64,000 nt of DNA, taken from Thermodesulfobacteriota bacterium (GTDB taxonomy: Bacteria > Desulfobacterota > GWC2-55-46). The stretch lies in the NCBI GenBank assembly GCA_030583865.1, contig CP129479.1:2070819-2134818 (forward strand), read 5' to 3'. A program made the position numbers and the translations under genes. The notes beneath the pieces were generated by a model. That model worked only from the letters and a program-made list of their open reading frames with translations. It was not told the DNA's origin and did not search any database. Shown piece after piece: positions 1 through 64,000 of the stretch (position 1 is the first letter of the stretch; each line of letters begins with the position of its first letter).

Positions 1-1204
1 AGCCGAGGACCTTGTCGGTCCCCGGGTCGGCGACTATCTGGACGAAGCCTTCGGTCTCGCCCATGCCGAGCGCCTTGCCGCTCGCAGCGTACGGGAACCT
101 GCCGACCCTGACCTCGATGCCCTTTTCCACAGCGTCCTTTTCACGCAAGCCGACGCTCGCTATCTCGGGGTCGGTGAATATACCGGCCGGTATCACGGAA
201 TAGTCCATCCTGGCGTCCTTGCCGAGCGCGGCGTTTGCGGCGACGATGCCCTGTGTCGAGGCCACGTGCGCAAGGAGCATCTTGCCTGTAACGTCGCCTA
301 TGGCGTAGACGCCCTTGACGTTCGTCTCCATGCGCTCGTCAACCGCTATCCTGCCCTTTTCGATATTCACGCCCAGGGCGTCAAGGCCTATGCCGGAAGA
401 GTTGAACGAGCGGCCTATGGCGACCATGACCTTCTCGGTAATGAACTCGCGCCCGTCCTTGAGCCTGGTCTTTACGCAGCCGTCCTCGGGGACGACCGCC
501 TCGACCTGGACGTCCGTAAGCACGTTCACGCCGGTCTCCTTGAACCTCTTGGCGATGACCCTTGAGACCATCCTGTCCTCGGTAGTTAGTATGGAGGGAA
601 GGAGCTCGACTACCATGACCCTGCTCCCGAAGGCTGAGAAGAGGGTGGCGAACTCGCAGCCCATGACGCCCCCGCCTATCACGAGGAGCGATTCCGGCAC
701 CTTCTTAACGTCCAGCATCTCCGTGGACGTGAGCACGTTTTTCCCGTCTATGTTGAAGGCGGGTATCATGGCCGGCTCAGAGCCGGTCGCGACTATTATG
801 GACTTTGCGGCAATGGCCTCGGTCGAGCCGTTGGTAACCCTCACCCTTCCGGCGGACTCAAGGAAGGCGCTCCCCTTTATGACCTCGACCTTGTTGCCCT
901 TAAGGAGCTGCTCGACCCCTCCGACGAGCTTCTTTACGACCCCGTCCTTCCGCTCTACCGCCTTCGCAAGGTCGAAGGATATCTCCCCCACGTTCACGCC
1001 GAAATCCGCGGCGTGCTTCGAGGCCTCCAGGGCCTTTGCCGAATAATAAAGGGCCTTGGTCGGTATGCAGCCCCGGTTGAGGCAAGTGCCGCCGATACTG
1101 TCCCTTTCGACCAGGGCGGTCTTGGCGCCGAGCTGCGCGGCCCTTATCGCCGCGACATACCCGCCTGGCCCGGCCCCGACTACAACGATATCGAACTCTC
1201 GCAC
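1..1204 (-). CDS. lpdA: Dihydrolipoyl dehydrogenase (partial; C-terminal end off the left edge)
   Basis: FAD-dependent disulfide oxidoreductase, the E3 component of 2-oxoacid dehydrogenase or glycine cleavage complexes; it reoxidises dihydrolipoyl groups with NAD+. About 401 residues are visible: an N-terminal FAD fold (VVGAGPGGY near residue 8), the redox-active disulfide in GGTCLNRGCIPTK (Cys41 and Cys46), the NAD-binding VIGGGVMGCE segment, and the second FAD motif AIGDVTGK near residue 305. The start is GTG at 1204, chosen because it directly precedes REFDIVVVGAGPGG and has a GGGGGT Shine-Dalgarno-like run a few bases upstream. About 60 residues (dimerisation domain with the catalytic His) should lie beyond the window. 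The CLNRGC active site favours this over mercuric or glutathione reductase. A family A repeat separates it from tsaE. Confidence 0.93.
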   Translation of the reverse strand, partial: MREFDIVVVGAGPGGYVAAIRAAQLGAKTALVERDSIGGTCLNRGCIPTKALYYSAKALEASKHAADFGVNVGEISFDLAKAVERKDGVVKKLVGGVEQLLKGNKVEVIKGSAFLESAGRVRVTNGSTEAIAAKSIIVATGSEPAMIPAFNIDGKNVLTSTEMLDVKKVPESLLVIGGGVMGCEFATLFSAFGSRVMVVELLPSILTTEDRMVSRVIAKRFKETGVNVLTDVQVEAVVPEDGCVKTRLKDGREFITEKVMVAIGRSFNSSGIGLDALGVNIEKGRIAVDERMETNVKGVYAIGDVTGKMLLAHVASTQGIVAANAALGKDARMDYSVIPAGIFTDPEIASVGLREKDAVEKGIEVRVGRFPYAASGKALGMGETEGFVQIVADPGTDKVLG

Positions 1205-1232
1205 TCTCGAATACCCCCGCTATAAAAATATA

Positions 1233-1375
1233 AGGCAACCTCTAAAAATTATATATTTTTCACGCAATCAAGGAAGGCCGGGAATAAAAAGCGGAGCATA
1301 TATGATAATATGTGAGCATTTTTATTCCCGGCCTGACGCAGAGTCCGGGGAAAAGATCAATTTTTAGAGCTTGCC
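1233..1375 (+). repeat. Family A nested-palindrome repeat, copy A1
   Basis: Element of about 142 bp between tsaE and lpdA. Outer inverted repeat GGCAACCTCTAAAAATT (left) and AATTTTTAGAGCTTGCC (right). Inner arms GGCCGGGAATAAAAA and TTTTTATTCCCGGCC form a 15-bp stem around a CATAT/ATATG core. This copy has perfect inner arms. It contains no plausible gene. Confidence 0.9.
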
Positions 1376-1388
1376 ATAAGTCTTTCAC

Positions 1389-1850
1389 TTATAACACAGG
1401 CTTTCCATGCTTTCCAGCGTCGTCTTTTATCCTGAGCTCGATCTCCCTCTCGGTATCCGAGACGTACCTGAACCGGACCATTATCCTGCAGTCACGGAGG
1501 AGCGATGGCGCGCGCTCGGCCCATTCAATGACGGCGACCCCATTTCCGTGGACATATTCCTCGAGCCCGGCGAAAAGGAACTCCTCCTCGCCCATTATCC
1601 TGTAGAGGTCCATGTGGTAGAGGGGCAGCCTGCCCCCTTCGTAGATATTGAGTATCGTGAAGCTCGGGCTCTTTACGGCCCCTTTTGCGCCGAGGCCCCT
1701 GGCCAAGCCCCTTACGAAGCGGGTCTTGCCGCCGCCGAGCTCGCCTGTTAGCGCAACACAGTCCCCAGCCCCTAGCTTCACCGCAAGCCCTTCGCCTATG
1801 CGTTCCGTCTCTTCAGGGGAGGAAGTCAGGTATGTGAATGCCTCTTCCAT
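1389..1850 (-). CDS. tsaE: tRNA threonylcarbamoyladenosine biosynthesis ATPase TsaE
   Basis: Small cytoplasmic P-loop ATPase that works with TsaB and TsaD in making the t6A37 modification of ANN-decoding tRNAs. The 153 residues match the family length. Walker A is GELGGGKT at residues 36-43, followed by the typical SPSFTI and HMDLYRI segments and a conserved EWAER stretch. Its ATG at 1850 directly abuts the TGA of nnr (1853-1851), so the two are probably translationally coupled. This nnr-tsaE pairing is frequent in bacteria. It is the last gene of the ftsH-to-tsaE minus-strand run; repeat A1 lies just downstream. Confidence 0.95.
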   Translation of the reverse strand: MEEAFTYLTSSPEETERIGEGLAVKLGAGDCVALTGELGGGKTRFVRGLARGLGAKGAVKSPSFTILNIYEGGRLPLYHMDLYRIMGEEEFLFAGLEEYVHGNGVAVIEWAERAPSLLRDCRIMVRFRYVSDTEREIELRIKDDAGKHGKPVL

Positions 1851-3398
1851 TCAGGAGTGGTCTACAAAGGAGTTCATCAGGCGTGGGATCTCCGGCACGA
1901 GGTCCATCGCCATCATCCCGAGCTCGCCCTGCGCCCTCTTCACCTCGTCGCCGGCAAGGCCGTGGATGTAGGCGGCAGCGCACGCGGCCTGGGCCGGGCC
2001 ATAACCCTGGGCAAGGAGGCCGCCGAGCATGCCGGCGAGCACGTCGCCGGTGCCGGCTGTCGCAAGCCCCGGGTTTCCCGTGAGGTTTATGAATATCTCG
2101 CCCGAAGGGACGGATATGAGGGTCCCGGCGCCTTTCAAGACGACTGTCGCGCCCGTTATGCGCGTAAGCTCCTCTGCCGCGCCTATCCTGTCGGACTGGA
2201 CCTCTGCCGCGCTCCTCCCGAGGAGCCTTGCCATCTCGCCCGGGTGCGGGGTAAGGACGATATCCAGGCCCTCTCTCTTGACGGCGGCTATTCCAGGGCC
2301 GAAGGAATTGAGCCCGTCGGCGTCGATCACGACCGGGACCCGGACCTCATGAAGGAGCGTCTCGATAAGCCGCCTTGCCTCATCCGAGCTCCTCATCCCG
2401 GGTCCGACCACCACGGCGGTCTTGCCGGGCAGGAGTTTTTTTATTGCCTCGAAGGAGACTGCGCCGAGAGTCCCTTCCCTGGTCTCAGGAAGGCCCAGGC
2501 TCATCACCTCGGTCGTCTTTGCCTCCATGATAACGTTCAGCCGTTCCGGAACGCCGAGTGTGGCAAGCCCCGTCCCTGCCCTCATGGCTGCGACAGCCGC
2601 CATGTAAGCGGCCCCGGTCATGCCTGGAGAGCCCGCGAGCACAAGGAGATGCCCGTGCGTGGACTTATGGGCCTCGGGCCGCCTGGGCCTAAGGGTCTTC
2701 CTTATATCAGCCCCTGTAAGGAGGTTCCATCTAATGCCGCCGTCTTCAAGGAGCTCGCGCGGGACGCCTATGTCTATAACCTCTACCCTGCCCGCGTAAG
2801 TCCTTCCGGGATAGAGCAGGAGCCCGAGCTTGGGCATTGCCATTGTGGCCGTTATATCGGCCATTACGGCAGAGCCCCATAACTTACCGGTCGTGGCGTC
2901 TATGCCGGAAGGGACGTCGACGGCTATGGTCTTTTTTCCGAGAGAGTTGATGAATTCTATCGCGCTTGCGTGTATCCCTGAAATATCGGCCTTAAGCCCT
3001 GTCCCGAATATAGCGTCTACGACCAGTGACGAATGCCTTATCGAGGACGCGGCTGAATCGAGGCCCGCGCTTGAGAGGACCTCCCGCGCATCGCCGCCCA
3101 TCTTCCGCCATATCCCGGCGTTCGTTGCGGCATCGCCGCTTAGCTCCTCGGTCCTGCAAAGGGAATAGACAACGGCATCGCGCCCCGAGTTCCTCAGGTG
3201 CCTGGCAGCCACATAACCATCCCCGCCGTTATTGCCCTTTCCGGCGAATATGGCCACCCGGCCCGGGCCAGCCTCCTTCAGCGCGATTTCGGCCACGCCC
3301 CGTCCGGCGTTCTCCATGAGCTGCAAGCCCGTCAGTCCGTACCTCTCCAGCGCGGCCCCATCCACCTTGCGTATGGTCTCGGAATCGGCGGCCTTCAA
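1851..3398 (-). CDS. nnr: Bifunctional NAD(P)H-hydrate repair enzyme (epimerase + ADP/ATP-dependent dehydratase)
   Basis: Repairs hydrated NAD(P)H. The N-terminal YjeF_N-type epimerase domain (about 1-215) has GKGNNGGDG near residue 54. The C-terminal ribokinase-like dehydratase domain (about 225-515) has LAGSPGMTGAAY, the VLTPHPGEMARLLG segment and the GTGDVLAG catalytic loop. The 515 residues are normal for the fused form. The start is TTG at 3398, inside a TTGA overlap with the acpS stop, with a GAGAGGGA ribosome site five bases upstream; no ATG lies nearby in frame. The TTG start and overlap suggest translational coupling to acpS. Confidence 0.95.
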   Translation of the reverse strand: MKAADSETIRKVDGAALERYGLTGLQLMENAGRGVAEIALKEAGPGRVAIFAGKGNNGGDGYVAARHLRNSGRDAVVYSLCRTEELSGDAATNAGIWRKMGGDAREVLSSAGLDSAASSIRHSSLVVDAIFGTGLKADISGIHASAIEFINSLGKKTIAVDVPSGIDATTGKLWGSAVMADITATMAMPKLGLLLYPGRTYAGRVEVIDIGVPRELLEDGGIRWNLLTGADIRKTLRPRRPEAHKSTHGHLLVLAGSPGMTGAAYMAAVAAMRAGTGLATLGVPERLNVIMEAKTTEVMSLGLPETREGTLGAVSFEAIKKLLPGKTAVVVGPGMRSSDEARRLIETLLHEVRVPVVIDADGLNSFGPGIAAVKREGLDIVLTPHPGEMARLLGRSAAEVQSDRIGAAEELTRITGATVVLKGAGTLISVPSGEIFINLTGNPGLATAGTGDVLAGMLGGLLAQGYGPAQAACAAAYIHGLAGDEVKRAQGELGMMAMDLVPEIPRLMNSFVDHS

Positions 3399-3745
3399 GA
3401 GTCCCTCTCGATTATGGTCTCCGCGATGCTCAGGTCCCCGTCGTGGGATATGGAAACGCTCACCCTCAGGCCCTCGGAGAGGCCCTTTACGCTAAGGGCT
3501 GGCGCGCCGGACGAGGCCCTTACGACCTCTACGTCCCTCCACGGCACGGGTTTTCCGAGGGCCTTGAAGAAGCTCACCTTGGCGGCGAACCTCGCGGCAA
3601 GGTGGCGCTCGGGCCTCCTAAGGCGGAGCGAATACGCGAGCTCCGGCCCGGTAAAGAGCCTTGAGGTAAGCCTTTCGCCCCACCTCTCCATTGCCCGCTT
3701 GAACCTGGGGACCTCTACAGCGTCTATGCCTATGCCGTGGATCAT
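3395..3745 (-). CDS. acpS: Holo-[acyl-carrier-protein] synthase (AcpS) with a substituted metal-ligand position
   Basis: Transfers the 4'-phosphopantetheine arm from CoA to apo-ACP in the cytoplasm. The 116 residues are family length. GIGIDAVEV carries the first Mg-binding Asp (Asp8) and VSISHDGD is the C-terminal motif. The central helix reads RFAAKVSFFKALG, where the family has AAKEAFxKALG: the Glu that is the second metal ligand (Glu58 in B. subtilis numbering) is Val here. The codon is GTG where GAG would be expected, one base away. The usual GTG tripeptide after KALG is also absent. The gene sits between pdxJ (7-bp gap) and nnr (4-bp overlap), the common AcpS context. Confidence 0.9.
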   Translation of the reverse strand: MIHGIGIDAVEVPRFKRAMERWGERLTSRLFTGPELAYSLRLRRPERHLAARFAAKVSFFKALGKPVPWRDVEVVRASSGAPALSVKGLSEGLRVSVSISHDGDLSIAETIIERDS

Positions 3746-3752
3746 GGCTTTA

Positions 3753-4481
3753 TTATCTGGGCCTCGATTCCATTATGAGGCGCTTCATCTCGCGGACCGC
3801 CTCGCCGATGCCGGTATATACCGCGCGGGAGACGATGCTGAACCCTATGGCGAAGCCGTCTATCTCCCTTATGGCCGCGACGTCGAGGATGTTCAGGTAG
3901 TCGAGTCCGTGGCCCGCGTGCGTCTTAAGGCCGAGCTTCCTCGACAGCACCGCCGAATCATGTATCCGCCTCAGCTCACCTTGCCTTGCCTGCTCCCCCT
4001 TGGCTTCGGCGTATGTGCCCGTGTGGAGCTCGACCCCGTCCGAGCCTATCCTGGCAGAGGCCTTAACCGCCTCGGGCGAGGGGTCTATGAAGAGGTTCAC
4101 CCTTATACGCCCATCCCGGAGCTGCCCAACAAACTTCCTGAGGTACTCGGCATGCGGTTTCAAGTCGAGGCCGCCCTCGGTCGTGAGCTCCTTCCTCTTT
4201 TCCGGGACGAGCGTCACAAGCTCGGGCTTCACCTCAAGCGCCATGTCGAGCATCTCTTTCGTTGCGGCCATCTCGAGGTTAAGCTCGGTCTTCACCGTTT
4301 TCCTCAAGACCCGGAGGTCCCTGTCCTGTATGTGCCTCCTGTCCTCCCGGAGGTGGACGGTTATGCCGTCAGCGCCTGCAAGCTCCGCCATCATAGCGGC
4401 GGCGACCGGGTCCGGTTCGCTCCCGAGCCGCGCCTGCCTTATTGTAGCCACATGGTCAACGTTAACAGAAAGCCTGGACAT
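3753..4481 (-). CDS. pdxJ: Pyridoxine 5'-phosphate synthase
   Basis: Condenses 1-deoxyxylulose 5-phosphate with 3-amino-2-oxopropyl phosphate to pyridoxine 5'-phosphate in the DXP-dependent vitamin B6 pathway. The 242 residues are typical. The diagnostic N-terminus LSVNVDHVATIRQAR and the active-site ITVHLREDRRHIQD segment are intact. The C-terminal half has LKTHAGHGLDY and the phosphate-binding GFSIVSRAV region. The ATG start follows MSRLSVNVDH alignment with relatives. The pdxJ-acpS-nnr order downstream of glmM is a conserved housekeeping arrangement. Confidence 0.96.
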   Translation of the reverse strand: MSRLSVNVDHVATIRQARLGSEPDPVAAAMMAELAGADGITVHLREDRRHIQDRDLRVLRKTVKTELNLEMAATKEMLDMALEVKPELVTLVPEKRKELTTEGGLDLKPHAEYLRKFVGQLRDGRIRVNLFIDPSPEAVKASARIGSDGVELHTGTYAEAKGEQARQGELRRIHDSAVLSRKLGLKTHAGHGLDYLNILDVAAIREIDGFAIGFSIVSRAVYTGIGEAVREMKRLIMESRPR

Positions 4482-4540
4482 CCAAGGGGACTCCTTTCAG
4501 CATGTTCAGATCGGACTGTTCCAATTAAAAGGCGCCTTTC

Positions 4541-5899
4541 TCAGCCTATTTCCTTTTTCAACAGCTCCGCAAGCTCGCTGGCCATGACCGAGATCTCGTC
4601 CTCTTTCTCGCCCTCTATGGTTATCCTCGCGAGCGGCTCGGTCCCGGAATAGCGTATGAACGCCCGGCCCCGGTTGCTGAGCTTCTCCTCGACCGCCTTC
4701 AACGCCTTCGTGACCGCCGGTATGGAGCCCAGGTCCTTTTTCTCCCTGACCCTTACGTTAAGGAGTATCTGCGGGTAGGTCTTCATGGCCGAGGCGAGCT
4801 CGGAAAGGGGCTTCCCCTCCTCGGCCATCCTCTTCAAGACCTGCAGGGCCGATATGACGCCGTCTCCGGTAGTGGTGTGGTCGAGGTAGACGATATGGCC
4901 GGACTGCTCACCTCCGAGGTTGTAGCCGCGCCTGAGCATCTCCTCCACCACGTACCTGTCGCCGACAGAGGTCCTTACGACCTTGCCCCCGGCCCGCTCT
5001 ATGGCCTCCTCAAGGCCCGAGTTGCTCATTATGGTGGCGACGACCGTATTGCCCTTGAGGGAGCCCTCCCTCAGCATGGCCGTGGCCGAGACCGCGAGCA
5101 TGTGGTCGCCGTCGAGGATAGTGCCCTTCTCGTCGACCATTATGCACCTGTCGCCGTCGCCGTCGAGCGCGAACCCCGCGTGCGCCCCGGACTCCCTCAC
5201 CGCCGCGGCGAGCCTCTCCGGGTGGAGCGCCCCGCAGTCGCGGTTTATGTTCTCGCCGTCGGGCTTGACGCCCAGGGGTATGACCTCGGCCCCGAGCTCG
5301 TAGAAGACCGCCGGGGCCACCTTGTACGCGGCGCCGTTCGCGCAGTCGACCGCTATCCTGAGTCCGTCGAGCGTAAGCTCCCTGGGGAAGGTGTTCTTCG
5401 CGAACACGACGTAGCGGCCAATCGCGTCGTCCACCCTGTATGCCTTGCCGACCTCGCTCGCCGTGGGACGGTGGCTCGGGTCCTGGTTCTCGAAGATGAA
5501 CTCCTCTATCTTAAGCTCCATCTCGTCCGGGAGCTTAAGGCCGCTCCTCGAGAAGAACTTGATGCCGTTGTCCTGGTACTGGTTGTGGGAGGCCGATATG
5601 ACGACACCCGCGTCCGCCCTCATGCTGGAGGTGAGGAAGGCTATGCCCGGGGTGGGGAGCGGCCCCACCATGAGCGCGTCCACCCCCATTGAGCAGATGC
5701 CGGCCATCATCGCGCCCTCGAGCATGTAGCCCGAGAGCCGGGTGTCCTTCCCGACCACTATCCTGTGGCGCCTCGCCTCCTTCTTGAATATGTAGGCGAT
5801 GGCCCTGCCGAGCTGCAGGGCCATCTCTGCGGTCATTGGCTCGATGTTCGCAACGCCCCTTACGCCGTCGGTGCCGAAGAGCCTCTTCCTGGCCTGCAT
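4541..5899 (-). CDS. glmM: Phosphoglucosamine mutase
   Basis: Interconverts glucosamine 6-phosphate and glucosamine 1-phosphate on the way to UDP-GlcNAc for peptidoglycan and LPS. The 452 residues span four phosphohexomutase domains: FGTDGVRG at the N-terminus, the phosphoserine loop ISASHN with Ser104, the Mg-binding loop DGDGDR near residue 245, and the sugar-phosphate loop [11 protein letters not shown] near 415. It lies three bases downstream of cdaR. The cdaA-cdaR-glmM order is the classic c-di-AMP/cell-wall cluster, in which GlmM can bind and restrain CdaA. Confidence 0.97.
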
Positions 5900-5902
5900 G
5901 GG

Positions 5903-6550
5903 CTATCTCTCCTTCCTCGGGAGTATTCTCACTTCAACGCTGTCGATGCTCAGGCTCCGGAGCTCAAGGCCTGCATGGTCCAACTGGACCTTGACGCTCA
6001 GCGGGGCGTCTATCCCGGAGATGTCGATGGGCCTGGTGCTAATCTCCTTTATCTTCCTCATCTCCTTTTCAGTGCCGGTTACGGATATGGTCGCCGGCGC
6101 TACTGTCACGTCCGCGACCCTGTACCCGGCCGCCGGCCTGCCGGTGAGCTTCGCCTTTACGGGCAGCTCTGCCCTTACGACCTTTTCGAGCTTCACCTCT
6201 ATGGAGCTTGGCCGGAGCCTCTGGACCTCGACGCCCATGGGCGTGATTATGTCCTTGGACTGTATGCGGTAGGTATTGAGCCCTTCCCTTGCGCCGCTCA
6301 AGTCTATCTCGGCGGTTATGTGGGTGGGCGAGAGGTTGTTTATGAAGAGCTTGGGCCCGGTGACCCTCACCTCCAGCTCGTCAGGCGGCATGCTGGTCAT
6401 GACCATGTCCTTGGGTATACCCTTGAACCCCAGCGGCACCAGGAAGCCCACCTCTGTCCTCGACTGCCCGGCCACGAAGAACCAGAGCGCAAGGGCGAAT
6501 ACGAGGGCCAGCACCTTGAGTTTCGTGTTGGATGCGAGAAAGGACCTCAT
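5903..6550 (-). CDS. cdaR: YbbR-domain protein (CdaA regulator CdaR)
   Basis: Membrane-anchored regulator predicted to modulate the adjacent diadenylate cyclase. The 215 residues comprise a short cytoplasmic N-terminus, one transmembrane helix (about residues 11-27, VLALVFALALWFFVAG) and two YbbR-type beta repeats outside the membrane (about 35-120 and 125-212). Gram-positive CdaR has three to four repeats, so this is a short version. Its ATG overlaps the stop of cdaA by four bases, implying coupled synthesis. Assignment as CdaR rests mainly on the cluster; the YbbR fold itself is clear. Confidence 0.88.
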   Translation of the reverse strand: MRSFLASNTKLKVLALVFALALWFFVAGQSRTEVGFLVPLGFKGIPKDMVMTSMPPDELEVRVTGPKLFINNLSPTHITAEIDLSGAREGLNTYRIQSKDIITPMGVEVQRLRPSSIEVKLEKVVRAELPVKAKLTGRPAAGYRVADVTVAPATISVTGTEKEMRKIKEISTRPIDISGIDAPLSVKVQLDHAGLELRSLSIDSVEVRILPRKER

Positions 6551-7353
6551 TTCGCCCCGGACCTCCAGGGGAATATGGCCTCGCTGCCTGCAAAACCCGC
6601 GGCAAAGAGCTTTCTAAGGTCGTCAAGGAGCTTTTCAGCCCCGAGGCCCACGAAAAGGCCGTCCTCGACCGCGAGCGTCACCTCTCCGGTCTCCTCGGAG
6701 ACGACTATTATGGCCGCGTCCGTCTCCTCGGCAAGGCCTATCGCGGCCCTGTGCCTCGTGCCCATTGATTTGGAGAGCTCCTTGTTGGTGAGCGGCAGTA
6801 TGCACCCGGCCCTGAGCACCCTTCCCTTCCGGATTATTACCGCGCCGTCGTGTATGGGGGACGACGGGTTGAATATCGAGAGGACTAGCTCCTTTGAGAC
6901 CTTCGCGTCTATCTCGAGCCCGGCCCCCTCGCCGACGAAGTCCGTCAAGTCTATCGAGCGCTCCAGCACAATGATGCCGCCGGTCCTCGACTCCGACATC
7001 ATAGAGACGGCCTTTACAATCTCGTCGAGCGCGCCGTCCGAGGTCATGGCGTCCCTGGTGCTGAAGGGCTTTCCCATGTGGACTAGCGCGCGCCTTATGT
7101 CCTGCTGGAATACGACTATTATGAATATGACTATGGACCCGAGGAAGTTCGAGAGTATCCAGTGGAGCGTCAGCAGCTCGAACCTCTGGGACACGAAGTA
7201 GACCGTCACGATTATCCCGAGCCCCCATAGCATCCTCTCGGCCCTGGTGCCCTTGAACATGAGCATGAGCCAGTAGAGGACGAAGGCCACGATGAGGACG
7301 TCGAGCACGGCCACCACGGCGTTGAAGCCGAATATGTTCTCCATGAAGTTCAT
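6547..7353 (-). CDS. cdaA: Diadenylate cyclase CdaA (c-di-AMP synthase)
   Basis: Makes cyclic di-AMP from two ATP. The 268 residues contain three N-terminal membrane helices (about 11-32, 40-58 and 66-82) followed by a DisA_N catalytic domain. The two signature motifs are present: DGA at 169-171 and RHR at 200-202, within SPIHDGAVII and GTRHRAAIG. It overlaps folP (ATGA) upstream and cdaR (ATGA) downstream. The clustering with cdaR and glmM is the standard one. Presence of all catalytic motifs argues that the enzyme is active. Confidence 0.96.
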   Translation of the reverse strand: MNFMENIFGFNAVVAVLDVLIVAFVLYWLMLMFKGTRAERMLWGLGIIVTVYFVSQRFELLTLHWILSNFLGSIVIFIIVVFQQDIRRALVHMGKPFSTRDAMTSDGALDEIVKAVSMMSESRTGGIIVLERSIDLTDFVGEGAGLEIDAKVSKELVLSIFNPSSPIHDGAVIIRKGRVLRAGCILPLTNKELSKSMGTRHRAAIGLAEETDAAIIVVSEETGEVTLAVEDGLFVGLGAEKLLDDLRKLFAAGFAGSEAIFPWRSGAK

Positions 7354-8552
7354 AATTGAGCCACGGCGTCCGCGAGCGCGGACGCCTCCCTGGCCTCCCT
7401 TACGTCATGCACCCTGAGTATAGAGGCGCCGTTAAGTACCGAGGCCGCGAGCGCCGCAAGGGTCGCCGGAAGCCTCTCGCCTGCCCCCTTGCCGGACGAG
7501 AACCTTCCGAGGAAGGACTTCCTCGAAGGCCCCGCGAGAACGGGCCTGCCCAGAGACTTGAATTCCCTCAGCCTCTTCAATATCTCGATATTGCCCTCGC
7601 CGGACTTCCCGAAGCCTATGCCGGGGTCTATGATAGTGCTCTCAGGGTCTATACCCTTGGATACGGCGTACTCAAGCCTCGAATGAAGCCAGCCGTAGAC
7701 CTCCCCAATGAGGTCATCGTATGATGTGTCGAGCTGCATGGTCCTGGGCGTGCCCCTCGTGTGCATGAGGACGACCGGCGCCCCGCTTTCCGCTACCACT
7801 TCCGCCATCCTCCCGTCATACGACATGGCGCTTATGTCGTTTACGATGGAGGCCCCTGCCTCAAGGGCCGCCCTGGCGACCTCCGCCTTTGTCGTGTCGA
7901 CGGATACGATCGCCCCCGCTTTTGAAAGGGCCCCTATGACAGGGACGACCCGGGCGGCCTCGGAAGCCGCATCGACCGGCTCGGCCCCAGGCCTCGTGGA
8001 CTCGCCGCCTACGTCTATCCAGTCCGCGCCCTCCTCGAGCATCTCAAGCCCCCTCTGGACCGCGGCATCGAGGTCCAGGAACCTCCCCCCGTCCGAGAAG
8101 GAGTCCGGGGTCACGTTCAGTATCCCCATTATGACAGTGCGGGGGCCGACCTCGAAGCTCCGCTTCCGGCCACGGACTGACCAGGTTTTGAGGTCCCTGC
8201 TCCCTATGGCCCTCCTGAGCGAGCCCGCGACCTCCGGAAGGCCGAAGGGCTGGCATTCGAGCTTGCCTATGAGGTCGGTTATCTGCCTGAGCGTGCCAGA
8301 GACGATGGCGTCGGTCCGTTCGACTGCCGAAGAGACGGTCCCCCATGCGACAGCGGCCTCGCCCCCGATGGAAAGGGCGTCCTGCTTAAGGATATTCGCC
8401 TCTGCCGGGGTGAGCCCTTCTATCTTCAAGTTGTAATGGAAATGCTTCGGGGCCATTATGCGGACCCCGGCGGGGTCTACGCCGATACGCTCCATCTCTC
8501 TTTGCGATATCCCGGCTGAAGCGATCTCAAGACACCGTACTGGCAACCTCAA
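7350..8552 (-). CDS. folP: Dihydropteroate synthase with N-terminal extension
   Basis: Joins 4-aminobenzoate and hydroxymethyl-dihydropterin diphosphate in folate synthesis. The TIM-barrel part (about residues 135-400) has GILNVTPDSFSDGG, WIDVGGESTRPGA, the NDISA segment and LAGPSRKSFLG, all diagnostic. About 130 residues precede it; such an extension, containing GVDPAGVRIMAPK and ANILKQDALSIGGEAAV, is known from deltaproteobacterial FolP proteins. The start is uncertain: TTG at 8552 matches the conserved extension start, another TTG is at 8546, and the first in-frame ATG (MERIGVDP) would cut the conserved segment. No strong ribosome site is seen. Its stop overlaps cdaA. Confidence 0.93.
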   Translation of the reverse strand: MRLPVRCLEIASAGISQREMERIGVDPAGVRIMAPKHFHYNLKIEGLTPAEANILKQDALSIGGEAAVAWGTVSSAVERTDAIVSGTLRQITDLIGKLECQPFGLPEVAGSLRRAIGSRDLKTWSVRGRKRSFEVGPRTVIMGILNVTPDSFSDGGRFLDLDAAVQRGLEMLEEGADWIDVGGESTRPGAEPVDAASEAARVVPVIGALSKAGAIVSVDTTKAEVARAALEAGASIVNDISAMSYDGRMAEVVAESGAPVVLMHTRGTPRTMQLDTSYDDLIGEVYGWLHSRLEYAVSKGIDPESTIIDPGIGFGKSGEGNIEILKRLREFKSLGRPVLAGPSRKSFLGRFSSGKGAGERLPATLAALAASVLNGASILRVHDVREAREASALADAVAQL

Positions 8553-8583
8553 GGTATCGGTCCGAATAATTTTAAGGGTTAAA

Positions 8584-8609
8584 GGCCGGACGCCCTGTGG
8601 CGTCCGGCC
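8584..8609 (-). terminator. Strong hairpin between ftsH and folP
   Basis: Perfect 11-bp stem GGCCGGACGCC / GGCGTCCGGCC with a 4-base loop, 34 bases past the ftsH stop. On the minus strand it is followed by TTTAACCC, a short U run only, so it is likely a partial terminator or mRNA 3'-end stabiliser that lowers folP expression relative to ftsH. Confidence 0.6.
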
Positions 8610-8642
8610 TGCTTTATGGATAGGTTGTGGAGCGGGGCCGGG

Positions 8643-10523
8643 CTATTTCAGGACGACACCGAGCCTGGCCGCGTCCTCCGGCTTGAGCGATTCGGGCCTG
8701 GCCTCGGGGGGCGTCCCCTCTCCAGGGTCGTCCTCGCCGCCCGAGGAGATGAGCCTGTCTATCTCCGGGGCGTCCAGGACCTCTTTTTCAAGCAGGGCCT
8801 TGGCGAGCCTGTGGAGGGCGCCCATGTGGGATTCTATGAGCTTCCTGGCCCTGGTGTAGTTCTCGAGGACCACCTTCTTTATCTCGGCGTCTATCTCCTC
8901 GGCGGTCTCCTCGCTGAAGTCCCTTCTCTGGGCCATCTCCTTGCCAAGGAAGATATGCTCCTCCTTCTTGCCGAAGGTAAGGGGACCGAGCTTCTCGCTC
9001 ATGCCCCATTCGCAGACCATCTTGCGCGCCATCTCGGTCGCCCTCTCGATGTCGTTGCCGGCGCCGGTAGTCATGTGGTTAAGCACGAGCTCCTCGGCGG
9101 CCCTGCCGCCCATGAGGACGGAGATGTTGTTCTGCAGGAACTCCTTGCTGTAGGTGTGCCTCTCGTCTATGGGGAGCTGCTGGGTAAGGCCCAAAGCCAT
9201 GCCCCTCGGTATTATCGAGACCTTGTGTATGGGGTCGGTGCCCGGGATGAGGCGCGCTACCAGCGTGTGGCCCGCCTCGTGGTAGGCGGTGTTCCTCTTC
9301 TCGGCCTCGCTTATTATCATGCTCCTCCTCTCGGTGCCCATGAGGAGCTTGTCTTTCGCGTCGTCGAATTCCGCCTTTTCGAGCTTGTCCTTGCCTCTCC
9401 TTGCCGCAAGGAGGGCCGCCTCGTTCACGAGGTTCGAGAGGTCGGCGCCGGAGAACCCCGGGGTGCCCCGGGCTATTATCTCCATGTTCACGTCCGAGGC
9501 GAGCGGGGTCTTCGACGTGTGGACCCTGAGTATCTCCTCCCTGCCCTTAAGGTCGGGCTTCGGCACCACGACGTTCCTGTCGAACCTCCCGGGACGCAGC
9601 AGCGCCGGGTCGAGCACGTCGGGCCTGTTGGTGGCCGCTATTATTATGACGCCCTCGTTCGACTCGAAGCCGTCCATCTCGACGAGGAGCTGGTTAAGGG
9701 TCTGCTCCCTCTCGTCGTGGCCGCCTCCGAGGCCCGCGCCCCTGTGGCGCCCGACCGCGTCTATCTCGTCTATGAATATTATGCAGGGCGCGTTCTTCTT
9801 GCCCTGGACAAAGAGGTCGCGGACGCGCGATGCGCCGACGCCCACGAACATCTCGACGAAGTCGCTTCCGGATATCGAGAAGAACGGCACTCCCGCCTCG
9901 CCTGCTATGGCCTTGGCAAGGAGCGTCTTTCCGGTGCCGGGCTGACCTACGAGGAGCACTCCCTTGGGGATGCGGCCGCCGAGGCGCGTGAACTTCTTCG
10001 GGTCCTTGAGGAAGTCTATTATCTCCTCGACCTCCTCCTTGGCCTCCTCGATGCCTGCCACGTCCTTGAAGGTGACCCTGTGCTGGGTTTCGCTAAGAAG
10101 CTTGGCCTTGGATTTCCCGAAGCTCATGGCCTTGCCGCCGCCGCTCTGCATCTGGCGCATGAAGAATATCCACACTCCTATAAGGAGTATCATTGGGAAC
10201 CAGGATACGAATATCGTGCCCCATGAAGGGCTGTCGACTACCGGCTCGGCTGCTATCTTCACGCCGCTTGTGCGGAGCTTGGCTATCAGGTCGGGGTACT
10301 GCGGGGAGAAGGTCTGGAACGTCTTCCCGTCCTTGTATTTCCCGCTTATGTCATTGCCCTGTATGGTGACCTCGACGACGTTCCCGGACTCGACTTCCTG
10401 GATGAAATCGCTGAAGACGACCTTGTCCGAGGAGGGCTGCTTATAGCTTATGAGATTGAACATGAGCACGACCGTGGCGATAATGATGAGCCACATGGCT
10501 ATGTTCTTGTATAGCTGGTTCAT
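8643..10523 (-). CDS. ftsH: ATP-dependent zinc metalloprotease FtsH
   Basis: Inner-membrane AAA+ protease that degrades misassembled membrane proteins and regulatory substrates. The 626 residues show two membrane helices (about 7-25 and 103-121) flanking a small periplasmic domain, the AAA+ module with Walker A GQPGTGKT (193-200), Walker [12 protein letters not shown] and the second region of homology, then the zinc site AYHEAGH near residue 415. The ATG at 10523 has AGGAG seven bases upstream. It is the first gene of the run leading to folP, cdaA and glmM. Confidence 0.97.
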
Positions 10524-10572
10524 CTATGCTCCTATGTAATGAGTAGTTTTCATCGCAATTTAAATACGAACA

Positions 10573-10601
10573 ATTGTGTCACAGATTCCGCCGTTTTACA
10601 A
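10573..10601 (-). promoter_or_regulatory. Candidate sigma70 promoter for ftsH
   Basis: On the minus strand TTGTAA (10601-10596), a 17-bp spacer and CACAAT (10578-10573), about 50 bases before the ftsH ATG in the AT-rich gap between yihY and ftsH. No clear heat-shock-type promoter was recognised. Confidence 0.5.
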
Positions 10602-10650
10602 TAAAAATCTCAACCACAAAAGCCCGTAACCCCCGTAAAGACCACGGTTT

Positions 10651-11505
10651 TCAATGTGTTCGGGGCCGCGGCGCCCGCCGCGGCCCCGAGGCGAGGTACG
10701 CGGCCCTGGCAACCGACGCCGAGAGAAGGAACAGGCTCGCGGAGTAGTATATCCACATGAGCAGTATCATGAGCGCGCCTATGGAGCCGTAGAACTTATT
10801 ATAACTCTGAAAATTCGCCACGTAGAGGGCGAAGAGCTGCTTTGCCGCCTCCCACAGGATGGCGAAGACCATGCTGCCCAGGAAGGCGTGCCTGAAATCC
10901 AGGTTTGCCCCCGCAAGCACCCTGAAGACCACGGCTATTATGCCAGCCACCAGGAAAAACGGCAGTATGAGCCCGAATAGCAGGAGCGAAAGAAGGTTAA
11001 AAACGTACTGGAGCCCCTGTATTCCGGTATTGAGGTCCTGGATCGTGTACGACAGGGCGGTCACGGCTACGGATGAGAGTGCGGCCAGGATGGCGAGGAG
11101 TATCATCAAGAGGCCTATGAGCCTTGTGCGGAGTATCCCGAAGCTCTTTTCCGTGCCGAATATCGAGGTAAGCGCCCGGACCATCGCGCTCATCACGAAC
11201 TCCGCCGCGAAGACCAGCGAGAGGAGGCCTATCCAGCCGAAGGTCCTCCAGTTCTCCGAAAGCTCCTCGAGCTCCCTGATTATCGTGTCGCTCAGGTAGG
11301 GAAGGCTCTCGCTCACCATGCCCACGACCCTTTCCTGGAGCTCGGGCCTCGCGCCGAGGACGAAGCCGACCCCGGCGGTCACGAGGAACATGACCGGTAT
11401 GAGCGAAAAGAAGGCGTAGAAGGAAATGGCCGCGGCGTTCGTCGAGCCGCTTGCGCGCATGAAAATCCTTATCCCCTCACGTGCGACGGATATGAATTCC
11501 CTCAT
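10651..11505 (-). CDS. YihY/virulence factor BrkB family inner-membrane protein
   Basis: Integral membrane protein of the YihY/BrkB family (once mislabelled ribonuclease BN); no biochemical role is firmly established, although transport functions have been suggested for relatives. The 284 residues contain about six hydrophobic segments, starting with AAAISFYAFFSLIPVMFLV (about 23-42), which is the family hallmark, and ending with a short basic tail rich in Pro and Arg. It starts three bases after the der stop, so it is co-transcribed with der and probably era. Confidence 0.88.
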   Translation of the reverse strand: MREFISVAREGIRIFMRASGSTNAAAISFYAFFSLIPVMFLVTAGVGFVLGARPELQERVVGMVSESLPYLSDTIIRELEELSENWRTFGWIGLLSLVFAAEFVMSAMVRALTSIFGTEKSFGILRTRLIGLLMILLAILAALSSVAVTALSYTIQDLNTGIQGLQYVFNLLSLLLFGLILPFFLVAGIIAVVFRVLAGANLDFRHAFLGSMVFAILWEAAKQLFALYVANFQSYNKFYGSIGALMILLMWIYYSASLFLLSASVARAAYLASGPRRAPRPRTH

Positions 11506-11508
11506 CCC

Positions 11509-12819
11509 TCAATGTCTTTCCCTGAAAACGAGCCTCAAGGGTACCTCCTCGAGCCCGAGTGTTTCCCGGAGCCCCGATGCCAGGTACCGCTTGTAGGAGT
11601 CTTCGACGCCCTCCGGGTGGTTGGTGAAGATTATGAAGGCAGGCGGCGCGGTGCCGACCTGGGTGGCGTAGTAGAACTTCACTTCCTTGCCCCTGAAGGC
11701 GTGGGGGCCGTACCTTGAGACCACCGATTCAAGGGCGCTGTTAAGGGCCGAGGTGGCCACCTGCCTCCTTGATTTCTCGACCAGCGAGTCCACTGTCTCC
11801 AATATCCTCGGCACCCTCTGGCCGGTGAGGGCAGAGACGAATAGCACGGGCGCGTAGGAGATGAACGGGAGCTTCTTCCTTATGGTATCCGCCGCGTAGT
11901 CGGCGGTACGCGTGTCCTTCTCCACGAGGTCCCACTTATTGACGAGGACGACGCAGCATTTTTTCCTGTCCTCGATGAGGCCCGCTATCTTCTCGTCCTG
12001 CGAGGTTATGCCGTCCTTGCCGTCTACCACGAGGATGGCGGCGTCGCACCGCTCTATCGACCTTATGGCCTCCATGACCGAGTAGGTCTCGACAGTCATG
12101 CTGACCTTGCTCTTCCTCCTTATCCCCGCGGTATCGACGAAGAGGTATTTCCTGCCGTCTATATCGACCGGCATGTCAACGGGGTCCCTGGTCGTACCGG
12201 CGACGGCGCTCACTATGGCCCTGGGCCTGCCGGTTATGCGGTTGAGGAGCGAGGACTTTCCGACGTTGGGCCTTCCCACTATCGCAACCCTCACCCTCTC
12301 CTCGTCCTCGGGGGCCTGGGGCTTCTGAGGGAGCTTTTCCAGCACCGCGTCCAGGAGCTCGTTTATTCCCGCGCCGTGCTCCGCCGATATCGCCAGCACC
12401 TCGCCTATGCCGAGAGAGTAGAACTCCATGGCGAGGGCCTCATACCTGGGCGTGTCTATCTTGTTTACCGCGTACACGACGGGCTTCCCTGATTTCCTGA
12501 GCATCCCCACGAGCTCGATATCGTCCGGGGCCGGGCCATTTCTACCGTCCATTACGAATACGATGAGGTCCGCGTCCTCGATCGCAAGGCGGGCCTGCTC
12601 CCGCACCTGGGCAAGGACGATGTCTTCGGTTTCGGATTCGAAGCCGCCGGTGTCCACGAGCGTGAACTGGCGGCCTCCTTCCTCCATGTCGGCGAAATTC
12701 AGGTCTCTCGTCACCCCCGGCATATCGTGCACGATGGCCCGTTTCCTCCCGAGGAGCTTGTTAAAAAGGGTCGACTTCCCCACGTTGGGCCTGCCGACGA
12801 TAGCTACGACCGGTTTCAT
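11509..12819 (-). CDS. der: Ribosome biogenesis GTPase Der (EngA)
   Basis: Tandem-GTPase factor needed for 50S subunit maturation. The 436 residues carry two G domains, each with GRPNVGKS(T/S) (near residues 8 and 180), DTGG/DTAG switch motifs and NKID/NKWD specificity motifs, followed by the C-terminal KH-like domain ending in LRLVFRERH. Length and layout are normal. It lies downstream of era on the same strand with a hairpin in the 118-bp gap. Confidence 0.97.
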   Translation of the reverse strand: MKPVVAIVGRPNVGKSTLFNKLLGRKRAIVHDMPGVTRDLNFADMEEGGRQFTLVDTGGFESETEDIVLAQVREQARLAIEDADLIVFVMDGRNGPAPDDIELVGMLRKSGKPVVYAVNKIDTPRYEALAMEFYSLGIGEVLAISAEHGAGINELLDAVLEKLPQKPQAPEDEERVRVAIVGRPNVGKSSLLNRITGRPRAIVSAVAGTTRDPVDMPVDIDGRKYLFVDTAGIRRKSKVSMTVETYSVMEAIRSIERCDAAILVVDGKDGITSQDEKIAGLIEDRKKCCVVLVNKWDLVEKDTRTADYAADTIRKKLPFISYAPVLFVSALTGQRVPRILETVDSLVEKSRRQVATSALNSALESVVSRYGPHAFRGKEVKFYYATQVGTAPPAFIIFTNHPEGVEDSYKRYLASGLRETLGLEEVPLRLVFRERH

Positions 12820-12895
12820 AAATGCTTACGCCTGGACTCCTTTAATCTACTCTCACTTACAATCCCTCCGCCTTAGGGGAGGTCCATAACCGCCA

Positions 12896-12918
12896 CCCTC
12901 TCCCCTTGCGGGAGAGGG
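12896..12918 (-). terminator. Hairpin between era and der
   Basis: CCCTCTCCC / GGGAGAGGG, a 9-bp stem with a 5-base loop, 20 bases past the era stop. There is no U run on either strand, so it is more likely an RNA-stability hairpin or a dispersed palindromic repeat (the surrounding CCCTCTCCC...GGGGTGAG text is common in many bacterial genomes) than a true terminator. Confidence 0.5.
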
Positions 12919-12937
12919 CAGGGGTGAGTGGTATCAA

Positions 12938-13816
12938 TCAGTATCCGAATTCCTTCAACGCGCCCGGCTTTTTTGTCCACTCCTTCTGGACGCGTACGAA
13001 CAGCTCCAAAAAGACCCTGGAGCCGAGGAGCTTTTCTATCTCCTCGCGCGCGGAAGTGCCAATCTTCTTGAGCATGGACCCGCCCTTGCCGATGATTATG
13101 CCCTTCTGGGACTCCCTCTCGACGTTTATGGTGGCGGTTATGGATATGAGCCCCTTCTTTTCGACGAACTTGTCCACGACCACTGCGACCGAGTATGGTA
13201 TCTCCTCGCGGACGAAGAGGAAGACCTTCTCCCTCACTATCTCCGCGGCTATGAACCTCTCGGGCACGTCGGTAAGGATGTCGTCCGGGAAGTATTTCGG
13301 CCCCTCTGGCATGAGGGCCGAGAGCGTCCCTACAAGGAGCTCCACACCCTCTCCTTTTAGCGCCGAAAGGGGAATCACTTCCCTGAAGGCGTACATCTTC
13401 GAGTATTCGTCGATAAGGGGGAGTATCTGCCGCTTGTCTATCCTGTCTACCTTGTTTACCCCGAGAAGGACAGGGCACTTGAGGCCCTTCAGCGAGTTGA
13501 TTATTTGCCTGTCCTCGTCCGTAACGGGCCTGTCCGCCTCCACGAGGAGGACCACCGCGTCCACGTCCTTTAGTGAAGCGACAGCCTCCCTTACCATACG
13601 TTCGTTAAGGAGGCCCTTGCCCTTGTGTATGCCGGGCGTGTCTATGAAGACCATCTGGCAGTCTTCGAGGTTCTTGATGCCCCTTACGACGTTCCGGGTC
13701 GTCTGCGGCTTGGGCGAGACGATGGATATCTTCTCGCCGAGGACGCTATTCAAGAGCGTGGACTTCCCAGCATTGGGCCTGCCTATTATGGAAACAAAAC
13801 CTGACCTGAATGACAT
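12938..13816 (-). CDS. era: GTPase Era
   Basis: Essential GTPase that binds 16S rRNA near its 3' end during 30S assembly. The 292 residues have the G domain with GRPNAGKST (residues 12-20), DTPGIHKG and NKVD, and a C-terminal KH domain with GIIIGKGGSMLKKIG. Length is typical. The ATG at 13816 (MSFRSGFVSIIGRPN) follows GGAG about ten bases upstream and a good promoter at 13838-13866. Upstream lies the family C and A repeat region. Confidence 0.97.
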   Translation of the reverse strand: MSFRSGFVSIIGRPNAGKSTLLNSVLGEKISIVSPKPQTTRNVVRGIKNLEDCQMVFIDTPGIHKGKGLLNERMVREAVASLKDVDAVVLLVEADRPVTDEDRQIINSLKGLKCPVLLGVNKVDRIDKRQILPLIDEYSKMYAFREVIPLSALKGEGVELLVGTLSALMPEGPKYFPDDILTDVPERFIAAEIVREKVFLFVREEIPYSVAVVVDKFVEKKGLISITATINVERESQKGIIIGKGGSMLKKIGTSAREEIEKLLGSRVFLELFVRVQKEWTKKPGALKEFGY

Positions 13817-13837
13817 AAGCTTCTACTCCAATGGATG

Positions 13838-13866
13838 AGGATACCATCAAGGGATGGGAGTGTCAA
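13838..13866 (-). promoter_or_regulatory. Sigma70-type promoter for era-der-yihY
   Basis: On the minus strand TTGACA (13866-13861), a 17-bp spacer and TATCCT (13843-13838), placing the transcript start about 15 bases before the era ATG. Confidence 0.65.
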
Positions 13867-13946
13867 AAGAAGGATTAGGGTTGATTCCGCAAAGCGAATA
13901 GTTTCTGATGACAAACGGAGCAGACCTTTTCCGGATTGCCGTGAGA

Positions 13947-14336
13947 TTTGTGCAAAAGGCCTTTTCCGCGCTTCCCGCGGTTTTGTGCAAAAGACCTTTT
14001 CCGCGCTTCCGCGCGGTTTTCGAGGGTAAGACTCGCTTGCTTGCCACCTCCCCACCCCGTGAACGGGCCCCTGAAGTCGCGGAGTTTACCCTGAGCGAAG
14101 CGAAGGGCCTCGTTCTACATCCCCAGCCCGTTCACGCTCTGCATCCCTTATGCTACGCTCGCCTTACCCTCTGGGGTTTGTTTCAAGACCAAAAGAATCT
14201 CACATCACCTTTGTTTTTGCATTTCAAACCACCCAGGGGCATAAGGCGTGCGAGCATAAGGCAGGGGGAAGAAGCGAGCGGAGCCTTATGCCCAAAAAAA
14301 GCGCGGCAGCGCGTTAATGGCTTTTTGCACAAGGCC
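13947..14336 (+). repeat. Family C mosaic repeat, copy C1
   Basis: About 390 bp, non-coding, upstream of era. It is bounded by an inverted pair: TTTGTGCAAAAGGCC on the left and GGCTTTTTGCACAAGGCC on the right. It begins with a tandem duplication of a unit with CCTTTTCCGCGCTTCC, then contains GTGAACGGGCCCCTGAAGTCG, a later CCCGTTCACGC inverted partner, and an inverted ATAAGGC...GCCTTATGCCC pair ending in AAAAAAAGCGCGGCAGCGCG. The same blocks in the same order recur at 50099-50605. Confidence 0.8.
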
Positions 14337-14392
14337 TGAGAATGTCTTTAACCGTATTGCGCGAATCCCATTAAGAGAGAGCACAAAGCTTT

Positions 14393-14418
14393 GTCGGGTT
14401 ACGCTGCGCTAACCCGAC
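14393..14418. repeat. Short REP-like palindrome
   Basis: GTCGGGTTA / TAACCCGAC, 9-bp stem around CGCTGCGC, flanked by TTGT and CTACAAT. Similar AACCCGACCTACA palindromes are widespread interspersed repeats in proteobacterial genomes. It lies between repeats C1 and A2. Confidence 0.6.
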
Positions 14419-14445
14419 CTACAATCTTACTGCGCGAATTCCGTC

Positions 14446-14590
14446 AGGCAACCTCTGAAAATTGGAGATTTTTCCCGAAATCAAGGAAGGCCGGGAATAA
14501 AAAGCGGAGCATATGTGACAATATGTGAGCAATTTTATTCCCGGCCTGACACAGAGTCCGGAGAAAAGATCAATTTTCCAGAGGTTGCCT
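14446..14590 (+). repeat. Family A nested-palindrome repeat, copy A2
   Basis: Complete copy between the REP-like palindrome and the 3' end of the tatD/radical SAM gene, which stops at 14597. The outer arms AGGCAACCTCTGAAAATT and AATTTTCCAGAGGTTGCCT and the 15-bp inner stem GGCCGGGAATAAAAA are intact. With C1 and the palindrome it fills the 780-bp gap between era and tatD. Confidence 0.88.
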
Positions 14591-14596
14591 AAGCGC

Positions 14597-16030
14597 TCAC
14601 CCTACCGTATTATACTCCCTCACCCTGAACTTCACTCCTATCTCGTCTTCGGCAACTTTACGGCAGGCCTCGATATCAAGGCCGGGCACGGCCACGACGC
14701 TTGCCACCACCTTCGATATGTGCTTCTTGGCTTCCCTCAAGAAAAAGAGTATGGCGGGAAAGGCGTCGTCCTTGAACGGGGTCTTGACGAGCTTCTGGTA
14801 TGTCTTCGAGTCCGGGGCATTGAGGCTCACGGAAACGCAGTCAACGAACTTCAGTTCCGGAAGAACGTTCCTCCCGTGGACGAGGTTCGCAAGGCCGTCG
14901 GTGTCTATCCGGATCCTGCAGCCCCTACGCTTAAGGTACATCCCGACTTCTTTGACGATATCGAGCCTTATTAGCGGCTCCCCGAATCCGCAGAAGACTA
15001 TCTCGTCGTACTTCTCCTCCGGGTCAGGGCCTATGGCGGAGACTATCTCGGCGAATGTCGGCTCCTCGCGTAGCCTCAGGTAATGCCCCTTGACCGTATA
15101 TGACTTGAACTTGGCGCAGAAGGTGCAATGGTTCGAGCACCTGTTTGTTATGTTGAGGTACAGGGACTTCCTTATGGGATAAGCTATCCGGGCCTTGTCA
15201 ATTGCGCCCCTGAGGCCGAAGAGGTCTTCCGCGTTGAGGCTCGTTATCCTGGCCACATCGTCGAAGCTCAAGCCCTTTACGGCCGCTATCTCCCTTGCCG
15301 TCTCCAGGACGAACGAGGGCTCGTTCCTCCGGCCCCTGTAGGGCTCGGGCGCGAGATACGGGCAGTCGGTCTCGATGAGCATCTTCTCTATGGGCACGGT
15401 CTTTACGACCTCGCGGAGCGCTTCGGCTTTGGCGAATGTGACGACCCCGGTGAAGGAAAGATGGAAGCCCATGTCCAGTGCTGCCTTTGCCATCTCCTTC
15501 GAGCCTGAGAAGCAATGGAAGACCCCGCCGATCTCTCCCGCCCCCTCGGAGCGGAGGATGTCGAGGGTGTCGGCCTCAGCGTCCCTCGTGTGTATGATGA
15601 GAGGGAGGTTCAGCTCCCTCGCAAGCCTTATCTGCTTAAGGAACGCGTCCTTCTGCGCCTTCTTGGGCGAGTGGTCGTAATAATAGTCGAGCCCGGTCTC
15701 GCCTATCGCCACGAGCTTTTTTATCGCGGGGCCCTCTCCGAGAGCGAACTTCCGTATCTCGTCCCAGGGGGCCTTGCCCGCGGCGTCCCTTGAGTCGTGC
15801 GGGTGAACCCCGAGCGCGAGATAGATGAAATCGTGCTTCGAGGCAAGCTCCACCGGCCTTACGAAGCCGTCCTTCTTGCTCCAGCACCCTACGGTGATTA
15901 TGGTCTTTAGCCCCGCCTCTTTTGCCCTGGTTATGACCTCATCGAGGTCGTCCGCGAACCTCGGGTCGTCGAGGTGGGCGTGGCTGTCGATCAGATATGG
16001 TTTTTCCATCAACGAATCAATATATCCCAT
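14597..16030 (-). CDS. TatD-family hydrolase fused to a TatD-associated radical SAM protein
   Basis: Two enzymes in one chain of 477 residues. Residues 1-275 are a TatD metal-dependent deoxyribonuclease/hydrolase: His17 and His19 (SHAHLDD), Glu111 (IGETGLD), His147, His172 (FHCFSG) and Asp222 (ETDCPYLAP) give the complete metal site. Residues 285-477 are a radical SAM domain with the iron-sulfur triad Cys298-x3-Cys302-x2-Cys305 (TNRCSNHCTFC) and the SAM-binding FCGFGEPL motif. Separate adjacent genes for these two are known; the radical SAM function is not established. The start at 16030 follows GGGGGAT; MEKPYLIDSHAH at residue 8 is an alternative. It is the last gene of the tmk-holB-ricT-metG run. 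Confidence 0.9.
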   Translation of the reverse strand: MGYIDSLMEKPYLIDSHAHLDDPRFADDLDEVITRAKEAGLKTIITVGCWSKKDGFVRPVELASKHDFIYLALGVHPHDSRDAAGKAPWDEIRKFALGEGPAIKKLVAIGETGLDYYYDHSPKKAQKDAFLKQIRLARELNLPLIIHTRDAEADTLDILRSEGAGEIGGVFHCFSGSKEMAKAALDMGFHLSFTGVVTFAKAEALREVVKTVPIEKMLIETDCPYLAPEPYRGRRNEPSFVLETAREIAAVKGLSFDDVARITSLNAEDLFGLRGAIDKARIAYPIRKSLYLNITNRCSNHCTFCAKFKSYTVKGHYLRLREEPTFAEIVSAIGPDPEEKYDEIVFCGFGEPLIRLDIVKEVGMYLKRRGCRIRIDTDGLANLVHGRNVLPELKFVDCVSVSLNAPDSKTYQKLVKTPFKDDAFPAILFFLREAKKHISKVVASVVAVPGLDIEACRKVAEDEIGVKFRVREYNTVG

Positions 16031-16038
16031 ATGAATAT

Positions 16039-16119
16039 CCCCCTTTTCTAAAGGGGGATAAAGGGGGATTATAAAATCGATTTGATAATCTCCCCGTTCC
16101 CCTCTTTAAAAAAGAGGGG
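16039..16119. repeat. Two CCCCC/GGGGG palindromes between metG and tatD
   Basis: CCCCCTTT / AAAGGGGG (16039-16057), followed by a further direct AAAGGGGGAT, and CCCCTCTTT / AAAGAGGGG (16099-16119). Such C-run/G-run palindromes are common dispersed repeats. The second lies six bases past the metG stop and could act as an RNA 3'-end hairpin on the minus strand. Confidence 0.6.
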
Positions 16120-16124
16120 CCTCG

Positions 16125-17657
16125 CTACTGCACCCTCGGGAAGAGCGGGGGCGTTTTTTTGACCTTGAGGCCTGAAAGCGTATTTCCCCAGGCCACTGCC
16201 TCATCGAACCCTGCCTTTCCTATGTCGCCTTCAAGCCCGAGGCTCTCCCATATCTTTTGGGCAGAGTCCGGGATAACGGGCCATGCGTATATCGCGATTA
16301 TCCGGAGCCCTTCCGCGAGGGTCGCCAGCACAGCCGAAAGCGTCGCCTCGTCCTTCTCCTTCCACGGAGCGGCCTTGTCGACGTACATGTTGAGCTCCCT
16401 TACGATTGCCCATGCCTTTCCGATGGCCTCGTGGAAAGAGAGCCCGTTCATTTTTTCTTCGTACTGGTGCGGGAGCTCTTTAAAAAGGAACCTGACCCTC
16501 CCTTCAAGCTCCTCCCTCTCGACCGAATCCGCCCGGGGGACGACGCCTGCCCTGTACTTCTCTATCATGGTGACCGACCTGCTCAAGAGATTCCCGAGGT
16601 CGTTCGCGAGGTCGCTATTGAGCCTCCCTACAAGTGCCTTCTCGGAAAAGTCGCCGTCGACCCCGAACGGCACCTCGCGCAAAAGGAAATAGCGGAACGC
16701 GTCAACCCCGAACTTCTCGGCAGTCGCCCAGGGGTCCACGACATTCCCCTTTGACTTGCTCATCTTCTGCCCCTCGATGGTCCACCACCCGTGGGCAAAG
16801 ACCTCTTTCGGAGGCTCAAGGCCCGCTGCCATGAGGAAGGCGGGCCAGTATACCGCATGGAAGCGGAGTATGTCTTTCCCGATAAGATGCACGTCAGCGG
16901 GCCAGTACCTTTTGTTCCGGCCCATGTCGTCCGGGTAGCCCGTCGCGGTCAGGTAATTGGTGAGCGCGTCGAACCAGACGTACATGACGTGCGCCGGGTC
17001 GCCCGGCACCGGTATGCCCCATTTGAAGGTGGTCCTGCTTACGCTCAGGTCGCGGAGCCCTTCTCTTAAAAAGGAGACGACCTCGTTTCTCCTGTTCTCG
17101 GGCCTTATGAAGCCCGGGTTCCCTTCAATATGTTTAAGTAGCGGCTCGCCGTATTTGGAGAGCCTGAAAAAATAGCTCGGCTCCTTGAGCTTCTCAACCG
17201 GGCGGCCGCAGTCCGGGCATTTGCCGTCCTTGAGCTGCTTGTCGGTCCAGAAACTCTCGCACGGGGTGCAGTACCAGTCCTCGTACTCGCCGAGATAGAT
17301 TTCGCCCTTTGCCTGCACCGTCTCCCAGAGCCTGGAGACCGCCTTAAGGTGCCTCTCCTCGGTAGTCCTTATGAAGTCGTCGTTCGTGATATTGAGCCTG
17401 GCCCAGAGGTCCTTGAACCTCTGCCCCACGCCCGAGGCGAAATCCGAAGGCGCTAGCCCGGCAGCCGCAGCGGCCTTCTCGACCTTCTGGCCGTGCTCGT
17501 CGGTGCCTGTCAGGAAAAGGACGTCGAGGCCCTTGAGCCTCTTGAAACGGGCTATGCAGTCCGCGGCTACGGTCGTGTAGGCGTGCCCTATGTGCGGCAC
17601 GTCGTTCACGTAATAAATCGGCGTGGTGACGTAAAAGGTCTTTTCAGCCTCAGGCAT
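16125..17657 (-). CDS. metG: Methionyl-tRNA synthetase
   Basis: Class I aminoacyl-tRNA synthetase charging tRNA-Met. The 510 residues begin MPEAEKTFYVTTPIYYVNDV; PHIGHAYT holds the HIGH motif (22-25), a Cys4 zinc knuckle lies in CTPCESF...CPDCGRP, and KMSKSKGNVVDPW holds KMSKS. The C-terminal tRNA-binding domain found in some relatives is absent, so this is the short form. The start at 17657 was chosen because homology begins there and it overlaps the ricT stop by 8 bases (ATGCCTGA). The open frame runs 219 bases further upstream through the ricT minisatellite, where it would read repeated Asp-Ser-Arg; that part is not expected to be translated. Confidence 0.95.
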   Translation of the reverse strand: MPEAEKTFYVTTPIYYVNDVPHIGHAYTTVAADCIARFKRLKGLDVLFLTGTDEHGQKVEKAAAAAGLAPSDFASGVGQRFKDLWARLNITNDDFIRTTEERHLKAVSRLWETVQAKGEIYLGEYEDWYCTPCESFWTDKQLKDGKCPDCGRPVEKLKEPSYFFRLSKYGEPLLKHIEGNPGFIRPENRRNEVVSFLREGLRDLSVSRTTFKWGIPVPGDPAHVMYVWFDALTNYLTATGYPDDMGRNKRYWPADVHLIGKDILRFHAVYWPAFLMAAGLEPPKEVFAHGWWTIEGQKMSKSKGNVVDPWATAEKFGVDAFRYFLLREVPFGVDGDFSEKALVGRLNSDLANDLGNLLSRSVTMIEKYRAGVVPRADSVEREELEGRVRFLFKELPHQYEEKMNGLSFHEAIGKAWAIVRELNMYVDKAAPWKEKDEATLSAVLATLAEGLRIIAIYAWPVIPDSAQKIWESLGLEGDIGKAGFDEAVAWGNTLSGLKVKKTPPLFPRVQ

Positions 17658-18627
17658 TTCCGTCAGCCCCCTGCCCGGGTTTTCCGTCAGCCCCCTGCCC
17701 GGGTTTCCCGTCATTCCTGGGCCTGTGCTTTTTCTTGTCATGCCTTCCGCAGCCGCCGCACCCGCTTTTCTGTCCCTGCTGTCCCTGCTGTCCCTGCTGT
17801 CCCTGCTGTCCCTGCTGTCCCTGCTGTCCCTGCTGTCCCTGCTGTCCTTGTGCGGCCTTGCCCGGCTTTTTTCCACGGTCCCGGTCGGGCCTCTGGCGCT
17901 TCTCGTCGCCCTTGCCCCTGTCGTTTGTGTCCTTGGCGCCGTCCCTTACGCCATCCCTTTCCTTTTCCCTGTCCCTCTTCCTCTCGCTCTGGTAGAAGTC
18001 GTGCTCGTAGGAGAGGCAGCACATGAGCCTGCCGCATATGCCGGAGATCTTGACGGGGTTCAAGGCCAGGTTCTGCTCCTTGGCCATCTTTATGGTCACG
18101 GGCTCGAAGTCCGCGAGGAACCCCGAGCAGCATAGCTCCCTGCCGCACGGGCCGAGGCCGCCTATCATCTTGGCCTCGTCCCTCACGCCTATCTGCCGCA
18201 TCTCTATCCTGGTGTGGAAGGTAGCGGCAAGGTCCTTTACCAGCTCGCGGAAATCGACCCTGGTGTCGGACGTGAAATAGAATATGGCCTTGCTCGAATC
18301 GAAGAGGTACTCTACCCTTATGAGCTTCATGGGAAGGTTGTACTTGAGTATCCTCTCCTTGCAAATGGCCAAGGCCTCGTTCTCCCTCTCGGTATTGAAG
18401 CCGAGCCTTTCTATGTCCACGGCGTCGGCCTTCCTGACAATCTTCTTAAGCGGCCTCGCGAGCGTTGCCGGGTCCACCTCCCTGGGGCTGTAGACGAGCG
18501 TCCCCATGCCGAGGCCCCTTTCGACCTCCACTATCACTGCGTCCCCCGGACGGAGCTCCAGGACCCCGGCCTCGAAATCGTAGACCTTGCAAGCCTTCTT
18601 GAACCTGACTCCAGCTACCCTTACCAT
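17650..18627 (-). CDS. ricT: PSP1-domain protein (RicT/YaaT family) with low-complexity tail
   Basis: Cytoplasmic protein of the PSP1/RicT family; in Bacillus it is part of the Ric (Y) complex that promotes RNase Y-dependent mRNA processing. The role in Gram-negatives is not established. Of the 325 residues, about 1-225 are the PSP1 core with the Cys-rich motifs GGLGPCGRELCCSGF and CGRLMCCLSYEHDFY. Residues 226-325 are a disordered tail: a highly charged Arg/Asp/Lys stretch, nine Gly-Gln-Gln repeats, a CGGCG knot and two copies of an 8-residue GKPGQGAD unit. The tail is encoded by a minisatellite. It sits between holB and metG, its usual neighbours. Confidence 0.9.
   Translation of the reverse strand: MVRVAGVRFKKACKVYDFEAGVLELRPGDAVIVEVERGLGMGTLVYSPREVDPATLARPLKKIVRKADAVDIERLGFNTERENEALAICKERILKYNLPMKLIRVEYLFDSSKAIFYFTSDTRVDFRELVKDLAATFHTRIEMRQIGVRDEAKMIGGLGPCGRELCCSGFLADFEPVTIKMAKEQNLALNPVKISGICGRLMCCLSYEHDFYQSERKRDREKERDGVRDGAKDTNDRGKGDEKRQRPDRDRGKKPGKAAQGQQGQQGQQGQQGQQGQQGQQGQQGQKSGCGGCGRHDKKKHRPRNDGKPGQGADGKPGQGADGNA
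17661..17708 (-). repeat. Tandem 24-bp duplication in the ricT 3' end
   Basis: Two 24-bp units (17661-17684 and 17685-17708) differing at one base, encoding the repeated GKPGQGAD peptide at the ricT C-terminus, directly upstream of the metG start. Confidence 0.75.
17770..17850 (-). repeat. 9-bp minisatellite, nine units, in the ricT tail
   Basis: Unit CTGTCCCTG on the plus strand, nine head-to-tail copies, the last with one change. On the minus strand it encodes Gly-Gln-Gln in the ricT frame. A change in unit number keeps the frame, so tail length could vary between strains without loss of function. Confidence 0.9.
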
Positions 18628-18694
18628 GCCTTTATCCTTTGCCTGTGCGTCCGCCCGTCAATCCCGCGGCTTAGCCATCCTGTTCCGGTTTGAG

Positions 18695-19711
18695 CTACAT
18701 CAGGAGCGCGCCAGAGAGCTTCAAGACCAGCGCCTCCATCGTGAGCTGCCTGTTCCCGTACCTCGGGGGCGCGATGTTCCTCAGTGCCTCCTCGACCGCC
18801 CAGAAAGAGGAAGAGAGGCGGTTAAAGTCCTCCACGCGGTCGTCCTTCATGCGCCTTTGCATGTCGGTATTGGCTATGAGGTGCGGCGCGCCCTCGAACG
18901 CCACTATCCTGTCCCTGTACCACGATTTAAGGAAGTCGAGCGTCTCGTCGAGGTCGTCCCTCTTTGAAAGCTCCTCGGCGAACTTAAGCGCCTCGTCCGC
19001 GTCGTTCGGGCCGAACGACAGGAGCCTCTCGACGACGTCTCTCCTCTTCTGGAGCCAACCCTCTTCGATATAATTTACGGCCATCGATACGGAGCCCCCG
19101 GAAAGGCGCGCCACGGCCCCTGCCTCGGCCGGGGCGACTCCCTTTTTTTCTATGAGGAAGGCCCTTACAGCGTCCTCGGAGAGCGGCCTGAAGTTTACCC
19201 TCCTGCACCTTGAGACGACCGTAGGGAGGAGGTCCGCGGGCCTGGAGGATACGAGTATGATCACAGACCCGCCGGGCGGCTCTTCGAGGGTCTTCAAAAA
19301 CGCGTTCGCGGCGGCGGGCATGAACCTGTCGGCCCCGTTCACGATTACGACCTTCGAGCCGCGCTCGGCCCTGTACCTGAGGACCGACTGCACCTCCCTT
19401 ATCTGGTCTATCCTTACGAGGCCGAGCGGGTCCCTTTCGCCCCCCTTGTCGACCGGCTTATCGAGCGGCCATATCTCTATTACGTTGGGGTGCGACCCGC
19501 CCTCGATCGCGGCGCAGTCGCGGCATAGCCCGCACGAGTTGCCGCCGGGAGATTCGCAGTTGAGCGCCGCGGCAAAGGCCCTTGCCACGAGCTTCTTTCC
19601 AATGCCGTCAGGACCCGCGAACAGGAACGCGTGCGGGACCCTTCCCGAATTTATGAGCCCCTTGAGTATCGCTATCTCGCGCTCGTGCCCGGTTATCTCC
19701 TGAAAGCCCAT
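18695..19711 (-). CDS. holB: DNA polymerase III delta' subunit
   Basis: Clamp-loader subunit of the replicative polymerase. The 338 residues have an AAA+ fold with the P-loop-like AGPDGIGKK (residues 32-40), a four-Cys zinc module (CESPGGNSCGLCRDC), the GADRFMPAAANAFLKTLEEPP segment and the sensor-1 SSRPADLLPTVVSRC stretch. ATG at 19711 lies six bases after the tmk stop. The tmk-holB-ricT-metG-tatD order is well conserved. Confidence 0.93.
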   Translation of the reverse strand: MGFQEITGHEREIAILKGLINSGRVPHAFLFAGPDGIGKKLVARAFAAALNCESPGGNSCGLCRDCAAIEGGSHPNVIEIWPLDKPVDKGGERDPLGLVRIDQIREVQSVLRYRAERGSKVVIVNGADRFMPAAANAFLKTLEEPPGGSVIILVSSRPADLLPTVVSRCRRVNFRPLSEDAVRAFLIEKKGVAPAEAGAVARLSGGSVSMAVNYIEEGWLQKRRDVVERLLSFGPNDADEALKFAEELSKRDDLDETLDFLKSWYRDRIVAFEGAPHLIANTDMQRRMKDDRVEDFNRLSSSFWAVEEALRNIAPPRYGNRQLTMEALVLKLSGALLM

Positions 19712-19716
19712 TTCAG

Positions 19717-20349
19717 CTAGCCCATCGCCCTGTCAATGATATCACATATCTCCTTGTGGACCGTAGAGATTTCAGCGGAGCCGTCCACGACCCTCATCCT
19801 CGGCTCCCGTTTTGCCGCCCTGAGAAACCCGTCCCTTACGCGCCTGTGGAAATCGAGGTCCTCCCTTTCGAAACGGTCCTCCCTTGCTCCTTTTGCGGAG
19901 GCTATGCGCGAAAAGGCCCTCTTCAAGCCCTCTTCCACTTCGCAATCTATGAGGAAGGTCAGATCCGGGACCAGGCCGCCGGAGCCGAGGCTATTGAGCT
20001 TTTTTACAGCCGCCCTGTCAAGGCCTCTTCCATAGCCCTGGTAGGCGAGGGTCGAGTCGTAGAAACGGTCGGATATGACCACCTTGCCGGCCTCAAGGGC
20101 CGGCCTTATGACGCGCGTTACGAGCTGCGCCCTGCAGGCCTGGTAAAGGAACAGCTCGGCCCAGGGGGCTATGGGTTCCTCCCCGCGCTCAAGAAGGACG
20201 GCCCTTACCTTCTCTCCAAGGAGAGTGCCGCCAGGCTCCCTGACCGTAATGACCTCCCTGCCCTTCCGTTCGAGATAGCCCTTAAGGAGCTCCCGCTGGG
20301 TGGATTTGCCGCAGCCCTCTATGCCCTCGAATGTTATAAAGAAACCCAA
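19717..20349 (-). CDS. tmk: Thymidylate kinase
   Basis: Phosphorylates dTMP to dTDP. The 210 residues have the P-loop FEGIEGCGKST (residues 7-17), the DR(F/Y) substrate motif in VISDRFYDSTLAYQGYGRG and a LID region. Start is TTG at 20349, with GGAGG five to six bases upstream and no nearby ATG; the frame then reads GFFITFEGIEG, the expected N-terminus. First gene of the minus-strand run; it diverges from the blaI-type gene across about 80 bp. Confidence 0.95.
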   Translation of the reverse strand: MGFFITFEGIEGCGKSTQRELLKGYLERKGREVITVREPGGTLLGEKVRAVLLERGEEPIAPWAELFLYQACRAQLVTRVIRPALEAGKVVISDRFYDSTLAYQGYGRGLDRAAVKKLNSLGSGGLVPDLTFLIDCEVEEGLKRAFSRIASAKGAREDRFEREDLDFHRRVRDGFLRAAKREPRMRVVDGSAEISTVHKEICDIIDRAMG

Positions 20350-20431
20350 AAAGCCTCCGAATGGAAAAGAAACGGGTTTGTTGGATTTTTAATGGTACAG
20401 CAATAGAACCCTCCTTGGCAAGGAATTCCTC

Positions 20432-20460
20432 TTGACTTTCTACGCCTTGTCGAATATATT
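20432..20460 (+). promoter_or_regulatory. Promoter of the BlaI/M56/CusCBA cassette with an operator-like dyad in the spacer
   Basis: TTGACT (20432-20437), a 17-bp spacer and TATATT (20455-20460), a near-consensus sigma70 promoter. The spacer holds TCTACGCCTTGTCGA (20439-20453), an imperfect dyad that shares 11 of 15 positions with the perfect dyad at 21801-21815 before the efflux genes. Occupancy there would block RNA polymerase, giving autoregulation. The predicted transcript start falls about 10 bases before the coding start. Confidence 0.65.
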
Positions 20461-20476
20461 GAAAGCGGAGAAGATG

Positions 20477-20896
20477 ATGACCAAAAAGGCCAGATTCGAC
20501 GGATACGGCAAGCTCCTGGGGCCCCTTGAGCAGGAGATAATGGAGTTCCTCTGGAATAGCGGGGAGGCTAGCGGCAGGGAACTCCATTCAGGGCTCGCCT
20601 CAAGGCAGGTCGCACTCACGACCGTCCTGACGGTACTTGAAAGGCTCGTGAACAAGGGGCTCGTCAGTAAATCCAAGGGCGAGAGCGTATTCCTGTTCAG
20701 GCCGGCGTACACCAAAGACGAGTTCGCCAGGGCCGTGTCCCAGGACGTCTTCCGGGGCATAATGGAGATATCATCTTCCGGCATATGCGCCTCGTTCGTG
20801 GACGCCCTGGCCGACGCCGACCCGGATGAGCTCGAACGCCTGTCAACGCTCATTGAGACGAAAAAAAGAGAGCTGCAGTCAAAGGAGGAAGGCTGA
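20477..20896 (+). CDS. BlaI/MecI/CopY-family transcriptional repressor
   Basis: Winged-helix repressor of the BlaI (penicillinase repressor) family. The 139 residues from MTKKARFDGYG contain the N-terminal DNA-binding wing (GPLEQEIMEFLWNSGEASG, then TTVLTVLERLVNKGLVSK) and a C-terminal dimerisation helix region. The family is inactivated by partner M56 proteases or, in CopY, by metal binding through CxC motifs; this protein has a single Cys and no CxC pair, so sensing must lie elsewhere. ATG at 20477 is preferred over 20474 for spacing from GGAG. Its stop overlaps the M56 gene by one base (TGATG), so the pair is coupled. Likely target: the following efflux genes. Confidence 0.88.
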   Translation: MTKKARFDGYGKLLGPLEQEIMEFLWNSGEASGRELHSGLASRQVALTTVLTVLERLVNKGLVSKSKGESVFLFRPAYTKDEFARAVSQDVFRGIMEISSSGICASFVDALADADPDELERLSTLIETKKRELQSKEEG

Positions 20897-21783
20897 TGGC
20901 CGCCCCTCTCCTTTTCATATCCGTATTCGCGTTTTCAGCCGCATGGCTCATTTACGCGCTGCCGACCCTACTCTTCTTTACCGGGAGCGTGCTTGAGGCA
21001 TGCCAATCTCTCCTTGTCATGTGCATAGAGTTCCTTTCCATCGGCAAGCTTGCGTTCTTCTGGTCCGGGGCAATCCTCGCCGCCACCGGCTTCGCGTATG
21101 CCGCTTTCCGGGCGGCCTCGTCCCTCGCAAGCACGAGAAAGGCTGTAATAAAACTCCCGGTGCATTACTGCGAGGGCGGGCTCGCCGTCATAAAAGACGA
21201 TAGCGTCAGGGCCGCGTTTACCTGCGGCCTTTTGAGGCCCAGGGTCTATATATCCACCGGGCTCTTCAAAAGCCTTTCAAGTGAAGAGGCGAAGGCCGTC
21301 CTCCTGCATGAGATAAACCATAAAAGGAGAAAGGACCCGTTGAGGTTTTTCGTCTTCGGCTTCCTCAAGGACGCATTCTTCTATATCCCGGCTGCGCGCC
21401 AGCTCGCATCATACTCAAGGCTAAAAAGGGAAGAGGAGGCGGACGACTCGGCGGCAAGGTCTTCCTGCGGGCCGGTCACGCTCGCGTCCGCCATACTCAA
21501 GGTCGCAAGGAACAACATCTGCCTGCCTGTCCCTTCGATAACCGGCAGCCAGGCGGACGTATCCGGCAGGATACGGAGGCTTGTCGAAGGGAAAAAGACC
21601 GCGTTCTCAGTCACGCCCGGGAAAGCGGCTGCGAGCGTGGCAATCGCCTTTCTCCTGGCGGCATCCCTCGCCATGCCGATATATGCGGGCCCGCTTTCGC
21701 ATGATTGCACGATGGATCGGTGCGAGACCCATGCCGAGCTGATAGACGACTGCAAGACCCACTGCTCTCACAAGGGACACTGA
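20896..21783 (+). CDS. M56-family (BlaR1/MecR1-like) membrane metalloprotease with Cys/His-rich extracytoplasmic tail
   Basis: Integral membrane zinc protease, partner of the upstream BlaI-type repressor. The 295 residues include hydrophobic segments at about 4-29, 52-72 and 243-264. The cytoplasmic protease domain has HEINH (His138, Glu139, His142) and a downstream acidic REEEADD segment near 178-184 for the third ligand. In place of the penicillin-binding sensor domain of BlaR1 it has a tail of about 30 residues after the last helix with Cys271, Cys276, Cys286, Cys290 and His269, 279, 289, 292 and 295. Such a tail looks like a soft-metal site, and the gene directly precedes CusCBA-type genes. 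Metal sensing is inferred, not shown. Confidence 0.85.
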   Translation: MAAPLLFISVFAFSAAWLIYALPTLLFFTGSVLEACQSLLVMCIEFLSIGKLAFFWSGAILAATGFAYAAFRAASSLASTRKAVIKLPVHYCEGGLAVIKDDSVRAAFTCGLLRPRVYISTGLFKSLSSEEAKAVLLHEINHKRRKDPLRFFVFGFLKDAFFYIPAARQLASYSRLKREEEADDSAARSSCGPVTLASAILKVARNNICLPVPSITGSQADVSGRIRRLVEGKKTAFSVTPGKAAASVAIAFLLAASLAMPIYAGPLSHDCTMDRCETHAELIDDCKTHCSHKGH

Positions 21784-21800
21784 TTTTTTTGGATTTTGAT

Positions 21801-21815
21801 TCTACATTTTGTAGA
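21801..21815 (+). promoter_or_regulatory. Operator-like perfect dyad before the efflux genes
   Basis: TCTACATTTTGTAGA is a perfect 6+3+6 inverted repeat in the 45-bp gap between the M56 gene and the outer-membrane factor gene, just before its AGGAGG. It contains TACA and TGTA half-sites like those known for BlaI/CopY-family operators, although the spacing here is three bases rather than two. It resembles the dyad in the cassette promoter (11/15). Confidence 0.6.
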
Positions 21816-21828
21816 AGGAGGAGCGGGG

Positions 21829-23100
21829 ATGATAGGAAGCACCCGAGTGCTGGCATATGTTGCATCGGCATTCATTGCCGTTTTCTCGCTCGCCTCTCCG
21901 GGCGCGGCGCATTCGGAAGACGAGCTTCAGCTCCGCCCCCTTCTCGATGAGGCCCTGGCCAACAACCCGGAGATACGGGCCATGCAGGAGAGGGCCAGCG
22001 CCCTCATGGCCCGCTCCAGGGCCGAGGGCGCCCTTGACGACCCGGTCTTCCGGATCGAGAGAGAAGAGATACCGACCGGAAGCCCCTTCGAGCTCGGAAG
22101 CCCGCCGGCAATAACCAGATATTCGATAAGCCAGATGTTCCCCTTCCCCGGCAAAAGGCCGCTCAGGGAGAATATCGCGCTAAGGGAGGCCGGGGCCGCG
22201 AAGGCGGAATTGAGGGCCAGGGAGCTCGAGGTCATCGAATCGGTAAAGAACGCATACTACGATTACGCGCTTCTGGATGAATCCATCAGGATTACGCGGG
22301 AGATAAAAAGACTGCTTGAGGACATGACAAGGATAGCTGAGTCGAAGTACGCGACAGGTCAGGCCTCCCAGCAGGACGTCATAAGGGTGAACGTCGAGAC
22401 AGCGGCCATAAACGAGGAAATAATCTCGCTCGAGGCCCGGAAGGGGATAGCGGCTTCAAGGCTCAAGGCCCTCTTGGACAGGCCGCAGGATTCGGCATTG
22501 CCGGAAAGGGCGGCGCTCCCGCTTAACAGGGCGGCGCTCGACCTTGAAGGGCTTACCAGGGCCGCCCTCTCGCAAAACCCTGAGGTAAAGGCGCTCGAAT
22601 CCGAGGCCGAGGCCAACGAGCTCTCGGCCAGGCTGGCGAAAAAGAACTACTACCCCGACTTCATGGTGGGGTTCGAGCCCATGGAGCGGGACGGCAGGTT
22701 CGACAGCTACGGGGTGATGTTCCAGATGAACATCCCCATCTGGCGGGGCAAGTACGACAGCCTCTCGGAAGAGGCGCGCGCGGGGGCGCGCTCGGCAAAG
22801 GCGCGGCTCCGGGCAGCGGAGAACCGCAAGGGCTTTGAGGTAAGGAGCGCGGTCCTCTTGATCGAGGCCGCCGAAAGGACCATAGACCTCTATGAGACGA
22901 GCCTTCTGCCCCTCGTCGAGCTTTCGTACGAATCAGCGGTCAGGAACTACCAGGCCGGGAAGGCCGGTCTCCTTGCCCTCCTCGACACGGAACGGGAGCT
23001 TAAGAGGGTCAGGGTAGAGCGCGTAGCGGCAGTAGCGGAGTACATGAAGAGGATCGCCGAACTCGAGAAGGTCATAGGGTCCGGCCTGGACTTCAACTGA
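21829..23100 (+). CDS. cusC: CusC/CzcC-type outer-membrane efflux protein (TolC family)
   Basis: Outer-membrane channel of a tripartite heavy-metal efflux pump. The 423 residues start with a signal peptide (MIGSTRVLAYVASAFIAVFS..., cleavage near PGAAHS) and two outer-membrane efflux (OEP) repeats of long coiled coils. LREAGAAKAELRARE and the QQDVIRVNVETAAI segment are typical. Start is ATG at 21829 with AGGAGG eight bases upstream. It precedes the membrane fusion and RND genes in the usual CBA order. The metal cannot be told from this gene alone. Confidence 0.9.
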   Translation: MIGSTRVLAYVASAFIAVFSLASPGAAHSEDELQLRPLLDEALANNPEIRAMQERASALMARSRAEGALDDPVFRIEREEIPTGSPFELGSPPAITRYSISQMFPFPGKRPLRENIALREAGAAKAELRARELEVIESVKNAYYDYALLDESIRITREIKRLLEDMTRIAESKYATGQASQQDVIRVNVETAAINEEIISLEARKGIAASRLKALLDRPQDSALPERAALPLNRAALDLEGLTRAALSQNPEVKALESEAEANELSARLAKKNYYPDFMVGFEPMERDGRFDSYGVMFQMNIPIWRGKYDSLSEEARAGARSAKARLRAAENRKGFEVRSAVLLIEAAERTIDLYETSLLPLVELSYESAVRNYQAGKAGLLALLDTERELKRVRVERVAAVAEYMKRIAELEKVIGSGLDFN

Positions 23101-23128
23101 GAGGGTAAAGAAATATCAGGAGATACGG

Positions 23129-24568
23129 ATGAAGAAGCCTTATCTGGCCGCTATCGTTTTTCTTGCGCTCGGACTGGCAGCCGGCGGGCTGCTTGCATGG
23201 AACCTTAAGCCTGGCGAGGCACCGGTCCGGACCGAGACAGAAAGAAAAGTCCTCTATTACCGCAACCCCATGAACCCGGAGATAACCTCCCCGGTTCCCA
23301 TGAAGGACTCGATGGGCATGGACTACATACCGGTGTACGAGGGCGACGCACCGGAGGTGCCTGGCACAGTGAGGATAAGCCCGGAGCGGCTTCAGATGAT
23401 AGGGGTAAGGTCGGAGGAGGCCGCCCGCCGGAGGCTTGAGAGGGTCATAAGGACCGTAGGCAGGGTCGAGCCGGTGGAGAACAGGGTCTTCGTCATAAAC
23501 GCGAAGGTGCCAGGATGGGTCGAGAAGCTTTACGTGGACCGGACGGACCAGATGGTCGAGACGGGGCAGAAGCTCCTTGAGCTCTTCAGCCCCGACCTCG
23601 TCTCGGCGCAGGAGGAATACCTCCTTGCGTGGAAGGGCGCGGAAGAGGTCAATGGAAGCCCGTACCCCGAGGTCCGTAAAGGGGCCCGGGCCCTCCTCGA
23701 GGCCGCAGGGCAGCGCCTCAGGTACTGGGACATCTCGGAGGAGCAGATTGAGCTCCTGAGGAAATCCGGGAAGGTCATGAGGACCATGACCATAAGCGCC
23801 CCGTCGAGCGGGAGCGTTACCGAGAAGATGGTCGTAGAGGGGCAGCGTATAGACGCGGGAGAGCCCCTTTTCAAGATAATAGACCACTCGGCGGTATGGG
23901 TCTACGGCGAGATATACGAATACGAGATGCCGTATGTGAAGAAGGGGCAGAAGGCGGCCCTCACCCCTGCCTATTCGCCCGGAGAGGCCTACGCCGGGAA
24001 GATAGAACACATATACAGCCACCTGGGCTCCATAAGATACGTGCCGGAGGCCGGCACGGAAGTGAGGACAATGAAGGTCAGGTTCGAGCTCCCTAACCCT
24101 GGCCACAGGCTTAAGCTCGGCATGTACCTGAACGTGGAGCTTTCTGTAAATATCGCGGAATCCGCCGTAGCCGTGCCGGATTCCGCCGTGATCGATTCCG
24201 GCGAGAGGCAGATAATCATAATCGACAGGCGGGACGGGACCTTTGAGCCCAGGGAAGTAACGACCGGCGGCAAGGCTGACGGCTGGTTCCAGGTGCTGAA
24301 AGGCGTAAGGGAAGGCGAATGGGTCGTAACCCAGGCAAACTTCCTCATCGACTCGGAAAGCAAGCTCAAGGCAGCCGTCGCCGGTCTGGGAGCGCACAGG
24401 CACGGCAATGGAGCGACCGGGAAGGAAGCCCCGGCCCCTCCTCCGGAAAAGGCTCAAGAAGACCATTCAGGACATATCACGCCCCAGGGTGGCCCCGGGA
24501 GCCTGCCGCACGGGACCGGCCTTGACCGCTCAGGCCGCGAACTGGCCGATCCGCACGAGGGGCACTGA
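23129..24568 (+). CDS. cusB: CusB-type periplasmic adaptor with heavy-metal binding domain and His-rich tail
   Basis: Membrane fusion protein linking the RND pump to the outer-membrane channel. The 479 residues have an N-terminal membrane anchor (about 5-24), a heavy-metal binding domain with YYRNPMNPEI and MKDSMGMDYIPVYEG (about 42-71), barrel-sandwich and hairpin domains, and a C-terminal region beginning near residue 425 that is rich in His, Gly and Pro (HRHG, DHSGH, DPHEGH). The Met-rich PMNPE/DSMGMDY pattern resembles copper/silver CusB. The His-rich tail may carry extra metal sites. ATG at 23129 follows AGGAGAT; the stop is two bases before cusA. Confidence 0.92.
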   Translation: MKKPYLAAIVFLALGLAAGGLLAWNLKPGEAPVRTETERKVLYYRNPMNPEITSPVPMKDSMGMDYIPVYEGDAPEVPGTVRISPERLQMIGVRSEEAARRRLERVIRTVGRVEPVENRVFVINAKVPGWVEKLYVDRTDQMVETGQKLLELFSPDLVSAQEEYLLAWKGAEEVNGSPYPEVRKGARALLEAAGQRLRYWDISEEQIELLRKSGKVMRTMTISAPSSGSVTEKMVVEGQRIDAGEPLFKIIDHSAVWVYGEIYEYEMPYVKKGQKAALTPAYSPGEAYAGKIEHIYSHLGSIRYVPEAGTEVRTMKVRFELPNPGHRLKLGMYLNVELSVNIAESAVAVPDSAVIDSGERQIIIIDRRDGTFEPREVTTGGKADGWFQVLKGVREGEWVVTQANFLIDSESKLKAAVAGLGAHRHGNGATGKEAPAPPPEKAQEDHSGHITPQGGPGSLPHGTGLDRSGRELADPHEGH

Positions 24569-24570
24569 AG

Positions 24571-27500
24571 ATGCTCGGCAGGATAATAGAGATTTCCGTA
24601 AGGAACAGGCTCCTGGTCCTCCTCGCGACCGCGTTCCTCATCGGCTGGGGCGTGTACGCGGTCTCGAAGACCCCGGTTGACGCCATACCCGACCTTTCCG
24701 ACGTGCAGGTAATCATATATACGGAACACCCGGGCCAGGCCCCGCAGGTCGTGGAGGACCAGGTCACGTACCCGCTCGCCACCGCGATGATGTCGGTACC
24801 AAAGGCAAAGACCGTCCGGGGCTATTCCTTCTTCGGCGTCTCGTTCGTGTACGTCATCTTCGAGGACGGCACGGACATATACTGGGCCAGGAGCCGCGTC
24901 CTCGAATACCTGAACTTCGCCTCGGGCAAGCTCCCGAAGGGCGTTACGCCTTCCCTCGGCCCCGACGCCACGGGCGTCGGATGGGTCTACGAGTATACAA
25001 TCGAGGGCAAGGGGTACAGCCTCGCGGAGCTCCGCTCCATACAGGACTGGTACATAAGATACCAGCTCACCTCTGTGCCGGGAGTTGCCGAGGTGGCCTC
25101 CATCGGCGGGTTCGTAAAGCAATACCAGGTCAACGTCGACCCCAACAGGCTCCTTACATACGGCGTCTCCATCGGCGAAGTCGCGAAAGCCATAGAGATG
25201 AGCAACCGCGACGTGGGCGGCAGGGTCATCGAGATGGCCGAGCGCGAGTACATGGTGAGGGGCCTCGGCTATATCGAGGGCGTAGCGGACATAGAGGACA
25301 TCGTACTGAAGACGGACAGGACCGGCACGCCGGTAAGGATACGGGACATTGCGAGGGTCGAGCTCGGGCCCGACGAGAGGCGGGGCCTTGCGGAGCTTAA
25401 CGGCAAGGGCGAGGCCGTGGGCGGCATAGTCGTCATGCGCTTCGGCGAGAACGCCCTTGATGTCATACAAGGGGTAAAGGACAAGCTCAGGGAGCTTGAG
25501 GCGGGCCTCCCGCCGGGGGTCGAGATAAGGACGGCCTACGACAGGAGCGGCCTCATTCACCGGGCAATAGACACGCTGAAGGAAAAGATAGTCGAGGAGC
25601 TAGTCCTCGTCTCGCTCGTCTGCGTCGTCTTCCTCCTCCATTTCAGGTCGTCGCTCGTCGCGATAATAACGCTACCCATAGCGGTCCTCGCCTCCTTCAT
25701 CGTCATGAGGCTCATGGGGATAAACGCCAACATCATGAGCCTCGGCGGCATCGCCATAGCCATAGGCGCGATGATAGACGGCGCGATAGTAATGATCGAG
25801 AACGCCCACAAGCACATCGAGAGGGGGGAAGGCAAGGGCAAAGACCACTGGGGCATGATAACCGAGGCCGCAAAGGAGGTGGGGCCCGCCCTCTTCTTCT
25901 CGCTCCTCATAATCACCGTCTCTTTCATGCCGGTCTTCACGCTGGAGGCCGAGGAAGGCAGGCTCTTCAAGCCCCTTGCCTTCACCAAGACCTTCGCGAT
26001 GGCCGCGGCCGCGTTCCTTACCATAACGCTCGTCCCGGTCCTCATGGGCATATTCATAAAGGGGCGGATAAGGCCCGAGGAAAAAAACCCCATCACGAAA
26101 TTCCTCGTCTGGCTCTACAGGCCCGCGGTCCTGAAAACACTGAAATACAGGAAGACGGCAATCTTTATCGCGCTCCTTGCCCTTGCCTCGGCCATCTATC
26201 CCATGAAGAGGATAGGGAGCGAGTTCATGCCTCCGCTGAACGAAGGTACCCTCTTCTACATGCCCGTTACGCTTCCGGGCGTATCCGTGACAAAGGCGCA
26301 GGAGATGCTCCAGACGCAGAACAGGATAATAAAGGGCTTTCCGGAGGTCGAGAGCGTCTTCGGCAAGTCAGGGCGCGCCATGACCGCAACCGACCCGGCC
26401 CCGTTCGAGATGTTCGAGACGATAATCAACCTCAAGCCCGAAAGGGAATGGCGTCCCGGCATGACGATGGAAAGGCTCATCGAGGAGCTTGACGAGGCCC
26501 TCCGGATGCCGGGCGTGACAAACGCCTGGACAATGCCCATAAAGGCCAGGCTCGACATGCTCTCCACGGGCATAAGGACTCCGGTGGGTGTGAAGGTCTT
26601 CGGGAATGACCTTTCCGAGCTCGAAAGGCTCTCCCTCGAGATAGAGGCTGCGCTCAAAGAGGTGCCCGGCACGGCGAGCGCCTTCGCCGAAAGGGCGCTA
26701 GGTGGATACTACCTCGACATCCGCATAAAGCGCGGCGAGGCGGCGAGGTACGGGCTCAGGGTGGAGGACATACAGGAGGTCATAACCTCGGCCGTGGGGG
26801 GGGAGAACGTGACCACCACGGTCGAGGGGCTTGAACGGTATCCCGTGAACGTGAGGTACAAGCGGGAGTTGAGGGACGACATCGTAAAGATAGGACGCGT
26901 GCTCGTCCCCGCGGAAGGAGGGCAGCACGTGCCGCTATCGCAGGTGGCGCTCATAGAGGTCAGGAAGGGCCCGGCCGCGGTAAGGACCGAGAACGCGCTT
27001 CTCACCAACTGGATATTCGTGGACGTGAGGGGAAGGGACATCGGCGGCTTCGTGCAGGACGCGAAGGCGGCCATATCGGAGAACATAGAATTCCCTCCGG
27101 GCTATTACGCCGTGTGGACCGGCCAATACGAGTACATGGAGAGGGCCTACGGAAAGCTCAAGGTCATAGTGCCGCTTACGCTCGGCATAATTTTCCTCCT
27201 CCTTTATCTCAATTTCAAGTCCGTAACCGAGTGCCTGATAATACTCCTTGCCGTCCCTTTCTCGCTCATCGGGGCCGCATGGACGCTCTACCTCCTCGAC
27301 TACAACCTGAGCATAGGGGTGGCGGTGGGGCTTCTGGCGCTGGCGGGCCTCGACGCCGAGACCGGCATCATCATGCTCATGTACCTGAAGCACGCCTACG
27401 AGAAACGGGCCTCCGAAGGGAGGATGAATACGCGCGAGGACCTCTACGAGGCGATTCGGGAGGGCGCGGTCATGAGGGTCAGGCCCAAGGTGATGACCGC

Positions 27501-27711
27501 GTCGGCCACGATAGCCGGACTCCTGCCCATAATGTGGAGCGCCGGCACCGGCGCCGACGTGATGAAAAGGATAGCCGCGCCCATGGTCGGCGGCATGGTG
27601 ACGGCCGTCCTCCTCGAATTGCTCGTGCTCCCGGCCATCTACGCCCTCTGGAAAGGGAGGAGGCTTGGCGGTGAAGTGATCCCGCCCGGGACCGGGAAGC
27701 CGCCCTCCTAA
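24571..27711 (+). CDS. cusA: CusA-type heavy-metal efflux RND transporter
   Basis: Proton-driven inner-membrane pump of the HME-RND family. The 1046 residues have the normal twelve-helix layout with two large periplasmic loops. The proton-relay residues are present: Asp in AIGAMIDGAIVMIEN, Glu in AGLDAETGIIMLMY and Lys in VRPKVMTASATIAG. Of the Cu/Ag-binding Met cluster, the Met in PFEMFET and the Met in RLDMLSTGI are conserved, while the RYGM position of E. coli CusA reads RYGL; by memory of CusA this may be the third Met, which would alter specificity. Monovalent copper/silver is still the likeliest substrate. Family B repeat B1 follows directly, its flanking duplication including the stop codon. 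Confidence 0.93.
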   Translation: MLGRIIEISVRNRLLVLLATAFLIGWGVYAVSKTPVDAIPDLSDVQVIIYTEHPGQAPQVVEDQVTYPLATAMMSVPKAKTVRGYSFFGVSFVYVIFEDGTDIYWARSRVLEYLNFASGKLPKGVTPSLGPDATGVGWVYEYTIEGKGYSLAELRSIQDWYIRYQLTSVPGVAEVASIGGFVKQYQVNVDPNRLLTYGVSIGEVAKAIEMSNRDVGGRVIEMAEREYMVRGLGYIEGVADIEDIVLKTDRTGTPVRIRDIARVELGPDERRGLAELNGKGEAVGGIVVMRFGENALDVIQGVKDKLRELEAGLPPGVEIRTAYDRSGLIHRAIDTLKEKIVEELVLVSLVCVVFLLHFRSSLVAIITLPIAVLASFIVMRLMGINANIMSLGGIAIAIGAMIDGAIVMIENAHKHIERGEGKGKDHWGMITEAAKEVGPALFFSLLIITVSFMPVFTLEAEEGRLFKPLAFTKTFAMAAAAFLTITLVPVLMGIFIKGRIRPEEKNPITKFLVWLYRPAVLKTLKYRKTAIFIALLALASAIYPMKRIGSEFMPPLNEGTLFYMPVTLPGVSVTKAQEMLQTQNRIIKGFPEVESVFGKSGRAMTATDPAPFEMFETIINLKPEREWRPGMTMERLIEELDEALRMPGVTNAWTMPIKARLDMLSTGIRTPVGVKVFGNDLSELERLSLEIEAALKEVPGTASAFAERALGGYYLDIRIKRGEAARYGLRVEDIQEVITSAVGGENVTTTVEGLERYPVNVRYKRELRDDIVKIGRVLVPAEGGQHVPLSQVALIEVRKGPAAVRTENALLTNWIFVDVRGRDIGGFVQDAKAAISENIEFPPGYYAVWTGQYEYMERAYGKLKVIVPLTLGIIFLLLYLNFKSVTECLIILLAVPFSLIGAAWTLYLLDYNLSIGVAVGLLALAGLDAETGIIMLMYLKHAYEKRASEGRMNTREDLYEAIREGAVMRVRPKVMTASATIAGLLPIMWSAGTGADVMKRIAAPMVGGMVTAVLLELLVLPAIYALWKGRRLGGEVIPPGTGKPPS

Positions 27712-27712
27712 C

Positions 27713-27863
27713 AACTTGCTGAAAAACTCCATTTTTATTCAGGCTGCTCAAAAAGCTCCAGCTGCGAGACGTCGAGGAGCGAGGAATGAGGCGTACTTTT
27801 CGTGTACGCCTTCGTAGCCAGCGACGAAGACAACGAAGCAGATGGACTTTTTCAGCAGCCTGC
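27713..27863 (+). repeat. Family B terminal-inverted-repeat element, copy B1
   Basis: About 150 bp. Left end AACTTGCTGAAAAACTCC and right end GGACTTTTTCAGCAGCCTGC are imperfect inverted repeats. The centre holds the hairpin GGCGTAC / GTACGCC. A 5-bp CTAAC occurs on both sides (27708-27712 and 27863-27867), like a target-site duplication; the left one includes the cusA stop codon. No coding capacity. Confidence 0.88.
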
Positions 27864-27922
27864 TAACGCGCCATGAAAGTTCTGCTATAGTCGAGACAGG
27901 AAATCCATGCGGAGGGATGAGC

Positions 27923-28249
27923 ATGAAAAAGACCTGGTTTCCGCTTCTTGCCTCGCTTCTGCTCCTTTCAGCGCATTCCGCCTCGGCTGGACCGGGCGGG
28001 CGCGCGATACCCGTGCAATTGCCTCCACAGGAATTCCGGCAGCCTGCCGATCCCTTCCTGGCAATGGAAAGGGAGCAGCTCATGCAGGAGACACTGATGG
28101 CCCTCCGTGAGCTCATAGACCTGATGGAGCAGGTCGGGGAGATGCCGCCCGATGCGAGGGACAGGCTTGCGATGCTCTCCGAGAGGATGGACTTCCTCAT
28201 AACTCGACAGCAGGACCTTGCCATGCGGCAGAGGATGGGGATGCGGTAA
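27923..28249 (+). CDS. Small secreted protein of unknown function, rich in Met and Gln
   Basis: Not recognised. 108 residues: a signal peptide (MKKTWFPLLASLLLLSAHSASA) and a mature chain with PVQLPPQEFRQPADPF, then two amphipathic helices (EREQLMQETLMALRELIDLM and RDRLAMLSERMDFLITRQQ) ending MRQRMGMR. The mature part has about ten Met and no Cys or His, a composition seen in some periplasmic Cu(I)/Ag(I)-binding proteins. It follows cusA, separated by repeat B1, which hints at a metal-related role. Start ATG at 27923 chosen for its 7-base spacing from GGAGGG; ATG at 27917 abuts that site. Confidence 0.7.
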   Translation: MKKTWFPLLASLLLLSAHSASAGPGGRAIPVQLPPQEFRQPADPFLAMEREQLMQETLMALRELIDLMEQVGEMPPDARDRLAMLSERMDFLITRQQDLAMRQRMGMR

Positions 28250-28268
28250 GCGCGCGACAGGCTCGGCC

Positions 28269-28291
28269 TCTTCTGAAGGTATGTTCTTTTT
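28269..28291 (+). repeat. 23-bp direct repeat flanking B2, left copy
   Basis: TCTTCTGAAGGTATGTTCTTTTT matches 28457-28479 at 22 of 23 positions; the pair brackets repeat B2. Confidence 0.75.
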
Positions 28292-28453
28292 AGCAGCTTG
28301 CTGAAAAACTCCGTTTTATCCAGGCTGCTCAAAAAGCTCCAGATGCGAGGCCCCCTTTGGAGTAGGGGAGCGAGGAATGAGGCGTACTTTTCGTGTACGC
28401 CTTCGTAGCCAGCGACGTAGCCTTCGAAGCAGATGGACTTTTTCTGCAGCCTG
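28292..28453 (+). repeat. Family B element, copy B2
   Basis: Left end AGCAGCTTGCTGAAAAACTCC, central GGCGTAC/GTACGCC hairpin, right end GGACTTTTTCTGCAGCCTGA. Closest to B3 (both carry a GCGAGGCCCC insertion absent from B1). No short target duplication is seen; instead a 23-bp direct repeat flanks it. Together with the direct repeats it fills the 286-bp gap between the two secreted-protein genes. Confidence 0.85.
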
Positions 28454-28456
28454 AGG

Positions 28457-28479
28457 TCTTCTGAAGGTATGCTCTTTTT
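28457..28479 (+). repeat. 23-bp direct repeat flanking B2, right copy
   Basis: TCTTCTGAAGGTATGCTCTTTTT, one base different from 28269-28291. Confidence 0.75.
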
Positions 28480-28535
28480 CGTGCATACTTTAATGATAGT
28501 GCATCCGACTTATCCGAAAAGGAGGAAAACCTGTC

Positions 28536-29303
28536 ATGAAAAAGACGACCGCACCTCTAGCCGCCGTCTTTTCCGTCTTTCTAACCGCAGGCGTCGCGTC
28601 CGCCCAGGCCGGGGCAGCCCCGGCGCCCGGAGCGCCTTCCGGTGCGCCGTCCCTGGGGCCGCCTCAGGCAACGACGCCCTTGCCGCCTCCGACAACCGCG
28701 ACGCCGCCTCCGGTTACCGCGACCCCTCCGCCTGCTACGACGATACCTCCTCCCACGACAACCGTCCCTCCCCCGACTGCACAGCTTCCGCAGACGACAA
28801 CTCCGCTGCCTCCGGCCACTACCGAGATCCCTCAGCCGACGACACCGCTTCCGCCAGCGACAACCGAACTTCCCCAGACCACGACACCGCTTCCGCCTGC
28901 CACTACCGAGCTTCCCCCGGCTACAACGCCGCTTCCGCCTCCGGTTGCAGGCGGGATATCTCCGTTTGAAACTCCGCCCCAGCCGTCCCTGGGGCCGCCC
29001 AGGGCGCTTAGCGAAACTCCCCCCGTGCTTCCTGATGTGCCGTCCCCGGCAGTCGACGTCCCTCCTGAGACGGCCCTCCTTTTTCCCCCGTTCCCTTCGC
29101 CTGGCGAGCTCGAGCCGGGGGTAACCCCGGGGATAACCATTGTCCAGCCGCCGCCGGTCGCCCAGGCCGTCCCGGGCATTACGGAAGAGCCCGGCTCCCT
29201 TTCGCCCGGCAGCGACTCCCTGGGCCGCACAGAAGGCCGGGTCCTCCGTGATTTCGAAAGCGAGACCCCGGTCACGATACTGGGGGAGCAGGGACGACCA
29301 TAA
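28536..29303 (+). CDS. Pro/Thr-rich secreted repeat protein of unknown function
   Basis: Not recognised. 255 residues: signal peptide (to about ASAQA, residue 25), then residues 45-155 built from variants of TPLPPATTELP (an 8-11-residue period of Thr-Pro-Pro), then a Pro-rich segment and a less repetitive C-terminus with GITEEPGSLSPGSD and FESETPVTILGEQG. No membrane anchor, LPXTG or globular domain is visible; it is probably an extended periplasmic or surface spacer. A clean AAGGAGGAAAA ribosome site precedes ATG at 28536. The rho-independent terminator at 29367-29399 ends the unit. Codon use resembles the neighbours. Confidence 0.75.
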   Translation: MKKTTAPLAAVFSVFLTAGVASAQAGAAPAPGAPSGAPSLGPPQATTPLPPPTTATPPPVTATPPPATTIPPPTTTVPPPTAQLPQTTTPLPPATTEIPQPTTPLPPATTELPQTTTPLPPATTELPPATTPLPPPVAGGISPFETPPQPSLGPPRALSETPPVLPDVPSPAVDVPPETALLFPPFPSPGELEPGVTPGITIVQPPPVAQAVPGITEEPGSLSPGSDSLGRTEGRVLRDFESETPVTILGEQGRP

Positions 29304-29366
29304 TTAAGGAGCCAGGCGGCGAAAAGGATTGAATGGCTCCGCATCCCTGTGTTACAATCCCCTCCG

Positions 29367-29399
29367 AAGTGCAGGGCCGCGTAGCGGCCCTGCACTTTT
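29367..29399 (+). terminator. Rho-independent terminator after the Pro/Thr-rich gene
   Basis: AAGTGCAGGGCCGC / GCGGCCCTGCACTT, 14-bp perfect stem with GTA loop, followed by TTTT; nearly symmetric and so possibly bidirectional. The rest of the 393-bp gap before the atp genes holds a candidate promoter and nothing else recognisable. Confidence 0.8.
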
Positions 29400-29544
29400 C
29401 ATGAGGACCCTCAGCCAGCCGTTCCGACCTCCTGCATGTCCCCTTACCATGGCCGGGTTCTTGATAACCGCGCACGCGTTAAGCGTACCGGCGCACCGGT
29501 GTTTTTATAACGCGCGGACGGCTCAAGCCCGCAAATTAAATCGC

Positions 29545-29572
29545 TTGACAACGAACTTTTGTATATGATAGC
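29545..29572 (+). promoter_or_regulatory. Candidate promoter of the atp operon
   Basis: TTGACA (29545-29550), 16-bp spacer, GATAGC (29567-29572), about 125 bases before the first atp start. The -35 is consensus but the -10 is weak; a better TATGAT at 29564 has too short a spacer. Confidence 0.35.
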
Positions 29573-29696
29573 AATACCCTGTTTTAGTTTTGAAAAATCG
29601 GCTTTCACACACCCCGGACAATCTGAGGCCCCCATGCGGCCCGCGGTTCAGGGCGCTTACGGAAGAAGTGTAAAAAAAACCAAAGGCTCTCTATAG

Positions 29697-30656
29697 ATGA
29701 TATCACTCGACCAGACCCTCCTTTTCCAGATAATCGGCTTTTTCGTGCTGCTTATCATCCTCAACAGGCTCCTTTACAGGCCCGTCCAGCGTATATTGAA
29801 GGAACGGGACGAGCGCATAGCCGGGAGCCTCAAGAAGGCCGCCGGGACCGAGAAAGAAGTCGCCGACGGGCTCCTCGGATATGAGAAGAGGCTCAAGGAA
29901 GCGGCCATTAAGGGGCACGAGGAGAGGGGCAGGCTCAGGCAGGAAGGCATCGACAGGGAAAAGGCAATAATCGAGGCCGCCCGGGCCGAGGCCGCTTCCG
30001 AGCTCGCCAAGATAAGAAAGGAACTCGATTCGAGCAGGCAGGGCGCGCTTGCCGGATTGAAGACCGAGGCAAGGGGCCTTGCCAGGGAGATAGCCGGTAA
30101 AGTCCTCGACAGGAGCGTTGCCGGGCTTATCGCGATATTCCTCCTTGTGCCGTCCTTTGCCTTCGCAGCCGCCGGAGGCGACCACGGAAACGGCATGATA
30201 TGGAAGGTCGCCAACTTCATCGTGCTCGCAATCGGCGTCTACCTGGTATGGACGAAGGTCGTAAACAAGCTCCTGGACAAGAGGAGCGCCGAGATAAAGA
30301 CCGCCATCGAAGAGGCCCAGGCAGCCAAGGAAGAGGCCGAGAGGAAGGCCGCGGAGTACAGGGCCAAGCTGGGCCTCCTTGACGCGAGGATAGCCGAGAT
30401 ACATAACGAGCTACGGGCGGAGGGCGAATCCGAGAGGGAAAGGATAATAGCCGAGGCGGGGAAATCAGCCGAGAGGCTCAAGGAGCAGGCAAAGGCCGCC
30501 GCCGAGCAGGAAATAAAGAAGGCGAAGATCGAGATACGCGAAGAGGCCGCAAGGGCCGCGGTCGAGCTGGCCGAGGAGATACTCAAGAAGGAGTTCACCC
30601 CTGCGGACCAGGACAGGCTCGTTAAAGGATACCTAAACAACCTGAGGATCAACTGA
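29697..30656 (+). CDS. atpF: Fused ATP synthase b' and b subunits (AtpX-AtpF)
   Basis: Peripheral-stalk subunits of F0F1 ATP synthase, normally two proteins. One uninterrupted 319-residue frame holds both. Residues 1-140 are b': a membrane helix (about 8-26, LLFQIIGFFVLLIILNRLLY) and a long charged coiled coil ending EIAGKVLDRS. Residues 142-158 are hydrophobic (VAGLIAIFLLVPSFAFA) and look like the leader that begins b in deltaproteobacteria, with an AFA-AAG signal-peptidase-type site. Residues 168-319 are b: a helix (MIWKVANFIVLAIGVYLVW) and a second coiled coil. No stop, ribosome site or alternative start lies between the halves. atpH follows with a TGATG overlap. An assembly error is possible but would have to remove a stop while keeping the frame. 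Confidence 0.88.
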   Translation: MISLDQTLLFQIIGFFVLLIILNRLLYRPVQRILKERDERIAGSLKKAAGTEKEVADGLLGYEKRLKEAAIKGHEERGRLRQEGIDREKAIIEAARAEAASELAKIRKELDSSRQGALAGLKTEARGLAREIAGKVLDRSVAGLIAIFLLVPSFAFAAAGGDHGNGMIWKVANFIVLAIGVYLVWTKVVNKLLDKRSAEIKTAIEEAQAAKEEAERKAAEYRAKLGLLDARIAEIHNELRAEGESERERIIAEAGKSAERLKEQAKAAAEQEIKKAKIEIREEAARAAVELAEEILKKEFTPADQDRLVKGYLNNLRIN

Positions 30657-31201
30657 TGAAGAGTTCCGCGTCCAAGAGGTTCGCGAAGGCCCTCATAGAG
30701 GTCGGAAGGGAAAACAACACCTGGGACCAGTACGGGAAGGAGCTCCGCTCGGTGCTCGCGGTATTCAGCGGCAACCCCGGGCTCGAAAAGGCGCTCCTTA
30801 ACCCCATGTACAAGCTGGAGGACCGCCTGTCCCTGATGGACAACGTGGCCGCCTCCGCCGGGCTCTCGTCCCATGTCGCCAAATTCCTCGGGATACTCGT
30901 CCGCACCAGGAACTTGAGGTTCCTGGACGAGATAACAGCCGCGTACTCGGCCTACGAGGACGGGCTCGCGGGCAGGATCAGGGCCTCGGTGGACTCCCCG
31001 ACCGAGCTTCCCCTGGCCCTCGTCGATGAGATAAGGAAAAAACTCTCATCCCTTACCGGCAAGGACGTGGTACTTACATGCAATCATAACCCTCTCCTCC
31101 TGGGCGGGCTTGTCCTCAAGATCGGGAACACCATCCTGGACGGGAGCTTGAAGACCCAGCTCGAACTCATGAAGGAAAAAATACTCGAAGGGGTGGTTTA
31201 G
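30656..31201 (+). CDS. atpH: ATP synthase subunit delta
   Basis: Central piece of the stator, joining F1 to the b stalk. The 181 residues have the N-terminal helical bundle (KRFAKALIEVGRENN) and the C-terminal segment LTGKDVVLTCNHNPLLLGGLVLKIGNTILDG, both characteristic. Its ATG overlaps the stop of the b'-b gene, and atpA follows after 3 bases. Confidence 0.95.
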   Translation: MKSSASKRFAKALIEVGRENNTWDQYGKELRSVLAVFSGNPGLEKALLNPMYKLEDRLSLMDNVAASAGLSSHVAKFLGILVRTRNLRFLDEITAAYSAYEDGLAGRIRASVDSPTELPLALVDEIRKKLSSLTGKDVVLTCNHNPLLLGGLVLKIGNTILDGSLKTQLELMKEKILEGVV

Positions 31202-31204
31202 AAG

Positions 31205-32719
31205 ATGATCAAGGTAGAGGAAATAAGCCAGCTCATAAAGACCCAGATAAAGGGATTTGAGAAGGAAATCGACATACAGGAAGTCGGCACCGTCATATCT
31301 GTCGGCGACGGGATAGCGAGGATATACGGCCTCGAGAAGGCAATGGCCGGGGAACTCCTCGAATTCCAGGGCGGCCTCCAGGGCATGGTCCTGAACCTCG
31401 AGGAGGACAACGTCGGAGCGGCGCTCCTCGGAAGCGACCAGACGGTAAAGGAAGGCTCGACGGTCAAGAGGACCGGAAGGATAGTCGAGGTCCCGGTCGG
31501 CAAGGGCCTCATGGGCAGGGTCGTAAACGCCCTCGGGCAGCCCATAGACAACAAGGGCCCCTTGGAGGCGGCAGAGAGGCGGAGGGTCGAGATAAAGGCC
31601 CCCGGCATAGTCGCGAGGAAATCCGTCAAGGAGCCGCTCCAGACCGGAATCAAGGCCATAGACGCCATGATACCCATCGGCAGGGGCCAGAGGGAGCTCA
31701 TAATCGGCGACCGCCAGACCGGAAAGACCGCGGTCGCGATCGACACCATCATAAACCAGAAAGGGCAGAACGTCTTCTGCATATACGTCGCCATCGGCCA
31801 GAAGCAGTCGACGGTCGCCCAGATATCCGAGAAATTGAAGCAGTTCGGCGCGATGGACTACACCGTTATCGTCGCCGCCACTGCAAGCTCCCCGGCTCCC
31901 CTGCAGTTCCTGGCCCCGTACGCAGGCTGCGCCATAGGCGAGTACTTCAGGGACAACGGGATGCACGCCCTCATAATCTACGACGACCTCTCGAAGCACG
32001 CGGTCGCCTACAGGCAGCTTTCGCTCCTGCTCCGCAGGCCCCCGGGCCGAGAGGCATACCCCGGAGACGTCTTCTACCTCCACTCAAGGCTCCTCGAGAG
32101 GGCCGCGAAGCTCTCTGACACCCTCGGAGGCGGGTCGCTTACGGCGCTCCCGATAATCGAGACGCAGGCTGGCGACGTCTCGGCCTACATCCCGACGAAC
32201 GTCATATCCATTACCGACGGGCAGATATTCCTCGAGACCGACCTCTTCTACTCCGGCATAAGGCCCGCCATCAACGTCGGGCTTTCGGTCTCCCGCGTCG
32301 GCGGAAGCGCCCAGATAAAGGCCATGAAGTCGGTCGCCGGCACATTGAGGCTCGAGCTAGCGCAGTACAGGGAGCTCGCGGCGTTCGCCCAGTTCGGAAG
32401 CGACCTCGACCCGGCGACACAGAAGCAGCTCAACAGGGGCTCCAAGCTCGTCGAGATACTTAAGCAGGGGCAGTACAAGCCCCTTCCCGTCGAAAAGCAG
32501 GTGCTCGTCATATACGCCGCCACAAACGGCTATGTTGACGCCTACCCCAACTCGGCCCTCAAGAGGTACGAGGAAGAGCTCATAGCCTTCATGGAGTCCA
32601 GGCACCCCGAGATAATAGAGGAGATACGCACCAAGAAGGCCATAGACAACGACCTTAAGCCCAGGCTCAATAAGGCGCTTGACGACTTGAAGGGCCTGTT
32701 CGTTGCCGAGGGCAAATAG
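31205..32719 (+). CDS. atpA: ATP synthase subunit alpha
   Basis: Non-catalytic nucleotide-binding subunit of F1, three per complex. The 504 residues have the beta-barrel domain, P-loop [11 protein letters not shown] (about 170-180), [20 protein letters not shown] and the C-terminal helical domain. The alpha signature [13 protein letters not shown] is intact. Unlike most atp operons, about 165 bp separate it from atpG, occupied by repeat A3. Confidence 0.98.
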
Positions 32720-32723
32720 CACA

Positions 32724-32863
32724 AGGCAATACCTGAAAATTAGAGATTTTTCCCGCAATCAAGGAAGGGCCGGGAATAAAAAGCGGAGCATATATGTAAT
32801 ATGTGAGCATTTTTATTCACGGCCTGACGCAGAGTCCGGGGAAAAGATCAATTTTCAAGAAAA
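32724..32863 (+). repeat. Family A repeat, copy A3, between atpA and atpG
   Basis: Begins five bases after the atpA stop with AGGCAATACCTGAAAATT and ends with AATTTTCAAGAAAAC just before the atpG ribosome-binding region. The right outer arm has decayed; inner arms GGCCGGGAATAAAAA and TTTTTATTCACGGCC have one mismatch. Confidence 0.85.
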
Positions 32864-32884
32864 CTACCGGGGACGACCACATAG

Positions 32885-33751
32885 ATGCCCAGCCTCAAGG
32901 ACATAAAAAGACGGATAAAGTCGGTCAAGAACACGCGGCAGATAACCAAGGCCATGAAGATGGTCTCCGCCGCGAAGCTCAAGAAGGCCCAGGACGAGAT
33001 AGTCGCGGCCCGGCCCTATGCCGAGAAGATGCTCGAGCTCATAGGCTCGCTCGCATCCAAGGCCTCGCCCGACAGCCATCCCCTTCTTGAAAAAAGGGAC
33101 GTAAAGAACGTCACCCTTGCGCTCTTCACCTCGGACAGGGGACTTTGCGGAAGCTTCAACTCGCAGCTCCTCCGGACCGCGGAAAGGTTCCTCCGCGAGC
33201 GCGGCTCGTCCGGCGCAAGCCTTTATCTCGTCGGCAAGCGCGGCGGCGAGTACTTCAAGAGGCGCAGCATCAAGGTCCTCAACGCACGCCCTGTCGGGAG
33301 CGGCAGGCCGGCTTACGGCACCGCCGTGGAGATAGCCAACGACCTCGTGGGCTCGTATTTGAAGGGCGAGACCGACGAGGTCCACATGATATTCAGCGAA
33401 TTCAAATCCGCCCTCACCCAGAAGCCGCTTACGATAAAGCTTCTGCCCGTCTCGGCCCCCGAGGACGAGGAAAATAAGGAAGGCGAGGGCAAGGGCGAGT
33501 ATATCTACGAGCCCGGCGAAGAGGCGGTGCTTGCGAGCCTCCTTCCGAAGTATGTTGAGGTGCAGGCCTTCAGGGCCCTTCTGGAAACCTCGGCCAGCGA
33601 GCACGGGGCGAGGATGACGGCAATGGACTCGGCCTCGAAGAACGCGGGCCAGATGATAAGCGGCCTTACGCTCGTGTATAACAGGCTCCGCCAGGCCGCC
33701 ATCACCAAGGAGCTCATGGAGATAATCGGAGGCGCGGAGGCGCTTAAGTAA
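32885..33751 (+). CDS. atpG: ATP synthase subunit gamma
   Basis: Rotor shaft of F1, one copy per complex. The 288 residues start MPSLKDIKRRIKSVKNTRQ and end ITKELMEIIGGAEALK, the two long coiled-coil helices; the Rossmann-like middle has LFTSDRGLCGSFN. A short extra acidic loop (EDEENKEGEGKGEYIYE, about 198-214) is typical of some bacterial gammas. It is flanked on both sides by family A repeats (A3, A4), each in a gap much longer than the overlaps elsewhere in the operon. Confidence 0.97.
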   Translation: MPSLKDIKRRIKSVKNTRQITKAMKMVSAAKLKKAQDEIVAARPYAEKMLELIGSLASKASPDSHPLLEKRDVKNVTLALFTSDRGLCGSFNSQLLRTAERFLRERGSSGASLYLVGKRGGEYFKRRSIKVLNARPVGSGRPAYGTAVEIANDLVGSYLKGETDEVHMIFSEFKSALTQKPLTIKLLPVSAPEDEENKEGEGKGEYIYEPGEEAVLASLLPKYVEVQAFRALLETSASEHGARMTAMDSASKNAGQMISGLTLVYNRLRQAAITKELMEIIGGAEALK

Positions 33752-33837
33752 CCCGCGCGTCGGGTCACTGATTTCAACCCCGGAAACGGGCAACAGGGGA
33801 AAGGGCCGAAAGGCCGTTCCAAAACTTTCAAGCAACC

Positions 33838-35484
<1,647 letters not shown>

Positions 35485-35499
35485 CCCAAGGGCAGGACA

Positions 35500-35922
35500 A
35501 TGGCGGAAAATACTACAACCTTTTTGCTCGAAATAGTAACACCCCAGAGGAAGCTCCTCTCAATGGAGGTCGAGGAAACGACCGCCCCCGGACAGGAAGG
35601 CGAGTTCGGGGTGCTCGCGGGGCATACCCCGTTCCTCACGGTATTGAAGCCCGGCGAGGTGGCCTTCAAGAAAGGCGCTGAATCAGGCGTGCTCGCCGTG
35701 GGGAGGGGCTACGCGGAGGTGCTGCCCGGGAAGACCACCATACTGGTCGACACTGCTGCAAGGGAATCCGAGATCGACGTTGAGGCCGCCAGGAAGGAAG
35801 CCCAAGAGGCTTCCGCGGTCCTCGGCTCCCTGAGCCAGGATGACGCGGCCTATGCGCAGGCCCAGGACAGGCTCGAGTACGCGCAAGCCAGGCTCAGGGT
35901 AAAGGAAAAGGGCAGGGCTTAG
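35500..35922 (+). CDS. atpC: ATP synthase subunit epsilon
   Basis: Regulatory small F1 subunit. The 140 residues have the beta-sandwich (LEIVTPQRKLLSMEVEETTAPGQEGEFGVLAGHTPFLT) and two C-terminal helices ending RLEYAQARLRVKEKGRA, the inhibitory hairpin. Last gene of the operon, followed by a terminator. No atpB or atpE is present in the window; a separate F0 locus is usual in deltaproteobacteria. Confidence 0.96.
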   Translation: MAENTTTFLLEIVTPQRKLLSMEVEETTAPGQEGEFGVLAGHTPFLTVLKPGEVAFKKGAESGVLAVGRGYAEVLPGKTTILVDTAARESEIDVEAARKEAQEASAVLGSLSQDDAAYAQAQDRLEYAQARLRVKEKGRA

Positions 35923-35950
35923 GATACGGAAATACAGGATTAAAAAGGAA

Positions 35951-35975
35951 GGCGGGCCAAGAGCCCGCCTTTTTT
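35951..35975 (+). terminator. Rho-independent terminator of the atp operon
   Basis: GGCGGGC / GCCCGCC, 7-bp stem, 5-base loop, then TTTTTT. AAAAAGG on the other side gives a weaker signal for the convergent minus-strand gene. Confidence 0.88.
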
Positions 35976-36023
35976 GTTGGAAGCAACAACTACTTATGAC
36001 AGGGAAGACACTGCTTTTCCCGC

Positions 36024-36608
36024 CTACTTCTTCGGCACGATCGTAAGCTTCGCCTTCCCGTCCTTCACATAGACCCTGACGTCCACGTTGCTCGTCTTGT
36101 ACTGCTCCTCCACCTTCTTCTTGTACTGCTCTATAGTCTTTTTGAGGCTCTCGACGGTTATGCCCTCCACCGGCTCGCGGCACTCCTTTCTCGCCTCTAT
36201 GTACCTCTTGTAGATGTCCTCGAAGCCGCCGTCCGACGGCGCGGGGCCTTTTGCGCCGGCCTTTTGCGCCTGCACAGGCTGACTGGACGGGGCAGGCCGT
36301 CCCGCCTCGGCAGCCACCTGCCCCGGCGCGCCCTCGGCCTTCCTGACGTAAGTCCCCTCCTCTATTGCGCGGAGCACCCTGTCCCAGTGCTGCCTGTATG
36401 AATTGTACCTGGCGACGATCGAATTGAGCTTGAACTTTGTCGAGGTATTGTTTATGGTCCTGCCGTTCAGGGAGAGTATCGTTTTTTCGATGTCGTTCCT
36501 GAGCTTTGACGGCTCGCGCTTCAATACCCTGGCAAAGTACTGCTCGTACTCGACCTTGAGCCGGATGATCTTCCCGTCCAGTATCTCTATGTCCTCTCTA
36601 TCGCCCAT
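36024..36608 (-). CDS. Hypothetical protein resembling the MXAN_5187 C-terminal domain family
   Basis: Cytoplasmic, 194 residues, no signal peptide. N-terminal helical part (IEILDGKIIRLKVEYEQYFARVLKREP, then RYNSYRQHWDRVLRAIEEG), a Pro/Ala/Gln-rich linker (about 95-128) and a C-terminal domain with YIEARKECREPVEGITVESL and DVRVYVKDGKAKLTIVPKK. The C-terminal pattern resembles a family described from Myxococcus; function unknown. It is convergent to the atp operon and stands alone. Confidence 0.7.
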   Translation of the reverse strand: MGDREDIEILDGKIIRLKVEYEQYFARVLKREPSKLRNDIEKTILSLNGRTINNTSTKFKLNSIVARYNSYRQHWDRVLRAIEEGTYVRKAEGAPGQVAAEAGRPAPSSQPVQAQKAGAKGPAPSDGGFEDIYKRYIEARKECREPVEGITVESLKKTIEQYKKKVEEQYKTSNVDVRVYVKDGKAKLTIVPKK

Positions 36609-36678
36609 ATGCCTCTGAGTCTAACAGATTACCTGATGCAAGGCCGGGAAGTATGTGATTTGCGTCCGGGCCTTTTCT

Positions 36679-37665
36679 TCAGTCCTTGAGCCTTATTGCC
36701 TGTATATCGCCGCCCGAGCCGATTCCTATCGAGACCGGCAGGGAGACGTAATGCCTCCTCTCCCTTGTCCCGTCCTCGTGGATTGCGATGGCGATGGTAA
36801 AGACATCGCCTTCGGAGACTGCCATGTCATATTTGCCTGCCCGGCCCATAGGCTTCTTGAAAACCGCCGTGTACGCGCCCTCCGACCAGTATCCCGAGCC
36901 TTCGAAAGCAGGCCTCTCTTCCCATGCCTTTTCATCATAGACCCATCCGTCGGCGGCCCTGGCGAGCCCCTTCCCCAGCTCTACCGATTTCAGGTCTATG
37001 AGCCCGGCGGCCTTGCTGTCCTCCGCATCGGCTTTCCTTTTGTCCCAGGACGATTTCGCGTGGACGGAATACAGGCTCACCTCGTCCTTGCCCCTGTAGG
37101 CCGGATGCTCGCCTATCTCCTTTTTGGAAGGGGCGTGCGGCATGGTTGAAAGGTCGTTATGGCATGTTATGAAGCAGCCGCTCGCCCTGAATAACGGGTC
37201 CGACTTATTCGCCTGCACTGATATCCTGTCAGGGGTTTTTGCCGACTTGTCCCATCCGGCGCCGGCTGAGCTCCACCTGAACCTTAGGTAAAGGTGCTCG
37301 CCGTCGTACGCGGCCTGGACCTCCGCCGAGATGAAGCCCTTCCTGCCGGCGCCCGGCTCAGGCTCGAAGGGCTTCAAAGACCTCTTCATCTTGAGCGAGC
37401 CCGAGGCTATCTCGTCGGCCTTTATGTCGAGCGTCCCGTCCTTTGCGAGATGGCAGTTCCTGCAGTCCTTCCTGCCGGACTTTATCATCCTTGCGCCCAG
37501 CCTGTGGTCCTCGCTCACGAGGAATTCCCAGGAGACGACACCCGGGTAGAAGAGGGCGATCTTGGCGGGCTTGACCCCGCGCCAGTCAACGTCCGCGGCC
37601 TCCGACGGGGCGGCAAGCACGGCGCCGGAAAGCAACAGCGCCAAAAGGATGACCCTGGCACGCAT
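36679..37665 (-). CDS. Secreted cytochrome-like protein with ethylbenzene-dehydrogenase-type heme-binding domain
   Basis: Periplasmic protein, 328 residues from MRARVILLALLLSGA (signal peptide, cleavage near PSEAA). A CRNCH heme-c motif lies at residues 68-72 and a CFITCH sequence (C-x3-C-H) at 164-169. The region QAAYDGEHLYLRFRW and the C-terminal half (RAGKYDMAVSEGDVFTIAIAIHEDG) resemble the heme-binding domain of ethylbenzene/DMSO dehydrogenase gamma-type subunits. It lies 16 bases downstream of the heme-bearing chemoreceptor, so the two are almost certainly co-transcribed. Start ATG at 37665 has GGAAAGG upstream. Exact redox partner unknown. Confidence 0.78.
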   Translation of the reverse strand: MRARVILLALLLSGAVLAAPSEAADVDWRGVKPAKIALFYPGVVSWEFLVSEDHRLGARMIKSGRKDCRNCHLAKDGTLDIKADEIASGSLKMKRSLKPFEPEPGAGRKGFISAEVQAAYDGEHLYLRFRWSSAGAGWDKSAKTPDRISVQANKSDPLFRASGCFITCHNDLSTMPHAPSKKEIGEHPAYRGKDEVSLYSVHAKSSWDKRKADAEDSKAAGLIDLKSVELGKGLARAADGWVYDEKAWEERPAFEGSGYWSEGAYTAVFKKPMGRAGKYDMAVSEGDVFTIAIAIHEDGTRERRHYVSLPVSIGIGSGGDIQAIRLKD

Positions 37666-37681
37666 AAAAACGACCTTTCCG

Positions 37682-39874
37682 CTACGCCTTGAAGTTCGCA
37701 ACCGTGCTCTTCAACGCGTCAGCCTCCCTGTTCATCTCCTCGACGGTCCTCTCGAGCCTTGCCGCCAGGGTCGCGTTGTCCTCAGCGGTCTTCTTGATTG
37801 TATCTACCGCGTTCACTATCCTTTTCGAGAAGACCATCTGCTCGGAGGTGGCGTCGGCAACCTTCGATATCTTCTCCAGCACCCTGAATATCGCCTCCGC
37901 GACCCTCCTCGTCTCCCTGGCCTGCTCCATAGTCGAGGACTTGACCTTCTCCATGAACTCGCGCATCTGGGCCGTGTCCTTCAGGATCTCCTTTGCCGCG
38001 TGGGACTGCTCTCCCGCCGCGTTCTTTATGTCGCCGACCATGTGGCTCATCACCTGCACGGCGCTCGCGATCTGGCCCGTGCCCCTGGTCTGCTCTATGG
38101 TGGCCTTCTCGATGAGCTTGGCCATCTCGAAGGACCTCCGGGACGAATCGAGTATCTTTATGAGCGCCTCCTGCGCGTTCCTCGAAAGGAGCACCCCGTC
38201 CTCGACCTTCTCCGAGCTCCTCCTCATGGACTCGACCGCCACCGAGACCTCGCTCTGGACCTGCGTTATGAGGCCCGCTATCTCCTTGGTGGAAGAGGTA
38301 GTCTTGGTGGCAAGCTCCTTAACCTGGCGGGCGACGACAGCGAACCCCTTGCCGTGCTCTCCGGCCTGGGCCGCCAGTATCGTGGCGTTCAACGCAAGGA
38401 GGTGGGTCGTGTCCGCTATGTCGTTTATGACGGTAAGTATCTTCCCTATCTCCTTCGACCTCTCGCCGAGGCGGTTAACGACGAGGGCCGTGGAGGCCAC
38501 CTCCTCGCTCACCTTCTCTATCCCCTCCCTCGTCTTCACGACCGACGCCATGCCGAGGTCCTCGGCGTCCACCCTGACACGTTCCGCGAGCTCGGCCTGG
38601 CTCCTCGAATAGGCCTCGACCTCCTTGACGTTCTCTCCTATGTCGATGATGGAGGAGACGACGTCCTCCGTGTTCTTGAAGAGCTCGTCAACGTGGGAGG
38701 CCACCTGGTTTATGGAGACCGCTATCTCGTTTATCGACGACGTGGTCGACGAGCCGGAGATGAAGAGCTTCTCTATGTTGACCTTAACGTCCTCGACCGA
38801 GCCTGACATGGTGCGGACCGACTCCGAGACCTCGCTAGAGGAGCTACGGAGCGCCTCGGCCTCCTCCGCGACCGTCTTTATCGACGCGTCCATCTCCTGT
38901 ATGGAGGCGGACGTGTCCTCGGCGGCCTGGAGCTGTTTTTTCGCAGCGTCTATTATCTTTTCCGAGGACGCCCCGATCTGCCGGGAAGCTGCCGAGACCT
39001 CCCTGGAGATGCCGAAGATGTCGCTGACCATTACCTGCATGCCCTCGACGAACTTATTGAACCACCTGCCCAAAAGACCTATCTCGTCGTTCGAGCTTAT
39101 CTCGAGCCTCTTCGTAAGGTCGCCCTTGCCCTCGGCTATCGCCTTGAGCATGACGACCGCCCGGTCGATGGGGCGTGTGATGACGCCGGTCACGAGGAAA
39201 CTGAGCGTCACGGCTATGGCGCTCATGGTCAGCAGGCCGTAGAATATCCACTTGTTCCTCGCCCCGTCGAGGATGCCGTACATCTCGTCAAGCGAGGTGG
39301 TTATCATGAGTACACCCCTCGCCGCCTCCTCGTGCTCGTGGCATGAGGAGCATTTGGGCCTGTACTCTATTGGCCGGAGATAAGTGAAAAGGCTTCTGTC
39401 CCCCTCGCTCTCGATGTACCAGGCCGCCTCTTTCTGCCCCTCGTTGAAGGCCTGGAGGACCTCCTTGAAATCGGGGTTGTTTATGCCCTTGGCGATGTTA
39501 TTTAGCTTATTGGGGTGGTCGACGAGCCACTCGGGCTTTATCTCCCCGAATTCGGCCTTGACCGCCTCGAGGGTCTTGAAATCCTGGAAGGCCTCCTCTA
39601 CGCCGTTAGACCTTATGAGCTGGACCCGCTCAACGCCCTTGATGGTCTTCAGGCCCTCTATGAGGAAGCGCGGCATGTCCGCGCGCTCGTCGAGCATGTC
39701 CTTGTAAATCGTGTGGAGTATGGGCTGGGCCATGAGTTCGCTCGCGTTGAAGCGCTCTCTCAAGAGGCTCTTCTCCTCCTCGTTTATGACGAGATAGATG
39801 AGCGCCCCGAAGCCGATGAGGGTGAGCCCGATGGTAAGGGTCAGTATCTTGGATTTCAAGCCCTGCCGGAACAT
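37682..39874 (-). CDS. Methyl-accepting chemotaxis protein with periplasmic c-type heme sensor
   Basis: Transmembrane chemoreceptor of 730 residues. Helix 1 (10-29), a periplasmic sensor (32-208) of the Tll0287-like/DUF3365 kind with the heme-c site CSSCH at 175-179 ([19 protein letters not shown]), helix 2 (210-231), HAMP (232-284) and a long signalling domain with the hairpin [20 protein letters not shown]. Heme-containing periplasmic sensor MCPs are known from Geobacter and relatives, where they sense redox conditions. Followed by a secreted heme-motif protein in the same unit. Signal and target array not deducible. Confidence 0.9.
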
Positions 39875-39992
39875 CGCATTACCCCTGGAATGTCTCGGCG
39901 CAAGCCGGAAGAAAGGTCAGCAAAAACGCGGTACGGCGAAATGGATGAAAGGTCGTTCTCCGCAAGGAAAAACGGCTTGCACGTTTGAAGGT

Positions 39993-39998
39993 ATTATA
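39993..39998 (-). promoter_or_regulatory. Candidate -10 element for the chemoreceptor operon
   Basis: TATAAT on the minus strand about 120 bases before the ATG; the -35 region (TAGAAT, 18 bp upstream) is poor. The rest of the 278-bp gap (39875-40152) holds short GC palindromes (GGGACTGTCCC at 40028) and no gene. Confidence 0.3.
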
Positions 39999-40152
39999 AG
40001 ATTTCAGGGCGCGGAATTCTATCGAAATGGGACTGTCCCCGTCATGAGGTTATCCCGGGCCGGTCCCGGGCGCATGCCCGCCGTCAGGCTGCGTTCCATC
40101 ATATCGGACGATGACGGTGTTACTTTAGCTGGAATGGCCAGGCTGAAGGGCG

Positions 40153-40428
40153 TTATCTCCTGGCCTTTTTAGGCGCAGGCCTTGACCTCAGCACCTCTAT
40201 TTCCATCCTCCTCGCGTCAAGCTCGGCTGTAAGGGCCGTGACCCTCGACTTCGTGTCCCCGAGCTCCTTCTGGAGATAGGCGACCTCGGCCTGGAGCGCG
40301 CCCTTTTCCCCGTCGAGTTCCGAGATGCGGGCCTTGAGGTTCTCGTTCTCCTTCTTTATCGACTGCCCGCAGCCCGAAATTACAAGCAATGCCGCCAGCG
40401 CGGTCCCCAGGTAAAGAACTCTTCTCAT
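40153..40428 (-). CDS. Small coiled-coil lipoprotein
   Basis: 91 residues from MRRVLYLGTALAALLVISGCGQS: a lipoprotein signal peptide with lipobox ISGC, then a continuous heptad-rich coiled coil (ENENLKARISELDGEKGALQAEV...LTAELDARRMEIEVLRS) and a basic tail KKARR. It resembles short Lpp-like or trimeric coiled-coil lipoproteins in architecture; no family assigned. A strong promoter lies at 40468-40497. A TTG at 40443 is an alternative start but would put five residues before the signal peptide. Confidence 0.78.
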   Translation of the reverse strand: MRRVLYLGTALAALLVISGCGQSIKKENENLKARISELDGEKGALQAEVAYLQKELGDTKSRVTALTAELDARRMEIEVLRSRPAPKKARR

Positions 40429-40467
40429 CCCCCAGTCCTGCAACTCCCTTCAATGCCGGATTGCGCG

Positions 40468-40497
40468 ATTGTACGAAAAAGCCCGGAGAGCTGTCAA
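40468..40497 (-). promoter_or_regulatory. Sigma70-type promoter for the coiled-coil lipoprotein
   Basis: On the minus strand TTGACA (40497-40492), 18-bp spacer, TACAAT (40473-40468), about 40 bases before the ATG. Confidence 0.7.
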
Positions 40498-40671
40498 GGC
40501 CCAAAAAAGGTCCTCGCCGGACGGGCAATTGCGCCTGGTCGCTTTCATGGGAGCTGTCGGCAGCACATCTGATACAAGCATTTGGTTCTATCAACAAAAA
40601 AAGAGCAAAAAACCCTGCAATATGGTATTCTTACGGCTGTCACCGGCGGTTTCGAAGCCGGGTGAAAAACG

Positions 40672-40981
40672 AGGCAACCTCTAAAAATTAGAGATTTTTC
40701 CCGCTTTTCCCGGAAGGCCGGGAATAAAAAGCGGAGCATATATGGCAATATGTGAGCATTTTTATTCCCGTAACTACACAGAATCCGGGGAAAAGATCGA
40801 GTTTTCAGTAGCTTGCTGAAAAACTCTATTTTTATTCAGGCTGCTCAAAAAGCTCCAGATGCGAGGCCCCGTTGGAATAGGGGTGCGAGGAATGAGGCGT
40901 ACTTTATCGTGTACGCCTTCGTAGCCAGCGACGTAGCCTTCGAAGCAGATGGACTTTTTCAGCAGCCTGCCAGAGGTTGCC
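40672..40981 (+). repeat. Family A repeat, copy A5, interrupted by repeat B3
   Basis: Starts AGGCAACCTCTAAAAATT at 40672; the left part runs to GAGTTTTCAG (about 40808) and the right outer arm resumes as CAGAGGTTGCC at 40971-40981, after an inserted family B element. Removing 40808-40970 restores a normal A right end (compare TTTTCAGAGGTTGCC of copy A6). Confidence 0.88.
40808..40970 (+). repeat. Family B element, copy B3, nested inside A5
   Basis: GTAGCTTGCTGAAAAACTC at the left and GGACTTTTTCAGCAGCCTGC at the right, central hairpin GGCGTAC/GTACGCC with one extra loop base. CAG occurs at both junctions (40806-40808 and 40971-40973), a short duplication of the A5 sequence. It shows that B moved after A. 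Confidence 0.88.
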
Positions 40982-41005
40982 ATAATTGACTATGCTACAT
41001 ATACT
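40977..41005 (+). promoter_or_regulatory. Promoter of the trp operon, using the end of repeat A5 as -35
   Basis: TTGCCA (40977-40982), 17-bp spacer, TATACT (41000-41005). The -35 is formed by the last bases of the A5 right arm. The expected transcript start is about 13 bases before the trpE ATG, so no leader peptide or attenuator fits. A second -35-like TTGACT (40986) has only a weak -10. Confidence 0.6.
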
Positions 41006-41024
41006 GTGATATTGTAGGTTGCTT

Positions 41025-42530
41025 ATGAGAAGGCCCATCCACTGCCCTTCCCCCGAAGTATTCAAGGAATTAGCCAAAACGCGCAATATTGTGCCCGTCG
41101 TGAGGGAGATCCTCGCGGACACCGACACGCCTGTCTCCGCCTTCATGAAGATAGACGGAGGCGGCGACGCGTTCCTCCTCGAAAGCGTCGAGGGCGGCGA
41201 GAAATGGGGCAGGTACAGCATCCTCGGCAACTCACCCAGGAAAGTCGTACGGGGCTCGGGGAGAAAGCTTGAAGTAATCGAGAACGGAAGAACAAAAATA
41301 CTTGAAGGCAACCCGCTAGACATCATACGGGAGATGATGTCCGCGTACGACCCGGCTGAGGTCGAGGGCGCGCCCAGGTTTTCGGGCGGCGCGATCGGCT
41401 ACATGGGCTACGACATAGTCCGCCATATAGAGGTCCTCCCGGATTCAACCCCCAAGGAGCTCGGCCTCGACGACATATACCTCATATTCACCGATACCTT
41501 CCTCGTCTTCGACAACGTCGAGCACAGGATAAAGATAGTCTCGAACGCATACATGAACGAGGGAGACGACCCTGACAAGGCCTACAAAGACTGCGTTGAG
41601 AAAATTGACGCGCTGGTCCGGAAGATGAGGGGGCCGGCGCCTGGGACTTCCGTCATAAGAGAAACCGACGCGATATTGAACGAGGGGCGCAGGCTTGAGA
41701 CCGTCTCGAACTTCAAGAGGGAGGAGTTCCTCCGGGCGGTAGAGCGCATAAAGGAGTACATCGTCGAGGGCGACATATTCCAGGCTGTCATATCGCAGAG
41801 GTTCTCCGCGCCGCTCGCCTGCGACCCGTTCGAGATATACCGGGCGTTGAGGGTCATAAACCCCTCCCCCTACATGTTCTTCCTGAGGCTCGGGGAAGCC
41901 ACCCTCGTCGGGTCCTCTCCGGAGATACTCGTCAGGGTCGACGGCGGGAGCGTGAACGTAAAGCCCATAGCAGGCACGCGGAAACGCGGCAGGGACGAGG
42001 GCGAGGACACATCGCTCGAAAAGGACCTCCTTTCAGACCCCAAGGAACTCTCGGAGCACATCATGCTCGTGGACCTCGGGAGAAACGACGTGGGCAGGGT
42101 CGCACGGGCCGGGACTGTCGAGGTGGACGAGCTGATGGCGATCGAGAGGTACTCGCATGTCATGCACATCGTCTCCAACGTAAAGGGCGAGCTCGTAAAA
42201 GGCATGGGCCCGTTCGACGCATTAAAGGCCTGCTTCCCCGCGGGCACCCTCACCGGCGCGCCCAAGGTGCGGGCAATGGAGATAATTGAGGAGCTCGAGC
42301 CCTCGAAGAGGGAGGTCTACGGCGGCTGCGTAGGGTACTTCGGCTTCTCAGGAAACATGGACATGTGCATAGCCATACGGACGCTCGTCATATCAGGGGG
42401 CCGCATACACATGCAGGCCGGGGCTGGCGTGGTAGCCGACTCGGTCCCCGAAAAGGAGTTCGAGGAGACCGAGAACAAGGCAAAAGGCATGCTCAAGGCC
42501 GTCGAGATGGCAATGGAAGGGCTTTTCTGA
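41025..42530 (+). CDS. trpE: Anthranilate synthase component I
   Basis: Converts chorismate to anthranilate with the glutaminase TrpG, first step of tryptophan synthesis. The 501 residues contain the N-terminal [18 protein letters not shown] motif, where the feedback tryptophan site lies, and the chorismate-binding core: [37 protein letters not shown] and [16 protein letters not shown]. Start ATG at 41025 has AGG seven bases before it. The stop is two bases before trpG. Confidence 0.97.
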
Positions 42531-42532
42531 AT

Positions 42533-43126
42533 ATGATACTCATGATAGACAACTACGATTCCTTCACCTTCAACCTTGTCCAGTATTTCATGGAGCTCGG
42601 CGAGGACGTCCTGGTAAGAAGGAACGACGCCATAAAGGTCTCGGACATCGAGAAGCTCGCGCCCGGCGCGATAGTCGTCTCTCCGGGGCCGTGCGACCCG
42701 CCCAGGGCCGGCATTTCGGTCGAGGCCATAAAGGTTTTTGCAGGGAAGATACCCATACTCGGGGTATGCCTCGGCCACCAGGCTATTGGCTACGCCTTCG
42801 GCGGGGAGATCGTAAAGGCACCGCGCCTCATGCACGGCAAGACCTCGATGATATACCACGACGGGAAGACCGTATTCGAGGGCATCCCGAACCCGTTCGA
42901 GGCAAACCGCTACCATTCGCTCATCGTAAGGAAGGAAAGCCTGCCCGAATGCCTCGAGATAAGCGCCTGGACCGAGATGGACGAGATAATGGGCCTCCGG
43001 CACAAAGAGCTTCCGATAGAGGGCGTCCAGTTCCACCCGGAATCGATACTCACGAAGGCCGGGAAGGATATTTTGAGGAACTTCCTCAGGACGTACCGGG
43101 CCCGGGAGGCGAGAAGCAATGATTAA
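42533..43126 (+). CDS. trpG: Anthranilate synthase glutamine amidotransferase component
   Basis: Supplies ammonia to TrpE. 197 residues starting [18 protein letters not shown], with the class I glutaminase triad: Cys in [12 protein letters not shown] and His-Glu in VQFHPESIL. It could also serve PabB, as TrpG does in some bacteria. It overlaps trpD by 8 bases. Confidence 0.96.
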
Positions 43127-44126
43127 GGAAGCCCTTGGGAAGGTCATAAAAGGAACGGACCTGAGCGAGTCCGAGATGTCCGGGGTCATGAACGAGGTCA
43201 TGACCGGCGCGGCGAGCCCTGCCCAGATAGGGGCGTTCCTCACCGCGCTCAGGATGAAGGGCGAGACCGTCGACGAGATAACCGGCGCCGCCAGGGTCAT
43301 GCGCGAGAAGGCCACGAGGATAGACGCGCCCGAGGGCGCCGTCGATACCTGCGGCACGGGCGGGGACGAGTCCATGACCTTCAACATCTCGACCGCCGCC
43401 GCGCTCGTAGCCTCCGCTGCGGGCGTAACCATAGCCAAGCACGGGAACCGCTCCGTATCGTCCAGGTGCGGGAGCGCTGACGTGCTCCGCGCCCTCGGCG
43501 TAAACATAGAGGCCGAGTGCGCGAGGGTCGAGGAGTGCATACGCGAGGCCGGAATAGGCTTCCTCTTCGCGCCCATGCTCCACGGCGCCATGAAATACGC
43601 GGCCCCGGTAAGGAGGGAGATAGGCATAAGGAGCGTATTCAACATCCTCGGCCCGCTCACGAACCCGGCTGGCTCCAAGAGGCAGGTAATAGGGGTCTAC
43701 GACCCGGCGCTCACGGACACGCTCGCAAAGGTGCTCTTTAACCTGGGCTCAATCCGCGCCTTCATCGTCCGGGGCGAGGACGGCCTGGACGAGATAACGC
43801 TTGCCGCCGAGACGAAGATAACGGAGCTTAAGGACGGCTCCATCCATACCTATCACCTCAAGCCCGAGGACCTGGGCTTCGAGAGGTGCGCGCCCGGGGA
43901 CCTTAAGGGCGGCGGGCCTGACGAGAACGCCGATATCATACTCAACGTCCTCCGGGGAGGAAAAGGCCCTGCAAGGGACATCGTAATACTGAACGCGGCC
44001 GCCGCGATAACCGCGGCAGGCTCCGTACCTGGCTTTAGAGAGGGCGTTGCCGCCGCAAGGGGCGCCATAGATTCGGGCAAGGCCCTCGAGAAGCTCGAAA
44101 AGCTAAAGGAAATATCCAACAGATGA
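43119..44126 (+). CDS. trpD: Anthranilate phosphoribosyltransferase
   Basis: Transfers the phosphoribosyl group of PRPP to anthranilate. 335 residues with the glycine-rich PRPP loop [33 protein letters not shown] and the [10 protein letters not shown] segment. Overlaps trpG upstream (8 bp) and trpC downstream (4 bp, ATGA). Confidence 0.97.
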
Positions 44127-44947
44127 TACTCGACGACATACTTCAAAACAAAAGACTGGAGATAGAGAAGGCCAAGGCCGAGTTCCCCATTGACGGCATA
44201 ATGGACAAGCTCACCAAGGTGCCCAGGCCCAAGGACTTCGAGAGGGCCGTCGCCTACAGGGGCGGCGCGGACCGCATACGGATAATAGCCGAGATAAAGA
44301 GGGGCTCCCCTTCCAAGGGGATGATACGGGAATACTTCGTGCCTGCCGAGATAGCGCGCGGATACATAGAAGGCGGCGCAGCGGCCATCTCGGTCATAAC
44401 CGACGAGAAGTTCTTCATGGGTAAGCTAGAATACCTCACGGCCTTGAGAGGCAACATAAGGCTTCCGCTACTCCGGAAGGACTTCATCATAGACGAATAC
44501 CAGGTCTATGAATCGAGGGTATCCGGGGCCGACGCGCTCCTCCTCATCGTCGCGGCGCTCCCGAAGGACGAGCTTAAGAGGCTCCTCGGCCTTACCTGCT
44601 CGCTCGGCATGTCCGCCCTTGTAGAGGTGCACGACGAAAAGGAACTTGAGACGGCTTTGGACTCGGGCGCCAGGATAATAGGCGTAAACAACAGGGACTT
44701 GAAGACCTTCAAGACCGACCTTGAGACGACTGAGAGGCTCGCCCCTTACGTGCCGAAGGACAGGGTCCTCGTAAGCGAGAGCGGCATAAACACGCACGAT
44801 GACATACTGAGGCTCAGGGAATGCGGGGTCGAGGCCTTCCTCATCGGAGAGGCGCTCATGAGGGAGGAGAACTTCAGAAGGAAGCTGAGGGAACTTAGAG
44901 GTGTCAAAGAGTATACGGGTAAAGATATGTGGAATCACAAACCTTGA
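44123..44947 (+). CDS. trpC: Indole-3-glycerol phosphate synthase
   Basis: TIM-barrel enzyme closing the indole ring. 274 residues with AEIKRGSPSKG, LPLLRKDFIIDEYQVYE, GVNNRDLKTF and VSESGINTHDD, all catalytic or phosphate-binding landmarks. After the usual terminal helix ([14 protein letters not shown]) it continues for about 14 residues ([14 protein letters not shown]), giving a 47-base overlap with trpF, long for this junction. Confidence 0.96.
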   Translation: MILDDILQNKRLEIEKAKAEFPIDGIMDKLTKVPRPKDFERAVAYRGGADRIRIIAEIKRGSPSKGMIREYFVPAEIARGYIEGGAAAISVITDEKFFMGKLEYLTALRGNIRLPLLRKDFIIDEYQVYESRVSGADALLLIVAALPKDELKRLLGLTCSLGMSALVEVHDEKELETALDSGARIIGVNNRDLKTFKTDLETTERLAPYVPKDRVLVSESGINTHDDILRLRECGVEAFLIGEALMREENFRRKLRELRGVKEYTGKDMWNHKP

Positions 44948-45524
44948 GGACGCGCTCAAGGCCGCCGAGCTCGGGGCCGATTCGCTTGGCTTCATCTTCT
45001 ACAAGAAGAGCCCGAGGCACATAAGCCCGAGGACGGCAGGGCTCATAATAAGGGAGCTGCCGCCTTTCGTGACCCCTGTCGGCGTCTTCGTGGACGAGGA
45101 GCTTTCAAGGGCTGCCGCGACCGTTGCCGAGACGGGAATATGCACGGCGCAGCTACACGGCAACGAGACGCCGGAGTACTGCGAACGGCTCGGCATAAAG
45201 GTAATAAAGGCCATAAGGGTCAGGGACATGGCCGACATAAACAGGCTCAGGCCCTACAGCGTCTCGGCCTACCTCCTCGACACCTTCAAGGAGGGGGTCC
45301 ACGGCGGCACAGGCGAGACCTTCGACTGGGACATAGCAGTGGAGGCAAAGGCGCTCGGGCGCATCGTACTCTCAGGCGGCCTGAACCCGGAAAACGTGAA
45401 AGAGGCCGTGGAGAAGGTCAGGCCATACGCGGTGGACGCCTGCTCCGGCGTGGAGATGAAGGACAGGCCGGGCAGGAAGGACCACGCAAAGCTTAAGGAA
45501 TTCATGGAGCGGGTAAGAGGATGA
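44901..45524 (+). CDS. trpF: Phosphoribosylanthranilate isomerase
   Basis: Isomerises phosphoribosylanthranilate. 207 residues with [12 protein letters not shown], the [10 protein letters not shown] segment, and [18 protein letters not shown] near the C-terminus. GTG start at 44901 lies inside trpC, preceded by TTAGAGG; the VKICG motif begins only seven codons in, so a later start cannot be used. The 4-base ATGA overlap joins it to trpB. Confidence 0.95.
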
Positions 45525-46765
45525 GAAAAACAGGCAAGGGCAGCAGGGCTTCGGCGCAAAATGGTTCACGACCCGGCAGGGTACCGGACAGGCTCGGCCA
45601 CTTCGGCATCTACGGCGGAAGATACATCTCCGAGACCCTTATGCCCGCCGTGGTGGAGCTCGAAGAGGCCTATCTAAAGTGGAAGAAAGACCCGGAGTTC
45701 AAGAAGGAATTCGCCTACTACCTCGGCGAGTACGTCGGAAGGCCGACCCCGTTATACTACGCGGAGAGGCTCACGAAGAAGGCCGGCGGCGCCGACATAT
45801 TCCTTAAAAGGGAGGACCTCTGCCACACCGGCGCGCACAAGATAAACAACACCATCGGCCAGATACTCCTCGCGAAGAGAATGGGGAAGAAACGCGTCAT
45901 TGCGGAAACCGGCGCGGGCCAGCACGGGGTGGCGACCGCCACGGTCGCGGCGATGTTCGGCCTCGAATGCGAGATATACATGGGAGAGGACGACATAAAA
46001 AGGCAGCTCCCCAACGTCTTCAGGATGAAGCTCCTGGGCGCGAAGGTGACCCCCGTGACCTCGGGCAGCAGGACGCTTAAAGACGCCATGAACGAGGCGC
46101 TCCGTGACTGGGTAACGAACGTCTACAATACCTTTTACATAATAGGGACTGTCGCGGGGCCGCACCCCTACCCCATGCTCGTCAGGGACTTCCAGTCGAT
46201 AATAGGCGTTGAGGCGAGAAAGCAGATGCGGGAGATGACCGGCGGGCTTCCCGAGCTGCTTGTTGCCTGCGTGGGCGGCGGCAGCAACGCCATAGGCCTT
46301 TTCCACGCATTCCTCGAAGACAGGAAAGTCAGGATGGCGGGGGTCGAGGCCGGGGGCGAGGGCTTGAGGACCGGCAGGCACGCGGCATCGATAAACGGCG
46401 GAAGGGTCGGCGTGCTCCACGGCAACAAGACCTATCTCCTGCAGGACAATTACGGCCAGATAATAGACACCCACTCCATATCGGCAGGTCTCGACTACCC
46501 CGGCGTAGGCCCGGAGCACGCGTACCTCAACGATACGGGCAGGGTCGGGTATACTACCATCACCGATAAAGAGGCGCTCGAAGGCTTCAAGGCGCTTACG
46601 CTCTCAGAGGGCATCATACCCGCGCTCGAAAGCTCCCATGCGGTCGCGTATGCCATGAAGGCGGCAAGGGAGATGAAGAAGGGCTCGAAGATAATAGTCT
46701 GCCTCTCGGGGAGGGGCGATAAGGACCTGAATACCGTATCGAAGGCCTTCAATTTCGAGATATGA
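45521..46765 (+). CDS. trpB: Tryptophan synthase beta subunit
   Basis: PLP enzyme joining indole and serine. 414 residues, TrpB1 type: [15 protein letters not shown] holds the PLP lysine, [13 protein letters not shown] the serine-binding loop and [10 protein letters not shown] the phosphate loop. A Ser/Arg/Gly-rich 18-residue N-terminal stretch precedes conserved [16 protein letters not shown]. Works as an alpha2-beta2 complex with TrpA encoded next. Confidence 0.98.
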
Positions 46766-46796
46766 TATGCCCATGCATACACCAAGAGGGGTCGAG

Positions 46797-47612
46797 ATGG
46801 CCGTAAAGGGAAAAAACAGGATAGAATCACTATTCGAGAGGCTCAGGGCGGACGGGAGAAAGGCGCTGATCACATTCGTCACAGCCGGCGACCCTGACCT
46901 CGCGACCTCGAAAAAAATCGTCCGGGAGCTTGAGAGTGCCGGGGCAGACCTCATAGAGCTCGGCATCCCCTTCTCCGACCCAATGGCGGACGGCCCGACG
47001 ATACAGGCCTCGTCGGAGCGCGCTCTCAAGAAGGATGTCCATATCGATGAAGTGCTGGGACTCGTCCGCGAGATAAGGAAAGGAAGCGAAATACCGATCG
47101 TCCTCTTCGGCTACTATAATCCGGTCTTCAGCTACGGCCTTAAGAGGTTCGCGAAGGAAATCCGCGCCGCCGGGGCAGACGGGGTCCTCATAGTGGACCT
47201 CCCCGCAGAGGAGGCCGACGAGCTCAAAGCTGAGCTCGACAGGAACTCCGTGGACCTCATATTCCTCCTTACGCCCACGAGCGACGAGAGGAGGATGCGG
47301 CTTGTGGCCTCGAAGGCGTCGGGGTTCATATACTTCGTAAGCGTCACGGGGGTCACCGGCGCTCGGAAGAGCGTCTCTGCTGACATCCCCGCTTATGTGA
47401 GGCGCTTAAGGAAATTCACGAAGCTTCCGATAGGAGTGGGCTTCGGCATCTCGACGCCAAAGCAGGCGCGCGAGGTCTGCAAAAGCGCGGACGCGGCTGT
47501 AGTCGGGAGCGCGATCGTAAACATAATCGCGGGCATGAAGGGCTCGAAAAAGCGCATGGGCGAGCTTGGGGCTTTTGTCTCGGGGCTTAAAAAAGGCATA
47601 AGCAGGCCTTAA
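46797..47612 (+). CDS. trpA: Tryptophan synthase alpha subunit
   Basis: Cleaves indole-3-glycerol phosphate to indole. 271 residues from MAVKGKNRIESLF; the catalytic Glu is in DLIELGIPFSDPMADGP and the Asp in VLIVDLPAEE; GFGISTPKQ and the phosphate-binding GSAIVNII follow. ATG at 46797 was chosen over ATG at 46767 because AGAGGGG lies six bases before it. Last trp gene. Confidence 0.96.
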   Translation: MAVKGKNRIESLFERLRADGRKALITFVTAGDPDLATSKKIVRELESAGADLIELGIPFSDPMADGPTIQASSERALKKDVHIDEVLGLVREIRKGSEIPIVLFGYYNPVFSYGLKRFAKEIRAAGADGVLIVDLPAEEADELKAELDRNSVDLIFLLTPTSDERRMRLVASKASGFIYFVSVTGVTGARKSVSADIPAYVRRLRKFTKLPIGVGFGISTPKQAREVCKSADAAVVGSAIVNIIAGMKGSKKRMGELGAFVSGLKKGISRP

Positions 47613-47624
47613 ATAACGGCATAG

Positions 47625-47763
47625 AGGCAACCTCGTTTTGAGATCTTTCCCGCAATCAAGGAAGGCCGTAATCAAAAGCGGAGCATACATGATAACAAGC
47701 GTGCATTTTTATTCTTGTAACCGCAAAGAGTCCGGGGAAAAGACCAATTTTCAGAGGTTGCCT
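47625..47763 (+). repeat. Family A repeat, copy A6 (diverged), between trpA and accD
   Basis: AGGCAACCTCGTTTTGAGAT at the left, TTTTCAGAGGTTGCCT at the right. The inner stem is decayed (GGCCGTAATCAAAAG against TTTTTATTCTTGTAACC), but the outer arms and the GTCCGGGGAAAAGA block are kept. It lies directly before the accD ribosome site. Confidence 0.82.
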
Positions 47764-47780
47764 TCAAGACCGGAGGAAAT

Positions 47781-48623
47781 ATGATCTGGTTCAAGAAAGA
47801 CCTCTTCACGAACGGGGAAGAGAGCAAAAGCGTCAAGGTCCCTTTCGGGCTTTGGGTGAAATGCGACCACTGCGGCGAGATAATCTACAAGAAAGAGGTA
47901 GAGCGCAACCTCGACGTCTGCCCCAAGTGCGACTACCACTTCCGCATCTCCGCAAAGGCCAGGATAGAGATAACCTTCGACGAGGGGACATTCCGCGAGT
48001 TCGACCAGGCAATGGAGCCGGTGGACGCCCTGGAGTTCAGGGACGTAAAGAAGTACAAGGACAGACTCAAGTCGGCGCAGAGGGAGACCGGGCTCAAGGA
48101 CGCGATGGTCTCCGGCGAGGGCCTCATAGGCGGCGAGCGGGCTACCGCCGCTGTCTTCGAGTTCTCGTACATGGGCGGCTCGATGGGGTCGGTAGTGGGC
48201 GAGAAGATCGCCCGCGCGGTGGAGAGGGCGGTCGAAAGCCGCTCCGGCGTGGTCATATTCTCGTCGTCCGGAGGGGCCAGGATGCAGGAGTCGATACTTT
48301 CGCTCATGCAGATGGCCAAGACCTCGGCTGCGCTCGCGAAGCTCCGCGAATCAGGGCTCCCCTACATATCGGTCCTCACCGACCCAACGATGGGCGGCGT
48401 CTCGGCGAGCTTCGCCATGCTCGGCGACGTGATAATCGCCGAGCCCAGGGCTCTCATCGGCTTCGCGGGCCCCAGGGTCATAGCCGAAACAATTAGGCAG
48501 AAGCTCCCTGAAGGCTTCCAGAGGTCCGAGTATCTCCTCGAGCACGGCATTATCGACATGATAGTCGAAAGGAAGCTCATGAAGGAGACGATCTCGAAGC
48601 TCCTTTCCATGCTCAAGGGCTGA
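47781..48623 (+). CDS. accD: Acetyl-CoA carboxylase carboxyltransferase beta subunit
   Basis: Half of the carboxyltransferase that makes malonyl-CoA for fatty acid synthesis. 280 residues with the N-terminal zinc ribbon [12 protein letters not shown]...CPKCDYH, the crotonase-like [21 protein letters not shown] and [15 protein letters not shown] oxyanion segments. GGAGGAAAT precedes ATG at 47781. trpA-accD-folC is a known arrangement. Confidence 0.97.
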
Positions 48624-48629
48624 ATCCCG

Positions 48630-48790
48630 CCAACATGTTGCTGAAAAATTCATGAACATATGCAGGCTGCTCAAAAAGCTCAAAATGCAAGTAGTCGAAA
48701 AATAAGGAATGAGGCATACTTTTTTGTACGCCTCATTGACGAATTTTGAAGACGACACAGCAGATTGGGCTTTTCGAGCGGCATGCCGAC
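48630..48790 (+). repeat. Family B element, copy B4 (second subtype), overlapping the folC start
   Basis: Shares with B5 the inner text AGGAATGAG...TGACGAATTTTGAAGACGAC and the right end CAGCAGATTGGGCTTTT. Left flank CCAAC, right flank CCGAC, a near-perfect 5-bp duplication. Hairpin GGCATAC/GTACGCC has one mismatch on the plus strand, G-U on the minus. Confidence 0.8.
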
Positions 48791-50074
48791 CCGGCCCTCA
48801 GATTCCTCTATGGCCTCGAGAAGCACGGCATAAAACCCGGCCTCGGGAGAATAAATAAAATAGTCTCGCTCCTCGGAGGCCCCCAGAAGAGCTTCCCTGT
48901 CGTTCACGTGGCCGGCACCAACGGCAAGGGTTCCACGTCCGCCATCATAGCATCCATACTCCAGGAAGCCGGCCTCCGGACAGGCCTTTACACCTCGCCC
49001 CACCTCGAAAAGTTCAATGAGAGAATACGCGTCTCCGGGAAGATGATAACCGGACCGGAGCTCATCCGCGCGGTCAAGGCCGTCAGGTCGGCGGCGAGGA
49101 AGATGGCCGGCAGCTCCCCCCTCACTTTCTTCGAGTTCACGACCGCGATGGCGTTCCTGCATTTCAGGGAAAAGAAGGTCGATATGGCGGTAATCGAGAC
49201 CGGCATGGGCGGGAGGTTCGACGCGACGAACGTAGTCACCCCGGAAGTGTCCGTGATAACAAACATAGGCATGGACCATACGCGCTTTCTCGGCAAAAGC
49301 CTCGAAGACATAGCCTTTGAAAAGGCGGGGATAATAAAACCAGGAACGCCTGTGGTAACGGGAGAGGGCAGAAAGGGCCCCCTCTCCGTAATAAGGAAGA
49401 CCGCAAAACGCCTGTCCGCGCCGCTCCATGTAATCGACAAGGATTTCAGCGCCACAGGCGGGCCGCGCTCATTCGCTTACGATGGAGTCAACAGCCGCCT
49501 TGTAAGCCTGAAGCTCGGGCTCCTGGGCCCCCACCAGGTAAGGAACGCGGCGTGCGCGCTCGCGGCAATAGAGGTGCTCAGGGGAAAGGGCTTCGAAATC
49601 CCGGCAAAGGCTGCAAGGGAAGGACTTAAAAAAGCCGCCTGGCCGGGCAGGTTCGAGATCATCTCAAGAAGGCCCCTGGTCGTGCTCGACGGCGCGCACA
49701 ACCCGGCCGGCGCAAGGACGCTCGCCCTTGCACTTGAGGGCCTTGGGAAAAAACCCGTGCTTGTGCTTGGCGTAATGGCGGACAAGGACATGGACGGCAT
49801 ACTCAGGGAGATCCTCCCCTCGTGTGGGACGGTAATCGCTACGAGCCCGAGGAACGAGCGCTCCGAGAACGCCTTTGCGCTGGCTGAAAAAATAAAACGG
49901 CTCGGGAAAGATGCAGTCGCAAGGGAAAGCGTAAAAGAGGCCGTTAAAGAGGCCGTCCTGAGGGCAGGCACGCACGGCGCGGTCTGCGTGACAGGCTCGC
50001 TCTTCACGGTCGGAGAGGCAAGGGGTTATCTGAGGAGGGCCGTCCTGCTTAAAAGGTACATCCTTTTTATTTAA
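48746..50074 (+). CDS. folC: Bifunctional folylpolyglutamate/dihydrofolate synthase (start inside a repeat)
   Basis: Adds glutamates to (dihydro)folate. 442 residues in this frame with ALRFLYGLEKHGIKPGL, P-loop HVAGTNGKGSTSA, TSPHLEKFNERI, ETGMGGRFDATNVV and DGAHNPAGA, a complete enzyme. The only usable in-frame start is TTG at 48746, which lies inside repeat B4; its first 12 or so residues (KTTQQIGLFERH) are repeat-encoded and no ribosome site precedes it. Native sequence resumes near DPALRFLYGLEK. The start is therefore uncertain and probably weak. Confidence 0.9.
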   Translation: MKTTQQIGLFERHADPALRFLYGLEKHGIKPGLGRINKIVSLLGGPQKSFPVVHVAGTNGKGSTSAIIASILQEAGLRTGLYTSPHLEKFNERIRVSGKMITGPELIRAVKAVRSAARKMAGSSPLTFFEFTTAMAFLHFREKKVDMAVIETGMGGRFDATNVVTPEVSVITNIGMDHTRFLGKSLEDIAFEKAGIIKPGTPVVTGEGRKGPLSVIRKTAKRLSAPLHVIDKDFSATGGPRSFAYDGVNSRLVSLKLGLLGPHQVRNAACALAAIEVLRGKGFEIPAKAAREGLKKAAWPGRFEIISRRPLVVLDGAHNPAGARTLALALEGLGKKPVLVLGVMADKDMDGILREILPSCGTVIATSPRNERSENAFALAEKIKRLGKDAVARESVKEAVKEAVLRAGTHGAVCVTGSLFTVGEARGYLRRAVLLKRYILFI

Positions 50075-50098
50075 ATCAAATTAAACTTATCGCCGATG

Positions 50099-50605
50099 AC
50101 TTTTCCGCGCTTCCGCGCGGTTTCGAGGGTAAGGCTCGCTCGCTTGCCCCCTCCCCCACCCCGTGAACACACAAAAGCGAGCAGAGACCCCGGAGCTTTT
50201 TCGGGGTCGAGCGAGCGGATGCAAATCCGGAAATCTTCCTCTTGTGTCGGAGATTCCCGGCGTTACGCCGGGAAATCTTCAACGGGCCCCTGAAGTCGCT
50301 CCGCTCCTGACTTCCTCGGCCCGTTCACGCTCATCCTCCCTTATGCTACGCTCACCTTACCCTCCGGGGTTTGTTTAATGACAAAAACCACCATTACTGC
50401 TCCTGTTTTTGCTTTTCAAAACAACCCAGGGGCATAAGGCGTTGCGAGCATAAGGCTGGGGGAAGGGCGAGCGAGGCGAGGAAGCAGGAGCTCGGCCCCA
50501 AGGGGCCGAGCGACATAAGGGCCGAGCTCGGAGGATGGAGGCGGAGAGCGAGCCGAGCCTTATGCCCAAAAAAAGCGCGGCAGCGCGCAAAAGGCCTTTT
50601 TCCAA
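50099..50605 (+). repeat. Family C mosaic repeat, copy C2
   Basis: Same block order as C1: TTTTCCGCGCTTCCGCGCGG, GAGGGTAAGGCTCGC, CCCACCCCGTGAAC, GGGCCCCTGAAGTCG, CCCGTTCACGCTC, the ATAAGGC/GCCTTATGCC inverted pair and AAAAAAAGCGCGGCAGCGCG. It differs by a 115-bp internal insertion and extra palindromic sequence around 50470-50550 (GAGCTCGGCCC with inverted partner GGGCCGAGCTC). It fills most of the folC-lptD gap. Confidence 0.8.
50169..50283 (+). repeat. 115-bp insertion within C2
   Basis: Absent from C1, where GTGAAC joins directly to GGGCCCC. Ends in AAC like the preceding bases, so AAC may be a 3-bp duplication. It contains the hairpin AGATTCCCGGCG / CGCCGGGAAATCT (50250-50278). Confidence 0.65.
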
Positions 50606-50741
50606 AAGAAAATATATAGACCTCGGTTTTTTACCTTTAAGAGACACCGAGCACAAGGTGGCCAGCTTTGCCTTGTAAAAACCCCCTTCATGTGCTAATT
50701 TTTTTCGCTAATCCGCATCTACTCCCCAAGGCAAGGAAACG

Positions 50742-52901
50742 GTGGCGACCGCAATAAGACCCTTACTGATAACGCTCCTCCTTTTTTCTTTTGCGCTCGC
50801 CGGGGCCGCATACGCCCAGGAGGAGAGGCCCCACGGCGAGCTCTTCAGCCCTGACATGCCTGTCGAGATAACGGCGGACTCGATAACCTACGACAGGGCC
50901 GCGGACAGGTATCACGCCTCGGGGAACGTCGAGATAGCCCAGGAGGGCATCTCCGTCAGGGCGGATACCGCGATACTCGACATGGCGGCGGGGGTCGGAA
51001 CCGTCTCGGGCAACATAAGGGCGGTTGACGAGGGCGGGAGCGCCCTCACGGGCAACACCCTCCAGTTCAACATAAGGGACAAGACCGCCGTGCTCGCGAA
51101 CGGCAGGCTCTTCTACCGCGAGGGCAACGTCCACCTTACCGCGGACTCCATCAGGAAGACCGGCCCGGAGTCCTACGCGGCGGAGCGCGTGACCTACACA
51201 ACCTGCGACTGCCCACCGGAGGAAGACCCGGACTGGAGCTTCGCGGCCACCTCGGCGCGCGTAACGGTGGGCCGGTACCTTACAGGCTGGAACGCGAGGT
51301 TCTACATAAAAGGCGTCCCTGTCCTCTACTCGCCCTATATATCAATCCCTATAAAGCGCGAAAGGCAGTCGGGCTTCCTCCAGCCAAGGCCCGGCTTTTC
51401 GGAATTGAGGGGCTTCATCCTCGACACCTCCTATTTCTGGGCCATTGCCAGGAACCAGGACGCCACCTTCTACCTCGACGTGGAGTCGAGGCGCGGCCTC
51501 GGCAAAGGCGCCGAATACAGGTATATCCGCACCCGGAAGAGCTCCGGCGAGATATTCCTCTACCAGTTCCAGGAAAAAAGCATAGAGAGGGCCAGGGAAT
51601 TCAGGCAGGACGTTGACAACCTTTCAAGGCCGGAGGAGGCTACCGACAACAGGTGGAGGCTCAGGCTCGTGCACAGGGAGCTTTTCGAGAGCGGCCTGAA
51701 CCTCCGCGCAAACCTGAACCTCGTAAGCGACGACGAGTACTTCATAGACTTCGGAAGGGGCCAGGAAGAGCGCTCGCTGGAGGCGCTGGAAAGCAACCTT
51801 TCCGCCAGCTTCAACCGTGGCAACTGGAGCCTCGTGGGCCAGGCGAGGTTTTTCGACAACCTCCTTGACGCGGAAGACGACGAAACGCTCCAGAGACTCC
51901 CGGAAATAACGCTCGCGAGCACGGCGGAGAGGATATCCGGCACCCCCTTGTACTTCTCCAGCCAGTCCTCTTACGTGAACTTCTGGAGGGAGGAGGGCCT
52001 ACGGGGGCAGAGGCTCGATTTCCGGCCCCGGCTATCCATGCCCATAAGGCCGGGCGGCTATTTCGATTTCCTGCTCTCTGCGGGCCCTGCGGCGACCCTC
52101 TGGTTCGTGGAGCGGCACCCCGAGAAAGACCGCTTCGACAGGTTCACATACGACGTTACCGCCGAGCTGACCACTACATTCGTCCGGGTCTTCAGGGCCG
52201 AAGAGCCCGGCGTTACCGCCCTCAGGCATACTCTGAGGCCCGGGATCGCTTACGTCTACGCGCCAGACATCTTTCAGGACGACCTTCCCAGCTTCGACGA
52301 CCTCGACAGGATATCGGCCGCTAACAGCATAAGCTATTCCCTGAACTCCACGCTCACCGGAAGGAGCGGCGAGGGCGACGGGGCGGTCTATTTCGAGTAC
52401 CTCTACCTCGACCTCAGGCAGAGCTACAACTTCCACGAGGCTGAAAGGGAGCTTGCAGGGCCGGGCGACAAGAAGAGGCCCTTTTCCGACGTCACGGGCG
52501 AGCTGATCTTGAGGCCCCTGCCGCTCGTGACCGGTGTGGCCAAGGGCACGCTCGACGTATACGAGAGCCACTTCACCGCCTACGAGGTCTCGGTGACCGC
52601 ATCCGACAGGAGGGGCGACAGCCTTGCCGTATCCCACAGGTTCGTAAAGGACGGTGCCAACTACCTTGAAGGGTCGCTCCGGGCGCGGCTCCCAAAGGGG
52701 ATCGACTTCACCTTCCTCAAGAGGTTCTCCTTCGACGAGCGGAGGTCCCTTGAGACATCCTACGGGATCGAGTACTTCCAGCAGTGCTGGAGCGCAACCC
52801 TCACCTACACGGAACGGCTCGAGGAGAAGATGGTATACCTGACCTTCAACCTGCTGGGCCTCGGCAGGGTCGCGGGCGTGCAGGGGAGGCTCGAACATTA
52901 A
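50742..52901 (+). CDS. lptD: LPS-assembly protein LptD
   Basis: Outer-membrane beta-barrel that inserts LPS into the outer leaflet with LptE. 719 residues: signal peptide (LLITLLLFSFALAGAAYA), an N-terminal OstA/LptA-like domain (PVEITADSITYDRAADRYHASGNVEI, about 38-140) and a large barrel with many aromatic-ended strands. Start is GTG at 50742 with AAGGAAAC upstream. Shorter than E. coli LptD (about 780) but usual for this group. The upstream 130 bp past C2 is AT-rich without a convincing promoter. Confidence 0.92.
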   Translation: MATAIRPLLITLLLFSFALAGAAYAQEERPHGELFSPDMPVEITADSITYDRAADRYHASGNVEIAQEGISVRADTAILDMAAGVGTVSGNIRAVDEGGSALTGNTLQFNIRDKTAVLANGRLFYREGNVHLTADSIRKTGPESYAAERVTYTTCDCPPEEDPDWSFAATSARVTVGRYLTGWNARFYIKGVPVLYSPYISIPIKRERQSGFLQPRPGFSELRGFILDTSYFWAIARNQDATFYLDVESRRGLGKGAEYRYIRTRKSSGEIFLYQFQEKSIERAREFRQDVDNLSRPEEATDNRWRLRLVHRELFESGLNLRANLNLVSDDEYFIDFGRGQEERSLEALESNLSASFNRGNWSLVGQARFFDNLLDAEDDETLQRLPEITLASTAERISGTPLYFSSQSSYVNFWREEGLRGQRLDFRPRLSMPIRPGGYFDFLLSAGPAATLWFVERHPEKDRFDRFTYDVTAELTTTFVRVFRAEEPGVTALRHTLRPGIAYVYAPDIFQDDLPSFDDLDRISAANSISYSLNSTLTGRSGEGDGAVYFEYLYLDLRQSYNFHEAERELAGPGDKKRPFSDVTGELILRPLPLVTGVAKGTLDVYESHFTAYEVSVTASDRRGDSLAVSHRFVKDGANYLEGSLRARLPKGIDFTFLKRFSFDERRSLETSYGIEYFQQCWSATLTYTERLEEKMVYLTFNLLGLGRVAGVQGRLEH

Positions 52902-52908
52902 CGAACCA

Positions 52909-52938
52909 TTGACACCCGGAGCCCTGTTGGGTTAAACT
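52909..52938 (+). promoter_or_regulatory. Candidate promoter for the zinc-ribbon response regulator
   Basis: TTGACA (52909-52914), 18-bp spacer, TAAACT (52933-52938), about 100 bases before the start. Confidence 0.45.
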
Positions 52939-53036
52939 GCTTTTTCAATTGAACTATATACCCTTGGAATTCAAGCCGTTCTGCCAATGCCGGACTTTCT
53001 GGTCCCTGGCGGGCGGCAATGGATTGAAAAGTCCTT

Positions 53037-53729
53037 ATGCCTGATACGCAAGTCAACAAAACAGTCGCTGGGAAAGAACCCGTTGAGGTCGCCTGCGCCG
53101 GGTGCGGTTCGAGGTTCAGGCTCTGGGTCCCGGTTGAATCTTTTCCTGAATGGGAACAAGGCGTTAACATAAGCTGCGTAAGGTGCGGGGCGCGTTTCCT
53201 TGCAAAGAGGGAGGCCGAGGCCTTCGTCATAACGCCGGTTGCCGCCGAGAAGCCGGAACCCAAAGCGCCCGAAGCGCCGAAAAAGGAGGCTTACGAGGCC
53301 CCTGAGGAAAGAGCCGAGCCGGAGGCGGGTGTTGAGACTATCCTCCTCATAGAAGACGACCGTATCGCGAGGGAGATGGTGGAAACGGCGCTCTCGGACA
53401 TCGGCTTCAGGATAGTAAAGGCAAAGAACGCCTCAGAGGCGCTCACGGCAGCCCGGAAGGAGCGGCCTGACCTTATCGTATCCGACCTCTATCTCAAGAA
53501 CGCGGCCGACCCGTCCTCGGACATGGACGGCGGCGAGCTGCTCCAGAAGATGCAAGACGCCGGGACAGGCGCGCCGGCCATCATAACCACTGGCAAGGAG
53601 ATATTCGACGACCTGCTCCTCGACCCCAGGTGGTTCGACCTCAAGGTAAAGGGCTTCATACAGAAAGGGAACCCGTTCTGGGTGGAGGAGCTTAAGCTAA
53701 AGGTAAAGGAAGTCCTCTACAAGGGATAA
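53037..53729 (+). CDS. Zinc-ribbon/receiver-domain response regulator
   Basis: 230 residues. An N-terminal four-Cys ribbon (VACAGCGSRF...ISCVRCGARF, about 19-55), a Pro/Glu/Ala-rich linker (75-98) and a CheY-like receiver domain (about 99-230) with the acidic pair in LIEDD, the phosphorylatable Asp in IVSDLYL and a Lys in VKGFIQKG. No output domain follows, so it is a single-domain-type regulator with an added metal ribbon. The NAADPSSDMDGGE loop after the Asp is longer than in CheY. Partner kinase not in the window. Followed by a strong terminator. Confidence 0.82.
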   Translation: MPDTQVNKTVAGKEPVEVACAGCGSRFRLWVPVESFPEWEQGVNISCVRCGARFLAKREAEAFVITPVAAEKPEPKAPEAPKKEAYEAPEERAEPEAGVETILLIEDDRIAREMVETALSDIGFRIVKAKNASEALTAARKERPDLIVSDLYLKNAADPSSDMDGGELLQKMQDAGTGAPAIITTGKEIFDDLLLDPRWFDLKVKGFIQKGNPFWVEELKLKVKEVLYKG

Positions 53730-53752
53730 ACGGCGATTGCAGAAAGATGAAA

Positions 53753-53779
53753 CGGCCCGGGGGCGACCCGGGCCGTTTT
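53753..53779 (+). terminator. Rho-independent terminator after the response regulator
   Basis: CGGCCCGGG / CCCGGGCCG, 9-bp stem, 5-base loop, then TTTT; AAACGG on the left gives a weak signal for the opposite strand. Confidence 0.82.
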
Positions 53780-53785
53780 GATTTC

Positions 53786-53927
53786 AGGCGGGACCTCTGA
53801 AAATTCAGGATTCTTCCCGCAATTCAAGGAAGGCCGGGAATGAAAAGCGGAGCATCATGGCAATATGTGAGCATTTTAATTCCTGTAACTACCCGGAGCC
53901 CGGGAAAATATCATTTTAGCGGTCGCC
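53786..53927 (+). repeat. Family A repeat, copy A7 (diverged)
   Basis: Right after the terminator: AGGCGGGACCTCTGAAAATT on the left and TTTTAGCGGTCGCCTTTC on the right; core GGCCGGGAATGAAAAGCGGAGCAT is recognisable. The right inner arm resembles A5/A6 (TGTAACTAC in place of CCGGCCTGA). It abuts the folE2 stop. Confidence 0.8.
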
Positions 53928-53929
53928 TT

Positions 53930-54712
53930 TCAGAGCTTCTTTTCAAGGAAGGCGTAGGCGCTGTGGTTGTGGATGGATTCCCAGTTCTCGGCCTCCACCC
54001 TGAACCACTTGAGCTTCTTCAGCTTCCCGAGGTTTATGGCCACTTCCCTTACCACGTCCTCAACGAACATGGGGTTGTCATAGGCCCTCTCGGTCACGTA
54101 CTTCTCATCCGGCCTCTTCAAGAGCGAGTAGACCGGGCTCGATGCCGACCTTTCGACCGCCGCTATTATGTCCTCGAGCCAGACGAACCCCTTGAAGCGG
54201 ACCCCGACCTTGACCTTGCCCCTCTGGTTGTGCGCGCCCCTCTCGCTTATCTCTTTCGAGCAGGGGCAAAGGGTCGAGACCGGCACCTCGACCTCGAGCA
54301 TGAAATCCCTTTCGGCCCCGAGCACCCCGAGATACCTGCACCTGTATTCCATCATGCCCCTGGATTTCGAAACCGGCGCGCTCTTCTCGATGAAATAGGG
54401 GAACTCGACCTCCAGGTGGGCGGTTGAAGCCGATAGCTTCACCTTCATCTTCTCCAGTATCTGCGGGAAGTTCTTTACCGTGAGCTCGCCCCTGTGCTCG
54501 TTAAGTATCTCGACGAACCTCGACATGTGCGTGCCCTTGAACTGGTGCGGGAGGTCGACGTACATGCTTATGGTAGCCACCGTGTGCTGGAATTTGTTCT
54601 TCCTGTCGAGCACCACGATAGGGTAGCGGATGTCCTTCACACCCACCTTGTCGATGGGTATCTGCCTGTAGTCCGGCTCGGCCTGGACGTCCCTCAGTTT
54701 CTTAACCGGCAT
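53930..54712 (-). CDS. folE2: GTP cyclohydrolase FolE2 (GCYH-IB)
   Basis: Converts GTP to dihydroneopterin triphosphate, the entry to folate and 7-deazaguanine synthesis, using the metal-flexible type IB fold. 260 residues from MPVKKLRDVQ: FKGTHMSRFVEIL, the metal-binding Cys in STLCPCSKEIS (Cys149/151), GAHNQRGKV and the C-terminal AENWESIHNHSAYA. Start at 54712 has AGGAGGGG five bases upstream; the earlier in-frame ATG at 54730 would overlap queD. Pairs with queD for preQ0 synthesis. Confidence 0.95.
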   Translation of the reverse strand: MPVKKLRDVQAEPDYRQIPIDKVGVKDIRYPIVVLDRKNKFQHTVATISMYVDLPHQFKGTHMSRFVEILNEHRGELTVKNFPQILEKMKVKLSASTAHLEVEFPYFIEKSAPVSKSRGMMEYRCRYLGVLGAERDFMLEVEVPVSTLCPCSKEISERGAHNQRGKVKVGVRFKGFVWLEDIIAAVERSASSPVYSLLKRPDEKYVTERAYDNPMFVEDVVREVAINLGKLKKLKWFRVEAENWESIHNHSAYAFLEKKL

Positions 54713-54722
54713 CCGGCCCCTC

Positions 54723-55100
54723 CTATTCATAATAAGCAGCAGCCGCGCTCTCGGATTCCCATACCCTGACCTTCGAGACCTTCACGGCGCCGAAGCCGCC
54801 GCCTTCGAGGGCCGCCGATACCTCCTTGAAAATATGCCTTGCGATGTTCTCGGCAGTCGCGTTCTCCTTGTCGAACGGCGGCACCTCGTTCAGGTACTTG
54901 TGGTCGAGCCGGTCGATTACGCCCCTCGCCTTTTCCTTGAGCGACTTGAAATCGACTACCATGCCGAGGCCGTCGAGACTCCCGGAGCGCACCTCCACCT
55001 CCACCTTCCAGTTGTGGCCGTGGAGGTTCTCGCAGGCCCCCTGGTAGCCCCTCAGGTTGTGAGCGGACGAAAACCAGGAAATTATCAAAAGCTCGTACAT
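54723..55100 (-). CDS. queD: 6-carboxytetrahydropterin synthase QueD
   Basis: Converts dihydroneopterin triphosphate to 6-carboxytetrahydropterin in queuosine precursor synthesis. 125 residues with zinc ligands His14, His27 and His29 (LHGHNW), the catalytic Cys23, LDHKYLNE, NATAENIARHIF and the final VRVWES. Start ATG at 55100. It directly precedes folE2, its substrate supplier, so the pair forms a two-step queuosine unit. Confidence 0.94.
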   Translation of the reverse strand: MYELLIISWFSSAHNLRGYQGACENLHGHNWKVEVEVRSGSLDGLGMVVDFKSLKEKARGVIDRLDHKYLNEVPPFDKENATAENIARHIFKEVSAALEGGGFGAVKVSKVRVWESESAAAAYYE

Positions 55101-55164
55101 CCCCTCAGTTTATCATATCCGGACGCCTTGAAATCAAGTGGAATTCCAGCCCCCTTTCTTTTCC

Positions 55165-55194
55165 TTGACACGCCCATGCCGCAACCGCTATCCT
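55165..55194 (+). promoter_or_regulatory. Promoter of the DUF4350-ResB-antiporter-UbiA operon
   Basis: TTGACA (55165-55170), 18-bp spacer, TATCCT (55189-55194). The expected +1 falls on or next to the GTG start codon at 55201, implying a leaderless or nearly leaderless mRNA. Confidence 0.6.
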
Positions 55195-55200
55195 GAACCG

Positions 55201-56079
55201 GTGAGACCGACGGCAACCTTTTTACGCGCTTCAAGGGCGATCAGGACGGCCCTCCTGTCGATATCCGTCCTGGCCCTGGCAGCCGCCATCCCGCTCTTTT
55301 CAGCGGATAATGCCCAGGCCAGGGCCGAAAGGGCTCTTTTTGACGCCGCGGGCCAGCCTGCCGGGCCGGGCCTCACGGCAAAGGCACGGAAAACTGTATT
55401 CGACCTCTCTCATTCCGAGATATTCTCGCCCGTAAGGGCGGGAGAGCTGGATTATTCCTCTTTCTATTCGCTCATAAGGGACAGCGGCACGGGGGCCGAG
55501 GTCGGGGTGAACGAGGGGCCGGTTACCGCTGAATCGCTCGAAGGGGTCGGGACCTATATAATAGCCGGTCCGGCCCGCGGTTTTTCGCCCGGTGAGTCAG
55601 CGGCGCTCAAGGGGTTCGTCGAGCGGGGCGGGAACCTACTGGTGCTCCTCCACATCTCCCCTCCTGTCGCGTCGCTTACGCACGAGTTCGGCATCATAGT
55701 CTCGAACTTCGTCGTATGCGAGAGGTCCGGCCTGATAGGCGGGAAGCCTCAGGATTTTCTGGTCACCAGATTCGCGGCGCACCCGGTTACATCCGGGCTC
55801 AAGGGGATAGCCGTATACGGCACTTGGGGGCTTCTGCCGGTGAACGGGGCCTCTCCGGTCGCGATGACCTCCGGGGCCGCGTGGGCCGACCTTGATAGAA
55901 ATAGGGAATTCAGGGAAGGCGAGCCGGTAGAGGAGTTCGCTATCATAGCCGTGCGCGAGCTCGGGGCAGGCAAGGTCGTGGTCGTGGCCGACGACGCGCC
56001 CTTTCAGAACCGCTTCATAAACGACGCGGACAACAGGAAGCTCGCCGAAAACATAATCAGGTGGTTCAAGCAGCGGTAA
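55201..56079 (+). CDS. DUF4350-like secreted/membrane-anchored protein
   Basis: 292 residues from GTG at 55201. Basic N-terminus, one hydrophobic segment (about 13-34, IRTALLSISVLALAAAIPLFS) serving as signal or anchor, then a periplasmic glutamine-amidotransferase-like fold of the DUF4350 kind (GTYIIAGPARGFSPGESAALKGFVERGG, then LLVLLHISPP and a VVVVADDAPFQNR end). Catalytic Cys is not evident, so it is unlikely to be an amidotransferase. Coupled to a ResB-like gene 1 bp downstream, which suggests a role in envelope redox or cytochrome assembly; this is inference. Confidence 0.72.
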   Translation: MRPTATFLRASRAIRTALLSISVLALAAAIPLFSADNAQARAERALFDAAGQPAGPGLTAKARKTVFDLSHSEIFSPVRAGELDYSSFYSLIRDSGTGAEVGVNEGPVTAESLEGVGTYIIAGPARGFSPGESAALKGFVERGGNLLVLLHISPPVASLTHEFGIIVSNFVVCERSGLIGGKPQDFLVTRFAAHPVTSGLKGIAVYGTWGLLPVNGASPVAMTSGAAWADLDRNREFREGEPVEEFAIIAVRELGAGKVVVVADDAPFQNRFINDADNRKLAENIIRWFKQR

Positions 56080-56080
56080 T

Positions 56081-57136
56081 ATGAGAAGCGTCTGGAAATT
56101 TTTTTCATCTGTCTACCTAACCATATTCCTTGCCGTCATTATCTGCGCCATTTCGGCCTGGGGCTCGATGGTCGTCGTAAGGAACCAGCGTTTCTTCAGC
56201 GCGCTCGACCACGAGGTGCTTTTCCCCTTCCTCCTTTCCCTGAAAACGGAATACATCGGGCTTACGCTCTGGGTCTGGGCCCTCATATTCCTTACGGCCG
56301 TCTTCGCCGTGAACACGGTCGTATGCACGGCTGACAAGGCCTGGTCCGTCATCCGGACGAGGAAGCCCTGGCAGGCCCTTTTCCCCCACATAGTGCACGT
56401 CGGCTTCCTTATCGCGCTCCTCGGGCACCTGGTGGGTAGCGTCTGGGGTTTCAGGAGCTACGGCCATGTGCTCTATAAGGGCGAATCCATCCCTGTCCCA
56501 TACCAGAGCGGCGTCCAGGTAAGGCTCGACGAGACGGAGATGAGGGCGGGCATAAGGGGCGACCTTGATTACCTCCGGACCAGGCTTACGCTCGTAAACG
56601 AGGACGGGAGCGAGGTCGTCACCAAGGACATAGGCCTTAATAACCCCCTCATATGGAAGGGCATAGCCTTTTACCATTTCGACCAGGGGCAGAGCCCGAC
56701 CGGGCTCGTTTTGGACGCGGGCGGCCGCACTTCCGAGGTCGCCCTGGAGGGCTCCTTCAGCGCCCCTGACGGGAGCACATACAGGCTCGGGAGCGTTTAC
56801 CCGGATTTCGCGCTCGACGAAAGCGGCAGGCCATTCAGCCGCTCTGGCCTCTTCGCCAACCCGCATATCGAAATAATATCGGCTGGCGGAAGCGTCTACT
56901 TCCTCAACATCTCCGAGCCCGGCACGTCCGTTACCGGCGCGCGGCACGCCATAACGCTCAAGGGATACGTGTTCACCCCGTACGTCGTCCTCACCATCAA
57001 CAAGGACCCGGGCATCGGTTTCATAATAGCCGGCTCGATTGTCCTGGTCGTCGGAATGGTGCTCCTACTCTTTTTCAGGGGCGAACGGGCCGAGCTCGTC
57101 CGGCCCAGGCCGGGGGTGGAGGAGAGGGGCGCTTGA
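56081..57136 (+). CDS. ResB/Ccs1-like cytochrome c biogenesis membrane protein
   Basis: 351 residues, with membrane helices near 10-30, 62-83, 104-124 and 310-333, and a large periplasmic domain between (about 130-305), the layout of System II ResB. FSSVYLTIFLAVIICAISAWGS and HIVHVGFLIALLGHLVGSVWG are typical heme-handling helices with conserved His. It is shorter than full ResB (about 450-550). A CcsA/ResC partner is not in the window. Useful for the c-type heme proteins seen at 36.7-39.9 kb. Stop overlaps the antiporter start. Confidence 0.85.
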   Translation: MRSVWKFFSSVYLTIFLAVIICAISAWGSMVVVRNQRFFSALDHEVLFPFLLSLKTEYIGLTLWVWALIFLTAVFAVNTVVCTADKAWSVIRTRKPWQALFPHIVHVGFLIALLGHLVGSVWGFRSYGHVLYKGESIPVPYQSGVQVRLDETEMRAGIRGDLDYLRTRLTLVNEDGSEVVTKDIGLNNPLIWKGIAFYHFDQGQSPTGLVLDAGGRTSEVALEGSFSAPDGSTYRLGSVYPDFALDESGRPFSRSGLFANPHIEIISAGGSVYFLNISEPGTSVTGARHAITLKGYVFTPYVVLTINKDPGIGFIIAGSIVLVVGMVLLLFFRGERAELVRPRPGVEERGA

Positions 57137-58155
57137 TACAGGAGCTGCTCTTACTCGTCTTCTGGCTGGTCGTGATAGTCGCGGCGGCCGAGGTGTTCAC
57201 AAACGCGATAGAGTCGCTCGGGGCCAGGCTCAAGTTCTCAGAAGGCGTCACCGGGAGCATTTTCGCCGCGGTCGGCACGGCGCTCCCCGAGACCATGGTG
57301 CCGCTCGTCGCCATATTCGGCGGCGGGAGCGTCCATGTCAGGGAGGAGGTAGGCGTCGGCGCGATACTCGGCGCCCCCTTCATGCTCTCGACCCTCGCCA
57401 TGTTCCTCATCGGGGCGGCCCTCTGGCAGTTCCAGGGCACGAGGAGGAAGACCAGCCTCACGCCCGAGAGGAGCGGCTTCAGGAGAGACATCGAGTTTTT
57501 CCTCTTCGCCTTCACCCTGGCTTTTCTCGTCGCCTTCACCCCGCAGGAATACCGGCTCTTGAGGGTATTCATCGCGGCGGTCCTCGTCATAACGTACTTC
57601 TACTACATACTCGAGACCGTAAAGGCCAGCGCCGCGCTTGTCGAGGACGGGCACGCGACCGAGAACTCCAAGCCCCTTTACCTGGGGGTCGTCCTCAAGG
57701 ACCGCATGTGGGTCATCGTCCTCCAGCTCCTCCTGGCGCTCGGGCTGATAATAGCCGGGGCAAAGGGTTTCGTGCACGGGGTCGAGTATCTTTCAGAGGC
57801 GCTCCGAATGCCTGTAATGGCGCTCGCCCTCCTCATAATCCCCGTGGCTACCGAGCTCCCGGAGAAGGTAAACAGCATAATCTGGATAAGGAGGGGCAAG
57901 GACACCATGGCCCTCGGGAACATCACCGGGGCCATGGTCTTCCAAGGCACGCTCCTGCCCGCTATCGGAATATTCCTCACGCCCTGGACAGTCAACCTGA
58001 CGGTCGTAGCTAGCAGCGCCCTCACCATCGCAGCCGGCGTCTGGCTCTACTTCATCGCGATGAGGGTCAAAAGGATAGCCCCCTGGCTCTTCATAGTCAA
58101 CGGCGCGCTGTACATGGCATTCGTCTACATAGTCCTCGTCATAGCGCGAGCATGA
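57133..58155 (+). CDS. CaCA-family sodium/calcium (cation) antiporter
   Basis: 340 residues, about ten membrane helices in two inverted halves. The two alpha-repeat signatures are GSIFAAVGTALPETMVPLVAI (first half, shown by GTALPE) and PVATELPEKVNS (second half). The start is TTG at 57133 within a TTGA overlap, with GAGGGG upstream. Direction and ion are not certain from sequence. It is followed by an ATGA overlap with the UbiA gene. Confidence 0.88.
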   Translation: MIQELLLLVFWLVVIVAAAEVFTNAIESLGARLKFSEGVTGSIFAAVGTALPETMVPLVAIFGGGSVHVREEVGVGAILGAPFMLSTLAMFLIGAALWQFQGTRRKTSLTPERSGFRRDIEFFLFAFTLAFLVAFTPQEYRLLRVFIAAVLVITYFYYILETVKASAALVEDGHATENSKPLYLGVVLKDRMWVIVLQLLLALGLIIAGAKGFVHGVEYLSEALRMPVMALALLIIPVATELPEKVNSIIWIRRGKDTMALGNITGAMVFQGTLLPAIGIFLTPWTVNLTVVASSALTIAAGVWLYFIAMRVKRIAPWLFIVNGALYMAFVYIVLVIARA

Positions 58156-59054
58156 AAAACCCGGCGACCCTTTTCATGGCGACGAGGCCGCAGTTCCTCC
58201 CGGCGACCGCGGTCGCGGTCGGGCTCGGCGCATCAGTTGCCTGGCGCGAGGCCCGCGCGTTCGACATGGCTGTTTTCGCCTTGTCCATGCTAGCCGCCCT
58301 CCTCTGCCACGCGGGAATGAACACCCTGAACGACTATTACGACTCGAAGAACGGGGCCGACGACCTCAACAGGAGCGCGCTCACCCCTTTTACCGGCGGA
58401 AGCAGGTTCATACAAAAGGGCCTCATGACCCAGGGTGAGACGCTGGCGCTGGGTGCGGCCCTCGTTCTGGCCGGTGGTTTGACCGGCGCATACCTTGCGT
58501 TCACAATAAGCCCGGTCCTTTTCGTAATAGGGCTCCTCGGAATCGCCTCAGGGTACTTCTACTCGGCCCCTCCTTTTTTCCTGGCCGGACGCGGGCTCGG
58601 GGAGATTACGGTGGGCGTTACCTTCGGCCTCCTTATAGTGCTCGGGGCCTATGCGGCGCAGACCGGGTCAATCGGGGCAGGCCCGGCAATAGCCTCGCTC
58701 CCCCTCACCTTCCTCATAGCCGCCATACTTTTCGTAAACGAGTTCCCGGATTTCGAGTCTGACCGGGCCGCCGGAAAAAGGACCCTCGTAGTCCGTCTCG
58801 GGCCGCAAAGGGCCCGGTGGGGGCTCGCACTGATATTCGCGATGGCGTACGCGAGCGTCGTTGCCGGGGTCATCCTGGGCCTCCTTCCCACAGGGTCGCT
58901 TATCGCCCTCCTTACCGTCTTCATAGCCATACCTGGCGCGCTGCGCCTCCTCAGAAATTACGACCGGACGGGAGCGCTTACCCCGGCCATCAAGGCCGTG
59001 ATCGCCATACACTTCTTTACAGGCCTCATACAGATAGCCGCGAACCTCGTCTGA
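58152..59054 (+). CDS. UbiA-family prenyltransferase (possibly MenA)
   Basis: Membrane enzyme that attaches a polyprenyl tail to an aromatic acceptor. 300 residues, about eight helices; first Asp-rich motif NDYYDSKNGAD (about 57-67) and second DFESDRAAGKRTLVVRLG (about 197-214). The RSALTPFTGGSRFI segment is close to that in MenA (1,4-dihydroxy-2-naphthoate octaprenyltransferase) and related menaquinone enzymes, but other men genes are not here, so the substrate is left open. Last gene of the operon. Confidence 0.88.
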   Translation: MKNPATLFMATRPQFLPATAVAVGLGASVAWREARAFDMAVFALSMLAALLCHAGMNTLNDYYDSKNGADDLNRSALTPFTGGSRFIQKGLMTQGETLALGAALVLAGGLTGAYLAFTISPVLFVIGLLGIASGYFYSAPPFFLAGRGLGEITVGVTFGLLIVLGAYAAQTGSIGAGPAIASLPLTFLIAAILFVNEFPDFESDRAAGKRTLVVRLGPQRARWGLALIFAMAYASVVAGVILGLLPTGSLIALLTVFIAIPGALRLLRNYDRTGALTPAIKAVIAIHFFTGLIQIAANLV

Positions 59055-59112
59055 GCGCTCCCGTTCGCGGGGTACAGTCCTTCCTTTTTCCAAGTCCCTT
59101 GCCCCCCGTGCC

Positions 59113-59141
59113 TTGACATACGGCGGCCCCGTACCTATCAT
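59113..59141 (+). promoter_or_regulatory. Strong sigma70-type promoter for hsp20
   Basis: TTGACA (59113-59118), 17-bp spacer, TATCAT (59136-59141), about 65 bases before the hsp20 start. No CIRCE or ROSE element was recognised in the leader. Confidence 0.72.
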
Positions 59142-59212
59142 TTAAGCAAAGGACGGCTTTGTTCCGGGGCCCCGGGCCGAAATTTTCCAACAGAAGGCGA
59201 AAGGAGGACAGC

Positions 59213-59692
59213 ATGCCGCTTGAGAAATGGAACCCTTTAAGGGAGCTTGAGACGATGAGGAGGGAGATGGACAGGATATGGGACGACGTATTCCCGTCCA
59301 GGAAGATGGGCCTGTCCTGGAAAAGGCAGCCCGGCGCGCAAGCCGAGACCGGGGCCGCCACACCGGCCATAGACGTCATAGACAAGAACGACTCGGTTGT
59401 GGTAAAGGCCGAGATGCCCGGCGTTTCAAAGGACTCCGTAGACGTCACCCTCGAGGACAACGTCCTTACGCTCAGGGGCGAGCTGAAGGAAGAACCAGAG
59501 ATAAAGGAAGGGAACTACGCCTACTCCGAGAGGAACTACAGGTATTTCCTCAGGGCCATAAGCATACCTTTCAAGATACGCAGGGACGGCATAAAGGCGT
59601 CTCTCAAGGACGGGGTCTTGAGCGTCGTCCTACCCAAGGCCGTGGAGGAGCAGACAAAGAAGATAACTGTCGAGGTCTCCGGACAGCCATAG
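59213..59692 (+). CDS. Hsp20/alpha-crystallin small heat-shock protein
   Basis: ATP-independent holdase. 159 residues from MPLEKWNPLRELETMRREMD, a common sHsp N-terminus; alpha-crystallin domain from about 50 (PAIDVIDKNDSVVVKAEMPGV) to 143 (IKASLKDGVLSVVLPKA) with the A-x-x-x-G-V-L motif; a short C-terminal tail with ITVEV. AAAGGAGG precedes ATG at 59213. A GC-rich hairpin follows. Confidence 0.93.
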   Translation: MPLEKWNPLRELETMRREMDRIWDDVFPSRKMGLSWKRQPGAQAETGAATPAIDVIDKNDSVVVKAEMPGVSKDSVDVTLEDNVLTLRGELKEEPEIKEGNYAYSERNYRYFLRAISIPFKIRRDGIKASLKDGVLSVVLPKAVEEQTKKITVEVSGQP

Positions 59693-59710
59693 TTATATAC
59701 CATGAACGCC

Positions 59711-59737
59711 GCGGAGCCGCGCCTGGCGCGGCTCCGC
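59711..59737 (+). terminator. GC-rich hairpin after hsp20
   Basis: GCGGAGCCGCG / CGCGGCTCCGC, 11-bp stem, 5-base loop, no U run. A 3'-end stabiliser or factor-assisted terminator. Confidence 0.5.
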
Positions 59738-59763
59738 AGGCGCTTACGCCTTGACCAACTTTC

Positions 59764-59920
59764 CAACAGGTTCCGAAAAACTCGAAATCACATTCAGGCT
59801 GCTCAAAAAGCTCAAGATGCAAGGAGTCGGAAAATGAGGAATGAGACGTACTTTTATCGTACGTCGCAATGACGAATTTTGAAGACGACGCAGCAGATTG
59901 GGCTTTTTCAGCAGCCTGCC
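59764..59920 (+). repeat. Family B element, copy B5 (second subtype)
   Basis: Flanked by CCAAC on both sides (59763-59767 and 59919-59923). Hairpin GACGTAC / GTACGTC, in which both stem positions differ from B1 so that pairing is kept. Right end GGGCTTTTTCAGCAGCCTGC. It abuts the 3' end of the next minus-strand gene. Confidence 0.85.
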
Positions 59921-59925
59921 AACCC

Positions 59926-60330
59926 TCATTCAATACGGGCCTGAAAGGAAGGCCTCCCGCCTGCCTGAATGTCTCCCGGAGAGGCGGTCCAGACAGTTAT
60001 GCCGAGCCCTGCCGATGCCCTCAAAAGCCTCTCAAGATGCTTCCTGTCCTTTTCGTCGCGCATTATGAGGAGTATGCCCGGCTTCTTCCCGGTCACCGCG
60101 GCATAATAAAGGGACTGGCCTATTGCCTCGGCCCACTTGGGCGCGAAATCCACCTCGACCGCGTGCTCATCCGTAAGGCAGTCCACCCTGGCCCTGTCCG
60201 GCAGCACGAATTCCGCGGTACCGCCCGCCTGGCCGCACCAATGAGATTGATAATCCCGCTCGGGATGGCGCTCCCCTGCCAGGAGAGCGGACGGCGTAAT
60301 CAGCAGGAGCGCCAAAAATACGTTCTTCAT
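59926..60330 (-). CDS. Small secreted protein, possible PD-(D/E)XK-like fold
   Basis: 134 residues with a signal peptide (MKNVFLALLLITPSALLAG). The mature part has HWCGQAGGTAEF, RVDCLTDEHAVEVDFAPKW and AEAIGQSLYYAAVTGKKPGI, then LERLLRASAGLGITVWT. The order Asp, Glu-Val-Asp-Phe-Ala-x-Lys-Trp, Glu-Ala-x-Gly-Gln recalls a compact restriction-endonuclease-like fold, but a nuclease in the periplasm would be odd and activity is unproven. Two Cys (about 32 and 51) could form a disulfide. Divergent from the MmgE/PrpD gene. Confidence 0.68.
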   Translation of the reverse strand: MKNVFLALLLITPSALLAGERHPERDYQSHWCGQAGGTAEFVLPDRARVDCLTDEHAVEVDFAPKWAEAIGQSLYYAAVTGKKPGILLIMRDEKDRKHLERLLRASAGLGITVWTASPGDIQAGGRPSFQARIE

Positions 60331-60529
60331 CCCTTTTCCCGTCCCTTCCGCCGGGCCCCTTGCCGGGGCGGCGGTTGTGGGCTATATTCATCAAGTCGCG
60401 GACGATTTCATCACACTGCTTGCAACGGGATTCGACGCAGACGTGCTGACGGGTGCGAAAGCGGCTTGTCGCATTATAGCAGACGAAAACGGTCCTGTAC
60501 GGAATGCGCCAGGCTTGAAAGGAGAACTA

Positions 60530-61897
60530 TTGAAAAAAGGCTTTCTTGCCGAAAGGATAGCTGATTACGCGCTTGGCCTGAAGTCCGCTGACCTGCCGCA
60601 AGCAATAGCGCACGAGGCCAAAAAGCGTGTCGTGGACTCCTTTGCCTGCATGCTCGGCGCTCTGGAATCCCCTCCGGCACGGGCCGCCATCGGAGCCTTG
60701 CCCGAAGTCTCGCGCGGGCTCTCGGCAACCGTCCTCGGAACGAAAATCCGCACGACACCTGAGCACGCCGCGTTCTCTAACGGCATACTGGTCCGGTATC
60801 TCGACTTTAACGACACATATCTCTCGAAAGAGCCCTCGCACCCGTCGGACAATATCGCCGCCGCGCTCGCAGCGGCTGAAGCGTCCGGCGCAAGCGGCAC
60901 GGATTTCATAAAAGCGGTCGTTACGGCCTATGAGGTGCAGATGAGGCTCTGCGACGCGGCAAGGCTGAGGGACCGCGGATGGGACCACGTGGCCTACGGC
61001 GCGTTCTCGGCAACGGCCGCCGCTGCCATGCTCCTTGGCCTAGGAAGGGACGAGTTTGTGAACGCCCTCAACATAGCCGGGACCGTCTCCCCCGCGCTCC
61101 GGCAGTCGCGCGCGGGGGAGCTCTCGATGTGGAAGGGGTGCGCGTTCGCCAACACCTCTAAAGACGCGCTCTTCTCTGCCATCATGGCGAAGAACGGCAT
61201 GACAGGCCCGGCCCCGATATTCGAGGGCGAGTTCGGGTTCGAGAAGGTCGTATCCGGCCCACTCGCGCTCTCTCCCACATTCGGCGGCGAAGGGGGCGAG
61301 CCGTTCAAGATACCCGACAGCTCGCTTAAGTTCTACCCCGCCGAGCACCATTCGCAGAGCGCCATAGCCGCCGCCATCGAGCTTGTTTCTGAAATTGAAG
61401 ACATCAAGGAGATAGAGTCCGTCCGCGTAAGCACCTTCGGCGCGGGATACGAGATAATCGGCTCAGGCCCGGAGAAGTGGCGGCCCTCGACCAGGGAGGC
61501 CGCTGACCACAGCCTCCCCTTCCTCGTCTCCGCCGCGCTCATCGACGGGAACGTTAATCTCGCAACCTATTCCGAAAGGATGGACGACCCTGATTTGAAG
61601 GAGCTTATCCGAAAGGTAAGCGTCGTCAAAGACCCGGAGCTCGACAGGCTCTATCCGGAGGCGGTGCCGAACAGGGTCGAGGTCAGGCTATCATCCGGGA
61701 AGGTCCTTTCAAGCGAGGTCATTTATCCGAGGGGGCACCCGAAAAATCCGATGACGGAAAAGGAAATAGAAGACAAGTTCAAATATTTGAGCGGCTGGTA
61801 TCTCGGGGACGGCCTTGCTGAAAAGGTCCTCCCGGCCCTCTGGGATATAGACCGGGCCGGGAGCATTGGCAAGATCATGGCCCTCTTCATAAGATGA
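60530..61897 (+). CDS. MmgE/PrpD family protein (2-methylcitrate dehydratase-like)
   Basis: 455 residues from TTG at 60530, preceded by AAAGGAG. Helical N-terminal domain with VVDSFACMLGALESPPARAA and GILVRYLDFNDTYLSKEPSHPSDNI, GWDHVAYGAFSATAAAAMLLG, MWKGCAFANTSKDALF, and a C-terminal domain with KFYPAEHHSQSAI and VSTFGAGYEI. The family includes PrpD (2-methylcitrate to 2-methylaconitate) and cis-aconitate decarboxylase. No other prp genes lie nearby, so the substrate is unresolved. The open frame extends 153 bases upstream without family similarity. Confidence 0.88.
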   Translation: MKKGFLAERIADYALGLKSADLPQAIAHEAKKRVVDSFACMLGALESPPARAAIGALPEVSRGLSATVLGTKIRTTPEHAAFSNGILVRYLDFNDTYLSKEPSHPSDNIAAALAAAEASGASGTDFIKAVVTAYEVQMRLCDAARLRDRGWDHVAYGAFSATAAAAMLLGLGRDEFVNALNIAGTVSPALRQSRAGELSMWKGCAFANTSKDALFSAIMAKNGMTGPAPIFEGEFGFEKVVSGPLALSPTFGGEGGEPFKIPDSSLKFYPAEHHSQSAIAAAIELVSEIEDIKEIESVRVSTFGAGYEIIGSGPEKWRPSTREAADHSLPFLVSAALIDGNVNLATYSERMDDPDLKELIRKVSVVKDPELDRLYPEAVPNRVEVRLSSGKVLSSEVIYPRGHPKNPMTEKEIEDKFKYLSGWYLGDGLAEKVLPALWDIDRAGSIGKIMALFIR

Positions 61898-61986
61898 GCT
61901 TGCATATCCAGAACAGGCTGGATGAACGGAATGAAATGGGTTATGCTTTTAGCTCCGCCCTGCAATCTTCGAGGCGGTTTTAGGAC

Positions 61987-62181
61987 ATGGCGGCAGATGA
62001 AGACCACATAAACTGCTTCCAATGCAGTCACTTCTACGTGACCTGGGACGAGTTCTTCCCCAGGGGGTGCAAGGCCCTGCGCTTCAAAAGCAGGGAGATG
62101 CCCTCTGACGTGGTAAGGAGGTCCTCGGGCATGGATTGCCAGCTGTTCGAAAAGAAAGAACGGGGAAGACGAAGCGGGTAA
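61987..62181 (+). CDS. Small four-cysteine protein of unknown function
   Basis: 64 residues, cytoplasmic. Cys10-x2-Cys13, Cys28 and Cys51 in CFQCSHFYVTWD, FPRGCKALRFKS and SSGMDCQLFE suggest one zinc- or iron-binding site; the basic tail is KKERGRRSG. Similar short proteins occur in deltaproteobacteria but I know no function. It lies 32 bases upstream of tldD, on the same strand, so it may be co-transcribed. AGGAC precedes the ATG. Confidence 0.72.
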   Translation: MAADEDHINCFQCSHFYVTWDEFFPRGCKALRFKSREMPSDVVRRSSGMDCQLFEKKERGRRSG

Positions 62182-62213
62182 AAAGCTCTCCCGTTAAGGA
62201 GGTTTGAGGATCG

Positions 62214-63605
62214 ATGGGACTAATTGACGCGTTCGACCCTTTCAGGGTCCTTAAGGCCGCTCTCGCAAACGGGGGCGAGTACGCGGACATCTACGTTGAA
62301 GACACCGCCAACACCTCGATAGTCGCCGAGGAAAAAAGGATAGAGCGGGTCGTAACCGGCAGGGACCGGGGCGCGGGGATACGGGTAATAGCAGGGCTCA
62401 AGACCTACTACGCGTACACGAACGACCTTACGGAGAAGGGGCTTATTGAAGTGGCAGGCGCGGTTGCCAAGGGGGTTAGCGAAGGGAAAGAAATAGGCGA
62501 CCTGAACCTCACCAGGAAAGAGGCCGCGCCTGGTTTCGATATAAAGCGCCTGCCGTATAAGGCTCCGCTCGACGAGAAGGTCGGCTTTGTAAAGAGGGCC
62601 GAGAAGACGGCCTGGGCGTTCGATAAGAGGATACGGCAGGTCAGGGTCGTCTACGGCGACGGCCTCCGGAGGACCGCAGTCGTAAACTCGCTCGGCGAGT
62701 GGGTCGAGGAGGAGAGGAACGCGCTCCTCTTCCTCTGTAACGCCGTATCCGCCGAAGGCGATGTCATGCAGACCGGATACGAGCCGCTCGGCGGCATAAT
62801 GGGCCTTGAGGCCTTTGACGAGACCCCGCCAGAGGCCATAGCCGAGGCAGCCGCAAAAAGGGCGATTATGATGCTCGCCGCAAGGCGGGCCCCCGGCGGG
62901 AGCATGGCCGTGGTTCTCTCAAGCGATGCCGGAGGCACCATGATACACGAGGCAGTGGGCCACGGCCTTGAGGCCGACCTCGCCTTACAGAACCTTTCGG
63001 TTTATTCCGGGAAACTCGGTGAGAAGGTAGCAAACGAATCCATAACGGTGCTCGACGACGCTACAATTCCATACAAGAGGGGCTCGTTCTTTTTCGACGA
63101 CGAGGGCACCCCGGCGGAAAGGACCGTGCTCGTCGAGAACGGAATCCTCCGCTCGTACATGTGCGACAGGCTCAATTCCATGAAATCCGGCCTCAGGCCT
63201 ACAGGGAACGGCAGGCGGGAGTCCTACCACCACAGGCCAATACCGAGGATGACGAACACCATAATCGCGCCAGGGAAGGAAAGCCCGGAGGCCATAATAA
63301 GCTCGCTTGAAAAGGGGCTATTCGTAAAGAAGATGGGCGGCGGCCAGGTGAATACCGTGAACGGGGATTTCGTCTTCGAGGTGACCGAGGGCTACCTTAT
63401 CGAGAAGGGCAAAATAGGCGAGCCTGTCCGCGGCGCGACTCTTACCGGGAACGGCCCGGACGTGCTCATGAAGATAGACATGGTCGGCACAGACCTTGGC
63501 TTCGGCATAGGCACCTGCGGGAAGGACAGCCAGGGCGTGCCTGTCTCGGATGCGCAGCCTACTCTTCGTATTCCGGAGATTACGGTCGGGGGAGAGGCGA
63601 AGTAG
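62214..63605 (+). CDS. tldD: Metalloprotease TldD
   Basis: Zinc protease subunit that acts with TldE/PmbA on small unfolded peptides (CcdA antitoxin, microcin B17 and other RiPP precursors). 463 residues with the motif MIHEAVGHGLEADL (HExxxH near 245), GTPAERTVLVENGILRSYM and the C-terminal GGGQVNTVNGDFVFEVTEGY and GTCGKDSQGVPVSD. ATG at 62214 has AAGGAGGTTTGAGG upstream. tldE is not in view; it may lie elsewhere, since no member follows directly. Confidence 0.94.
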   Translation: MGLIDAFDPFRVLKAALANGGEYADIYVEDTANTSIVAEEKRIERVVTGRDRGAGIRVIAGLKTYYAYTNDLTEKGLIEVAGAVAKGVSEGKEIGDLNLTRKEAAPGFDIKRLPYKAPLDEKVGFVKRAEKTAWAFDKRIRQVRVVYGDGLRRTAVVNSLGEWVEEERNALLFLCNAVSAEGDVMQTGYEPLGGIMGLEAFDETPPEAIAEAAAKRAIMMLAARRAPGGSMAVVLSSDAGGTMIHEAVGHGLEADLALQNLSVYSGKLGEKVANESITVLDDATIPYKRGSFFFDDEGTPAERTVLVENGILRSYMCDRLNSMKSGLRPTGNGRRESYHHRPIPRMTNTIIAPGKESPEAIISSLEKGLFVKKMGGGQVNTVNGDFVFEVTEGYLIEKGKIGEPVRGATLTGNGPDVLMKIDMVGTDLGFGIGTCGKDSQGVPVSDAQPTLRIPEITVGGEAK

Positions 63606-63644
63606 CTCTGTCAAGGGATGTGATTTTCTGCTGAGGAGGAGCTT

Positions 63645-64000
63645 ATGAGTGATTTGGTTCTTTCGCCTTATTGTGTGTACACAATTCTTCATTCCGAAAA
63701 GCTGCACGCTGCCTATGAGAAAGCCGGAAAAGGCGTATTTAAGGAAGAAACAAACTGGAAGTCGGGTTTCGAACTACTGCAAGAATCAAAGGAAGAAAAC
63801 CAAATTCTTCCGATAATTTTCGCCGCCGCAGAATCGACCTCGAAACTTTTATACTGGGGTCGTCTAGTAGATATCAAAATTGAACAGCCTTCGGAAAAGA
63901 ATTTTAAAACTACCTATAAGTTTGAGGCCCTGAAAAGGATAGGAAAAGGACATGTTAAAACAGATCTAATTTTGCGGTTCTCAGGTAAAAATATCTCAGA
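63645..64000 (+). CDS. Hypothetical protein, partial, AT-richer and probably foreign
   Basis: First 118 residues of a gene running off the right edge. N-terminus MSDLVLSPYCVYTILHSEKL, then ETNWKSGFELLQESKEENQI, LPIIFAAAESTSKLLYWGRL and HVKTDLILRFSGKNIS. It resembles small uncharacterised proteins of mobile or defence regions (EVE/PUA-like strand pattern), recalled only loosely. GAGGAGG precedes ATG at 63645. Its codons (ATT, AAA, TTT, CTT) differ from the ATA/AGG/CTC-rich neighbours, which suggests horizontal transfer and the start of an accessory segment. Confidence 0.7.
   Translation, partial: MSDLVLSPYCVYTILHSEKLHAAYEKAGKGVFKEETNWKSGFELLQESKEENQILPIIFAAAESTSKLLYWGRLVDIKIEQPSEKNFKTTYKFEALKRIGKGHVKTDLILRFSGKNIS

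Follow-up and report, generated by a model that had tools for sequence, protein, structure and literature searches.

One reading frame for ATP synthase stalk subunits b' and b in an order of Desulfobacterota: a probable polyprotein joined by a former signal peptide

Translation normally sets the ratio of the ATP synthase subunits, each of which is made as a protein of its own. In the stretch of 64,000 nucleotides analyzed here (contig CP129479.1 of a Thermodesulfobacteriota bacterium; the window), the two peripheral-stalk subunits b' and b run together in one frame, which raises the question of how a working stator can be obtained from such a chain. The subunits are ordinary; their joining is out of the ordinary. 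The comparisons described below suggest that the frame probably encodes a stator polyprotein in which b' and b are joined via the former signal peptide of b, which would be cut by signal peptidase I after Ala157, with the b' C-terminus released thereafter.

The preliminary description had read the locus as a single b'-b frame without a stop, ribosome site or start between the halves, and this reading holds. The frame is continuous over 319 codons (29697-30656, +) and stop-free from b' to b; Pfam finds ATP-synt_B (PF00430) twice, at residues 7-137 and in the second half (E 3e-31), and both halves match the NCBIfam b and b' models. The b' part ends in ...IAGKVLDRS, the counterpart of ...IAEKILxRKVA* in split b' proteins. 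The whole genome, assembled as one contig of 2.75 Mb, lacks a second b or b' gene, and within the 29697-30656 frame no start codon preceded by a Shine-Dalgarno sequence was found upstream of the leader. A doubled PF00430 domain, an atp operon with delta and the position of sole b/b' source in the genome mark the product as a peripheral-stalk protein. The features are collected in Table 1.

Table 1. Parts of the fused frame and the atp genes that follow it (window coordinates).
Feature	Coordinates	Strand	Remarks
Fused b'-b gene (atpX-atpF), 319 aa	29697..30656	+	Single open frame; two ATP-synt_B stretches; fused in 43 loci of the order
b' part, residues 1-140	29697..30116	+	N-terminal membrane helix ~6-27, then long amphipathic helix
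Internal leader, residues 141-157, VAGLIAIFLLVPSFAFA	30117..30167	+	K135 and R139 of the b' tail supply the n-region charges
Signal peptidase I-like -3..-1 site A-F-A, residues 155-157	30159..30167	+	Predicted cut after Ala157
Predicted mature b, residues 158-319	30168..30653	+	Short G/H-rich periplasmic N-terminus; membrane helix ~169-188; long helix to the C-terminus
atpH (delta/OSCP)	30656..31201	+	PF00213, 4.2e-36
atpA (alpha)	31205..32719	+	Open frame; identity from translation, not from a family model
atpG (gamma)	32885..33751	+	Open frame; identity from translation
atpD (beta)	34015..35484	+	Start set at the ATG of MSEVQRTA; identity from translation
atpC (epsilon)	35500..35922	+	PF02823, PF00401

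The fusion stop and the atpH ATG overlap (TGATG, 30654-30658), and delta is followed by alpha, gamma, beta and epsilon. The gene for the F0 a subunit lies ~1.5 Mb away from the operon (G000:C1:590020-590595, -), a split atp arrangement. There is no Rfam match in 27000-37000. The gaps between atpA and atpG (32722-32855) and between atpG and atpD (33837-33975) each hold a repeat of ~139 bp that contains an imperfect inverted repeat of 30 nt. The genome has at least 40 copies of this ~139-bp repeat, for which Rfam gives no match; the copies lie mostly on the minus strand over the first contig half and on the plus strand over the second, and since the strand switches between the halves, their orientation seems to follow the replichore. 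An unrelated intergenic repeat of ~158 bp (27709-27866 and 28291-28453) occurs in about 40 or more copies, and about 38 of 40, counted by eye, follow the same strand preference in each half of the genome; these are possibly mobile elements inserted relative to the direction of replication. Upstream of the fusion, 28536-29303 (+) encodes a protein of 255 aa that begins like a signal peptide, contains degenerate Thr/Pro repeats (TTPLPPATTELPQ...) and has no Pfam match.

Is the fusion real, and how far does it extend? Among 59 relatives searched for the fused locus, an uninterrupted b'-b frame occurs in 42 genomes of seven families, the genome of the window among them, at 43 loci, that is, at every readable locus of the order; no genome of the order has split b'/b genes at a readable locus. 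Six order genomes gave no match: the contig starts within atpA in G012 and G020, G046 has no more than the end of atpA, at the start of a contig, and no F-type atpA above the cut-off was found in G027, G043 and G044. The preliminary description had asked whether close relatives share the fusion and had named separate atpX and atpF in all of them as the contrary outcome; the opposite is seen. The fused proteins share 41-97% identity, and as the same fusion recurs in 42 genomes and many independent assemblies, it is not a sequencing error. An assembly artefact, such as a missed stop or indel, is ruled out by these genomes and by purifying selection across the joint, and no points in its favor were found. 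Two fused loci (L039 and L040) lie on separate contigs of one bin (G034), in which either the operon is duplicated or genomes are mixed.

Outside the order the two genes are separate in the genomes compared. In three families of the same class (f8, f10 and f11), the genes for b' and b lie side by side or overlap, and a stop separates the two frames; in a phylum sample of 297 genomes all full-length matches listed outside the order carry a stop, the list comprising the best matches, so that a very distant fusion could escape it. A contig scan, which rested on one conserved segment of the C-terminal part of b, returned only relatives. Named records with the same genes include the metagenome-assembled 'Deltaproteobacteria bacterium' GWA2_55_10, GWB2_55_19 and UBA5799, presumably members of the GTDB class GWC2-55-46 of Desulfobacterota. 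A description of this class has been published (PMC13386864).

The split relatives indicate how the fusion could have arisen. Their b' proteins, of 141-147 residues, end in RKVA*, RKAA* or RRVA*, and b starts within a few bases of the b' stop or overlaps it (ATGA in L051). The b N-terminus is a Sec-type leader (MK...AxA) with a signal-peptidase-like site, e.g., SPVLA/AEEGG, SQAFA/AEEGG or TVFA/AAEGG (the slash marks the site), and b carries similar leaders in more distant members of the phylum. The fused proteins keep a complete b' body and the conserved b' tail, with A133, K135, L137 and R139 invariant or nearly so; relative to the split state, the b' stop and the n-region of b are lost, and the basic n-region now comes from the b' tail. 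As far as these alignments reach, the ancestral state is shown to be split genes with an N-terminal leader on b. The b-domain tree fits a single fusion origin: one change is needed in 86% of bootstrap trees, whereas the best tree requires two, at poorly supported forks. In the split loci L041 and L045-L050 the n-region of the b signal peptide holds simple repeats (CAAGTTT or AAATTTC units), so the start of the leader may be hypervariable in these families.

The joint itself, P-S-F-A-F-A / A-A-G-G at the end of a leader at residues 141-157, resembles a signal peptide with an AxA end, just as the preliminary description had claimed, and the resemblance extends across the order. In the 43 fused proteins, the residue at -1 is Ala in 41 and Gly in two, while 42 have a small or aliphatic residue (A, V, S, G, C or L) at -3; the -3 residue is poorer in three sequences, being Leu in two and, as aligned, Glu in one (L033), which has a good site, A-L-A, two residues further on. 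The -3/-1 site is the top AxA-like column of the entire alignment (0.93 vs 0.79 for the next), and A157 is invariant in A2. The site lies 17-23 residues from Arg139, the leader carries no further charge in 34 of 43 proteins, and the mean hydropathy of its best 12 residues is 2.1-3.5. A basic n-region, a hydrophobic h-region and small -3/-1 residues (42 of 43 as aligned, by a loose rule) are all features of signal peptidase I substrates. Purifying selection acts on the leader, which has a pN/pS of 0.29 across 35 close pairs as compared to 0.19-0.24 in the subunit bodies and 0.36 in the linker after the leader. A mere membrane helix would have no need for particular residues at -3 and -1, and the conserved AxA at the leader end therefore favors a cut.

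Structural considerations bear on the fate of the chain mainly through geometry. The whole-chain model is weak (pTM 0.44; pLDDT <50 for residues 134-175); it makes residues 6-128 one helix, with good confidence over 41-120, and, weak as it is at the joint, bears on neither parallel versus antiparallel pairing nor a cut versus an uncut chain. A fold search with the model against the PDB gave nothing significant, the closest entries being insignificant coiled coils, and in a PDB sequence search the hits were, in essence, b subunits of the usual kind plus the b-delta of mycobacteria. Of the b' helix (6-128), ~22 residues would lie in the membrane and ~101 in the cytoplasm; because the latter, at 1.5 Å each, make ~150 Å by an ideal-geometry estimate, the b' C-terminus belongs far above the membrane.

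The preliminary description had left two outcomes side by side, a chain that stays fused and a chain cut by signal peptidase I. In an uncut chain, the leader would serve as a third membrane helix, with a lasting covalent link from b' to b; the topology is consistent with this (b' helix N-out, leader in-to-out, b helix out-to-in), and natural fusions of stalk subunits are tolerated elsewhere (b-delta; PMC5709465). The difficulty is that b' is about as long as in split relatives (142 aa), yet its end would be held at the membrane: a leader embedded there pins the b' C-terminus at the surface, ~150 Å from its proper place. Even unfolded and stretched in the cytoplasm, the 41 residues from 128 to 169 would reach at most ~143 Å, again under ideal geometry, and fall short of 150 Å plus the membrane. 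The AxA at the leader end would be conserved without evident purpose. On this model an uncut chain would hardly fit the canonical stator, and we regard it as very unlikely. Thus only the cutting alternative of the preliminary description is favored, by the site in 43 of 43 proteins (shifted by two residues in one), by the N-terminal leader of b in the split sisters and by the ~150 Å geometry, which together disfavor the third helix.

Processing would be unneeded if an internal translation start, e.g., at Met167 (GM-WK), yielded b alone. The window (M167) and many relatives do have an in-frame ATG just ahead of the b membrane helix, and a leaderless b would resemble that of E. coli, but some members lack this ATG, and in-frame starts there follow a Shine-Dalgarno-like string of 4 or 5 bases in only 5 of 43 loci. 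An internal start would also leave the conserved leader and its AxA site unexplained, and split relatives retain the leader on b, leaving this route an even slimmer chance than the uncut chain. A closer competitor, still rather improbable, is a sub-variant of the favored polyprotein reading with the signal peptidase I cut alone: the leader would remain as a hydrophobic C-terminal tail of b', to be pulled out of the membrane as the coiled coil forms. The leader, which spans 17-23 residues between the b' tail and the site, is short and a marginal membrane anchor; however, its best-12 mean hydropathy of 2.1-3.5 would make extraction costly, and a hydrophobic tail left exposed near F1 is unlikely to be without effect.

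In the favored reading, a polyprotein cut at the joint with b' released afterwards, b' would first be anchored by its N-terminal helix in an N-out/C-in orientation. Sec/YidC would then thread the internal leader from inside to outside, the basic b' end acting as the n-region, and signal peptidase I would cut on the periplasmic side after Ala157 to give b an N-terminus of AAGGDHG.... The b membrane helix would re-enter, and its long helix would pair with b' in parallel. Finally, the b' C-terminus would be freed by an RseP-type intramembrane cut, or by trimming or extraction by another protease, FtsH or a different one. This second step, a point missed in the preliminary description, is probably needed because signal peptidase alone leaves the leader on the b' C-terminus, which must reach the upper part of F1. 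The two cuts, the sequence in which they occur and the 1:1 output are our inference.

The genome has a LepB gene and encodes an RseP-like M50 protease with a HELGH motif and two PDZ matches. In E. coli, RseP clears remnant signal peptides; it prefers N-in/C-out substrates, which are generally single-spanning, and requires a prior periplasmic cut (PMC10470546). After signal peptidase I, the leader would be an N-in/C-out C-terminal segment without a periplasmic part, much like the remnants that RseP removes; this orientation is the one predicted from position and charges, and the prior cut is likewise a prediction. The b' stub, however, also has its own N-terminal membrane helix and is thus not single-spanning, so RseP is a candidate only. 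That assembly of ATP synthase in this order obligatorily takes two cuts, by signal peptidase I and then by an S2P/RseP-type protease that frees the b' C-terminus, is a tentative extension, possible but short of probable.

The nearest working analogue of the proposed path is the fbcH polyprotein (cytochrome b/cytochrome c1) of Bradyrhizobium japonicum and its relatives, which signal peptidase cuts at an internal signal peptide. The b'-b locus is likewise one frame for two membrane subunits of one respiratory complex, separate in relatives and joined by a signal peptide; the complex is a different one, and the cytochrome b end lies at the membrane, so fbcH needs no second step, whereas the b' end must go far from the membrane. 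At the core-E1 joint of hepatitis C virus, signal peptidase and then an intramembrane protease, signal peptide peptidase, release an internal signal peptide. The predicted logic is the same, a far-side cut followed by an intramembrane cut that frees the upstream protein, but that system is viral and uses eukaryotic enzymes, while here an S2P/RseP-type enzyme is the candidate.

The mycobacterial b-delta protein stays fused, is not known to have an internal signal peptide and coexists with a separate b'. It too is a peripheral-stalk gene fusion in an atp operon, but its partners differ: here OSCP is outside the b chain, and delta is an overlapping gene of its own. The b-delta fusion is described for mycobacteria and Gordonia as a delta/b 'Rosetta Stone' (PMC5709465), and its PDB entry (8j0s_d) is named 'Multifunctional fusion protein'. 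Chloroplast ATP synthase subunit I (b) is N-terminally truncated on maturation (PMC3709506) and thus also loses an N-terminal segment, but it has a separate gene with the leader at the N-terminus. Separate b' (AtpX/AtpG-like) and b (AtpF) subunits share the domains and the position ahead of delta, and among the split genes of the phylum b likewise has its leader; in the fusion, one frame serves both and the leader is internal. A search of the accessible literature returned b-delta fusions and no description of a b'-b fusion.

A stator polyprotein found across an order suggests that proteolysis can set the ratio and pairing of subunits. ATP synthase assembly would be tied to signal peptidase and perhaps to intramembrane proteolysis, and blocking one enzyme would block assembly; if two cuts are indeed obligatory, an intramembrane protease would be an essential ATP synthase assembly factor. 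The fusion is also a clean natural test of whether a covalent tie is tolerated in the peripheral stalk. When such proteins are labeled 'subunit B', b' is miscounted as absent. In these uncultivated deltaproteobacteria the cut probably frees both stalk proteins, and the main energy machine of the cell would thus depend on proteolysis.
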